This document shows positions 1-64,000 of a stretch of 64,000 bases of DNA, in pieces (positions within the stretch are counted from its first letter, which is position 1; each line of letters opens with the position of its first letter). A program made the translations under genes and the position numbers. Where the stretch lies: positions 18,224,848-18,288,847 of the forward strand of contig NC_045141.1 of assembly GCF_008831285.2 (NCBI RefSeq), written 5' to 3'. The DNA is from Nymphaea colorata. Its lineage: Eukaryota; Streptophyta; Magnoliopsida; Nymphaeales; Nymphaeaceae. Under the pieces are notes generated by a model. That model did no database searches and had not been told where the DNA came from. It saw only the letters and a list, made by a program, of their open reading frames with translations.

Positions 1-629
1 CTGTTCCAAAGAGTCAGTTTAGTTAAAAATGAGATCCGCAGTTTTTTTAAAAAAAAAGTAATTTAAGTATCTTTTCTTTCTACTCTTTACAAAAAAAAAA
101 TTTGAATAAAATTATCAATAGCTAGGAGGTAGGGGTATGAATACATAAAGCGGTCAATAATCAGACAATTCACATCGGATGGGTGGCCAATCAACTCCAT
201 CGTAACAGTAGCACGTGTCGTAAGAAACGTATGTCCTAAGCGCAGATATGAATCCCAATGAAAACAACCTTATAGTGAAGCTCCACCAACCTGCCTTCAA
301 AACAAAATCATGCCAAGCTTATCACCATCACATGGCTTCTTCTCTTTGGAGAAAGGAGTTTGGTCAATTATGGCAGCTAGGATGTTACAGTCCATGTTCC
401 TTGATGAGAAGATCAAAATATATATTTATATATATGGCCGCCCTAAAGATTTTTCTGTTTTTTTCTTTGCTTTCCGGCTGTCCATTTCTTCCAACTAATT
501 CTCAGTCTCAGATGAAAGGAATTGACATGCCCACATTCTTTTACATGTTTATGTGCGCCTATATATGGGTCTCTGCACCACCACCCATATGACTTGGGAA
601 GAGTCATACAGCCAAACTGTATATCCGCC
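1..629 (+). promoter_or_regulatory. Upstream region of the CYP84A gene
   Basis: Non-coding region before the P450 start codon. A TATA-like stretch (TATATAT) lies at 560-566, about 63 bases before the ATG, which would give a short 5' leader. A perfect G-box CACGTG is at 212-217. An ACCAACC heptamer at 285-291 equals the AC-II element bound by R2R3-MYB factors in lignin-gene promoters; this is established for the pathway, but a single 7-mer can occur by chance. A T-rich and A-rich stretch occupies the first 120 bases. Start of transcription is inferred, not seen. Confidence 0.5.
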
Positions 630-3359
630 ATGGCCGCTGATCTTCTCATGCCTTTGGTCTTCCTGTCGTCCCTGGTCTTCCTCCTCCTCGGCTTCCTCAA
701 GAAGAAGAAGAGGCTGCCCCTTCCCCCTGGCCCCCCCACCTTGCCCCTCATAGGCCACATGCACATCATGGACCAACTCACTCACAGAGGATTGGCCAGG
801 CTCGCCAACAAGTACGGCGGCATCATGTACCTCAGGCTCGGGTTCATGCCGACGGTCGTCGTTTCGTCGCCGGACGCGGCGAAGGAGGTCCTCAAGGAGC
901 AGGACGGCGTCTTCTCCAACCGCCCCGCGACGCTCACCATCCGGTACCTGACCTACGGCCTCGCCGACATGGCCTTCGCCAACTACGGGCCGTTCTGGCG
1001 CCAGATGCGGAAGCTCTGCGTCATGAAGCTCTTCAGCCGGAAGCGAGCCGAGTCGTGGGCGTCGGTCCGGCACGAGATCGACGGCCTGATCCGGACACTG
1101 GCAGCCGGCGCCGGCACCACGGTCAACCTCGGCGAGCTCGTGTTCGCCCTCACCAGGAACATCACCTTCAAGGCCGCGTTCGGTTCCGACTTCGATGACG
1201 ACCAGAACGTGTTTCTCTCCATCCTCCAGGAGTTCTCGAAGCTGTTCGGGGCTTTCAACATCGGCGACTTCGTCCCCTGGCTGGACCGCTTCGACCTGCA
1301 GGGCCTGAACAAGAGGCTGGAGAAGGCCCGGGGCTCGCTGGACCGCTTCACTGACAGGATCATAGACGACCATATGGCGAAGGCGAAGGGCAAAGGTGAG
1401 GACGGCTCGGACATGGTGGACGAGCTCCTTGCCTTCCTCGGCGACCAGGCCTCGGCCGGAGCTGAAGACGTTCTCGACGAAAATTCCGCCGCTTTGAAGC
1501 TGACGAGGGAAAACGTCAAGGCAATCGTCATGGTGAAATTTCTTTCCTTTTCTTTTCTTTTTTTGGGAGTGCAAAAGATCTCGTTATATATCTATCTTCT
1601 TAAATAGAAAATTAATTGCGCTTCATATTTCTTTCATCCATCCCCACGAGATCTAACCATGCACGAATATTAACATGAAGAAGATTCAAGAAAAATGACA
1701 TCACGTCGACATCTTAACAGGTAAAAATATCTCAAACAAAATATTAACATTCCAATATGTTTATGTACATATATATAATTTAATATAGAAACTAGAACAT
1801 ATCTTAATTGAAGTCGGTTTTATGAAAAATGTTGATTCTTTTACTGTTAAAGAATTTGATGTTACAAGTGCATTTCGTTTCTTATTATATATTATGAAAA
1901 CATTGGTAAATTTCAAAAATGTTTGCCTTAATATACATTTCCCATCAAAAACATTCTTAACATAATATCTACAATGTTAGATTGCGTTGAAAGGTTTATG
2001 AGGTCACTCTCACATAGTGGTTTTGGGATATATCAAATTATTTTTTATAAACAACCAGATTTTACTAAAGTGCATGCATGGGTAATCTGCCTTAAGGCAC
2101 CCCTGAGTCATTGGTCTCAATTTTGTTTAAGGGTGCTGGAATCTAACCAAGTAAATGCAATTAATGCTATTGATTTGATTAGAGTCATAAATATAACGGG
2201 TGTGATTGATTCGACTAGAGTCAACCCATGCCCTCTCTTCTAGAATCTGACACGCATTCCAGAGTTTATAGCATTTCGAAAACTAACAGTGCTCATGAAA
2301 ATGCCAAAAAAATTTAGCGATTTAGTGAAAGCCACTAACCAGAACACCTTGGACGCGTTAGGATTCAAAAAAGGCCGTCCCCATAAGCTTTTATCGGCTT
2401 CAACCTCTAGTTTTTGCTTCAGTTGGTTCCATGGCTCGATACCAACTAGCTGCCTCTGATCTCTTTGATTCCGTTTATGGCGACAAAAAGTTCAGTTTGC
2501 TTGATCTTTATAAGAAAAAAACAGTGTTTGGATGCCAGAAGAAAATTCATTAGATAAAGTTGTCTGATTGATTCTTAGGACAAGGAAGCCAGATCATTAT
2601 AAAAAGGAAACCGTTTACTGGTTTCTGCTGTTATCTGATTATGATAACTCGATACAGTGATAGCAACTCTGAAAGAAACATTGTTTACGTTCATTAACTA
2701 CACGATCTGAATCCGAATCATTTACATTCCCAAATTCTTTGCCTCAGGACGTGATGTTCGGTGGGACGGAGACAGTCGCGTCGGCCATAGAATGGGTAAT
2801 GGCGGAACTAATGAACAACCCCAAGGAGATGGAGAAGGTGCAAGATGAGCTTAAGAGGGAAGTTGGTCTGGAGCGCCAAGTGGAGGAGAGCGACATCGAG
2901 AGGTTGGTCCATCTAAAGCGGGTGTTCAAGGAGACGCTGCGGCTGCACCCACCTATTCCCGTCCTCATGCACGAGACCGCCGAAGAAACGGAGCTCCTGG
3001 GGTACAGGGTGCCGGCGAGGTGCAGGGTGATGGTGAATGCCTATGCGATCGGCCGGAATCCGGAAGCCTGGCCTGATGCCAATAAGTTTATGCCGGACCG
3101 GTTTGCTTCCGAGGGCGCGCCCGACTTCAAGGGAAGCAATTTCGAGCTCATCCCCTTCGGCTCCGGCCGCCGGTCGTGTCCCGGGATGCAGCTAGGCTTG
3201 TATACACTGGAGCTGGCCGTGGCCCGAATGGTTCATTCCTTCACTTGGGCTCTGCCTGATGGGATGAAGGCCGGGGAGCTGGACATGAGCGACACGTCTG
3301 GCTTGACGGCGCCTAGAGCAAAGCAGCTGGAGGCTGTGCCAACGCCACGCCTGCTCTAG
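630..3359 (+). CDS. F5H: Ferulate/coniferaldehyde 5-hydroxylase, cytochrome P450 CYP84A
   Basis: ER-anchored P450 that hydroxylates the C5 position of coniferaldehyde, coniferyl alcohol or ferulate, the step committing monolignols to syringyl lignin. Exons 630-1532 and 2748-3359; the intron (ATG|GTGAAA ... CTCAG|GAC) is phase 0 and sits just before the I-helix. The 504-residue product is near the family length of about 520. It shows a short N-terminal hydrophobic anchor followed by a KKKK stop-transfer, a proline hinge LPPGPP (about 31-36), the oxygen-binding GGTET motif (306-310), ExxR in KETLRLHP (about 362-369), and the haem loop FGSGRRSCPG with Cys445. The stretch YGPFWRQMRKLCVMKLFSRK and the region around GSNFE closely match remembered CYP84A proteins, so subfamily assignment is strong. 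The ATG at 630 is chosen because the in-frame ATG at 522 would add 36 residues before the membrane anchor and lies upstream of the TATA-like box. Exon 1 is very GC-rich (third positions mostly G/C) against an AT-rich surround. A poly(A) signal AATAAA is at 3529-3534. Confidence 0.93.
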
Positions 3360-4372
3360 CTGTTCCGTGTTTGTTCTTCGGTGATTTTCAATCTCGGGTA
3401 TTGTAATTACGTCGTATTCCGGTCGCCGGAAAACTAAAACATAAACATGTTTTTTTTTTTGTTTTTCTTTTCTTATTTGACATTGTAAGTGGGGGTTGAT
3501 GTCCGGACTATTGGAAGTTATGAGAACTAATAAAATCCCAACTGTTGGACTCATTTAACAAGTTCTTTTGAATTTTGTTTTGAATTTTGAATCATTCCGA
3601 TTCAATGTTTTGGGGTTGCGTCGATGCTGCATGTCAACTAGTGCATTGGTGTATCTCTTTTACAATATGAGAGACAATAACCTACCGGCAGCCTACTGAA
3701 TATTGGTGAATCAAGAACACTTTGCATTCTCCCACTAGGTGCTTTTTCTTTTAGATAATGCTACTCAGCATGAGTGAACAGAGATTTTGGTGAAACACAG
3801 TTTGGGAGATATGGACCCACCTAGCTGCTCCATAGAATGATAAATTCTGTTGATTTAAACATAAAATGTTCTTTTCAAAACTAATTATCAACGTGGATAA
3901 TAAAAAAAACAAATAAAATAGAGTAAATATATACCAACGTGATTATCAAAATTAAAAAGCAAAAATTCTCAAAATGTCCTAATTATGTGGTAGCCGAAAA
4001 AAAAATACGAATGGTATCTTCTCTTGATGAGGGCGTAATTTTCTTCTATTTTGTTTGATCATCCACATACTTTTGGAAGCTGCCATTAGTTTTTTGAAAA
4101 AAAAAAGTCACTCATTTTAATGAATATATTACGGAACAGTTCATTCTTTACGTGGCTTTTCCAAACAAACTTGTACGCTTGTAGAATTCTTGTGAAGAAG
4201 AAACAGTTGATGCCATCCGCGAGTGCGCTTTAAGATAACATTGTGGTAGGCAAAAGAGTTTCCGCATTTCTTGTTACGTGCACACCTTTGTTCCTGGTAC
4301 ACAGTGGATCCAAGAAAGGTGGCTTGACCGTGAGGAACAAAAAAATGGCAAATAAATATATAACTTTCAAGT
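3360..4372. other. Intergenic, AT-rich
   Basis: 3' flank of the P450 gene, with a poly(A) signal at 3529-3534, followed by AT-rich sequence with homopolymer runs. I see no gene or recognisable element here. Confidence 0.6.
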
Positions 4373-4669
4373 GGGTCGATGTCAACGGATCAAATTTGGA
4401 TCAGATTCAAATATAATAAAAATTGAATTCGGATCGGATTCAAGTATAATAAAAATTGAATTCGGATCGGATTCAAGTATAGCTAAAAATCGGATTCAAG
4501 TATAACTAAAAATCGGATTCGGATGTAGATTCTAAAGTCGGATTCGGATATGGTATAAACTTCTTTTCGTTCGAATTCGAATCCTAATCCGAATATGAAT
4601 ATATGAATATCTGAAAAATCGAATACGATAAAAGGTATATCTGATCTGAATCTGATCCATTGACATCCC
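4373..4669. mobile_element. Small non-autonomous TIR element with internal tandem repeats
   Basis: The left end reads GATGTCAACGGATC and the right end GATCCATTGACATC, which are inverted copies of each other with one mismatch. Between them lie repeated motifs of the type ATTCGGATCGGATTCAAGTA, in direct copies on the left half and in complementary orientation (GAATCCTAATCCGAAT) on the right, so the whole unit can fold into a long imperfect hairpin. The termini resemble the GGGATGTCAATGG ends common in plant non-autonomous DNA elements. No coding capacity. Family (hAT-like) is my inference. Confidence 0.55.
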
Positions 4670-5870
4670 TAATCAAAATGGACCAGGCCCCAAAGCTGCG
4701 CAATTTCAAAGCAAGCCTTGATATAAGAGGTTTACGCTTTCAGGCAAGAAACAAAGTCTCTCGAGCTGAAACAAATGTGTGCTATAAAAGGCGGAGCCAA
4801 AAATTTTGGCTTGAGGGGTACTAATCTAAAACTTCGATGCTTAGAGGGACACTGATATTATATATAAGTAGTCGAACGTTAAAAAGGAACAACATAAAAT
4901 TAAAGGCATTTTGTGTGGCTGGTATAAATCTATCACTGTCATATCATCTATTAGCATTTATGTATTGATTTGCATGCGCGAAGCAAATGCAGTGAATTAA
5001 AAGTGGGGTCAATGTATGTGAAAGCATTTGATTCCAAGCATTGATTCGCTTAATTGGTAGGTAAAATATGGACTCAAAAGTCCGATGATGATCTTCTATT
5101 TTTTTTTTTTTCCTGGCCATGCGCATACTGGATAAGCTAGTATAATGGAAAATCGGCTTAAAGATTGACTTTCTTACTTTGCTTCTCTAATTTACCTAAC
5201 TTTTTCCGCATGCAACGATAGGTCGAGACAATTAAAAGGAATTGCAGGCTGTCATCCAAGCAATGGTTCGAATCTCATGGCTGTCGCATCGATTACGCAA
5301 GCTAATGTAGTAGGTCTTGAACAACGGGGGGATTAAAGTGTTTTACAAGTCAGAAATGTTTAGCTGAGGGGCCATGCGAATTCTGGACCCTTTGAAGAAT
5401 CTTAGGGTGCGTTTCTTGGGTGAGTCATATAAGCGGGCAAGCCAAGTCTATGAAAGTGACTAAAACAAAACAAGTTTTGACTAAACCGAAGTTGAACTTC
5501 TTTTAGGGTTTCATCCAAACACTACCTTTCTTGGTGAGCGGAAGCTTATCCTACTACGTAAACAAGAGTCGAAGCCCCCTTCCACTTGCTTCCAAGGTCC
5601 AAAACTGTATTAGTATGAGGCCGTGAAATATTTTGAAGCTTCACGTACCCGACCCAATGCCCAACCTTAATCTCGGTTTGCCAGGAACTTTTCGAGAAAA
5701 TGGCCTATAGCACCCTCATAGGCATCTTGAAAACATTGAAGGCCCTCCCTAGGAATGGTCTCGGCCCTCCTTTGTAGTGAATTTCATGTGCAAAACGCCG
5801 GTGCTGAGATAACATAGTGTTTCGTTACCTAATCACGGCGGTCTTGGCTGCCAGAAAATCTTTCCGAGTG
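4670..5870. other. Intergenic with repeat fragments
   Basis: No gene seen. At about 4791-4862 is a GGAGCCAAAAATTTTGGCTTGAGGGG-type fragment that has a relative at about 9433-9505, typical of dispersed retroelement debris. At about 5404-5524 a 120-bp segment has loosely inverted ends (GGTGCGTTTCTTGGGTGA and TTTCATCCAAACACTACC), a possible small MITE. Confidence 0.4.
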
Positions 5871-6688
5871 ACATATGTAAAAGAGGAGAATGAGTAGAAA
5901 GCGTTTTTCTTTTTCCCAAAAATGAGGAATTTTTTTTTCCAACATCTACTCTGATTTATTTTTCCTCAAACGCACTAGTCAATAGCTTCTTTCCCACTGA
6001 CATTTTTCCTCAAACGCACTAGTCAATAGCTTCTTTCCCACTGACATATGTAAAAGAGGAGAATCAAGAGAAAGTGTGTTTCTTTTTTCCAAAAAATGAG
6101 GATATTTTTTCTCCAACACCTACCTTTGATTTATTTTTCCTCAAACACACTGGTCAATAGCTTCTTTGCCATTGCCATATGTAAAAGAGGAGAATGAGGA
6201 GAAAACGTGTTTCTTTTTTCCAAAAAATGAGGATATTTTTTCTCCAATGCCTACCTCTGATTTATTTTTCCTCAAACACACTGGTCAATAGCTTCTTTCT
6301 CACTACCATATGTAAAAGAGTAGAATGAGGAGAAAGCATGTTTCTTTTTTCTAAAAAATGATATTTTTTCCTTAACGCCTACCTCTGATTTATTTTTCCT
6401 CAAACACACTAGTCAATAGCTTCTTTCCCACTGCCATATGTAAAAGAAGAGAATGAAGAGAAAGCGTGTTTCTTTTTTCTAAAAAATGAGGATATTTTTT
6501 CTCCAACGCCTACCTTTGATTTATTTTTCCTCAAACACACTGGTCAATAGCTTCTTTCCCATTGCCATATGTAAAAGAGGAGAATGAGGAGAAAGAGTGT
6601 TTCTTTTTTGCAAAAGATGAGGATATTTTTTCCCCAATGCCTACCTCTGATTTATTTTTGCTCAAACACACCAGTCAATAGCTTCTTA
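5871..6688. repeat. Minisatellite array, about 131-bp unit, six copies
   Basis: Units begin with CATATGTAAAAGAGGAGAAT at about 5872, 6045, 6176, 6307, 6435 and 6566, giving spacings of 173, 131, 131, 128 and 131 bp. Each unit continues with GAAAG.GTGTTTCTTTTTTCC, a GATTTATTTTTCCTCAAAC block and GTCAATAGCTTCTTTCCCA. The first spacing is longer because a 42-bp piece (TTTTTCCTCAAACGCACTAG onward) is itself doubled at about 5961-6045. Divergence between units is small. No coding frame runs through the array. Confidence 0.9.
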
Positions 6689-9600
6689 TAAAGTGCACAT
6701 TTCTCTCTTTCCTTGACTATCCGAAAATGCAACATACAAACATGCCATGCAGGACATGTTCATATTTATTACACTGAATATGATCCCATCAACACTTTTT
6801 TGCGATTATTACCTATTGAAATGGCTCCTTATTATTGGTTGAATTGTTCACTACTGACGCGATTTTGCACATCAAATGAAAAAAAAAAAAATCAGTGAAA
6901 ATTGTAAATAACATCATTACATCATGCTTTTATAACTAACGTAAGAAAAGATATAGTTATATTTGAGAGCAACTATTCCAGACAGACACTAAGATCATAG
7001 AACTTAAAGATTTGTGAACAAAATATACTAATAGACACTTGCAACCAGCTATATCAGGGCATGTGTGGATTACAACTTTGTTGTTTTGTGGAAAAAATAA
7101 TTTTTTAATCATTTCCAAAAACTGAATTGTGTGTTTAATTGGAGGATATACATAAAACATAGTTTTTTTATGAATAATTTAGTATAGTTTTTTATGAATA
7201 ATTTAGTATAGGCCCGGTTAACCAGGTTTTATCAAAACTAGAGTTTTCTCTAAATGTGACCTAAACACTCTAAAAGAGTACACTGTTTTAGAGGCAAAAT
7301 AAGATGTTGTTAGGTTTTTGTAATACCACATGCAAAGTGCAGGCAGTAGAAAGATAAAATAATGCAGAAGAAAAATAATAGTTATTTTGTTGCTTGAGTT
7401 ATTTCAAACATACTTGTAAGTGAGAATGAGAAGTATTTCATCGTACCAACTAGCACCAAAACGAGAGCCAAAGCTTTCACTCAACGGCTTGTCCCCTATA
7501 GACATGATCTACTTTTAGTGCCTCGAGGTGCCACCTAAGAGTGGAGCTAGGAACTTATAGTTGAATAAGCAGAATTATAATTTCAAAATTGTAACAGGGG
7601 CCAAAATAAAATTTTTTAACTTTTTATATAGATTAAAATAAAATTTTTAAAATTTACACATAAATTTTTGAATTTTTAAAAAACTAAGGGGGAGGCAAAG
7701 CCTCCTGCCAGCCCCCCTACCTTCACCCATTGTGCCACCCATTAGAGTTCAACTTGCACATCAATGACCTTCCTTTAGCAGCACATAGACCTTCCTTTAG
7801 CAGCACATAGAGTTGACACTTTAAAATTTCAAAACAAAAACTGACTACCTACCCGCCCCCTAACCTGCCATCAACGCTTTTTTTAAGTGTACTTATGCCT
7901 ACAATGATCCAAGTGCACATAAAGTTTTTCTTTTTCCAACTAACAGACTTATTAAGAACAAATCAGAATCAGGTCATCCAAGTTTTGGCCCCATATGTCC
8001 TCTAAAACATTGTTAAACTAGTTATTGCATATCGTGATGTCAAGCAAAAAAGTGAAACAATGATCTTTCACATCCCACGTTAAAGATCAACACCAGTTTG
8101 GTGCTTCACATTAGCTATTTTTAACATCCCACATAAAGATTCGTACCAATTTGGCGTTTTAATTATTGAGAAAGTTTGCCATCAACGCTACAAAGTAAAT
8201 ACTTCGAGAGTCAACTTTTAGATAAGTTAAAAAAAAAAATCACAGGCGGTCTGCTTCAGGAAGTAGTTAAGGAAAGCTGTAACAGTAATCTCTCTCTCTC
8301 TAAATTCAACTTCATGTTGGAAGATCGATGGTAATTCTGAAAAAAATTAATTTGGCTCTTTTAGAAATTCTGAAAGATATTGTTTTTGTGAACAGGAGAA
8401 GGAGGGAAACTTCGGCTCTCACTGTCGACGTAGATTTTCTTTCACTATTTATAAGGGGAGCTGAATTAAAGTTTTATGCACCAAAACTGGTGATAGAGTT
8501 GTGTGCACCCAACAAATATACTCCCCCCAAAAACAGAGAGGATTGGAGCATTAAAAAAAAAATATATTATCATGAAGTGCACTTTTTAGTTTTTGTTTTT
8601 CTTTATTTTTTTACTTTTTTATAATCAACATCTTTTTCAAAATCTTTATTGTTACTGGTATTTCTGGTCATTAAATGAAGAGATGTGCATATAACCAGCT
8701 TGGACAAGACTGATCTGATGAAGAGCAGTATCGCTTGTACCATTCAAAGTAGATTCTTGATTCGTTAGGCTGTCTTGGCGTTGGAGCTGGTGAGATGGTG
8801 ACTGAAACTACATCTAACCAATAGTATGTTGAACTTTCCAACAAGAGATCAGATGAATCATTCTTTTACATGTCAATTGAAACGGTGAACAGTCCTTTCT
8901 TCTACTGCAGCACATTAAATCCAGCCAACAAAGAGGGCGTCTTACTTCACTTTGAGGGAAACCATAGCAGGATGGTCTTCCTCAGCTGTCAATCGATGTC
9001 TTAACAGCAATAGATTGCTTAGATATAAAGCAAATGATATACATATATATATGTACAACTTAATCGAAGGTTTATGTTATTATAGTCAACATTGGCTATG
9101 TATATAAATGTGGATATTGTGTTTGAATCGGATCAAAGCTTGACTGCAACCTTGCTTGTGGGTGTGAAAAGCATACTGTTAAGTCATAGATATTTTGGTT
9201 TGCATGATTTTAGAATTGGAAATGTTCTGAGATTTTACATGTGCATTAGATTGTGGTAGTTGAAGAGGTGATTCTTATTAAAATCATAGACTTGACCAAG
9301 AGAGCTTGAAAGTATGAAACTGTAAGACTTCACCATGGTGTAGTTATACCATGTTCTGCATGCCTTTGGAGCTTGTTTGATGCTCAGAAAAGAACTCAAG
9401 AGCAAATAGCAAACAGGCGAATATGATTGGCCCAGTGCAGAGCCAGAAATTTTTGGAGGGCCATTAATACTTCAAGCTATAACTTTAATCTGAGGGGCAA
9501 CCAATACGTAAATGTCGATGAAGTATTAGTATATAAACAAAGCAGCATATCTAGAGATAGAGAGATATGGTCTGTGTGGGCAACTGTCCACACAAGCCCC

Positions 9601-10006
9601 ATATATGTAAAATGCTGGAGTGAAACCATCCAAGAGTTGATTCAAGCTGTAGAACTCCAGATAAATGTCAATTCTTTCTTCTGAATAGATGTCCTACCGA
9701 AGAGGATTCTTGAAAAGCACACGTAGAGATAGAGAGAGAGATGCTAATCCCAGGTTCAGTATTTCTCAGTACCATCAAGATAGTAGTACCCTTCAAGATT
9801 TGAACGTGGCTATAACAGACCACTCAACCCATTTAAAACACATCATTCAGAGGTCGGTGCTGGAAAAGTCGACGTTCTAAATTCTTCGGATTTTACTTGA
9901 GAAGTTGTTTTCTTTTAGTGTGAAAAGAGAAAAAAGGAGGTTCTTATGAAAATTCCATGTTCGACTTACATAGGCCATTGACAGATCCGTGACTCCATTA
10001 TTGTGA
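6689..10006. other. Gene-poor AT-rich region with short duplications
   Basis: No supported gene. Short tandem duplications: about 24 bp of TTTTTTATGAATAATTTAGT at 7165-7210, and a 22-bp unit (ACCTTCCTTTAGCAGCACAT) at 7766-7809. A repeat fragment at about 7542-7738 contains GGAGCTAGGAACTTATAG and GGAGGCAAAGCCTCC. A stop-to-stop frame at about 8829-9004 (plus strand, ending CQSMS) is open for 58 codons but I recognise nothing in it. Another dispersed repeat fragment is at about 9433-9640. Confidence 0.4.
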
Positions 10007-10700
10007 TTGATTGAACCATTCAAAAGGGTTTTGCATCTGCGTAAGTTCCTCCTTCCTTTTCACTGTCAGCGTATTATTTTAAATTACATGCAGTTAAAGA
10101 GCTACGTAATGTTGAACATGGATGTTTGCATAATGGCCAGTTTGATTGTTGGGTTAAATTTGGTGGGGAGGGTGAAATTTGTACCGGCGGGTAAAATTTC
10201 ACCTGCCCGTCTCACGCCTTATCAAACTGAGTGAAATTTCATCCGAAAAATCTATTTTGAGCAGGTGAAATTTCACCCGATCGAGAGCCCTCCTCTCACG
10301 CCCATTTTCCCTCTCCTCTCTCGGTCTCTCGTTCCTCTCCTCTCTTAGAGCCTCTCATTTCTTGCATCAAACGGGCCTTCAGATTTGAAGAGGGAAAAAT
10401 TTCATTCTGTAACTTCATGATAATTTATCACGTTAAATTTTTACTGTGCATCAAACGGGCCCTAATGGATGTCAATAAACAATTTTAGCAGAACATGGGC
10501 TGTTAGTGATTTGAGTAGAAGAAAATCATCTCCCTGGCCCAAGGTCAGCTTTCAATGTTTCAATCATTTCATCAGGATTGTTGATTGTCGAAGAAGATAC
10601 ACACATTCACTAACGGGTTGGGGTTATCTCAAGTTACAGAATGATTCATCATCTACATGAATGCAGATTCATGTGTTCGGTTTCAGTAAAAATTTTCATA
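10007..10700. repeat. Duplicated segment, copy A (interrupted by a MITE)
   Basis: Outside the MITE at 10134-10462, this segment aligns with 13650-14040: both carry, in order, AAAAGGGT-TTGCATCT, a CACTGTCA/CATTGTCA block, an ACATGGGCTG block, CAAGGTCAGCT, ATTTCATCA and GAATGATCATC-like blocks near the end. Identity by eye is roughly 75-80 percent with small indels. The partner lies in the large intron of the minus-strand gene at 12195-16353, in the same orientation. No coding function seen. Confidence 0.7.
10134..10462. mobile_element. Tourist-like (PIF/Harbinger) MITE, 329 bp, with TAA target duplication
   Basis: The left end TGGCCAGTTTGAT and the inverted right end GGGCCCGTTTGAT form terminal inverted repeats. 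TAA flanks both sides (10131-10133 and 10463-10465), the target duplication expected for PIF/Harbinger elements. The paralogous segment near 13.78 kb reads CATAATGGATT without the insertion, an empty site that fixes both boundaries. The interior has repeated GTGAAATTTCACC palindromes and a CT-rich tract; there is no coding frame, so it depends on a transposase elsewhere. Confidence 0.85.
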
Positions 10701-11760
10701 AAAGCCAAAACTCGGATGACTCGGCCTTGTCGTCTCATGACTCGAAAAGATTCTTGACAAATTGTTGGTTTTTCGATTTTTTGGACTCGGTTGAACTCCG
10801 ATCAAGGGATTGCGGAGGCATGGAGACATGTACTGATGAACAGCTAATAAAAATTATTATAGAAAATAAAGAGGATATATATATATATATAAGGAATTGA
10901 AATCAGCCAGCCAGTGTTTGTTGCTGGATGAGTGAGTAAAAATTAAATTTTGTGATGTAAAAAAAACTATTGACAATTGTCCATTCTGCTTAGCAAAGCA
11001 TTGGCGACAGTCGAATACACAATTTGCGACAGTCTTTAGCGTCACAAAATTTAATTTTACCCATGCGGTAATGGACATCGAACAGTGTTTACTTTTGTAT
11101 TAAAATTTGCAAGTTTTCTCATTTACATATAAGTGCCCTTTAAAAATTTTAAATTATACAGCCGGTATCTTATAACCAGAATTTTCTGGCTTCACCTCAG
11201 CAGAAGGAATTTACTCATCGTTTGGACGAGAGTCGGAGCTAATTCCCGCTCTTCAGGGGATTCAGCATTGCATTGATGCCCGTGATTGCTCAACGTACAT
11301 TATTTAGATATATGCACATAAGCCAGCATAGCGCCCACATGGACCCAACCAGCTCCAGTACTTTAGTAAAGGACAAAAACCAGATCTATTAAATTTGGGT
11401 TCAAAAGTAATCTAAACAAAATGTGAACATCCTAGTGTATTTATAAACACTAATTTAATAAAATAATGTTTTAGTTTAAGTTATTTTGTAAAAAAAAATG
11501 ATCTTTTTACCATCAAAATTTGATGTTATAAGAGATATTCATTTTTTTGTCACTAAGCCACGTAGGAGAGTATTGGAATTTTGCATTGATCTAGACGCAA
11601 GTGGCTTTAATGACATGGTAGCTTTCAAGAGATGGACTATCCCATTTAGATAAATCCCCAATTATTGGATTATATGAGGTGCTGAAAGCAAATAAATATG
11701 CCATTTATACTCATGTATGTTTGGCTTCAATAGTCTCACTAAATATATGTTTATCGGTGA
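10701..11760. other. Intergenic, no gene seen
   Basis: AT-rich sequence with a short TA run near 10876-10892. I see no coding frame or recognisable element. Confidence 0.5.
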
Positions 11761-11956
11761 TCAGAAAATGAGCATGAAATCTCAATAGAGACACCGAGAG
11801 AGGAACCGAACCTTCCCACTATCACCATGAGGCCTGTGCTCATCAAGGGCGTTGATCGTTTCAAGAGAAATTCAGATTCTTCAAGCACTCTGATTCCTAA
11901 GACAGAAGAATTCCAACATTGTGATATAAAGAAAGAACTGTTCTTGAAGAACACAT
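11761..11956 (+). other. Unexplained open frame, possible gene remnant
   Basis: A frame open for 64 codons from just after a TGA (11758-11760) to TAA at 11954-11956. It follows a plausible splice acceptor (TGATCAG). The translation is rich in Glu, Lys, Ser and Pro and ends KKELFLKNT, a composition more like coding than random AT-rich DNA, but I recognise no family and no upstream exon. It could be the last exon of a decayed gene or chance. Confidence 0.25.
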
Positions 11957-11962
11957 AATGAT

Positions 11963-12016
<54 letters not shown>

Positions 12017-12066
12017 GAACACATAATGATCATTATATATATATATTTATTTATTTATTTATTTAT
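11944..12066. repeat. TA microsatellite with duplicated flank, then TTTA run
   Basis: A (TA)n tract at 11969-12012 is bracketed by two near-identical copies of AAGAACACATAATGATCATT (11948-11967 and 12016-12035), followed by more TA and a (TTTA)n run at about 12045-12066. On the minus strand the TTTA run supplies AATAAA hexamers and could serve as poly(A) signal for the minus-strand gene ending at 12195. Confidence 0.8.
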
Positions 12067-12194
12067 ATATTTATAGAGAGAGAGAAAGAGATTCTCATAG
12101 TGGTAGAAGATAGTGGTACGCTTGAATTTTCTCTTCTTTGCTATGTTCACAATGGCAAACAATGCGGTGATCCATAAGTGTACATGTAATACTG

Positions 12195-15100
12195 TCAAGA
12201 TTTGTCTAGTAAATTCTCCAGGTACAAATTGAGGATATATCTAGATGCCGACTGCACATCCAATCTCTTTTCGCTTGGCTCGTATCTCCCATTCCTGAGT
12301 TGGTATCTATGTGTAACTGCAGAAATAGTGTAATATTTCCCTTCAATTGTAATGGATTCCCCACATTGCATGTTCTGTCAAGAAAAGAGAACATCAAACT
12401 TGTGACAAAGGATTCTCGGATTCATAATATTATATGAACAGGCATTAACTATTTTCTTTCCCAAGTAACTTAATCTCTAGATGCCCACACACAGATATGA
12501 TGCATATGAAGCAGACAGGTATATAATGTAAAACCGATTCCTATTTCAAAAACCTGTCACAGAACAGCTTTATTGGCTAAAACAATTAAACCACAAGATG
12601 TTAGCATATTCCAAACCCTAGACGTTCCATTGCTCTACACCAGTTGCAAAGTGGCAATCTCTATCTGTATATGCATGTACTTATTACCAAAGGGGAAAAC
12701 AAACAAAGAGGAACAGTAGACAACACTTGGACAAACACTTGGACAAATTAAGTATCCAGTAGAAATAACCACCATTAGTTAAAAAGCTGAAAGTGGAACT
12801 TCTTGCTGGTCCATGGCAATCTAGATGTGAATAATGTAGTGGAACATCAAGCCAATCAATCCCTGCCATTTTGTTTCCATCAACTTACATGTAGACAAAT
12901 TTATTTGTTTTATACCAATGTACAGCTGCTTTTATCCTTATTTTTTTTTCACTCTCAAAAGTCAAATCTAGTAGGACCCACGACAAATCCAAAGTGGAGA
13001 ACGACAAAAGCTTACCACAGAAGCAACATGAAGATACACTGGCCGGTGTCAATGAAAAAATAAAGGAGCAGAATAGGATGTCAAATCCAGGATAACTACA
13101 ACATGCATGGTCCAATATTTTTAACTCCACAATGGAGTTGCCAACTGCTCCATGTTTCATGGTGCTCTAAGAAGAAATTAAGTTTGAAAGCAAAAAACTA
13201 AACAAAAAAAATATCATCCAATGGACCACAAATCTGGACAAATCTTTGCAAGTTACAAGCCGCAAGTCTACTAGTGCAAGATTAGTAACCAAACACCAAA
13301 AAAAACTCAAAAATAAGAATCCGTTTAAGAGCATCACCAAATATAGCTGTTTTCAAGCATTTGTATCAAGATGAAACAATAAGTGACACATGATGCAACA
13401 CGCCAAAAGGAGGAAAAATCATTTGAAAACAGTGAACAAAATGCTTCTCAGTGCATATTTTGGGTTCTTAAGTGAAAGAACAAGGCTCTTTACACTCAGT
13501 AAAGCAAACATGAAAAGATATTGCAGATATAAAATAGCAATATGATCAGCTCTCCTATAAATTGAATAATATAGTAATGTAGACATCAAAAACTTTGAAT
13601 TTTACTCTCTCAGCTTATACATGGGTTCACACAGAGAGAAGACCCTATTACAGGTCATTTTCCTCCCAAAAGGGTCTTGCATCTACATAAGTCTTCTGTT
13701 TCACTTTCATTGTCAACACATTTTGAAGTACATACAAGTTGAGAAGTCACACAATGTTAAAATTAGATGTTACATAATGGATTCCAATAAACTTCATCAG
13801 CAGGACATGGGCTGATCAGTAGTAAAACTTCTTGTTCCTAGCACAAGGTCAGCTCACAAGTGTTTAATGATTTCATCAAGTTTGCTAATTGTTCTATGGA
13901 TGAATATATATAAGTTCAAGAGTGGATTATAGTTATGCCAGGTTACTGAATGATCATCCATCATATACATGCTTGCAGATCTACTTAAAAAAAAACAATA
14001 ATGTTTTATGAATTTCTGTGAAAATTATTAGAAAAGACACCAGAAATGATAAATTATTTGATGGAAGCATTCCTACTTTCCATGTCAGATCTCATTACAT
14101 ACCATTTATTTAGTTTCAAATAAATCAATGTATGAAGTGAATATACAAAAAACCAAGTTGGAGTATCCATTTTCCATAGCCGTTTTTCCTCTTTTTTTTG
14201 CCATAGCTAAAACTTCCTCTAATTATCTAACAAACTTATTAAAGAATAAACAGACTTATAATATGCTAGTTATTGTTTACATGGGAGAAGCATTACATTA
14301 AGAATTCCCCATTACTAGTGACAACTGATAATCCTGCTCAACCACTCATCTACCAAATAGACTTCCAACCTATAGATATTGAACTTTCTAGTTGTGCTGA
14401 CTCCTGAGGAAACCTCCTCCCACCTTTCTCCCCAGTAACGTAATTTTTTTCAAGAACTACTGTGGTCTTGATGGAAGTCAGGTATTTCTGTCAACCCTTC
14501 ATATTATAGGTATCCTCTTATGTCATCTACTAGACTACTATCAACAAGCTTCTCAAGTGATGGCAACCATATAGAAGATTGGGTGGTGAACTTTGCATTG
14601 TGTGGAAGAACGGCATTTTTAGAGGAAAACGACACCACTTCAAATACCTAAGGATTCAGCTCTTTTCTGCAGGTCTTTCTTTGCTGCTTATATCATTTGG
14701 AACCAGTTCGATGTCAGCTGGTTGCACGTAATTGATGCTTCTTACTTAGTATGTTGTACTTCAATAACATTTTGATCCTTTTCAAGATAAAAGAGGGAAA
14801 AAACGAAAAGGAAACCTTCATCGAATTGTAAGAAAAATCATGACAAGAAACATGTAAGAAATTGAAACTAACTAGATATAACAACACCATCAGCCCTGGG
14901 AATATCTCTTTCCATCACGTTATCTATTCTGTAGAAAAAATTGATCGACCAAGGCTTCTCACAAGAAGATGAACTGTAACAGCTATCCACTATAAAGGGT
15001 CCTTGAGTAGTAAATACAAGCTTTCTAGTTAGATTCTGTGTGCACGTCCAACTGGTACTTAAAGAAACATAAGCTCATTCAAACATGAATAAAATGCTTG

Positions 15101-16353
15101 TTCACCTTTATATGAGTGATAAAAGCTGCATGATAAATCCAGAAAAACTCTGTCTATTCTTCTATATCTTCTTATCCAAATTCATGACTTTCACCAAATT
15201 CACAACCCGGACATGTGACTATAGTCATCTATCGTTTTTTAGAAACTTGATTATGAAGGCAGTTTGCTTTAGCTGCTATTAGAAACTGGAATAGAGCTTA
15301 GAGACTGAGGGCTAACCACGTCCCCAGAACGCTTTAATAAGGCCATTAAGGAGATGGCGAGGAAAGCAAACCACTGTTCACGATAATAAGAGCTGTGAAC
15401 TTCGGCAGTTAGAGCTAATCGTCGCCTACCTGTTCTTTTCCAAGAAGCCTGCATGAGGGAAATGGAGGCAAAAAGACTACTGTGCAATATCAACGCTCAC
15501 ATATATTGTCAGTGACTTGGGTTCACAATTTGTAACTTACATAGGTTTGGAAGGGCGGATAAAGACGATATGCAGTGAATCCGTGAGTTTTTATTAGTAC
15601 TTACATTAGTAGTACAAAGTAGAAGAGATTTCATAGCCGAAATGAAGGGAATATCTCCTTCAAGTAACTCACCTATATACTTCAACGCTAAATAACAGAT
15701 GCCACGAAAAGTAGGTAGCCTTGAATTTTTATAACATTGGGGAATGCAGGTGTAGCTGAAACAAACTGGGTAAGGCGTGATGGTCAGGACCCAACATAAC
15801 CGATAATTTTTCTTCCCTTTTTTCTCTCGTACGAGACAGAGCTGCTTCTTCCTTCAGTCTTAGACTCTTGGTCATATTTGCAATTCTAAAGTAATTGGGC
15901 CTTCACTTAGAAAATTGTTTCTCAATATTGATGGAGGAACAGAGTAACTTGACAGGAGCAAGGAGGCCAAGATACATCTCTCATGAACTAATAATGCAAA
16001 TAGAGAATCTAAAGAACGAGCAGAGAAAAAAACAACAAAAAGTAGACAAAATCGCATGGTTCTCACAGATGGGAAGCAACGGACACCAAGGTTGGTAGGA
16101 GGTGGAGTGATTTCTACAACATGGTAAGGATGGCGATCACGATCGTCTTTCTCTTTCTCCCTCTTCCTGCAGAATACTCGGACTCCGCTCGACTGCAACT
16201 CCCCATGGTCCACCAAATACCAATTACTAATTTAAATGTGCGATTCAATCAGATTTTTCCAACAACAACAAGAGGATGAAGGAGAACAACAGGAAGACCT
16301 ATTTTACCGTCATATACCTTAAATAACAGAGCTCCACCAGCCGGTAGCGCCAT
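12195..16353 (-). CDS. Conserved plant protein of unknown function, probably plastid-targeted
   Basis: Three exons on the minus strand: 16353-16318 (12 codons, ATG in GAGAATGGCG), 16192-16067 and 12374-12195, all joined in phase 0 (donors AAG|GTATAT and TCT|GTGAGA; acceptors TTGCAG|TCG and TGACAG|AAC). The product is 113 residues. The N-terminus MALPAGGALLF with a nearby VRVFCRK resembles a plastid transit peptide with a cleavage-like site (inference). The conserved body is HVVEITPPP...LGVRCFPS, then GESITIEGKYYTISAVTHRY and YEPSEKRLDV, ending in LYLENLLDKS. I remember very similar plant proteins but no function, so none is given. Intron 2 is about 3.7 kb. The minus-strand open frame at 15269-15493 inside it has no usable fit in the spliced product. 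The clean splice phases and dense conservation make this a confident gene even though each exon is short. Confidence 0.8.
12375..13649. other. 3' part of the large intron of the minus-strand gene
   Basis: AT-rich intron sequence. I see no additional exon or clear element. Confidence 0.5.
13650..14040. repeat. Duplicated segment, copy B (empty MITE site)
   Basis: Partner of 10007-10700, lying inside intron 2 of the minus-strand gene. At about 13776-13786 it reads CATAATGGATT, whereas copy A carries the MITE between two TAA copies at the same point. Copy B therefore preserves the pre-insertion state. No coding function. Confidence 0.7.
14041..16066. other. 5' part of the large intron of the minus-strand gene
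   Basis: Intron sequence. A 75-codon minus-strand open frame at 15269-15493 is rich in Arg and Ser but resembles no family I know and is not needed in the mature product. Confidence 0.45.
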
Positions 16354-18489
16354 TCTCTCCCCTTCCCTCTCCCTCACTATCTCTAAACTGACGGCCCCAA
16401 ATATCGTAACCAAGGATCCCATTTATGGCTCGGATTCAATTGTGGTGTGTCATCGCTGGCCCCACTCTTCGTGGCAAAATCTGCGTGCCCCATAACATCG
16501 ATCCAAGCTTTCTGGAATAATGGCGACAAATTCCAGGCAAAGTGCTTTCACTTGCACGACGGGTGAAATTTCTCAAGGATATTCGGACTCTCTCATGGCC
16601 GACGTTTTTTTTTTTTTTTCGCCTTCGTATTTTGGTATAAATTTTCGTTTTCGTGAAATTTAACATCATACAACACTGGGACAAGCCCGTTAAAATTTAG
16701 TAAATAAATTAACCTTGTGAGTCTGATCTTTTAGAATCTGAAAACACTTGAAAAGCAGAAGCTTTTGAATCATTCTATCTTCAAGCGCGAGTAATGGAAG
16801 AGAGGTTAATTCCATCAAACGAGGATTATTTATCCAAAAAGCTGAAACCTTATCGTTCAATCAGGATTACTTTTGGTGCTTCAAATGACATACTCACTGT
16901 GTTTTAACAGTAACGTTTCGGATCAGATAAAGAGATGAAATCTTTTTAAAAAGTTCATCTGTTGTAAGTGTCAGCTCAGCATGTAAAATAAACCATCCAA
17001 GATTCGCCTATCAAAGAAAATGTGACCAAGATCCATTTTCCAGGTCTGTCATCATCTTCTAAGTATAATATTTTGCATTCACTGGTTGTCTTCTTTCACA
17101 GTAAGCATTTTAAAACCTAGACATTCAATAAATAAAAATTACACTCAACTCAGTTAAGCACGAATCACATTCTAGGAGTTTGAGCTTAACGGCCAAAATC
17201 AAGCTCAATTTAGTTAACCAGGCTGAGCTCAGGTTTGTTAGCTCAAGCTAGACTCAAGTTTGAGCCGAGCAGGGGATATAGGTCCTTTAAAGTTTAAGTC
17301 AAGTTCGAGCTGTCTCGTCTCAGCCAGAAGTTTGATCATGAAAACCCTTTTCTTCCAGAGTTTAACACTTTTCAAGATTCCAAAATTTTAAGATAACATT
17401 GTTATAAACTCACAGTGGCAAAACAAACAGGAAAAAAAAAAAAGGAAAGGGAACATGTGGATGCTGAGAGCCTAAGATTCTATTGGATCTCCCGCGCTGC
17501 GGAATGGCTTTCACAAGTATGGAAGATTTTTTTCCGATTGTGAGCAGTAGATTTCCTTTCTTATGCGCATGATCTAATTTTAGACTTTAATTTTTTTTTA
17601 TTTTTACTTTATGAAAAAATCTCCTTTTGTATAAAATCCTCGAGGTACATTTATACAAAAATCTCCTTTTGTATAAAATCCTTGTTTTGGTGCTTGCGTG
17701 GACTTGCGCTACATTTTGGCTCAAGTTTAAGAAAGAATACACTAGAGCGTGACAGCATCCATAGGATTTGAACCTCTGACCCCTAAAATAATTAATAAAA
17801 TATACACTGCAACTCCTCATAAAACATCCTCTTCTCCTTACCTTCTCTTTGAATGGTTTCATGTGAGCGAGAGGCTAATCTCATCGACTGAGTGATGGCC
17901 GAAGGCCCTCCCCCCACCTTTCCCTTTATCTCCTAGGGTTTAAGGCTGCTTTATAATTTGCCAATTGACATGAGCTCTATGTGTCAGAGCTAATTCTGAT
18001 ATTAGAACGACCACAGGGTCTTGGCTCGAAGAGGGTCTGGGCTCAGCCAAAGACTTATGGACCCCTCTAAACAAGCAAGCTTCAGAATAAAGGTGTGTTT
18101 CAAATTTTAGATTGAAAGCTTGCCAAACTTTTCTTCTTTATAAAACCCATATAATAAACAAATGAGAGGATTTGAGATCAAACTTTCAGGTTTAAAGTTG
18201 GATGGGAGGAAAGATCTGACCTCAAATCATCAATTATGAGATTCTTGAATATCTCAAATCATCTCGAAACGCAAATGTCTCTCAAACATTAGAGAACTTT
18301 CAGGTTTTGGAAAGCCGCGTACTTTAAAGAGAATGTACCTAATATATGATATTTCCTATAGATGAAATTAAATGTTATGGAAGCTTTGTAAAAATTTCCG
18401 GTATCGCATAGTTGAATTGCCAAGGAATAACAACAAAAATTTATCAACTTGGAATGAGTCTTGGTGGGGATCGGGCGAAGTATATGATT
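16354..18489. other. Intergenic region with a hairpin and repeat fragments
   Basis: No gene seen. At 17617-17680 a 24-bp block (AAATCTCCTTTTGTATAAAA) is doubled. Within it TTTATACAAAA (17650-17660) and TTTTGTATAAA (17667-17677) form an 11-bp perfect hairpin with a 6-base loop. About 17140-17330 contains repeated GAGCTCA/AAGCTCAA motifs of the kind found in dispersed plant DNA transposons, similar in style to 26812-27272. Confidence 0.45.
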
Positions 18490-19087
18490 CATCGGGCACC
18501 TAGTAGCCGGCCGGATGGCCGGTCAAATTTTCTTTGAGGTTCGGATCTAATACGACCCAATCCGTTTCCGGCGCCGAGTGGCTGGCCGGTAACCGGCGGG
18601 GGGCAGGCGGGGGAAGGAAGCGCGCGAAGATAAAAATGAGCGACTTACCTTGCGCGGCAAGGTTTTGAACATCGTCGGACGCGACCATCACTGTCGTCCG
18701 TCGTGGTCGTTCGTCGTGCGTGTGGCTGAAGAGGGCCACGCCGCCCGGCTGGTTCCGTCCTTTCGCAGCCTGAGATCGCGCGTGAAGATGTGGAAGGAGA
18801 TTCCTGCAGGTGCAGACCAGAAGATGCTTTCCTTCTCTCTCTCTCTCTCTCTCTCTCTAGGGTTCTCCTAGGGACCGATTCTACTGGTCTAATTGCCTGA
18901 ATAATTATTAAGTTCTAATTGGTTGCCCTTTTGATCGTTTGTAGGTTAATCGGTGCTTGTTTTGTTTCCACCTACTTCAGAGTTTCTAGTCTCGTGGCCA
19001 ATTATTGAACCACCTTTCGGTTTTCCAGCGTTTGAAGTGAAGGGAAACCGTCTTTTTCGTTGTCTTCTCGATAGAGTCATCTGCACC
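18490..19087 (+). promoter_or_regulatory. GC-rich promoter and 5' leader region of the oligoribonuclease gene
   Basis: A GC-rich island at about 18500-18800 contrasts with its surroundings. It is followed by a (CT)n tract at 18835-18858, typical of plant 5' leaders. A possible leader intron ends at TTTGTAG (about 18938-18944). Several frames are open through the GC-rich island, but none shows family resemblance, so I treat it as leader and promoter. Confidence 0.45.
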
Positions 19088-22000
19088 ATGAAAGATCTCG
19101 GCAACATCTTCAGCGTTCTTAGCTTGGACGTTGGAGACGACAAGGATCAAACGGCCGTTGGCGCGCCTACGGATGCACGGAAGCAGTCAGGTCTGGTATC
19201 GGCTTCATTTATTACGTTCCCTTTTTTCATGATGGGTGTGATTAAACGGATATGGTATCGATCGTATCGAGAGTTCGTTTGGACTTCTCTCCGATTTCTT
19301 TGTTCCTTCTGCAAATGTTAGCGGACCCATACAGGGTTTTGGTAACTATAAAGCCAAGCAGACAACCAAGCGATCAGGTTTAGCTATTGTTGGGTACTGA
19401 ACTCAAATTTAAGTTACCTCATCAGGTGCACTCATGCATCTCTCTAGCTGCTTTCGTGCATGAGGCTTTTCTGTATCTAAGCTTGTTGGGCGCTTGTGCA
19501 ACACTGTTAATGCGTGAATTTATTATAGGCTGCTGCTGAAGCATCCGAGGAGAATGTCATGTGCCCAGCGGTTATGCATGTGAGGGCACCGTTTCTCAAA
19601 TTCGACCTCCAGCGTGTTTTTCTCCTTTTAGGCATTTCTGTGTAGGTTTTTCTATTATCTGGGAGATACATGTTTATCCTTCTCATCTTTTGTTCTATCT
19701 TAGTCAGCACGGCAACCGTCAGCCTGACAACCTCTTTTTGGTTCAATGCAATGGCTTTCTCATTAAAGAACCGGAAATTGTATAAGTTATCTATGGGTAG
19801 TAGGGCAACCAAAATTATTTAATGTGCTCCATGTCCTGGAACGATATAGTTGGCTATGTTCCTATTCGTTTATTTTCTCAAAAATAAGCAAATTATTAGT
19901 AGTAGCCATCATCTACCTGGGAAATTTATAAGATCGATATCTGTGTTGTAAATACAGCATCACCAATCCCATTTTTGGGAGCTCAACGTGTAGACTTTAG
20001 TACTATGTTTTTTAATACATGAACATACAAGTTTAATGGAGATCTTCCGAATTCCCTTTACCTTTTCAAGGAAAAAATTATGCTCCGTTTGATGTTTGGA
20101 TGTCATAATGGTAGTTTCTTTAAAGTTCATGATTGTGGATCAATATTACCTTGCTTGAAGGATCTATATGTTATTTTTTTGGTCAATTTAAAGATGCATA
20201 ACTGCATAGGCAATAAATTTCATTACCTGTACATGGATTTGAGTGGTCCTATGGTGCACATTGAACTGGTTTAGTCTTCATTCGACATGTGGTTCCCTAC
20301 TTTTTCGTGGCTCAACATGTACATATTCTTAGCTTGGTTAGTTTTTTTAGCATAATTTATTGGAATGATAATTGCTATGTGAATTCTGGTACAGGGAAGA
20401 AAAAACCAGTAAACGTGCAGATTTCTGAAGCAGATGAAGAATGCCCACCAGCGGAGGGATCTTCAGAAAGATTCAGGTCACCTCTTGTGTGGATTGACTT
20501 GGAAATGACTGGTAAGAGTTAAGTCCATTTCCAACTAACATAATAGCACTAAATGACGAATTGAGATGTGATCCGCCTTGTGTTTTACGCAACCTGCACT
20601 AGTAACCATATTTATGCCCCTGATACCTTAACACACTAACAAGAAAATGGATGGTTCTAAACTTCTAATGGTGTGTTTGATTGCTATGGTTTAGGAGACC
20701 GACTTGCTAAAAGATCCTCTTCTGCTAATTGTTGTTTTAACTTGACGTATTATGAATGGTTTATAAAAAGCTGCAAGCCATTGTCATGGAAAACTTTTTT
20801 TATTCGAAAAAAGCGAAAAAATGTTAAAAACAAGTTGGCCAAAAAATGGTAAAAAACACATCTTTTGAAAAAAAAACCCAAAACAAAACGAAGTGCGAAA
20901 AAGTGCTTTTATTCTTCTTTTTTTTTGCATTTCTTGAATTTTTTCACTTCATTACATTTTTTAGTGACCAAATTTTTATTTTCACATTTTATTTTAGTTT
21001 TTCTGACTTTTTAAAAATTTGCTGAGATTTTTCCGAAAAAGGTAACTTTGCCATTTTATACCTGAAAACGATATTTGTGACAATGCAGTGAGGTCACATT
21101 TACATGTGAAGTGTAAAAATTACTTTTCTAGATATCTGAATATTTATCTTCTCATGTCTTATTTTGTGGAAGGCTTTAGAAAATTAAAGGACTTGCCCTG
21201 GAAAAGGGATCACAAAGAGAATTTCAGAATAATTATATGAGAGTGAAAGTTTTTAACTATTTCAAATATTTTGTTGTGAATGCATGTTAAAATTTTATAA
21301 AAACAAGATTCTGAAAAAGAAGAATTTCCAGACATTTTTCTTGTGCATAGATATGAAAAATCATAAAAATACACTCAGATGCATTGGCATTACTGAATGA
21401 TGTTTAATAAATTGAAGAAAATAACTTGCTGAAGGTAATAGAGCATTCTTAATGAAATATAACTACAGACTTGAAAACAACAAAAGTCGCAAACAAACTT
21501 TTTTACCATAAACCAACTAGTTCTCAGCCCTGGAACATACAGTCGTACACCCATGAGAGTGTGATAGTGTGGTATTTGGATTCAAAGCATTCCAGCGAAA
21601 TCTTGATTGGGGCCAAGCTTTTGATGCAGTTCACTGGAGATTCTTGCTGTTCTGCTTTCCATAGATGGACTTGTGATTCGTGTTGATGGAATGGTTAAAT
21701 TCTTCCTTGTGTTCTTTTTGTATTGCTCTTGCTACTAATCTACGAATTTCTGTACCAGAATGTTTTCAAAGCATTGGTATTATGACGGGCAGACACAATT
21801 TTTAGTTCAACATACTAATGGAGGGGTGTAGTGCCTTAATAAGGATGGCATTCATGGATGGACAACACTTGCAGGGGTTGAACAAGTTATGCGCTTGCAA
21901 TTTGGAGAGAACACTAAGTGGAGATGAAACTCCACATGGATCTGGTGGTTTGATATGCTATGGCGCTATGCCTGGACAAAAGACAAAAAGTGACCCTAAG

Positions 22001-25000
22001 GAGAGTGGAGTGCATGACAACTGTCATTTAGAATGGTCAATGGATAATAGAAGGGCTCCTAAGAAATTTCTTATGGAACTATAACAGTGAAGAGAAAGAA
22101 ACCTATTTATGGATCAAATGGTATTGCCGACCAAATTGGTGGCTTGAGCAGTAGAGTAATAAAGTATGTTAGTGAGGCACTTCTAGTCAAGTTGTTATGG
22201 GCAATGTTGTCTTAGCTATGATAGATACCATAACTAGATGATGATTGAAATTGTACTCAAGGAGCTAGTTTTGGAATGTAATCTGCCTGCTTCAGGGAAA
22301 ATCCACAAACACTCTCTTGTATTTTATGTTGTGGTGTGTTGCCATGGTGTATATCTTTAATGACACTTCAAGTGCCAAAACTTTTTGGCCCTGAATGAAT
22401 ATCATATATTTAAGGAAAAGTTGCTGGTTGTTTCCAGGTTAAACAAGGGGTGCATTTGTTTTTGCTTTGGTGCATATTTCCTCCTTTACATTTCAAAAAA
22501 ACTTGAAGCGCTTCTGTGGCTATTTAGTAGTTACTGTAATTTGTAAAGATATCTGGTAACTGTTGTCTGGTCAAGTAGTGGGGCTAGGTCAAGTTGTTAA
22601 TCTTTTAATTTCTGGAAAAAGTCCATGCTATTTATAACTTATATTCTACTTCATTGTGAAATTGCTTTTTAATTTTATAGTTGCTATGATTTTTTTTGTG
22701 TATTGTTTTCTTTAGATTCTTCTTATTTTTATAGTTATTTTTGTAAAAAACTGATTTTTCATTTTTCTACGATCACAATTTTGATAAACGTTGTTCATTT
22801 TGTATTATTAAACGAACATTATTAAAGTTAAAGAAAATATGACTAACTTAATAATTGTTCATCATCAAATCACTCTTAAGATCATACCTATAACTAAGGT
22901 TAGGTTACAAAAAAAGAACACATTAATAATTACTTTTAGTGGGTTTGGTTTTTGTCTCTTACCAAACTGGTCTCGTATTTACATTCTCTCTCTATATATA
23001 TACATCTCTCTTTCTCTCTCTCAACATGTATATTTATTTTCTGGATTCCTGAGAAAAACAAACTTTCATCTTATATCTAGGCAAAACCTCAATGATAGAC
23101 AAACCTAATAATGACATTTGTGAGAATCATTACCATCCCGGACAGTTATTTCTATAGGCTTGGACATAAAGTTTCAAAAGCGGCATTTTGTCATAATTTA
23201 GATTTTTTTTTTTGTTCCACCTTTTAAATAAATTATCATTTGGATCACCAAAAATGCCATTCACATCCACTCGTACCAGTAAAATATGCAAATTATAAAG
23301 CAAATAACATGTTAAATGTTAGCCATCAGTTATATGTGTGTTACCTAGTTGAAGGCCCTTATGGCTCCTAACTTCCCATGTCCAACCAACGGACACAAAA
23401 GAGAGCAACTTAATGATATTCTTGACAAAAATTGACTGAAGCTTCCTTTTTTTGTTCGGGAAATATTGTAAAGAACATTCTGTTTCATGATTCCAGTTTT
23501 CATCCATACATTTATTCAATCAGTTTCTAACATTGCATCCTAGCATGTATGTTGGGAAAACGCTAGAAAGCAACTACCTTTTTTTGCCGCTTCATGTGGA
23601 GTTTATTTTACATCAACAAGGCTATTTCATTCTTGTACCATTTACATTTTGGGATTTAATGTGGTGTGTACTTGCTGTTCAGTATAGAAAATTTAAGTGA
23701 AAAATTATTTCACAAAAATTAAACTGTGGCCTAACATGATTTAACCAAAAAATTTGACCAAGTGAGGTGAAACACAGAGTTACCTATATCAGTCAAGAGT
23801 AAAATAACACAAGAATGATTACATATGGTGCAACTGAAATCAAAACTTCTTATAAAATTTTGTTAAAAGATCAAAATAGTTATTAAAATATTAAAGTAAA
23901 ACAGCTTAAAATATAATAGAAGTGTTTTTCAAATCTCACAAAGATCTTGCAATATGATGGCAGTATTTGCAAAATATCATGATAAAATCCTTTTTTCTGG
24001 CAGTAACATCATGATATTTCTAGAAATATCACTGATACTTTCGAAAATGATGGTAACTATACCGTGCCAATTTATAGCTGTCTGATAGTTGAGACCCTTG
24101 CTTCATTTTGTATGTCATGTTTAGTATATTGGTCGGGGCATTTTGAAGTTGATTGAACTTCGATTCTTCTTTTCTTTTCAGTGAAGTATAATCTTCTTGC
24201 TACTTTTCATAGGTTTGAATATTGATGTTGATAGGATTTTGGAGATTGCATGCATTATAACAGATGGGAAATTAACTCATTTGGCTGAGGTAACTTTATT
24301 TCCTTCTTTACTTCTCTCAAATTATAAGAGGAATAAAAAAATCTGTACTGTATATTTCAGATTGTGCTCTATTATTGTTATTATCATTATATATTTATAC
24401 TAAATTTTATATTTTTATGCATGAATTTTGTAATAGTAGCCAGTTATGTCTAATTCAAATACTAGCTTCCAATTTCTAACTTACTTTAGAATTTCGGATC
24501 AGAAAATACATATATATATATATATATATAAATAAAGCCCTAACAACTGCAAGCCTAAAAAGCATGGGCAAGGCTCATATACTACCCTCTCCCTTGAAAC
24601 AGCTGTTGGGCAGTATATATTATGGTTATCTAACCAACCTGTATCCCTTATCCACTTAGTGGAGTTAATCATGTATAATCCATTCAGTGGTGCTTTTAGG
24701 TAGGATCTGGTAGACAATGCTGACCTGATTGTATCATATTTTTATAGAGTTCGGTAGTATATGTGAAGATAAGTGAGCTCATTTCAAGATAGCGTACATG
24801 TCTAGACACAAAAAGATACAGAGGATTCATGAACAATTCTGTTGGCTGTTTGATTAATATGATCAAATTGTTTATATTCTATTAGTAAAGCAATTTTTTC
24901 GAAAGGTAAATGACAAGCATCTTTCTAAGCTGACAGCCTTTGTAATCATCTCAGTTAATAAGTAGAAGACAGTTGACGCCAGCTCGTGTTTCGGGTACTC

Positions 25001-28000
25001 TTTATATAGAACTACTTTTAGCTCCTAGACTGTTTATCCTAGACAGATCCAGATCCTAAAAGATTATTACTATGTACCTATCTTATAAATCTCTTTGAAC
25101 ATCTTGTATTCTAGATACATCCAGACACCATAAAAAAGGCATGCTTGATCATTTTTTTGATGTAATGCAAAAGTTAATAGATGTGGTCATTATGAATTGC
25201 TTGTTATGAACCATTCTTTGGTTCAGATAATCGTATAATGAAACATGGGTTTCGAACATGAACTTTTTTGGTGTTAAATGAACTGTTGATTCTAGTTTGC
25301 TCATTAAGGGCCCTATGCTTGTAAATTTACATATATGTCATATTTTCTCTGCTAAATCAATTACTAGATCATATCTACAAGGTCATTTAAGTAAAAGAAA
25401 GGCATCCAGAACAATATTCAGAAGTTATATTTGGATGTATCTTGGATATGTAGTTTCTCTATCACATTCTCTCCCTCCCTCTCTCTCTCTCTCTCTTTAT
25501 ATAAATACATATGCATGTGTGCATAGTGTCATAAGGACAGTTATTTAAATCTGGGGTCCATAGTTGTCATGATGAGGGACACGAGCAGATATGGTGTACA
25601 AGAGAGTAAGGAGACATTTTACTGATACAGGTGTTGACCAATCAGGATGCAGTTAACCTTGGCCTTGTATTATGGTTTAAAAGCCAACTTTTTTACATTG
25701 AAAAATAAAGAACAAATTGATAAAAAAGGCACATGCTCTTAACATTTTTATCTTTTCCCCTAACTTGGAGAGACTGTGCACAGCATCCTCTCTGTCTTCA
25801 TCAATCTCATCACTCTCTCTCTGTCATATGCCCCCTCCCCCCAACGCGCACAGAGGAACTTACAGTTTATCTCTTTTAACTGAACATCCACTCCCTTTCT
25901 CCTCTTTCAAGTTTCAACCTACGCTTAGTTTGAGTTCATTGAGAACATGAACTTTTGAAAATATGCTTTATAATAAAATAATAGAGTATGTATATACACA
26001 CAAAAAAGCCATATATGATATATGTTGAAGAGACATTCATATTGATTTTAAATCTCTTCTGAAAGTCATAGTGCTCTCTATGGTCACACTCTTGTACTTT
26101 ATGACAAATAATGACAAATAATTATTATTATCTGTATATTTATATGTACTATATACATGCAGACACAACAATGCAAACATATCTTGAATGATCAAGTATT
26201 TTCTTTTCAAATTTGTAGTGTTCCCTATGTGCACACTCTTGTTTATTTGTGACACATACATGCATGTTTGTAAAAGTATGTATGGACACATGTTTGCTAC
26301 GCATGCGTCTCTAGCATTTGCATTTGTTTCCAACAATTTTCTGCAAGTCTTCATTTTCTAAGTACTTAATGTCTAAGCTTTGTACCTTTGAGCAGTGGAA
26401 AAGTGTATTTTTTGCAAGTGCACCAGATCAAACTTGGCTTGCATGGCTTGGGTTTGTTTTATGTGTTTGGACTTTGGGTTGGCTTCACTTGCCACAAGAA
26501 CGGCTGCATGTTGATCATCCTTTGTTCATTTCATTCGACCTTCTTAATATCCCTGCTTTTAACTAATTGCTCGGCTCGACGGCTCCTAAGTTCTGTACTT
26601 ATGTTTACATCAATCTAATTATATGTTTGTGTGCATCTTGTGGATTTTGTTTATTTTAAGTTAAAGTGCATCTATTTTTTCCTTTTCAGGGTCCAGACTT
26701 GATAATCCACCAGTCAAAGGAATGCCTTGATAACATGGGAGAGTGGTGTCAGAACCATCATTCTGCAAGTGGTATGCCTTGGCTTGATCTCAGCTAATAT
26801 ATATGGACTCTGTTTGGGGCTGCACACAATAGTCCAGCTGAGCTATGTTCGAGCTTGGCTTCAGTCCTAAATGCCTTGGGCCTTGGCAGAAGCTTGGCTT
26901 CACGGAGCTGAACATTTCTCAAGCTCGGGTTGATCTTGGCTTGACTGAGCCTGAGATAAGCTGGTTTTGAGAAAAAATTGAATTTTTTGGCGACAGATGT
27001 ACTAAGACAGCATCGATATAGGATTTTGAAGCCGAAACTCCTTCCATGAAGGGAGAGGGAAGGCACCAAATTTTCACAAGAAATTATCTATTTATAATCT
27101 TAAAGAGACTATTTGAGCTTAGACGAGCTTTTACAGGGAACTTGAGATTGAAACATTAAATATTTGAGCTTATTTTATTGGCACCTGACTCTTTTGTCAT
27201 ATAAATCTTGTTCAAGCCAAGCTTAATCGGCTCAAGCCTGAGTTGAGTTCAAATTCGTTGCCCACCCCTGAGATCTGCTTAATGGTCCTGTTTTCAATAT
27301 TTATGTAACACATGAGATACATGACCTGTTTGTTTACCTGATATATGTTAGTTATGTGTTACTGGGTTTCTAGGGTTGACAGAGAAGGTGCTCGCCAGCA
27401 CTGTTACTGAAGCAGATGCTGAGACACAGGTTAGTTCTTTGATTTCTAACCATGAAGAGATTAATTAAAAAATTTATTTTTGCTACTGATGTGGTACACA
27501 GATATTTGAAGATCTTTAGTTTCTGCTCTTATAGCATTCCTTTTGTCTACTCAGATTGAGAAAAGAATTCTCATGCTATTTGGCATCTGATAATTTGCTA
27601 ATACTGTAAATATGTATTGAGATTTTTTAGTTTAATGATTTCATTGGTTCATAATCTAGTACCATGTACAGTATAGCCGAAGCAAGCAGAGAATGTGCTC
27701 TCTAAGTGAAAGATGAAAAACGAAACATGCTAAAAAATATTGGTTATTTCTTCTTTTGTATTTACTTTGTATGTCTTACCTTCTCAATGACATTCACTTT
27801 GAACTTATAGTAAGTGGATTCTGTAGGTGATAGATTTTCTTAAAAGTCATATTGGAGGCAGTTATCAGCCAATGTTGGCTGGCAATTCCATTTACGTTGA
27901 CTTCGAATTTCTCAAGGTAAAATTATTTCTATGTTTTCATTTTTTCTTTTTGCACCTTATCAAGTTTAGAGATCCGGTATCAAAGTTTGTGTGAGATGGT

Positions 28001-31000
28001 CAACTGATGGTATCAACTTTGTCTATTTTCTGTTAATTATGGGGATGAATCTACAACTAGTGTTAGGTTTTCTTTTAAGATCTATTACGTTGGTCACCTA
28101 GTAACAAGGCACATTCAGTCATACTTAAAATGTAAAAAATTTAGAAACATGAGTAGCAATGTAAATAAAAATTAGACAAGCTTTACAAAACACAGTAAAG
28201 GGAAAATAAGCAACTTTTGGACTTTTTGAGCATATGCACATGCAATTGTAAATCATGCAAGTTGTAATAAACTTACACTGTTCAAGTTATGACTAATTAA
28301 TTGACAAGCAACCGGGCACTAATTAAACACAAGCCTGTGTGCATATTTGTGTTTACTTGTGCATCTAGATCATGACTTCACATCAGATAACATAAAAAAA
28401 ATTGACATGAAGATAAAATGTGAAGACAAAAGTAAAAGCGAAACATAATTTCTGAATATCTAACTCTACACTAGTTGTCAAACTATTACTCTAAATGGTA
28501 AATTGTATAAGCTGGAAACCAAATTGAGGAGATAATTAGCTTATAAATCCTAAGACATTCATTAGCTACTTGTTTTAATTGTTTTGTCACAAACAATAGA
28601 GCTTTCTCTGGCTAGGGGGTGTGAGATGGGTGGTGAAGGTTATGACAATGGTGTTAATGGGCGAGGATTGCTGGCAGTGCTCAATGTCACTACAATCATC
28701 TTCATTTCTATAGATGGATTTGTCTACTGGAAGAAGTATTTTTATACCAAGGGAATTAGGGAATGCTCTCTATATGATATGGAATAACTGGAGTTCAGGT
28801 CTCTTATGTAAACCCATGGCTCTTGTTTTTGTAAGTTCTGAAGCATGTGGCATATCCACCATGATGACGTCTATGATGCATAAATAGAGAGCATGGCATC
28901 TAGAGGCAAAATTGCACTTGAACTTATACATACCTTAGGGAATAAGTTTATGACAAAGATACATCTTACCATATGCTTAATGCTTATTTGAAGATGGTTC
29001 ACACTTTGCACTGTCACAAACGACCATTATTTCTACCTGCCATTGACAAATATAAACAGAAAACATAGAAGAGTTATGTAATTTGGTCTTAGAAATAGTT
29101 ATCAACTTCTACGATTTGGACTTAAGGTTTAGAGGCCAAAAGAAAAGAGCGGAAAAGATACTAAATTGGATCTTTGATAGCTCACTGTTGCAAAAAATCC
29201 TAGCTTTTTTGGGTTGATGTGGTTTCATAAAGAAGAATGTAGAAAGCAAGAGACACAGTTTGAGATAAAAGAAGATAAAGTCGTAAAAAACTCATGAGGA
29301 GTATAACATTGGCCATACCCTAAAATAAAAAAAATACACAAAGTTCTCTTTCGAAGTTAAAAAAAAAAATCTACCTGTAATGTTTTGATAGTATCAGCTT
29401 ATTTGAGTTAACATCTGTTGAACCACATTTGTCCATATTTTTTTCATTCATTTCATCATTGTATGGTAACTAGTAACTATTGTCTGATTTCATATTATTG
29501 ATTGTTGATGGTGTTCCAAGTATGATTTCAACATCTGCATGATCTCATTGTGCATGTTTTTTCAGAAATATATGCTTGATTTGGCTTCTATTTTCTCTCA
29601 TGTGCTTGTCAAGTATGACTTTAACATCTGCATGATCTCATCGTGCATGTTCTTTCAGAAATACATGCCTGATTTGGCTGCTATGTTCTCTCACGTGCTT
29701 GTTGATGTTAGCAGCGTGAATGCATTGTGCTTTCGTTGGTATCCTAAAGGTACAAACCTCCATACTCTCTTTATGACAACGGTTACTCTTTTCTAACATT
29801 GATATTAGCACCTGTTATACATTAAATTTGAAGCTGTCAATCCTTGTTATATGTTAAACGTGGTGGTTGAATAACTTTCTCTTGATAAGCTTCATGTGGG
29901 ACAGTTGCAAATTTTTCGCATCCTTGGGATATGATCATATGAAACAAAACCGTCTAATGCTCTTTACATATTATGCAGTAATTGGTTAAATGACTCTTAA
30001 ACTGCTATAAACAGACAGTGTGAGCCATTTGTCAGCAACTTTTTGGTAGTATTCCTTATCTTTGGGGTTTCCCTCCTACCGCTTTTATTGCCGCTAATCG
30101 TGCCATGCAATTATTTTTCCCTTTTTTTGGAGTAGGAAAACACGATTTTATAACAAACAATACAAACAGCATTATATCCTATCCAACCAAAAAAGGAACT
30201 TATGAAATGACGCATCTATGTTTGAAGATGTTTCATTGAGGGGATTTAATCTGCCAAGAAGTGCTCCATCGACCTGTCTAAGAAGTTGGACTTCAGGCTG
30301 GAATGTTGGTCTCTATGTGGCTGTTTCTGGAGGGAGTATTTTAAAGTACCAAAGACATAATTGAAGAGTTTGAGATGCTTTAACTTTTCTCCATATGCAG
30401 TTCAATATCATCAGCTTAGAGGGACCTGGAGAATTTAACCTTTCCGCAATCACTACAATTTTCTTGTGGTGGAAATCCATAATTTCTCTATAGAGAGCGA
30501 GAGAGAGAGATGATAATCCTCAATCAGTGAGCAGGGCAAATAATTTTTAGTTATTTGTTTTCTTTCTTAAGTTTATTGAGGGATATGTGATTACCTGCTG
30601 GCTGTTCAAAGAATTGCATTGCTGTTGATGTTTTCTTCATCTTATGTATTTAAATCTGTTTTGCCATTGCCTTTATTTCTAGTGATTGGATCTGCTGCGT
30701 TCATACTTTATAACCTTAATTTTTTTATATCAGTTGCCTTTGTCTGTATGATTTATTATTTCGATGTAACTACCATCATTGCTACCTAAAGTAACATGGG
30801 GTTGACGTATATCTATTGATGCGTTCCACCGTTATTATTACTGCCATGAAAGTATTTGCCTATAGTTATAAATCTCTTTCCTTTCTGAATCTATGAATAT
30901 GATTTTGTTCAGAAAGTTGTGTGCAAGACTCCGTCGTTCCTATGGATTGAGTTTTATTTACGTCAATGACCAAGTCTTGCTTCTCATTTTTCTTCAATGT

Positions 31001-31161
31001 TAATTGATTGCATGACAAATTGTTTTTGTTCTGTTTGTTTCTCAGAGTATCGGAAGGCACCTAGAAAGCAAAAGAAGCATAGGGCCATGGACGACATAAA
31101 GGAAAGCATAATGGAACTGAGATACTTTAAACAGAATATTTTTAAAGGATCTAAGAAGTGA
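19088..31161 (+). CDS. ORN: Oligoribonuclease, DEDDh 3'-5' exoribonuclease
   Basis: Degrades 2-5 nt RNA fragments to mononucleotides, completing RNA decay; plant members are reported in organelles and cytoplasm. Eight exons: 19088-19190, 20395-20511, 24213-24289, 26690-26771, 27374-27429, 27827-27916, 29659-29749, 31046-31161. All junctions are GT-AG and the phases join without conflict to give 243 residues. Catalytic residues of the DEDDh family are all present: Asp69 and Glu71 in WIDLEMTG, Asp170 in GNSIYVDFEFL, His217 and Asp222 in HRAMDDIKES. Other family blocks are DRILEIACIITDG, WCQNHH and DVSSVNALCFRW. The N-terminal 60 residues are poorly conserved, as usual. The start MKDLGNIFSVLSLDV matches plant homologues; an in-frame ATG at 18953 would add 45 residues and could encode a targeting extension. 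Intron 6 ends in a 93-bp tandem duplication containing a second copy of the acceptor (see the repeat at 29518-29703). Confidence 0.93.
19191..20394 (+). other. Oligoribonuclease intron 1
   Basis: Donor CAG|GTCTGG, acceptor GGTACAG|GG. AT-rich; short open frames inside show no family resemblance. I see no element. Confidence 0.6.
20512..24212 (+). other. Oligoribonuclease intron 2 (3.7 kb)
   Basis: Donor ACTG|GTAAGA, acceptor TTTTCATAG|GT. At about 20790-21060 an A-rich block (GCGAAAAAATGTTAAAAACA and relatives) is followed by a T-rich block of complementary character, which looks like the two arms of a decayed inverted-repeat element. The rest is AT-rich. The plus-strand open frame at 21818-22084 has no recognisable features. 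Confidence 0.5.
24290..26689 (+). other. Oligoribonuclease intron 3 (2.4 kb)
   Basis: Acceptor CCTTTTCAG|GGT. Contains a TA run at about 24510-24531 and a CT-rich run near 25470-25498. No gene or clear element seen. Confidence 0.55.
26812..27272. mobile_element. Probable non-autonomous DNA element in oligoribonuclease intron 4
   Basis: This segment of the 602-bp intron carries repeated AGCTTGGCTT, GAGCTGAAC, CTCAAGCTCG motifs and ends ...GTTGCCCACCCCTGAG, resembling the common plant element terminus CAGGGGTGGGCAAC read backwards. The left end GGGGCTGCACACAA is only loosely inverted to it. No coding frame. Assignment rests on general resemblance. Confidence 0.35.
27917..29517 (+). other. Oligoribonuclease intron 6, unduplicated part
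   Basis: Donor AAG|GTAAAA. AT-rich intron sequence without a recognisable element; the intron continues into the duplicated acceptor region. Confidence 0.55.
29518..29703 (+). repeat. 93-bp tandem duplication spanning intron end and start of exon 7
   Basis: Two head-to-tail copies (29518-29610 and 29611-29703), about 89 percent identical (10 differences by eye). Each contains the end of intron 6, a polypyrimidine tract, a CAG acceptor (29563-29565 and 29656-29658) and the first 15 codons of exon 7 (KYMLDLASIFSHVLV in the first, KYMPDLAAMFSHVLV in the second). The second copy matches the family better and is used in the model. Because 93 is a multiple of three and neither copy has a stop in this frame, use of the first acceptor would insert 31 residues in frame between catalytic Asp170 and His217. 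Confidence 0.92.
29750..31045 (+). other. Oligoribonuclease intron 7
   Basis: Donor AAAG|GTACAA, acceptor TTTCTCAG|AG. A short GAGA run at about 30495-30512. No gene or element recognised. Confidence 0.55.
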
Positions 31162-33308
31162 CAGTACTTACTACCATACTGTTCCTTTTGTCTTAGTTAT
31201 TCTTACAAATGGCTAATATCGCAACTACTAATGATGCTGTGATTATGTCGACTACTAAATGATGCTATCAGCAATCATTGTCAAAGTTGATGATTAATGC
31301 TCTCTGTTTCAGTTTGGTTGTGTCTAGAGGTTTGGCTTTTATTTACCTCGAATCTACATGTTGGCTTTTATTATCTTTACATGGATAGATATTAAATCTT
31401 TGTAATCCACACAACCGCTGTGCCAGGAGACCTCCGCCGGTTTTTTTTTACATAAAAAATGTCTCTTCCGTGTACACTCAGTACGCTGACTTTCAAGCTA
31501 TATCGTGTAGCTACTCACATTGCATGGTTCAATATGAACAGACTATGATCCTAATGTGCATACACACTTGCGCGTGCACACTCAGTGCCGACAGTTGTTT
31601 AGCTTGCTGAGCTGTCCGGCTTCATACAGGTGGAAAAATATTAGTCGGTGGGCAGCTTATTATTTGTTCAAACTTCATAGTTCATATAGTCATATAGTCA
31701 CTTGGAGGTTTAAGCAGGATTGCAAATACTGGAGAGCATGATACACTAGTTGATGGGCATATTGTTTCTTGTCTAAGCCCCAAAGAGCATGATAATCTAG
31801 TTGATGGGTGTATGGTTTCTTGTCTAAGCCCCAAAGCATCTTTGGGTCTGGGAACCAAGGAGAAGGAGAAGAAGCCTTGGCTTCTTGTGCCAATTGGTTC
31901 TTGGAGGGTTAAACAGGCCATTATCCCAAAGTTGTATGTCATCAGGAAGTGATTGCAGATATGACAGTTTAAACTCAGTTTGCTAGAACCTTAGAAGTCC
32001 ATCTATAAACTTACGAGATTTATCGGCATGCTTGGCACATAGTCAAGCTTAATTCCTTCTCAAAATCACTCTCCAATATTTTAAACACTAATTTCATTTT
32101 ATTGTGAAGAAGAGAATTACTGGACTGCATGACATGGGGAAGAAAATGTGATTCCACAATCTTGAAAGAAATCTAGTCTCTCCCTCCACCAGCTTATTTT
32201 GTAAAAGTTCACCAAGCTCCAAGCCACCCGTATGAATGATTGTTTACATTGGTAAAAAGCAAAACGATGCACTTTCTACTGGAGGGTGGGCGATGGGTCC
32301 GAGCAGCCCAACCTGAGCAGCCGAACTGACCAAAGGTTGGTTCATTTTCAAAGCCTTACAGACCCAGTATATATGGGTTCAGGCTGGTGGGGTTCAACTT
32401 CCTTGGTTTGCAATGTTGGGACAGGGTGCTTTGTTTGCCACTAATGGCCGGGAAACTGAAGACACCTTTGAGACGATCACTTGGGGGGACCATTTCATGA
32501 GACGATCTTATATACACTCTGCCTTTTTCAGCATTCATTTTGAGTTTTTAAATCTAAAGAAAGAATTCCTTTCTTAAAAGAAAAAGAAATGAAAATGAAA
32601 GCCTTCAAGGCGACTCAATGGGTTGCCTCTTTGAAAGGACAAAGCCACAGCCACTCAAATAATTTTGTTAAGATTCTTTTTCTCATTCTCAATGGCCAAT
32701 ATTCTTGAAATTCTTGTCGCAGCAAACTATTGGAGTCTAACCAATGGCTTGGTTTGATTGGCGAAGAAATTTTTCTTGAATCAAGCTAAGCCAAATTGAA
32801 ACAAAGCAAAATTCAGTTTTTTTGTTTTCGAGAACCTGAAGCTTGGCAGATTCAAACTTGGTTATTCGATGTAGGTGTCCAAGTTATATCAATGTAATAT
32901 GATGGTCCCGTGGCAAGCAACTTTGAACTGGTTCTACTTTGCTGCTCAAGAAAGTGCAACTATGCGAGATTGGCCTCAGATGAAATGCATGGTGAAAGAG
33001 AAAGTTGTCTGTGGAGAGTCTGATCACAACTGTGGTTGGTTTAATTTCTCTCTCGCCCAACATCTAGGATTTCGACACTTCACCCCGTTGAGCAGAACCA
33101 AGAGCGAGGAAGTAATATGCCATCGAGTTTTGTTGAATTGCATCAGATTGATAGTTACAGATTACGAGTTGCAGTTAACATCAACGAATTAAAAATAGAA
33201 GTGAACAAGCCAAAGTGCAAGCATGAACATGGAAGACAACAAAGAAAAATGAGACGTTGGGTCAACCCACATTTGAAAGATGGTAGGGTCAAAAAAGACG
33301 TTGGATGA
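31162..33308. other. Intergenic region downstream of oligoribonuclease
   Basis: A 51-bp unit (GAGCATGATA..CTAGTTGATG..TTTCTTGTCTAAGCCCCAAA) is tandemly doubled at 31734-31836. Otherwise AT-rich; the plus-strand open frame at 32875-33192 shows nothing familiar. Confidence 0.5.
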
Positions 33309-33635
33309 TCCTTGCCTCTCAGCACTTTGACCCAAAGAGGAAAGCTGAAGCTAAAAGTAACTGCTTTCAAGAAGAGGATGTAGGTGAACATGAAGAGCAT
33401 CGTGAGGATGAGAGAGAGACAAGGACGATGATGCTAAGTCAGTGAAGACAACAGTTCACGAGAAAAGTAGTTCCCTTGCAGCCTCATATTACTTCATTCA
33501 CGATTCGACCAAGACAAATGCTCTCCAACCCAGAGGGGATCGAGGATGCCGCTATATGCGGAGGAAGCTGCTCCTCAAAGAAACAGAGGAAACACAAGAA
33601 AGCAGGAAGCAACATTGAAGATTTTTTGATCTAAT
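33309..33635 (+). pseudogene. Possible frameshifted protein-coding remnant
   Basis: Two consecutive open frames with coding-like composition. The first (about 33309-33440) is Glu/Lys/Arg-rich with SQHFDPKRKAEAK and a GEHEEHREDE stretch and ends at TGA. The second, in another frame, runs from about 33440 to TAA at 33633-33635 with NPEGIEDAA and KKQRKHKKAGSNIEDFLI at its end. Together they look like one acidic/basic nuclear-type C-terminus broken by a shift, but I recognise no parent gene. Could be chance. Confidence 0.25.
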
Positions 33636-34769
33636 CAGGCTTGATTCATATTTCATGTCCTTCGAATCATTGTTTAGTTTGAAAATTCTATCGTATGCAT
33701 TATATCTCAATGTCATTTTTGGAACAAGAGAAACTTTGTTTCTCCATCATTATCCTTTCAAGTTTCAAGTGGAAGAAATGCTCTCAACGTAATACACCTA
33801 AAAGACAGGAACAGTACCTCGTTTAACACGACTGGCTTCTTAACTAGCGGCACGAAACTGTAGTAGTAAATGGTAGGTTCTTATCTAAAAAAAAATAACG
33901 CCGTATCATAAAAATAAAATAGATAAACTCTTTTAAAATTACGGCCATGGGGTTTTTGGAACGAATACGTCTTTGTAGTGTCCAAGTTTGGTGAACTCTA
34001 ATCAAATAAATCTCACGAAAATAATATTATGCGAAAGCTCAAGCAAAGAAAGACAGGACTGGCACTTAATTCAAGGTTTTCAATATGTGATCCTTTTCTT
34101 ACCACCTAGTCACGAATTGTTTTGTTTCTGTTTTATTTTGTTATCAAAATATTGACGAAAAAAAGAAAGAAATGCAAAACTAAAGATGCCGGCCTGTGTT
34201 CCGTTATGAGGGGAGAATGAGGATCGAGGCCGAGGAAGACCGCCGGCTATTTACCTGCAACAAAGACCATCTTGGTTAACCCATAAAAACGAGAATGTTG
34301 GGCAAATTCCACTTGTCTGAAGCAGGTCGATGAGAGAGAGAGAGGGAGCAAAAATGCCAGTTTTCTCTTGGCTCGGATTCATTCCCGACAAAGCGCAACT
34401 CAACCAACTCACGTCTCCTATGTATATAAATCGGAAGAAAGCATGCCCACCCTCTCTCTCCTCTCTCCCCCTCCCCCCTGTGAGAGATTAGGCAATTGAC
34501 TGCATTTTATTTTTTGGGTCTTTGTCAAGGGAGGGAGGGAGGGAGGGAAAAATTTGGGGAGGTCGTCTGTTTTGTGGGTGCTGTCATGACAAAGATTTAC
34601 CAGTTTCCGAATTAGGCGTGACCAAATGAATACATCGCCACGTCCACCTCCTCTACTTCTCTTCTTCATCCCCTGATAGGTGTATCTGGTCAGATCTGAG
34701 TTCTTTTTCGGGTAATTGGTTGTTTTGTTTCCGTTGCCTCGGCGAGGAGGGGAATCGAGAAGAGGGGAG
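33636..34769 (+). promoter_or_regulatory. Upstream region of the DUF1640 gene
   Basis: A TATA-like GTATATAAAT lies at about 34423-34432 and is followed by a pyrimidine patch (CCCTCTCTCTCCTCTCTCCC, about 34449-34468), a common plant core-promoter arrangement. It would give a leader of about 310 bases, which contains a GGGAGGGAGGGA tract at about 34530-34546. GAGAGA at about 34331-34345. Open frames on the minus strand across this GC-richer part show no family resemblance. Confidence 0.4.
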
Positions 34770-37700
34770 ATGGCCGGCGTCGTTGCCGCTCGAAGAGTGA
34801 TGCAACGGGCTCTGACGGTCACGACCTTGGTGAACTGCAATGTTGGGCGCCCTGGACTCGAAACGAGGGGGATATGGCAGCATGTGAATTCGAAAGGGAA
34901 GCGGGCGTTTCTTGTCGATACCTTGGCTTTGGTAGTTTCTGCTCTTTTTGCTTCGTATCCTAATTGAGGTCTTTTGGCATTTCTTTCGAAAGAGTTGTGC
35001 TTTTTCTGTTGGTTCTCTCTGGAGATGAACTGTGAGAGAATCGGCAGATGGTCGTAGTGATGTATTTTGATCTTCTGTTGATTGGCCAGGTTAGAACGTT
35101 AGAAGAACAAGGAGTTCCATCGAAGCAAGCTGAAGCGATCACTGCAGTGATAACGGAGGTCCTGAATGATAGTTTGGAGAATGTGGCTCAGTCCTGTGTT
35201 TCTGTAGGAGACATGCAGAAGGTTGGTTTTTTATGTTGATAAATGCCCATCACCATTTCTTTTGTTTCCTTTTTTGAACTGGAATATTCTGGTTTTATTA
35301 AATCTATAAAACTTTAAGCACTTTTTTTGTTGAGGACTTTGTTTATAACGAGAGATACCGCTCCCATTTTTCACTAATCAGTCGTAATTTTTTTTTTTAA
35401 CTGCTTCTTTGATATAGAGTGAAATGGTTCAGGAAGCCAGCTTGTCCAAGTTTAAATCTGAAGTTCAGAGATCTCTGGTGCGGTTTGTTTCTCTTTTCTT
35501 TTGAATATATAAAAGACACTTTACTTAGACTGCTTATTTGCGTTGAACCTTTTAGTTCTTTTATGAACAGTTCAATCATCATCATTTTAATTGAAGTTAG
35601 TTCCTTCTGTAGAATTTAAGTATCAATCTTGAATGTGGACTGGCAGTAGGAACAGTTTGGTGGGATCGCTAATTTGTGAGAGAAAGTGCGCAAATTATTC
35701 GGGAGGTAAGAAGGAGGTGGGGGCACTGGGGCGGAGAGGAGGGTCAGGTAAGGTTAGTGTGAGCACGAAGAGACATATCAAGGGTGTAAGAAGCTCTTAC
35801 TGTAGTTACCGCATTGTTCTTGTCTTCCTTCTTTTTCGGTTCCCTCAGTTAGCAGCCTCATAGTGAAGAAAGTCGTTAGATTTTAAGTTAGTCTCGATGG
35901 AGCTTTCAGCAAGGTGACCATTTGACATCGTCTGAGAGACTTGTCATGATCTTGCACAGGTTTTGTGTTTAAGTACACGGAGGCACAGGTTAATGGACAC
36001 AAATGCATGCTTGCTATAATGGTTACCTTAACTTGTTTATATAATTTTCCTAGCGGAAACTATTAAGATCATTACGAGGACTTGTTGCCAATTCAAGAAG
36101 ATGCAAGGGGTGCAAACCGTAGGAAAATATCCCCAGACAATGATGCATAAAGGAAGCTCAGAGTGTAATTGCATGGTAGGCAATGAAGACATTTTTGGTT
36201 TTTTTGCCACGATAGTTGTCATTATTCCCTTACCTTTTGCACAAAGCAATTTTTTTCAAGGCGAAACAGCCTACATTGCTTTCCAGTAGTGACATTAAAT
36301 TTCCTATAACACTAAAGTTTGAAACCAGTGGTGACATTAAATTTCCTATAACACTAAGTTTGAAAAAATTCAACAACTCCTGTGAATGTTAGGATAGTAT
36401 GGCCACAAAATTAACAGCCTTGGAGAAGTACAGGGTAGCAGTATTGTTCTAGTTGCCATGACCTGGGCTGGGGACTCTTATCTCCTCTTGAGTAGCATGT
36501 CTGAAAACAAGAATGGGAGTATAAGTTGCAAATGTATGGCAGGGGCGATGTTGTAAATATCTGTTCAGATATTGTTTCCAAACCATTTTCAGCCATTTTA
36601 AATTTTGTTGTATTAAAAAATTCGAGCAAAATGTGATAAATATTCCATTTGTATATTGGCTGCCACGGATTGCTTTGGTCAATACAAGCCAATTTGGCCA
36701 GTATGGGCTCCATGTTTTAAGGAGTGGCATATTTCAGCGCTCTTAGTGATGCACAACATGTCCTCTGATACAGCCGATACAATTTCTTATGTGTGACAGT
36801 GGGGTGGACTATCAAGAAAATATTACTGGCAACAGTAGTTTTGTATTCGGATATAGATCAACCCTGCAACGCTGAACTTGATATGGAAATCAAAATCTAA
36901 GCAAAAGGTCAAGGAACTGTTTTCTCTGCTTTAGCCATTTGTGTTTCACCAAAATCTTAGGTTGATAAAGTCTAAAAATATTGACTTTTTGGAATCCCAC
37001 GCCATCATGAGTCATCCAATCAACATGTCACAAGACTTACAAGGAAACTGTGCAAATTACCTTTTGGAGGTAACAAACTCCTATTTGTCCATTTAGGTTG
37101 GCAGCCTTCACAATTGTTTAATCATATCAACCTGATTATTATAACAAGTTAACAACCACCAACTGAAAGGAAGTTTCTAACTCAAAAAAGTAACAACAAT
37201 TTAATTTTTGAAAAGTTGACCTACATATATTCATTTGTAAATCATGTGACCATTTTGTTTAGATGGTTGAGATTTGTTCACATGGTATTCATATAACACA
37301 CACACACACACCTAAAGAGAGAAGCAGGAAAAAATAGGGAAAAAAACGCAAACATGAAAATGAGAGGCTTAAAAAACAAGGAGCCGTTAGGATGAGAAAT
37401 GAAAAAGAAAGGAGGCAATTCATCCATTGCAAGATGAATGATTTAGATTTTTCCTGTTGATTAAGGCCGTCCTAGTGCTGGACAGTTCTCCTCTTCTCTC
37501 CACACACACATAGAGAGGGAGAATGAGAGAGGCATGTACCAAGAATGTATAGCTACATACATTTTATGCACATGTTCAATCTTCTTCATAAGAATGCTTC
37601 CAAGTTCCACCAATATGGGACAGTTTGAAAATTGTAGAGCAGAAAGCTCTTCAGTTCCTGCTTAGCACTGATCTTGATGCTGATGAAACTTCACTGCTAA

Positions 37701-39192
37701 TGTGCAGTCTGCTTCCATTTCCAGAAGCCTTTGTAGGCATTATGCCTGGGCATTATCAAAATTGGTTAGATCGTGGTATGCATCCAATGCATAGCATGAT
37801 TGAAATCAGTGAAGAATCCATTTTTGTGAATATTTTCTACATTAGACATTCTCAGAAGCTCATGGAAAAAGTATTATGAACTTTTGTTTATCTAGAAACA
37901 TCTATGTGGCTGCACGGCATATGAACTAAATTGTAAAGTTAACACATATTACCTTTTGTAGGAGAATCGGTTGTCACTGCTTCAGCATGAAATAGAAAAG
38001 GTTCGAAGTGAAATAGAAAAAGGTCGCAGTGAATTGAGGTTTGTACAATGAATGTTTAGTGTTACTGTAAATCCATATTTTGAGACTTTGTACTTTGTTA
38101 AGTGCAGGTATGAGATTGACAAGGTTACAGCTGGACAACGCCTTGATTTAAATCTTGAAAGAGGGTAAGTTACTCACCGTTTGTCTCTTCCTCCATTCGC
38201 TTCCTCAGTTTGCTGTTACCCGTGTTGCTTAAAACAAGTGTTTCATTTTCTCTTATTGAGAGATTAAAGACAAGTATCTAGGTTTATATGTTAGTTAGAG
38301 GATCTAAGAAAACCATAAGCATTGTGTGCACCTGCTATGTGTTTTCCCTTTAGGCATGCTATAGATTTTAATGAGGACCAGCAAAATAGTTGCTTTTGTT
38401 TACCTTTTAAGGAATGTGTTCATCCAGATAACAGGGATGCAACATCAGGGATGCGAAGGCTAATTTTCTGGTTGATCCCTTCTTAACGGTTGATTTACAA
38501 GATAGTCTTTATCTTACGCATTTGTTCATCCCTTATGCTTAATCATAATACAGACATCCCTGGTGTTGGTGTTAAGAGCCCTTCTTTTCATCTTACTTGA
38601 GAGGCTTAAGTGCCGTTAACTCACAAGTTTTATGCTTAAAAGATTTACTTAAAACTTCAAAGATTATGTTAAACAGTGATATACAAATCAATTTTTTAAC
38701 GGCATTGTACCATAGGCGACAACTAAAGTCTAACAGAGGCTGACTGAGTGGCATTGATAACAGAACAGAAGGGTATTTATTTGCGAAATGACTAAGGCAA
38801 GAAACAATTTTGTGATAGAAAAGAAAGCTCAAGGTTTACATGTTCTTGCTTGATATTTGCTTATTCTCTGCTTTGACAAACTTCATGCAGGCGAACACGT
38901 GACGAACTGGCTAATCAGCACACCGAGACGGCCAATTTGAATAATAAACTTGATAGGGTAACACTGAATTCGTGAGTTATGAGCATCACCAGGAGCACGA
39001 CACTCACCATACTCTTTAACACAATTCATCTGATTCACCGAATTTTAAGCAGTAATGTTTTCCTTGAATCAGGAAATTCATGTTCTAAGGGCTCGCCTGG
39101 AAGCAGCCAAGTACGATCTGATCAAGTATTGCGTTGGTACACTTGTATCTATCTCTGCTGTTGGCCTTGCTGTAGCTCGCATTCTTATATGA
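34770..39192 (+). CDS. Mitochondrial coiled-coil protein, DUF1640 / MCUR1 (CCDC90) family
   Basis: Seven exons: 34770-34931, 35090-35221, 35418-35477, 37962-38038, 38108-38164, 38891-38957, 39073-39192; all GT-AG, phases consistent, 224 residues. In animals and yeast this family sits in the inner mitochondrial membrane and is linked to the calcium uniporter or to proline/oxidative metabolism; the plant role is not settled. The N-terminus (MAGVVAARRVMQRALTVTTL) is Arg-rich and free of acidic residues, as in a mitochondrial presequence. The family core begins at DTLALVRTLEEQGVPSKQAE (about residues 49-68), followed by heptad-rich coiled coil (ENRLSLLQHEIEKVRSEIEK, SELRYEIDKVTAGQRLDLN, TANLNNKLDREIHVLRARLE). 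One C-terminal membrane segment spans about 203-224 (YCVGTLVSISAVGLAVARIL). Exon 3 is only 60 nt, with donor CTG|GTGCGG chosen because the join restores the conserved QRS-LENRLSLLQ stretch. Intron 3 is 2.5 kb. Confidence 0.9.
35478..37961 (+). other. DUF1640 gene intron 3 (2.5 kb)
   Basis: Contains a 42-bp tandem duplication (CCAGTRGTGACATTAAATTT) at 36283-36365 and a short CA run near 37298-37311. No gene seen. Confidence 0.6.
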
Positions 39193-39888
39193 AACTACAC
39201 CAACCTTTGAAGTCCCCACCTTTTTTTGGGGGCTTCAAATGATACAAGCTGACAGTTTTTTTTCTTTTTTAAAATGTGTTTTCCTCTCGGTTGGGTAACC
39301 ATTTTGAACTGCTCAACCAGAAATTCTTCAGGTGGGTCGGTATCCCATTTGATTGATTGTTGTAACAAGTGCCATTGAAAGATGTAGTCATTTGGAAATA
39401 CAAGTCATTAATTATGAGATTCAGTGTGACGTTTGTGAAATATCAGCAATTACTGGCGTCTGAAGTCCCAAATGTAGCGCGCCTTCTACCCATGAATTTA
39501 GGCTCGAAGTGGACACCAATGAAATATAGTAGAAATAAATACCAGTTGTATTCAGATCCGACAAGCCCGAGTCAAAGAAAGTAAACATTATATTTCCCCT
39601 TTTTTCATTAGGAAAAAAGGATAATTTAAATAAAAAACACGAAGAACTAAGCAAATGCAAGAGCAATCTGTAACTTGCAGGATTCCAATTTCTTAATGGC
39701 ATCAAGAACTCCTTCGGGTGTGTTGGGAGGCGGACGTTACTCGTGCCCTTGTTTCATCCCAAGTTGACCTTAAGGCAATCTCCAAGTACTTAATTCTATG
39801 ATTTTTCAATTTGGAGGGTTCCCAACAAACCCACAGAGAGAGAGGGATTGACCTGTTCAAGTATCTGTCCAGAAGAAGGATTCCTTTA
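39193..39888. other. 3' flank of the DUF1640 gene
   Basis: AT-rich, with a candidate poly(A) signal AATAAA at 39534-39539, some 340 bases past the stop. Otherwise nothing recognised. Confidence 0.45.
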
Positions 39889-40107
39889 GGGGCCGTTTGT
39901 TGTTTGGCGATGAAAAAACAGTAATAACCTATTCACACAAAGTTTGTGTTTCATTAATCTGCCCAGGACAATGGTGCATTGAACGGGTGGAATGGAGCTC
40001 AGGCATTTTACAGACCAAAGGCAAGAACCCCGCGTTCTGTTGGCTAGCCAAAAGGTAACAACGATAATAATATTGTTACCAATTCTGTAACTGCACCAAA
40101 CACAACG
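39889..40107. mobile_element. Possible small MITE with CCGTTTG-type ends
   Basis: Left end GGGGCCGTTTGTTGTTTGGC and right end GCACCAAACACAACGG are approximately inverted. The interior is AT-rich with no coding frame. It lies between the convergent DUF1640 and minus-strand genes. Boundaries and target duplication are not certain. Confidence 0.4.
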
Positions 40108-40332
40108 GAAGGAAGAACAGAATTCAACGCTGGGAATTTCTTTCAAATGGTAATATTAATTGTTCGCATTTCAGACAATAGAAAAGATGAAATGCAGAGC
40201 TACAGTACTACTGAAAAAGTGGGTAAAGGCATTTTGACCGAAGTGATGATACTGCAGCTCAGTCGAGATGCCAACCACAAGAGACTTGAGTAATGATTTT
40301 CTGTACACAGTCTCTCTGAGAAAACACACCAG

Positions 40333-43300
40333 CTACTTAGGTCGCCGACGGTAAGGATAAAGAATGTCGTCGACATTATCCTTGATGTAGTTACCCACCC
40401 TATACAAGTTTCTGGCTACACCAAACGCAACCAGACCGGCATTTCTTGTGAACCTGCAGTCGCGATGAGATTCAGAATCTTCATGCATGGAAATAGGCCA
40501 CAATTTTGGTACTAGAAATTAGATTAATATACCTGTTTAAGAATTCCTCACCAATGGAATGCTGCGGCATGTGTGTTCGAGGTTGAGAAAAAACTGGAGC
40601 ATCTAGTGGAAATATGATTGAAAAGAAAGGTCACAACAAATAACATAGGGAACCAACTAGGCATGGATGACGCAGAGATATACATAGCAGATCTTAAATC
40701 CACAAAATGGCAACTTAAGAAAGCAATGCTCGCTACAAGCGAGAGATCTATGGCCACACTGGAGAAAATAGCAATTAGTTAAGGAAAGATGGCACAACAG
40801 ACAAGCAGTATAAAAGGAAAAAGAACGTGAAAATGTTTATCACATTCAATCAAATTTTATTCCTTCAAGCTTATTGATGCCAAATCATTTGTTTGTCATG
40901 TTCATGTATGTTGCCGAAAACACAAACCTTAAGGTTAAGCAATCATATGATTCTAGGTATACACTAAAAGATGTCCCAAAGATGAAACAAAGTCCTATTT
41001 AGAGGAAACATCAAAAGTGAACTGAAATCACAAGGCGATGCCAATAAATAAGGAAAACAACAATAAAAACAAAATACAGCAAACAATTACAAAATGTACA
41101 ATTTCGACAATACCTTCCTTGTGGGTGGGAATATGGGAAGGATGACCTGCAGTATTTGAATCATGTGTGTCCGCCAAAAGCTGAGGTGAAAAAGACAACC
41201 GTTCAGGATTTGAAAATTTAAAAATTATAAGCAGATTCCAGTCTAGTTGAACATGAAATAAAAAAAGTCTCATCCATCCAAGCAAAGTGTTGGAAAAGTA
41301 ATATAGATGAAAAGCTAAAATGCCAAAAAAAAAATGATGGTCCACGTCATTTGTAGGAACTTCTAAAGAGAGACAAAGTGGAACTTTCTGAGAACGCATC
41401 CATCTTTTATCATCGACGTCGTAGCTCAAGGGAGCATCCATTTCTGGTGGAGTAGGAAAATGTTCAGGGAAACAATCCTGGAGGAAATCAACTTACATAG
41501 AAAAATGGAAAATTCGAAAATGTGACATACTGCCTGTCCAAGTTACCTTAGCAATACAGCAAGTAACATTTCTGCTTCGTGGTTCATTATCACCATGTAT
41601 CCTACTTTTGCCTTAGTCCAACAAACGACAGCCTTCTTGTAATATCCTACACTTGGTATCAACAGCTTTTTTGTAACAAAATCTTAAGCTGCCGTCTAGT
41701 CTATAATGTATTTTCCCTATTACCATAGCTGATGATGGCAGCAAATCAAGAATGAGATATTGATCAAGAAAGATTCAATCATGTAAGAAAGCAACACATT
41801 TGACTCTACTCCTCCATCATGAAAGAAGCTAATGCTACACTTTTTTCAACAAAAGCCCTTGGACTTAAAAGGCTTTCTCGTGACTGTGCATTGTGGACTT
41901 AATATAATCTATGAGTATGTAGTACATTATTGTACTTTTCGAGATAGTAGTAACAATGATACATTTCATTCTTTTGCAGGAATTTGAAATCGAGTGCATG
42001 CTAATGCTAATTCCTTGGCTTGAACAGAGCCTGAATAGAGTAAGATGTAAATTCCTGAGAAGTGTCTGACAGACACAAACGAACCACTTAAAAGTCAACC
42101 AGGTACCTCAAAATCAAAAAGCTGAAATGACTTTGAACCAGTATTACTTATCATATGGATATAAAATAATTTATTGATATATAAAATTGTTCTTAATGGA
42201 ACGAAAAAGTTATTCCATTGTTAACGGGAATGATGGACTCTGTTTAGCAAGAACTAATAAAAATCTCAGTCCATTCCATATTCTTCTTATTCCTTATATG
42301 ATTATGCTGGAGTTTGGTACCATCTGACAGTAAACAAATAGCAAATAGATTTGATCCTAGAATATGCATAAAATATAGAATCAGAGTTTAATAAATTCAC
42401 AAATAGAAATTCAATAGTCTAGTTTATCTTTGTAAAGCCAAGGTTAGAATTAAAAAAATGCCAAAGGGTATGAGTAACTAAATGTGCATCGCATATAGCA
42501 CAGTCCAGCACCTTAGTTTAAAGCCACCGACCCAGAGCATGTATTAATTCACCACTAACATGTAATAAAAAAATTAATATCCCCAAGAACAAAAAGCAAC
42601 CTCAATGCCAACACAATAAGGCAGTTCTGTGTAATCCCCAGGTTGTCCATCTGGATTGTCCTTTTTATCCAAGTAAACAGAATAACCAACACACGCATAC
42701 TTGAAGTCTGATAAGCTGCTGCTCTCATTTGAAGCTTCCATCTCATATTCATCAATCACATAGCTAGGAACTGATTACAGAAGTCAAAGCATCAGAACAA
42801 TAATAGAAGAATCATTACTTAAGAAACTGTCCTCTTAAAAAACTTGAGCAAGAGACATTCTGCCAATGTGTGGCCATGCATCCGTGAGCATTCAATGCAT
42901 GCATGCAGTACTTAATTTACTTTCTTCTACCCAAATACAGAAGGTTTTGCCTGCTTATTAACGTCTTTCCAACAAAAACAAACTCCAAAATAGGTTTTGA
43001 GCACATTGTACGCAATTTGACATGACAAATATTTGCAGGATGATGGTGCAACAGAGATGAAATAAAATTAATGGAATAAAACTAGGATCTACGTCCACAA
43101 GAAGCCCCACCAGGGTCCACAACTAGTAAGGCTTGCCCTCTTAGCAGTCTTTGGGAAATTACTCCACTCCTCCGATCAAGAATGAGTTTTTTTTCTGTAG
43201 CTTATCCAAAGAACGAGCAGAAAAGCTAAAGGATGCGACAATACCAATCACAGTGTCCAAAAGTAAAAAATATTGACCCAACATTGGAACAAAAACTAAA

Positions 43301-44304
43301 AAACTTGGTATATGATTATTTTTTCAATTATACGGTCTTTAGCAGCTTGGTCGAACTAACTACTGAGATGCATGAATTCATTTGGATCAATCATGTATAT
43401 GACAAGCCAGGGATCTTCTCGCAGTTTCATCCAATTAAGTGCCCTACGTCCTGGGAACCTAAATTTCTCGGGGCTCGGTGACTTCCAGAAAGTTCCTCTC
43501 TCTTCTGAGGATTGTACAAATCGCAAAGGGGAAATTTCTGTCTTATGACGATCGGCAAAAGTTTTTAAATTCTCGTGTCTACCCAATTAAGCAATTATCA
43601 CTTTCTCTGGAAAAATGCAAAAATCCCTGGAAACGCAGAGCCTACCATTAAAATACGGCATATCCAATGAACTGTTGCGGAGGGCCACAAAGTGAACCCC
43701 TTCCAGAAGAAAAAAGAGAAAGGAACATTTCCACTTCAAGCAGAACAAAAAGGAGGAAGGGACCATTAATATGAAGACGAGAGCAAATGTTGATTTCAAC
43801 TGAATTTATCGACTGTCCACAGAGAAAGCATAGATTTCAGACTACTTCCAGAAGTACGAGAAAAGTCATGAATTGGAATATAGAAATAATAATTTGGCAG
43901 CTCAACCCAAACCAGAGATTCCAGACTCCGCGCAGAAGAAAAATGAGAAAAACTAATCATCAATAGTAATACAAGACGAGAAGTCCAGTTATTCGATTCA
44001 ATTCATCGACTACCACCAAAAGAAGCAGATAGGGAAATGAGCACAGAGAGGATACATGATCTGCTTTTGCTTCCAGAACACCAGGTTGAGCGAGAAGCAG
44101 GAAGAACGATTCACATAAGTTAATAGGCTGAGAACGCTAACCATGAGGCAGGCCTCTGCTCACGCCAAGACAAAGTGGGTTGCGGTGGTCGGATTTCAAG
44201 AGGGATGAGTAATAGAGACAACCCTTGCAAGATTTTCCCTTGTTTTTACCATCAGTAAAAGTCGGCCCGCGAGGCCCCTCGCCGGACTCCTCTTTTTTCC
44301 CCAT
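40333..44304 (-). CDS. Conserved plant protein with paired Cys motifs (family recalled as DUF8204)
   Basis: Six minus-strand exons: 44304-44142, 42770-42601, 41477-41385, 41180-41114, 40602-40533, 40453-40333; 227 residues. The stop is TAG at 40335-40333. Function unknown. The N-terminal half contains two related blocks: SCKGCLYYSS...NPLCLGVSR (Cys26, Cys29, Cys45) and KYACVGYSVYLDKKD...LPYCVGIE (Cys81, Cys107). After a low-complexity middle, the C-terminus NAGLVAFGVARNLYRVGNYI and DDILYPYRRRPK is strongly plant-conserved. The start at 44304 (MGKKEES) is preferred; an in-frame ATG at 44466 would add 54 residues of GC-rich leader. The donor ending exon 3 is the weakest point: AAA|GTTCCA at 41385 is used, but GAA|GTTCCT or GAC|GTGGAC shortly downstream would also keep frame and add residues. 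The DUF8204 name is from memory and needs checking. Confidence 0.82.
42771..44141 (-). other. Intron 1 of the Cys-motif protein gene
   Basis: Donor CATG|GTTAGC, acceptor TAATCAG|TT (minus strand). Intronic, AT-rich; no further exon or element recognised. Confidence 0.55.
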
Positions 44305-44766
44305 CGACACCCAGCAATTCCCTCCCCCGCCACCAAATTCCAAGAGAGGGAGAGATCTCCCTCCCTCGCTCTCCCCGTGTCCGTGTCTGCTGGTGAGTCG
44401 GACAGGTGGGCCGAAATTCGTCAAACGAGCATGGACCAAAGAAGGTAGAAGCGGTACTGTTTCCACTCCTTATTAAGCTCAGAAGGGATGGAAAATAATC
44501 ACTGTGCTGTGCCTTTTTCGCGAGGAGACGTTCGGCGCGAACGAGGCTCAGTTGCGAATACAATTGCGAAGTGTGAGTTGTAAAAGGTCAGTTTCTCAAT
44601 TTTAATCAGACTGTTGTTTTATCTACTAAAACTTACAATTCCACTGTTAAAATCTACTTATTTATTTGGATGAGTAGTTAAAGTTCTGCACCCTGTGTAA
44701 TTGAAAAACTTGGAGGACAAATCTTCTACTTTAACAAAATCATGAACCAATTTCTTAGTGTGTATC

Positions 44767-44805
<39 letters not shown>

Positions 44806-44816
44806 TTTAAACCATA

Positions 44817-44858
<42 letters not shown>

Positions 44859-46541
44859 CCATAGTTTAACTTCAAGAGAGTAGAAGCCACTTGAAAAAGG
44901 GTCGAAGCCCTCCTCTCTTCTCTTTGTCTCCCGATTTAAGCTGCTTCAAGGCTTGAGTAAATATAAGAGTCGTTTGACAAGTATAATGTCATACTTACCA
45001 TTCTTTGTAATCCAAGCAAAAGAAAATGGCATTCACATAAATCAAACTGATGATAGGTTGTTAATGCAACTACCAACCCAACCAGATAGTGTTATTTAGA
45101 ATCTTGAAGTATTAAAAAAACAACATTGACAAAGCTCACATTTAGGATAACGAAGTATTAAATAAATAAATAAATAAATAACCTTGTCAAAACTTCTCTG
45201 TGTATCCTCAACCACGTAGAACTATTAAATTTTTCAGGAAAAACAAGAATCAAACGAGTTCGAGGTTCAATTTGTTGCAGTGTTTTTTCATTTTCTTCAT
45301 GGGGAAAATATAGAGGTTAGGTACATAGTGATGTAAATTGGTTGGATATGTCTTGTTGCTAATCTGACTATGAATTGAATCAGTCATACTTGGTAAAGAA
45401 ATATGAATCCGTTGTTAATCAGATTCGTATGCTACATGTAATCGCATAACCGAATTTGGTATTCATTGGGACCCAATAAAATTTCAATTCATCACATATA
45501 TGTCGGATTTCATGATAGTTGGAATATGAATTAAGTTTTACAAAATATCTTCAAACGGTTTTAGAAAATATATTATGGGCTTGAATTAAAGATTAAATCC
45601 ATTTTGCATATAATAGGATTAAGTCAAACGTGGTTGGAATAATGGCCAGGTTACTTATCTATGAGGCCAATTATTTATTTTTAGCTTACCGTGTAGGAGG
45701 CCAATCTTTCCAACGGATATTTTTTTGTGGATTTTAATCCAGTTCCTTGATACAGTGGACAATATTTGAGGGATTTTAATTCCTGCCCATTATACGCTAG
45801 TCAAAAATCTTGTATGTGAACAATTATCTCTTGGTAATTAATCTATGGATTGAAATCCATAGATTTTTATCCATGAACTTTTGCCTATGGCCATCAAACA
45901 GGCCCCCAAGGAACACAAGATGCTACTGGTGCATGGCAGATGCTGGATCTTCAATTTGTTATCATTCCTTTTCTAGATTGGAGGCATGTTAAGAAAATTC
46001 ACTTGTTAGGTGGACCACGGTTAATGAGTTTCATTATCTTTCTCTTGGAAGCGGGTGGCAGAAACTAACGTCCTCGTTATCAACGCAATTATTGCGTTCC
46101 GAATACTGATCATGCTTTGTTGATGTTGCCCAGGAAACGACTAGCTTCTTCGCACCGGATCGCTTCCCGTTTGAAACGCTTCCTAGTTCCTAGAATCACA
46201 TCGCCTGCTAGAGTGCAGTAATTGACCACCCATTTGCTTCCGCTTCACGTATCGCTTCATGTGTCTTTCCGTCTCTTTCGCCACCACGGGAGCGGCACCG
46301 TGAAAATACCTGAAGTTCAGAAGCCAAGGTGATCATATCAGTTTTCATTGTCCGCTCCATCGCCTCCACTGGGACGCTGGTCCGACGTCTTCATCGGAGC
46401 AGGGAAAAAGGGTCCGAGTAGGAAAGAACTCGTCGTCGGGAAGTAATCGACGGCACGCAGCAGGACGATCATCTGCCTTCAAGTCCTATCGGAGTGACCC
46501 AACAATTTGGGGAGGCAACCGGAACTGGTTTGGGGCTAGAA
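44305..46541. promoter_or_regulatory. Shared upstream region between divergent genes
   Basis: About 2.2 kb separates the start of the minus-strand Cys-motif gene from that of plus-strand ECH2. GC-rich pieces at about 44305-44560 and 46240-46541 are probably the two promoter/leader zones. Between them are microsatellites (44766-44853; AATA repeats at about 45160-45180) and a perfect 12-bp hairpin AATCTATGGATT/AATCCATAGATT at 45840-45865 near a CATCAAACAGGCCCCC end (45889-45905), which suggests the right end of a DNA element whose left end I could not fix. Confidence 0.45.
44766..44853. repeat. Compound TA/GA microsatellite with duplicated flank
   Basis: (TA)n then (GA)n at 44766-44803, then (TA)n at 44821-44853. 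The block TTAAACCATAGTTTA occurs after each TA/GA run (about 44807-44821 and 44853-44868). Confidence 0.85.
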
Positions 46542-47177
46542 ATGGCGGGTCCCAAAACCATCGATCCCGAATTGGTCATCTCCCACCAATTCCCCGAGGT
46601 GAACTGCTCATACTTGCTGTTGTTTTTTATTATTATAGAACATTTTCACTCGTAACGGGGCAATCATAATTTGCATAATTTTTTGAAACCTCGGACCGAG
46701 TTAATGAGCTGACTGGTCTGTTTTCCATTCATCATCAATCGGACAATAAAAATGGGGCTCACTGAAGGGAGATTTCACTTATTCAGAAAGGTACAAACTC
46801 AAGGAACTCTCCTCTCTAAGTGTTTGATTCTAGTATTCATCACTTCGAATTAATGCTCACTTGTCATAACTCGGTGTACATCGGGAAAATCTTTGCAATC
46901 ATCAGGCAGGAGAAGCTAATTCATCGACATTTGTGTACACCATAGAAGCAGTCACTAATGTATTTGGTTGAATTTGTTTTCTTTCTTAAAAGAGACGTGG
47001 TACTTTATGCCCTTGGTGTGGGAGCATGTTCAGGAAATGCTGTGGATGAAAAAGAGTTGAAGTATGTCTACCATAACTTGGGTCAACCATTTGTCAAGGT
47101 ACCCAATTTCTTTGTGTCATGTACATGTCCAAGATTTGATGGCAATTATTCATTATTTAATCTGTTTGATGTGATAT

Positions 47178-47220
<43 letters not shown>

Positions 47221-48670
47221 GATGTCAGATGGCTAAAACTTAAAAATCTGCACTACGAAACAGTTGCCACAGGAGCATTAGCAGCGGCAAAATTTTTACC
47301 CATACTAGCAACAAACAAACAAACAAACACACACACACACACACACAGAGATGAAAAATGAATGGAACTAGTCGAGTGGTCCGTCCAGTCACACATACAC
47401 ACATTAAAAACTAATATATTCTTCATGTCTAGGACTATAAAAAATCAGCAAAAAAATCATATTTTTTGGGCATACAAGATGAGTAAACTAAAAAATTGAA
47501 CATTAATCAATACACTTTTATAAAGTCTTAATTACACACTTAAGACGCCATTTTTATATGGGTTTGTAATGTTTTGGACCTTTGGTTATGAAGATCACAC
47601 CTGTACCTTGGATTTTATTTATGAGAAAATGAATCAAATATGTAACAATCTAGTTGTGACTGGTTTGTCTGGTAAAAAATGATGACTGATTTTCTCTTTC
47701 TTCTCCAACCTCCTTTCTTAAGGAGTTACTTATGGAAGGGGAGGAGCAATGCTGGAGGAGGTTTGGATGTTATGCAAGCTGGTTTCCTCTTGATGTTTTC
47801 TGTGTCTTCTACATCTAAGAATGTGACGACTTGCATTTGAAAATTCTGTCTAACTGTAAAATTCATTTATCAATGTCGAGCTAGGGCAGACTGCTGAATA
47901 TTGTTTATCATTAACCAGAAAAACAAGCATTAAGGGCAGGACCTAAGTCACATGGGTACTTCAGTAAGGTCCACCTACCTGTGTCGCCGTACCCGTACTC
48001 AAAATAGGTACTTTGATGGGTACCTATAGATCCAAACTGCTTAATTTTACTTTGATTTAATTTTTTCCACCTTACTTTTATTCTATTCTTTGGATGTGAA
48101 AATTCGATTGATGTTCATATTAGACTAGAGGGCTGCTTGGTTGTCCATATGTTTAAAGTTTTTTATAGGTTTCTTAAACACATTGCTGGAAGAGCTGTTG
48201 ATATATATTTTCTATGTTATTTATTTGCTAAGTCATACGGGTGCGGATACGGGGATACGGGTACGGACACAACAATTTTCACAATTCTCGGATACGCGGA
48301 TACGACAAATATAATATTATAAAAAATTATAAATTGAAAAAAAAAACAATAAATTTATAGTTCACTATTAAAGTCACAAACAAAACATTGTTTATCAATA
48401 TCATCATTCTAGTCATTTATCAAAAAAACAGAAAAAAAAACCCCAAAGAGAAAGGGAGAAGGGCTCAACTTAACTTAATGTCTGCTTTTTTTGTTCGAAT
48501 CGGGTCTAATCCAGACCCGATCCAAAACGTATCCATGCCGTATCCGCACCCGTATCCCTGTATTGACACGGATACGTGGGCCAAATAGGCGTATCCGTGT
48601 GACATAGTTTATTTGTTTATGTTGATGTATATTTTTTATTTTGATACATATTTTCTAAGTATTTCTTATT

Positions 48671-48737
<67 letters not shown>

Positions 48738-51644
48738 CCGTACCCCTGCACCCAAGATTTTTGAAAATGGTCAGTACCCGTACCCATGCCTATGTGACAT
48801 AGGGCAGCACCATATTTCCTACTTGGAACTCAATCTGCTAATGATTTTGGCTTTTGGGAATAATAATATGCATAAACCTTTTTTTTGTCTCAAACGTGTA
48901 GAAAACGTGGTTAGAAAATATCTTCAACAATCAAATATTTGGGCAGGATGTGATTTGAATAGAGTCTTGCATAAGTGACTTTGCAGCTGATAAAAACTTT
49001 GGTAAAACTATATATAAGCATCAGCAGGTTGTTGGTTCTGTTGACTTTCAGAGAACTGCCCACTGAAAGGGCAACAGCTCATTTGTAAATCTTGTACCAT
49101 GTATTTTGCACTGTCTGGTGAAGGTTGTGGTCATCCAATTTGCTAATTGAATTGATGCCTATGTCACAAAAATACTCCATTGTGAGGCATCCTCTCATAT
49201 ATATATTACATCAGCAAATTCTATAGAAATTTCTGAATCCATGAATTCTACCACATTCCTGCATTTATCTAGCAGAACATGATAAATTTTCAAATTTCTG
49301 GTATATCTATTTTTCTCTCATTTTGATCATATGAAAACATGTGTATTCAACCACCTGTATTCATACATATTCAGGTAGTTACATTAATGTGCAGGTTTTA
49401 CCAACGTTTGCTGTCTTATTTCCATTTCAACTTGTCAATCAGCTTATGCGATTGCCAGGTCTTCAGTAAGTGAACCTTGCAAGCTAAAAGAACTGTTATT
49501 TGGTTATAGTCAAAAGTGGCCATAAAATTTCCAGTGTGGTCTCAGGCGTTGTGGTTTCTATTAACTAACAACATTCCATGAGTTCAAAGTTCAAACTGCT
49601 TGATCTTTGATTTTTGATAATTTAATCAGGTTCAATCCAGCTTTACTATTACATGGCCAACAATATCTGGAGATTTGCAAGCCTCTTCCCACAAGTTGCA
49701 ATGTAAGATCTTACCATTTGTTAGAAACTCCTATAAGGCTATACCATGTGAAAAGGTTAGAGAGTAGAATTGGGATCCTGTGAAAGTGCACGAATTCTGT
49801 TGAATGGATTGCTGAGTAGTTCACACAGCCCATATTGATCATTTGTTATCGATGTCTTTGACATCCTTCATCCTTGTCCAAGAGGTGGTTCTAGATTCAT
49901 TGTAGTATCAACAATGGGCTTAGATTTACAAAAGGTTGTAGAATGATTCTGAGCTAGATGCCTGGAGTAATTATAAAACGTAAAGGTAAGAAGGTAGGTG
50001 GCTCCAGAAGATGTGTTATATCATTTGAGAAAATATTGCAGAACACACCTAAATATTTGGTAATAATAACACATATAAGATTTCAAGATTGTAAAAGCAC
50101 ACCTAAGATTGTTATGATTAATTAAAAAGGTCCATGAGTTTCTTTTCTGTTAGATCAGCTGCTAAATTAATGAAAATTTTTACCTCTCCGTATGTACTCA
50201 TCTAAACCTTAAAATATCTTTAGTTCTTATTCAAATATACCTAAGTATAAGAGTATGCCTAAAGTTGGTTGAAATAAAAGATTGCATTTGAATTTTCGAG
50301 CATGACCACAAAAATTTCATCAACCTAGTTTTTGACACAATTGGAAAAAGAGCAATTGATCTAAAATGTTTAACTTGCCTCAAGGGGCATAGCTTAGCTG
50401 GTCGGGCTAGGGGCCTGTATAAGGCAGGTCTTTAGTTCGATTCCCGTGGGCGCTATGCTCCTGTGTCTTAAGGTGGTAGGGCGCGGCATCCAAGTTGAAG
50501 GGTGCACCGTTCTATCACTGACACCGACACAACTCAAGACCCCAGAGGCAAGGGGAATGGGGGGCCCTTTGGGCCTCGCTTCGGGCGGTGGGATGATCCT
50601 CTCGTGCACCCGAACTTGCCCTCAGGGCTTTGTACAAGGTTCTTGGCTTTTAGCTATCAGGTAGTTGGTTTCTTATTGTTGGGCCATTATAAATTTGCAT
50701 AAATCAAGTGCATCTTAATGAAACAAGAACATGGACATTTAGAGCATAATATACAACTTTATATAGCCATCCCATATGTAGTTTATCTTGTTACACCTTA
50801 TAGTTCTTATGGAATTGCTTATTTATTCAGGTAAGAAATGAAGCAGTTGTTGCTGGCCTTCATGATAAAGGTATTTTTTTTTTCTCCTTTGAATGCATCA
50901 TGCCTTAGGCAAGTTAAATGTTTAAAGATGTGACCTATATGGCCATACATATGTGTAATGCCCCACTATAAGAAGTTTAGTTTTGTATTGAAGATTGTGG
51001 GAAATCTTCAAAGGCTTATAAAGGGGTTGACTAAGTGGTTGATTTTCCTGGTTCCTAGCATTTTTTAGGTTATAATCGAAGCTATTAGAGGGTAGATTCA
51101 GATTCGTCATGCCGGGAGCCCAAGCGTGGTGTGTTCGATTCTTACAATAGCATCTGAAAATGGTTTAACAATCGGACCCAGGTTCCTACATGCATAGATG
51201 AATATACCTTGAAGGGGTGGATTGTAACTCCTCACTATAAAAAGTTTAATCTCATATTGACGATTGTGAAAGTCTTCAAAGGCTTATAAAGGGAGTTAGT
51301 TTAGTAGTTGATAGTCCTGATTATTAGCCTTTTTAAGATTGGAGCTGAAGCTGCTATGAGGGCTGGCTGGGATCATCAAACCCACAGCCCGAGCTCAATG
51401 TGGAAGTTGGTCGGGGTGTTACAATATATTACAGTATATATTGAAATCAGCCATGGCTAAACATTTAAAAGCTGTGGCCTAAATATACTATAAACCATTG
51501 CTAATACCATAAAGTGTTGCTGTATCCACAAACTGTTGTTAGTGCTTCCTTCATAGTGTTTTAGCAACAATTTCTAAATATTTTGTCATCTAATAAACAG
51601 CTTATTTCAATTCCTTCATATATATATATATGTATATACATATA

Positions 51645-51678
<34 letters not shown>

Positions 51679-54600
51679 GAGGGCGGGGTGGTGGTGGAAG
51701 GAATGGGTTCAAGCAATCCCATTTGGGACTGGTTTATTTTCACCCCTCTTTTCCTGTCACTAGATTTTTCTTTATCACCTTTCATTTTTCCCCTCTCAAC
51801 AACCAACTTAGCCACCCTAGGATTGGTGATGGAGCTTTTTTTGCTCATTTCCTGTATATATTTCATACCTCCTTTTAAATTTGCAGTGTTGCCACCAAGA
51901 GTTTGTTAAGAAGAAACAAAAATCTTGGCACGAGAAGAGCCTTAGTAAAGTAATCTGCTAGCTGAAACTTTGAATAAACATATGGCAATTCAATGGTCTT
52001 CTTGGGAAATTCTTCACAAACATAATGGCAATCTATTTCAATATGCTTAGTTTGCTCGAGGAATGTATGTTTTTTGTGTATACAAATTTTACTTTTGTAA
52101 TTACAACCAAGTTTTTTTTTTTCTTTTTTTAAAAAAATCCCTATATCATGGAGAAAACTCTTTATCCTTGCCATGGCACAATACTTAGCTCCGGGATAGA
52201 GAGGGCCTTTGTTGCTTCTTACATCTCTATGATACTAAAGAATTACTTAAAAGCCTATAAAAACCAGTAGTAGATTTGTAATTCATCCCAATGGAGAGGA
52301 AGATAATACAAATTTCCTTTGTTTGTAGTGCACTTGATATACTCCATGTGAACCAAACTTAGAGCTTTGAAATTGGGTTTAAACATTAACATGCTTTATA
52401 TCTGGTCTAGTAATAGACAAATATGCTGAGATCCCAACAACTGCTGAAAAGAAATAGGATTCTCCAAACATTCTCCACCATCATTTTTCGTCTGTACTCT
52501 AAAAGTTTTAGGTGTATCTGTTTTCTTTTCCCGCTGATCGAAGATTCTAGATCTTGTGATAAAATTCATTTCAAATTTGTTGTGACAAAAACTAAGTTAA
52601 ATAACCTAAATTAGGCAATTTAATTTTTTCATCATAAAAGTTCTTGACTTGATGTGTTACATTTTTATCATATCATCAACATAAAATAGCAAAGTAACAA
52701 TTCCTGGATGAGCATTTTTAACAAAAAGGGTGGAATTAGAATAACAAGATTTAAGCTTATGTTCAAACATGACCATAGTGAACCTATTAGTCCAAGTTTT
52801 GGAGCTTGTTCAAAACCAAAGAACTTTACGAATAGAGATGTTGAAACGTGGAGGAGCATCTGCTTTTACTTCACTTAGATTCCATTTGGAAAAACATCTT
52901 TTACATTCATTTGAAATATGAGCCATTTGTTCATGAAAGCAATTATTAATTTATTATCAAGGTTCTTAGTGAGGTCAAGCACTAGGTGCAAAGATTTTTT
53001 TTTTCATAATCTATTCTGTGCTCTTGAGAATAGTCGTAATGTATAAGTTTGACCTTGTTTCTTTAAAGAGACCTATTACTTCTATGTTTACCTTATAGAT
53101 CCAATTATAACCTATTTATTGTTTTTTCTCTCTTAGTAGCCACCAAATTTCCCAAGTTTTGCATTTTTCTAAGGCTTCTCCATTGTTCTCATGATATACT
53201 CATCATAGGAGGAATCCTCTTTAAAATACTATTCCTAAACCAGATTGCTTGTCAATTTCCATATATTAGAATGTCCTAATGTTTCTGTTTAATGTCTTTT
53301 CTTCTATAAGGTGATTTCATCGGTACAAATGAATGAAGCGGTTTTACTGATCAATTAGATTAATCATGCACTGAAATTTTAATCTTGCAAAATTTCCTGG
53401 TTATGATGCAAGTTTATCTTTAATTTTGTAGGGAAGGCGGCTGTTATTGAGATTGAAACTACTAGTTATGACAGGGAGTCTGGTGAAGCTCTTTGCAAAA
53501 ACCGGTTAGATATAAAAGCCGCATGTTCGGGTTCACAATAAAGTATAAACCTATAAAAATCTATCATATTATTGCTGACAACATTCATATTGCAGGAGCA
53601 CTCTGTATTTACGTGGTGCTGGTGGTTTCTCAAAGTCATCATCTATGTACACATATTCCAGGAATGCAGCAAAGATGAATTTCTCAACTGGGTTCCCTGA
53701 CACTCCACCGTTTGCAATTCATGAGGAATCTACACAATCATCTCAGGTATTGTAGACATAAAGTATTCAATTTGAAGCTTTACACTAATTTCATGTCTTG
53801 AATATTTTGTGTTTAGGAATTAGGACAAGAGCCATCTGTATATGCATTTTTTATCTATAGCTGCTGTGCCAAACGGAATTTTCCTTTTTAGGCATTTAAG
53901 ACAAATGCATTTGCATATTATGAGCTGCATCCTTTTTGGAAGTTTTCTAACTTTTGTAATGAGTTTGCCGTTTCATGTAATTTATATCATTCTTGGTCAT
54001 TTACTTTAGTTACCTCTTTTTGCTTTTGTATATTTAACAGTGTCTAGTCAAGCCAGTTGTGACAAGTGGACCGTGGTGACAATATTTGGATATAGCATCC
54101 CTTCAAACCTTAAGGGTAGGAAAGAACCAACTTGGGTCTGGGCTGCACATTGAGTTTGGCTTATTGTCTAAGCATAGCATGGGAACGATTGAGGGCTTAA
54201 ATGAGCCTTCAATCACCAGCCCTAAAGTGACCTCAGCTAAGGAGTTGGCTCTGAACTAACCGCAAAATTAGTTCACTCAGAGAGACCCGATTAGGCTTGG
54301 TTAATGTTAAGTTTTTTTTCTATCGGATAAACTTTCCTCTGTCAATTTTCACTGGAATTAATTGTCTGTTATTAAATTAAATGTGATTTTATGAACATTC
54401 AAAGATCCCTCCCCCCACAACCAACAGGAAAGAAAAGGAAAATTGCCACATCAAGCAGAAGCTCCTAAACCCTAGATGCAAGGATCATCTTTCATGATAT
54501 CTAAGCCATGGAAGTTCTGTTAAGCTTGGAAACTTAGTGGGCCTGATTTCTCCCCACAGGTGTTCAAACCCAAAGATTGAATCTGATCACATGCCTACAA

Positions 54601-56590
54601 TCTTATTTGCTTCCATGGTTCTTTAGTACTTGTTTTCGTATCATGGCAGTCATACATATTTTACCAATGATACTATTGTCTCAAGACATAATACGAGGCC
54701 CCCGATTAACTGTTAGGCCCATCCACAAGAGGCAACATTTGGACATAACTTTACTTTCAGTTAATTCATTAGTGGCCTTGTTATGATTACCTCAAACTTG
54801 TTTCTTCTCAAACTGATCTTAGTCTATCTTTAAGCTTTTTGTTAATATATTGTAGTATTATATTGTTTCCTTATGCTGGCAATTTCTTCACATGAACAAC
54901 CTTTTTCAGCTAAAAGGTTATTTTAAATCATAACTACAGGCACTGTTGTATCGTCTATCTGGTGATTATAACCCTTTGCATTCAGATCCTGTAGTTGCCA
55001 ATATTGCAGGGTAAGTATCAGTTTGGCTCCCAAAGGTTGTCCTTGTTATGTGATATCAGCTAATGACTTGCAGTACTGTTTTACTGTTCCCCAGCTCTTC
55101 TGCTATCTTATTTTCTTTATGGTAAATACTTGATTTGACATTAATGTCAACAGCAAGTTAGTGTATGCGTTATATTTTTTCAGAGAAAACCTGGGATCTT
55201 TTGTCCTCCTCATTTGGCAGATTGGTATTTAAAATTTTTTGACTGCCTTGTTTGTCAGTAGCGTTATTTGTTGTAAAAGCTCTATGGCATTCACCTTTAC
55301 ATGCTGTACAATATAAATTTTCCATCGACGAATGGCATAGTTCAATGCAACTAAAGTTGAGCTTGTTTCTGTAATTGTTCAGTGTTTTGTTGCCCTTCAT
55401 GTACTCCAATTTTGTGTGCTTGTCTTCATGGCCATCTACTGCATTTATGGATATATTAATATGGATTAGGTTGCCTGAAACTCATTTTATGCTCATCTAC
55501 AGTTTTTATGTGCAATAGTAGCCATGCTTCTGTTACACCTAATGGCAGCTGTAAAATGAGGGTAATTGTTGGGAGATTGTCATCTACTTTTCCGTTATTA
55601 CTACATTTAGGTTGTACAGTCAATTTTCTAGAGGTGCTGGAGCAATAACCAATTCTAGCTGAAAGACATGAGAAATTTGGTAGATTATCACTTAATTATT
55701 GTATTATCTGTTGAAATTTCTGAATGAGCTTTCATGCACTCACACACGTGATGAAAAAGTGTTTTGCAATATGACTGAACGTTTAGATTTATCTCTTTAT
55801 CCTTGAGGCTTTTTCATACTTCCATTGTGGATGTTATTGCAAGTTCAAATGGTAAGAAGACGCAAAGATTCGTGGACCCAAATTTGTATGCACTCGTTTA
55901 CATTTAGAATGCTTTCTCTCTCTCTCTGTTTCTCTCTCTCTCTCTCTCTCTCTAACTCTCATCCACAACACGTTGCAATGAATTTAGTATTAGCTTGGTA
56001 TTCTTTACCTCCACTAGGGAGGTGCAGAGGAAATCTTTGCTGTGAACACCTAGCAAGGTTGCATTTTTACTATTAGCTTGTACTCTTTATCTTCACTCAT
56101 ACTTGGAAGTTCAGAGAAAATCCTATGCTGAAACGAGGTTTTCTCCATCCTTAATCTCATGCACCTATACCAAAAGCAAAGCACTTTCTTTGGGAGGTCT
56201 GAATAGTTTCCTCGCTTGACATATTCAAAAAATGTCTCTTCAAGGTTCTCTCGCCCGATATTGCATGGCCTGTGCACATTAGGATTTGCAGTTCGTGCAG
56301 TCATCAAGTGTTGCTGTCATGGCGAGCCGAACATGGTGAAGAGCCTAATGGGTCGCTTCCTCTTGCATGTTTATCCTGGGGAGACCTTGATTACAGAGAT
56401 GTGGTTAGAACAAGAGAGGTACAAAAGACATGTATTTGCTTGCATCAATTATGTTAGACCCTCTACTCACAACTGCTACTAATTCTTTTTCATGTTTCTC
56501 AGGGTGGTGTACCGCACTATGGTGAAAGAGAGGAGCCAGGCTGTGTTTTCTGGTTTTGTGGTGTTAAACCGTTTACCTTCAGCCATGTGA
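46542..56590 (+). CDS. ECH2: (3R)-enoyl-CoA hydratase 2, peroxisomal
   Basis: Hydrates trans-2-enoyl-CoA to (3R)-hydroxyacyl-CoA in peroxisomes, needed for beta-oxidation of fatty acids with cis double bonds at even positions. Eleven exons: 46542-46598, 46768-46790, 46993-47098, 49395-49465, 49630-49702, 50831-50870, 53432-53504, 53596-53746, 54940-55010, 56245-56418, 56503-56590. All phases agree, giving 308 residues; the Arabidopsis protein as I recall it is 309. Hot-dog hydratase blocks: ERDVVLYALGVGACSGNAVD near the N-terminus, LLLHGQQYLEI, and the hydratase-2 motif YRLSGDYNPLHSDP with catalytic Asp207 and His212, then SRPILHGLCTLGFA and YPGETLITEMW. Exon 2 is a 23-nt microexon; without it the phases of exons 1 and 3 do not match and the GDFTYSER stretch is lost. 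The last three residues are SAM rather than a standard SKL-type signal. Introns are loaded with transposon debris. Confidence 0.93.
46768..46790 (+). other. ECH2: ECH2 exon 2, a 23-nt microexon
   Basis: Exon 1 ends after codon 19 (PE) in phase 0 and exon 3 starts with the third base of an Arg codon, so a missing piece of 3n+2 bases must encode about seven residues ending ER. The 23 bases here sit between GAAG (acceptor) and GTACAA (donor) and encode GDFTYSE plus AG of Arg, aligning without gaps to VTYNYTER/VSFSYDER of remembered homologues. Direct read-through from exon 1 (VNCSY...) meets a stop and has no donor of the right phase with a sensible product. Confidence 0.8.
47180..47347. repeat. 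Two microsatellites: (TG)n(TA)n and (CAAA)n(CA)n
   Basis: (TG)n followed by (TA)n at 47180-47220, and (CAAA)n followed by (CA)n at 47312-47347, both in ECH2 intron 3. Confidence 0.9.
48231..48608. mobile_element. Inner TIR element nested in the outer one
   Basis: A perfect 18-bp inverted pair, ATACGGGTGCGGATACGG at 48235-48252 and CCGTATCCGCACCCGTAT at 48538-48555, with additional GGATACG/CGTATCC repeats at both edges. AT-rich interior without a coding frame. Its ends resemble those of the outer element, so one related element may have inserted into another, or this is one element with complex arms. Confidence 0.5.
48674..48735. repeat. (TA)n microsatellite, about 31 units
   Basis: Uninterrupted TA run of 62 bases inside the outer TIR element of ECH2 intron 3. 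Confidence 0.95.
50377..50660 (+). mobile_element. tRNA-derived SINE, copy 1 (ECH2 intron 5)
   Basis: The head begins GGGGCATAGCTTAGCTGG and contains a perfect Pol III A box (TAGCTTAGCTGG) and a near-perfect B box (AGTTCGATTCC) about 40 bases later. GGGGCAT and ATGCTCC at the ends of the head can pair as a tRNA acceptor stem with one G-T pair; the T stem does not pair, so it is not a working tRNA. A non-tRNA body of about 190 bases follows, GC-rich (GGGGGGCCCTTTGGGCCTCG), and is shared in pattern with 56975-57225. It lies in the sense direction. Confidence 0.75.
50954..51423. mobile_element. Tandem LTR-like repeat pair (solo-LTR or TRIM type)
   Basis: Two head-to-tail related units: TGTAATGCCCCACTATAAGA at 50954 and TGTAACTCCTCACTATAAAA at 51223. 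Both continue with GTTTA..T..TATTGA.GATTGTG, then ATCTTCAAAGGCTTATAAAG (or AGTCTTCAAAGGC...) and a GGT..TTAGTAGTTGAT-like block. The outer end GGGGTGTTACA (51413-51423) is the inverted form of the TGTAAYRCCCC start, giving the TG...CA boundaries of an LTR. Flanks ATATG and ATATA are a possible 5-bp target duplication. No internal coding region. Lies in ECH2 intron 6. Confidence 0.55.
51618..51676. repeat. TA/TG compound microsatellite
   Basis: (TA)n at about 51618-51645 followed by (TG)n to 51676, in ECH2 intron 6. It creates spurious open frames on both strands. Confidence 0.9.
51875..53170 (-). pseudogene. Degenerate Ty1/copia retrotransposon fragment (RT-RNase H)
   Basis: Read on the minus strand: near 53165 a TWE...REKK...WIYKV block typical of the start of copia reverse transcriptase; at about 52850-52670 a GFEQAP... 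block and the LLFY-V-D active-site neighbourhood in shifted frames; at about 52180 an AKYCAMA stretch; and at about 52060-51950 the RNase H end QTKHIEIDCHYV with QLADYFTKAL. Distances are shorter than in intact elements and frames shift several times, so it is a dead, internally deleted copy. No LTRs, gag or integrase are visible. It sits antisense in ECH2 intron 6. Confidence 0.8.
53747..54939 (+). other. ECH2 intron 8
   Basis: Donor CAG|GTATTG, acceptor AACTACAG|GCA. No element or gene recognised. Confidence 0.6.
55011..56244 (+). other. ECH2 intron 9
   Basis: Donor GG|GTAAGT, acceptor CTTCAAG|G. Contains a TC microsatellite at 55914-55953. No gene recognised. Confidence 0.6.
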
Positions 56591-56959
56591 ATTCTGTTTT
56601 TTATGTGAAAAATGATCACAATAATCTTGTTTGGATGCAATGAGCAGATCTATATACAATCCAATTGCAACCTAATTGACATCCTTTGCTTCAGATGGAG
56701 AAAGCCTATGGTTTAAGATTTAAAGGAAACTGAAAAAAAAGGTTCTGGTAGGCCTATGCCTTCAGCTTTAATGCGTAGAGAATTACCCTTTTGTTGAAAA
56801 AGAAAAAGATTTAAAACTTGATTCCAGCTTCATTTTGGTTTTCTGCTAGTAGCACGTGAAGGTAGATCTTGCCATTGGATTGACCCAACGCAACCTGAAA
56901 AGGTGTATTAGTCTCCATCTTTGGTTCTATAATTGAATTTAATTGTGGTTGTGATTTTT
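56591..56959. other. ECH2 3' flank
   Basis: 3' untranslated and intergenic sequence before the downstream SINE. No clear AATAAA close to the stop was identified. Confidence 0.5.
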
Positions 56960-57266
56960 GAAGTGCTAGATTAAGCAGCCTCAAGGGTGTAGCATAACTG
57001 GTCAGGGTAGAGATCGTTTAGACAGTGTATTTCTGTTTTGATTCCCATGGATGCCACTCTCCTGGGCATTAAGTCTGTAAAGTTGAATGCAGCCTGCTGT
57101 GCACCTAGGCCTCGATATAGCCCAGGACCCTGGAGGTAGAAGGAGTGGAGGGGCCTTCGAGCCTCATCTGGTGGTGAATAATTTCTTGCTCTCCTGAAGT
57201 GCTATTCATCGGTAAAAAAAAAAAAAAATCATCAATTTTTATAGGCACCTGGAAGTGCTAGTTTAA
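56960..57266 (+). mobile_element. tRNA-derived SINE, copy 2, with poly(A) and target-site duplication
   Basis: The body at about 56975-57225 matches copy 1 in order: CCTCAAGGG-G-A-TAGC, A box TAGCATAACTGG (one mismatch), CTGGTC-GGG, GATTCCC-TGG, CTCCTG-G, ACCC--GAGG and GGGGCCTTCGAGCCTC. A run of about 15 A closes it (57212-57226). GAAGTGCTAGATTAA (56960-56974) and GAAGTGCTAGTTTAA (57252-57266) flank the element with one mismatch in 15, a likely target-site duplication; about 25 bases lie between the A run and the right copy. The B box is decayed, so this copy looks older than copy 1. Confidence 0.75.
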
Positions 57267-58288
57267 ACAGAGGTGGAAATGGATTTTTTAGTTTTTGGCC
57301 CACTTTTTACCTATAATTTTAAGAGAAGTATGTATTTTTTAAATTGTCTAAATAAAGCCACACTTTTGGGCTTGAAGTAAATTTTTTGTAACTTAAACTT
57401 CTTGTTCTGAATATCACTCTGCATCAAATTACATTAACAATCTTCACTCATGACCCCCCTTATTGTTTTACGCTTTCCCTTGTCAAGTAGCTGGACTTAA
57501 AAAGATGTTTGACAGGCTTGGTACTCTCCTTCTGGCAGAGAAGGGGGAAAAATATTCCTCTCCTATCCAACACGAACGAAGGGTGAGCATGTTCTTTCCC
57601 ACTTTACATGAGGATCTAGCTATTTTACTGCGATAAACTCGTCCAACGTAGAGAATTCGATAATCTAGAGTGCATTTATTTACAATTTGCGAACATGGAG
57701 TTTTAACTGTAATCTAGAACCTAAGCATTTTGCTTCCTTAGTTCAGTACAAATATTGGCTCCAATTTTTCTCTTTTATGTATAAGAAAATGATTCTCGCA
57801 GTCGAAGCATTTGATGTCTGGTGTCGTAAATTACTTACTAATATAAATAGATGCAGAGCACATAAAAATATAAGGATAGAATAATCGGAATCTTGATGTC
57901 TAAATTGAAGTTTATGAGTTGAAAATGTTAAGGTTGGAGATATATCAAAGAAGCCGAAGCTTCTTTCATTTTCTCAGATGCCAGGATATTTCGAGGCCTG
58001 AGTAAAAAGCACGACGATATTTTTAGCTAAATATATAATTTTTGAGTGAAAGTTACTCAGTATTTTAAGTCCCATGTCCATAACAAAAATATTATATTAG
58101 TATTCAAAAATATGTCCTGGTGAAAAAAGTGAATTCAAATATGGACGTTGGAATATGGCTGCAAATTAAACGTTTAAAATACATTTATTTAAAATTTCAC
58201 TAACACAAGCTTTTAAAAATCTTATTTTTAAGAAGAATTGAAGATGAGAGAGGGAGAGAGATCTGGCAGCAGGTCTGTCTCCCACAAA
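57267..58288 (+). promoter_or_regulatory. Upstream region of the DUF1990 gene
   Basis: AT-rich spacer of about 1 kb ending in a GAGAGGGAGAGAG leader tract just before the ATG. No clear TATA box identified. Confidence 0.4.
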
Positions 58289-61200
58289 ATGGTGTTCCTG
58301 TTCTGGAATCGACCGTCGCCTCATCAACAGTCCGCCTGCCTCAAGCAGTGAGTACTCAGTCTCTACTCTCTCTCTCTCTTTTCCTTGCTTGAGCCTCGCT
58401 TGCTTCTTTGTTGTCCTCAGGGCGGGAGACTTTAACTACGACTCAAAATATCGTTGCTTGACTTCTTCCCCTTCGGATTGCAACCCAAATTCAGCGTCAT
58501 CTTCGCCGCCACTACCGTCTTCATCTTTGTCTGAGCTCCGACATGGCTCCAACCGCGATGGTTTCGTCGTTAACCGCGCCCGCGTCCTTCTTGGCTCCGG
58601 ACTCCAGACATACCAACAAGGAAAGCGAGCTCTTCAAGCTTGGAAGTATAGCAAACCACCACATTCCCTGCCTTGTTTCCTCCCTTTCTTCTTTCTCCTT
58701 TTGGGTCTATTTGTGGTGGCCATGAACTAAGGAGTTGGTGGTGGTGGTGCTGGTTAAGCAGGCACTTCGGCTTGGATTGGGCGTTTGTGGATCCCAGCAG
58801 TCCCGTCGAGGTTGGGGAGAGGTTCTGCGTGTGCGTGAAAGAGCTTGTCCCTTGGGCTGTTCTGCCTCTTCAGATCGTCTACGTTAACGACCATGATGCT
58901 GTCAAAGATGGTTCCCTTAAAAGGGGTTTGACGGCCTCCTTCGCTTTCGGGAGCGGAACCCTTCGAGGCCATTTATTGGTACTTGGATATTTTGCATTTG
59001 TCTTCTCCTTCTTTTGTTTCTAGCTAAATTCCTCCAATGTTCACGCCCACTCTCTTTGCATCTCGTTGTAGATACAACAATAATATAACATAGCAGAATC
59101 GTCGATAAGTAGAACGCATTTTCTCATTATGTGTTCGCAGTAATGAAAGTTTAGCAGGAAAGTTGTGATAATAGGAGCTGATCCTTTTGATTTTTATATT
59201 TCCGATGAAAGAAGTTTTTTGAATTTTATTTTCTCTGGAGATTTAGTTAAATGATTCGCCTAAAACGGTTTTGAAGCTTTGAACTTTGAGAAGACTTGCG
59301 TTTACTAAGTCGGATGGCAGCCATGGAGAAAATAAAAACTAGGAACTGATATGTCTCTATGAAAGCTATTTTGGTCTTCATCGCATGAACTTGAACTTCA
59401 CGCCAAATAGATCCACAGAGTAGTGTAAATCATTCATGGTTGATCAAATTTATTGAACACTATGAAATGAACACTTGTTCTCATGAATTCATTTCTTTAT
59501 TAGAACCTTCATGTGAAGTTCACATGGCACCACATGGAGCTTCATTAGTTGCACATCACGCTTCACTGTATAGGACATTTTCATTACACATTTGAATTGT
59601 GTTAGAGAACTGGCTTTTAGCTTGAGAACTAATCCGAGAACATGTAGTAGAGTGAAAGAATCTGCTTAAAGGAACTAGCAGGTTGTTTTCGGACCTGGGC
59701 TGGGTCAGCTTTGAGTACCTCTGCCGCTGCTTGAACAAAGCCAGGTTTGCAAGAGGGAATCGGGTAGGTGATTGTTTTGACCTCCATGATCTGCCAGCGG
59801 TTGGACCTGTTTGGCGACAGGGAGCAGGTTCCAGTTCATAGAGTCCCTCCATCAGCATGGTCACGTGGCAAAGAAGCATTCGAATTAAATTTTAAGGGAT
59901 AAAGGAATAAGAATTGTCTCCTTGCCACAATTTCTATTCCAAGTAATTGGCTTTCAAATGTTTAAGGATTGAAGAATTATACTCCTTTTAAACATGTGGG
60001 AGAATCACATTCCTCATAAGTACCTATGCGGCTGACAACTTTTGTTCAGAATAGATATTTATGTTGAATTTTTTGGGTAATAAATTGTATTTGTGCATTC
60101 TTAAATATGGTTTTGAACCATACCTAATTGGGAAGTCATGCGAAGGTAGATTAAAGCAAGTTATTTACGCCGCTACAATATTGATACTTCTAGATGAATG
60201 TTATTACAAACCTAAATTAATGCAACATGTCACCAGGTTTCTTTAAAGGTTATCAATGAGAGTCTCCGAAGGGCAGAAATAGGTCATGTCATGTGTTTGT
60301 CCCTTTCGTTATACTTGGTTGTCTCTAGAAACATGTTCCCTATATTTCATCACCAGATTGCCTTAGACTATTAGCCAGGGCTTGGATGGTACTGTAGTTG
60401 TCATTTGCACTTTTCTTGAATAGCTATCCGACAGAAACAGAAAATAGACGAATGTGTTCATAAACCAGCTGACTTATATCCCACTTTCAACCTGTGTGTG
60501 GGCATTAACCGATTCATGTTGTGGATTTGGTTGAGTTTCCAGATAGGTGTGCTGATTGTTGGCAGCATGAAGAAACCAATTTTCGAGATAGTGTCATATT
60601 GTTCTTCAAGTTGATGACCTAGCCCATGGTAGAGTTACAGCCAAAATGCTTTCCTGCTGAGATATATTGGAATCAAGTCCACCCCAGTTCTGTTTTCTTT
60701 ATAGGAACTCAAGCCGCCATTTAACTGCAAGACATGATTAAGTTACTGATGAATAACTAATTTTACCATTCTTCTTTAAGCCTAGTCCAGTGCTATGGGA
60801 ATTGGTGAAGTATATTTCTTCAGTAAAGGAAAGTAATGTATGGTAGATATATCATTGTTCTTGTTTTTGAGATCTACAATCAAATCTAGATTTAAAAGTT
60901 AGTGAAGTTGATCCATGACTCGATTCACTCGAATTGAGCATGACTCAGAGCCATAATGAGGAGATGCATTGTGTCAAGGGCTGGTCTGTTGGTTCAGGAA
61001 CATAGAGAGCTAGCTTATAATCCATCAAAATCTTAGCCTGAATCCTACTATACCATGGTTTAGCCAGGTCTCAACTCTCAACGTTAGAATCATGTGTCCA
61101 TCTAGACTGCACCTGTGAATCGTTTGGATCAGAGGAAACTTTTAGTTATTGGGGACTGAGAAATTATGTTATGTTTGTAGTGTTTCTTCGTTTAGTTTTG

Positions 61201-63047
61201 TTTTTTAGGGAATTTTATTCTAGTGGCTCTTTGTCATTGTCATTATTTCAGAGTCAGGAATACTTCTTCCTGATCACTGCTGAGACATAGGCAAGTTTAG
61301 GGTTCGAATGTATTGGATGATATAAGAAGAACCTTTTGTTTCTCTTGTGGACAAACTCCTCTTCTTGTCTTTGAGAACACCTCCATGTGAAGTTGATATG
61401 GCTTCATGTCTGGCTCGGCGGCTCCATTATGGAGGAGGAGAACGATGTGCTAACCTAAGAAAATGTTGATGTCTTAAGACAATTACCAAATACATTGTTT
61501 AAAAACTTAATCTAATTCTGTCAAATTGTAGTTTCTATTTGTATCAGATGTGAAATCATTAATCAGGCGAAAGATTTACTTACGTTGGTTGTATATGTTG
61601 AGGAAGATGTGTTAATCAGGTCGAGTAATAAGAGAAGGGTAAGTTGGAGAAATACCTAATATGTAGTTGAGTTCATTTAAATAATTAAATCTTCACAAAT
61701 TTCCTTCCAGTTGAGTTGATGAAACTGGAATCCATGATTCATTTATCCAAATGAAATTTGTGATGGATTAAAAAGCAGCGTACAAGCTGGAAGTACATTT
61801 TCTTATCCAAATAATAAACTCCATTTCTCTTATATTTGTTTACTATGCTAGAGTACTTGCTGCAATGCTTTTTGGTGGTAGCACTGAAGGGATAGAGCAA
61901 AAAGCAGGATCGAACATCCTAAAAGCAGTATCGTTGCCACTGTTTCTCCTAGCTTATATCAATCCACACGGTCAGCGTGCATTAGGAAGAAAATTTTATT
62001 TTGCCGAGTATGAGTGTAATTAAGTTGTATCTGCAACACTTTCAAGAGATTGTCTAGTGTTTTTGGCATCTCCTTGTTCTAATGCTAATTATCATCCTTC
62101 ACCTCCAACTCCAAGGAGATGCATGAGAAGGCAGATCTTAGCTACTTGTCTTGGTTTCTCTGTTCTTGCTTAACGATTTATAAACTTCAGATGTGTGGGA
62201 AGATCAAACTTTGCTGGAGATAAGGTGTCAGTGCCTCTCCTTAGAAGAACTTAATACACAAAATGAACATCTCCATGGGATTTGCATAAAAAACCATCCT
62301 TGAGATATTATTTCAGTTGGATATTTTTTATTGTCTGTGCACTGGATTGACGATGCCAGCTGGCATTATTCCTTAAGTTAATTAGGAGGAGCTTTGGTGA
62401 GTCGGTGACTCTAGCAGTCAACAGATATAACTCCTTGAAACCATGGATCACATTTTTGCAAGGCAGAAGCAATATCAGGAGTGGCTTAATTCATTAGATG
62501 AAGTATACTGGGTGAAGTCTTAAAAAGTAACAAATTTATACTCTTTACTGAAGCTTACACCCAGAATCCCACGTGTAATCTAGGAAGTTTACTTCAGCGA
62601 GAGGGTTCTAGAGCACAATAAGTTACAGGCAATGGTTTCTGAGCCTGCCTCTGTCAACGTTGAAACTTGAAAAGCCTTAGTGATTTGTTAAGCATATCTT
62701 TAATTCACTTGCTTTTGGTACTGTTCTTAACATTGTGTCGTATTGTTGTATTCCATAGCTTGGTTGATCTTATCCCTTACTGTTTCCTATTGTGCTGAAA
62801 CCATATACATCTCATCACTGTTTTAATCGTGCTTTGCTGTATTCGTACTGAGCAGGCTGGAGAAGAGCGGTTCTCGGTTGAGCTGGACGAGGACAACAAA
62901 GTGTGGTACGAAATATTCTCAATTTCCAAGCCCGCCCACCTACTTTCCTTTGTCGGTTATCCTTATGTCCGTTTTCGGCAGAAGTACTTCGCCCAACAAT
63001 CAATGGATGCACTTGTACGACATGTCCACTCTCAAGAGCGTGCTTAA
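58289..63047 (+). CDS. DUF1990 / UPF0548 family protein
   Basis: Four exons: 58289-58347, 58421-58645, 58762-58978, 62856-63047; donors CA|GTGAGT, AA|GTATAG, TTG|GTACTT, acceptors CCTCAG|G, AAGCAG|G, GAGCAG|GCT; phases agree, 230 residues. It closely resembles remembered Arabidopsis UPF0548 sequence: MVFLFWNRPSPHQQ at the start, FNYDSKYRC, DGFVVNRARVLLGSG, KHFGLDWAFVDPSSPVEVGE, VLPLQIVYVND, FGSGTLRGHLLAGEERFSVE, SKPAHLLSFVGYPYVRFRQKYFA. The biochemical role of the family is unknown. Residues about 35-57 form a Ser/Pro-rich insert absent from the Arabidopsis protein as I remember it. The start is supported by the family-typical MVFL-W motif. Intron 3 is 3.9 kb. A 20-bp duplication (GTTATGGCACCAAGAAAT) lies in the 3' untranslated region at about 63079-63116. 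Confidence 0.9.
58979..62855 (+). other. DUF1990 gene intron 3 (3.9 kb)
   Basis: Long intron; I see no additional exon, no transposon ends and no RNA gene. The minus-strand open frame at 59556-59879 has no family features. Confidence 0.6.
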
Positions 63048-64000
63048 TGCAAAGTTCATATCGAAGTCCTCTTGCTCCTGTTATGGCACCAAGAAATTGT
63101 TATGGCACCAAGAAATATTGCACACTTCAAAATACATGAGTACTTAGTATTTTCACTCACTCTTCTCGGGCTCTACCTTTTTTGTTCTTCTAGAAGCGTG
63201 TGCCTCCTCGAGCTTGGAGAGGCTGGGCCATTCAAAATGGAAGGAAGCTTGTTTGCTATTGCAATTTAGTAGAATGAAAATACTGCTATTCTTGATAGGT
63301 GGGATGGGAGCTAACAAAGGGCTAATTTCTGTTTCCAATCCGTGGGCTGCTCATTTTTGTGCTGTACCAAAATGGGTGTTGATATGTAAGTTGAAGTGTA
63401 GCAAGGTGCCAGATCAAACCTATATCTTGCTATATCTTGGAAAGATAAAAGAAAGGTGAGGTTTCAGCCCTCTAATAAGACGCAGGATGAAATACTAAAC
63501 TTAATATGAACCAGGTTGTATATCTTATCGTGGATAGGCGGTTTAAGTACATCAGCGAAATCTTATTGTACGGCAGGTGTGGCAGGCCCATGTCGGTTGA
63601 TATGCAAATGAAACAATAATATTTATAGATCTGGCACATATTGGCTGCCAATACCGACAAGATTGATAGGAACATAGGAGAGAGATCCCTAAAAAGCCAA
63701 GCCCTCTCCATTTTCTAAGATTGCTTTGAGAAAAGTGGGACACCTATCAATTATCAATTCAAAGCGACCATCACTTATCAATTAAAATGTAGACATCCAT
63801 TATTTAGAGAAAAATGACACTAAAATCAAATTGACTTCCACCAACTTGTCAGTCCCACCAACTACGCCTCTTAAGACAATATTGATAAGAACACAAGTGG
63901 CTTTGTTACATCTGAAGATATTGTCATTACACAAGGGTTTACCAAGGGAAGCAAATTTTCTTGACTCCTATCGTTGAAAAACTATGGGGGTATTTAGATG
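63048..64000. other. 3' flank of the DUF1990 gene and window end
   Basis: 3' untranslated and intergenic sequence. The open frames in it show no family resemblance, and I see no gene start before the window ends. Confidence 0.5.

Follow-up and report, generated by a model that had tools for sequence, protein, structure and literature searches.

A tandemly duplicated splice acceptor in an oligoribonuclease-like gene of Nymphaea colorata

An extra splice acceptor in the CYP4B1 gene of apes reportedly adds residues to the protein in frame. The gain of this additional acceptor in evolution has been described (PMC4565547), and the Nymphaea gene considered here resembles CYP4B1 in that an additional acceptor lies beside the normal one. 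It differs in that the entire 3' splice region was copied by a duplication of 93 bp, something not reported for CYP4B1 in the available text of that study, and in that the use of the additional acceptor is putative in Nymphaea. A second comparison is provided by tandem exon duplication with alternative splicing, which, according to the available portions of two accounts (PMC9013439, PMC9741552), likewise combines a tandem exonic copy with a splice signal in one gene. In the Nymphaea gene, however, only 44 nt of exon 7 were copied, without a donor, resulting in a choice between acceptors rather than between exons. Thirdly, intron gain by tandem duplication of a sequence with a proto-splice site also supplies an additional splice site, with the possibility that one of the copies becomes intronic (PMC2891723, in the part available), whereas here no new intron is apparent and the existing intron gains a second end. 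None of the matching titles listed in our literature search on duplicated acceptors describes this case. The locus is a fresh example of an already known kind of event. If the additional acceptor is used, it offers a dated natural test of competition between near-identical acceptors in a plant, with a single branch-point difference as the candidate decider. If it is not used, it shows a gene tolerating a copied splice site.

The gene and its duplicated acceptor

The window is a stretch of 64,000 nt (C4:18224848-18288847) from C4, a contig of 27.7 Mb. It contains an oligoribonuclease-like gene, the exon junctions of which were set by eye on splice motifs. The features relevant to the duplication are as follows:

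19088..31161, + strand: oligoribonuclease-like gene, with coding exons 19088-19190, 20395-20511, 24213-24289, 26690-26771, 27374-27429, 27827-27916, 29659-29749 and 31046-31161
29517..29609, + strand: copy 1 of the 93-bp tandem duplication (intron end, acceptor and start of exon 7), from TRF and exact comparison
29610..29702, + strand: copy 2 of the 93-bp duplication, with the normal acceptor, from TRF and exact comparison
29564..29565, + strand: AG of the upstream (extra) acceptor, from which the exon would start at 29566; from sequence comparison and translation
29657..29658, + strand: AG of the downstream (normal) acceptor, exon 7 starting at 29659; from translation and a one-stretch alignment to solved oligoribonucleases
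29566..29658, + strand: 93 nt (31 codons) that the upstream acceptor would add in frame, from translation

Through the acceptor 29658|29659, the eight coding exons translate into a protein of 243 aa. This product matched the NF003765 profile with 225.5 bits, compared with a curated cut-off of 106, and it also matched PF00929. Its DEDDh residues are D69, E71, D170, H217, and D222. The last three were each found as the same residue in 78 of the 80 rows of an alignment of prokaryotic relatives, for which 80 sequences were kept of 563 and in which 2 rows are partly gapped around the stretch concerned by the insertion. Judged by its sequence, the 243-aa protein is an oligoribonuclease homologue; we do not claim that it is a dedicated dinuclease.

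A protein search of the whole assembly (407.8 Mb, 783 contigs) recovered the gene exon by exon on C4 and found no second plant copy able to buffer it, the other matches being only 35-41% identical and located on contigs C248 and C250. These two were rejected as plant copies, each carrying an in-frame TAA or TAG and being read as ciliate-like. A search of the assembly with PF00929 did not return the window gene itself among the matches listed; since the exons of this gene are short and it is omitted, that search says little about plant copies. No relative was present in any of nine candidate stretches among the viral contigs, and an Arabidopsis gene sought by locus number in the literature was not found.

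The sequence-only reading had proposed a 93-bp tandem duplication of the end of intron 6, its acceptor, and the start of exon 7, which was confirmed by TRF (29517-29702, period 93, 2.0 copies, 90% matches, 0 indels) and by exact comparison. The register that it gave, 29518-29703, was one base off, as the bases flanking the true interval 29517-29702 mismatch on both the left and the right. This shift also explains its estimate of 89% identity; direct comparison gave 84 of 93 positions (90.3%). Each unit joins 49 nt from the 3' end of intron 6, CAG acceptor included, to 44 nt from the start of exon 7, which correspond to 14 codons and 2 nt and not quite to the 15 codons suggested. Within 27917-31045, the best count of matches at a lag of 93 was 84, whereas 1000 single-base shuffles reached no more than 46. 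Searched as DNA against the assembly, the duplicated stretch gave one listed match, that is, at least one occurrence.

Assembly errors are frequent at tandem repeats, and small ciliate-like contaminant contigs are present in this assembly. An assembly or collapse artefact is nevertheless extremely improbable. A read error that was duplicated would not explain the 9 mismatches among the 93 sites of the two copies, and the unit is short enough to be spanned by one long read.

Signals at the two acceptors

Both acceptors are intact, with identical cores (TTTCAG|AAA), and the 93 nt between them stay in frame without a stop, as had been claimed. A single donor, 27916|27917, lies upstream of both, which is the arrangement of an alternative 3' splice site. 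No other AG occurs for about 45 nt upstream of either acceptor. A motif scan yielded three candidate branch points of putative function:

29544..29548, + strand: CTCAT of copy 1, starting 22 nt before the exon
29637..29641, + strand: CTCAT of copy 2, starting 22 nt before the exon
29621..29625, + strand: TTAAC, a second candidate in copy 2 only

The TTAAC motif sits 38 nt before the exon, and its equivalent in copy 1 reads TCAAC. It arises from the sole difference between the copies at which copy 2 has a T. Over the 17 positions from -20 to -4, copy 1 contains 10 U compared with 8 U in copy 2, with pyrimidines at 12 of 17 positions in each.

These signals bear on the question of whether the acceptor has moved, i.e., whether the upstream site is now the main one and the plant enzyme normally carries the 31 additional residues. 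The upstream site is met first after a long intron and has two more U in its tract. Its score in a crude acceptor matrix is also higher (5.4 versus 1.96 for the downstream site), although the matrix was built from only the six other acceptors of the gene, which is too little data. Two further AGs within intron 6 rank higher than either acceptor, and the normal site is outscored by at least seven AGs of the region in addition to the upstream one. Because of the two intron 6 AGs, the matrix decides little between the acceptors, and ranking them by it was rejected. Scanning models favour the first AG after the branch point, but a preference for the distal AG has been reported in many cases (both in the available text of PMC2875228). 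Since a separate candidate branch point precedes each of the two acceptors, the first-AG rule does not decide here, and copy 2 adds TTAAC. The conserved protein sequence, moreover, is kept by the downstream copy. On balance, we consider a moved acceptor unlikely.

A cassette exon derived from copy 1 was also rejected. The best donor-like site between the acceptors, CAA|GTATGA at 29613, would give a 47-nt exon, a 46-nt intron, and a frame shift. An intron of 46 nt is below the minimum length of plant introns. The remaining GTs between the acceptors would leave introns of 57, 51, 16, and 10 nt. From those at 29602 and 29608, exons of 36 and 42 nt would result, in frame and paired with the introns of 57 and 51 nt, respectively, but both were rejected due to poor donor context.

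The predicted longer product and the phosphate cap

Joining through the acceptor 29565|29566 would produce a protein of 274 aa with an open frame, in which H217 of the normal form becomes H248. Translation thus upheld the claim of two predicted products, of 243 and 274 aa, the longer one having 31 more residues between D170 and H217. The long form matched NF003765 with 220.9 bits, split into two stretches, and PF00929 likewise in two stretches. All 24 solved sequences listed at an E value of 0.001 matched the normal form in one stretch and the long form in two. None of the 80 aligned prokaryotic relatives carries additional residues behind any position from 164 to 206.

To place the additional residues, the modelled structure of a bacterial relative (L017; alignment A1 of 22 sequences; pLDDT 94.4) served as the structural reference, in which plant D170 corresponds to D105 according to alignment columns without insertions. 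The intron position (between 110 and 111 in the model) lies close to where helix 102-112, the carrier of D105, ends. The duplicated stretch corresponds to model residues 111-125, covering the end of this helix, helix 114-119 in full, and the larger part of strand 124-126. As the 31 added residues repeat adjoining sequence, their position is not fixed and can lie anywhere between 111 and 125. In the modelled relative, the mildest site would be the loop 120-123, which holds the equivalents of Y129 and R130 of Vibrio Orn. With 31 residues in or next to core structure, the 274-aa form is probably weak or inactive.

In Vibrio numbering, S108, Y129, R130, and S135 form the phosphate cap. According to the available text of PMC6613908, this cap is strict in Orn homologues, Y129 is contributed by the partner subunit, and the R130A substitution abolishes activity. 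The plant protein has kept both cap serines (S166 and S193). Where the prokaryotic relatives carry the cap Tyr (78 of 80 rows, with gaps in the other 2) and the cap Arg (76 of 80 rows, with His in 2 and gaps in 2), it has H187 and V188, respectively:

29689..29697: residues S186-H187-V188, with the cap Tyr and Arg replaced

The HYR motif is present in the human enzyme and in the ciliate-like gene on C250. The Arabidopsis protein is not known to have the cap Tyr and Arg. From these residues, the plant protein may not be a dedicated dinuclease. The missing cap may matter more than the duplication, as residues that mark the dinucleotide enzyme would not be universal if plants lack them. One could further imagine that a plant oligoribonuclease without the cap, combined with a duplication-born 31-residue isoform beside the cap and dimer interface, allows acceptor choice to tune which RNA fragments are degraded; this is a highly speculative idea and very unlikely to be correct. 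Separately, F171 of the plant protein stands where 75 of 80 relatives have R.

Divergence, chance survival and use of the upstream acceptor

The nine differences between the copies are evenly spread, 4 among 49 intronic and 5 among 44 exonic nt (p 0.73). Copy 1 has T at eight of the nine differing sites (two-sided p 0.039), a weak bias that no outgroup polarises and for which the test was chosen after looking. These T-rich changes suggest that copy 1 drifts as a U-rich plant intron. Three of the five exonic differences change a residue. Among these is P179, which is L in copy 1. Proline occupies this position in 73 of the 80 prokaryotic relatives, where L is outside the five commonest letters. 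The Jukes-Cantor distance between the copies is 0.104. At the rate of 6.5e-9 per site and year used for dating, this corresponds to an age of about 8 million years (3.6-15 from sampling error alone), and at 2e-9 to 26 million years.

The survival of the frame and of the upstream acceptor in a duplication that is not brand new had been read as a possible hint of maintenance. In 40,000 simulation runs, nine random changes were introduced into copy 1, starting from the sequence of copy 2. The insert stayed open in 95.5% of the runs, the AG was kept in 81%, and both survived in 78%. Both survived in 87% of the runs with five hits and in 71% with twelve, and when all nine hits fell inside the 93-nt insert, it was open in 81%. 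Since chance gives both outcomes in about 78% of simulations, this survival was rejected as evidence of function. Duplications of this kind are also common. Using thresholds of a unit of at least 30 bp and fewer than 2.6 copies, TRF returned 26 two-copy rows in 263,900 bases, drawn solely from the window plus 20 stretches of C4, including two overlapping pairs and the studied duplication itself; 9 of the 26 units were divisible by three. A rough genome-wide estimate, which assumes 3-5 introns per gene and in which one period was entered as 77 for 68 (an effect of about 1%), gave about 280-460 duplications with units of 60-150 spanning an acceptor if none were selected away. Chance survival, together with the commonness of such duplications, makes the anatomy of the locus unsurprising.

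The intactness of both acceptors, of the candidate branch points, and of the frame would also be compatible with a useful alternative isoform, in which acceptor choice between the 243- and 274-aa products adds 31 residues next to the dimer interface and the substrate pocket and thereby changes activity, substrate, or partner. In the model, these residues could sit at the loop 120-123, beside residues that in Vibrio Orn extend into the active site of the partner subunit (available text of PMC6613908). Such intactness, however, is what chance leads one to expect; the aligned relatives provide no precedent for an insertion there (0 of 80), and copy 1 encodes leucine at the position of the widely shared proline (73 of 80). 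An isoform with a useful role is, in our judgment, improbable. Nothing beyond chance shows purpose-driven upkeep of the longer form, and the case for maintenance is not made.

The opposite reading, a silent relic whose upstream acceptor is never used through its context or the missing second branch point, agrees with the apparent drift of copy 1 and with its lack of TTAAC. Against it stands the upstream acceptor core, nearly identical to the working one, and we regard complete silence as quite improbable.

We favour, with a probability of roughly 0.62, an old and roughly neutral duplication in which the downstream acceptor is still the main one and the upstream acceptor probably leaks an extended product that works poorly. 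The duplication probably arose by replication slippage or end joining, which copied a working acceptor along with its branch-point region, and it would since have persisted, about neutral, for some millions of years, with copy 1 presumably drifting as intron. The spliceosome would mostly still join 27916 to 29659, because the protein sequence is conserved, copy 1 appears to drift, and TTAAC is confined to copy 2. Since copy 1 has retained a similarly built acceptor, the upstream site probably leaks some of the longer form, in transcripts that join 27916 to 29566 and would encode the 274-aa protein. It should be noted that the upstream acceptor, being U-richer, higher-scoring, and the first one met, might be used often or mostly. 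It would also be odd for a damaging form to be made often and yet last for millions of years in the sole such intron-bearing gene found.

Several minor observations were made in the window and the assembly. The exonuclease matches L102 (C166), L113 (C250), and L114 (C248), all on small contigs, carry in-frame TAA or TAG. Under code table 6, open frames were present on C166 (418 aa, containing both matches) and C250 (186 aa), and on C248 no frame of at least 150 aa covered the match. The three contigs look like ciliate contamination in the plant assembly. In the window, TRF reported a 131-bp tandem array of 5.3 copies at 5958-6687, the left edge of which carries an exact 44-bp tandem repeat. 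A two-copy 51-bp tandem duplication with 90% matches, similar in divergence to the 93-bp unit, was found at 31733-31836, just behind the same gene.
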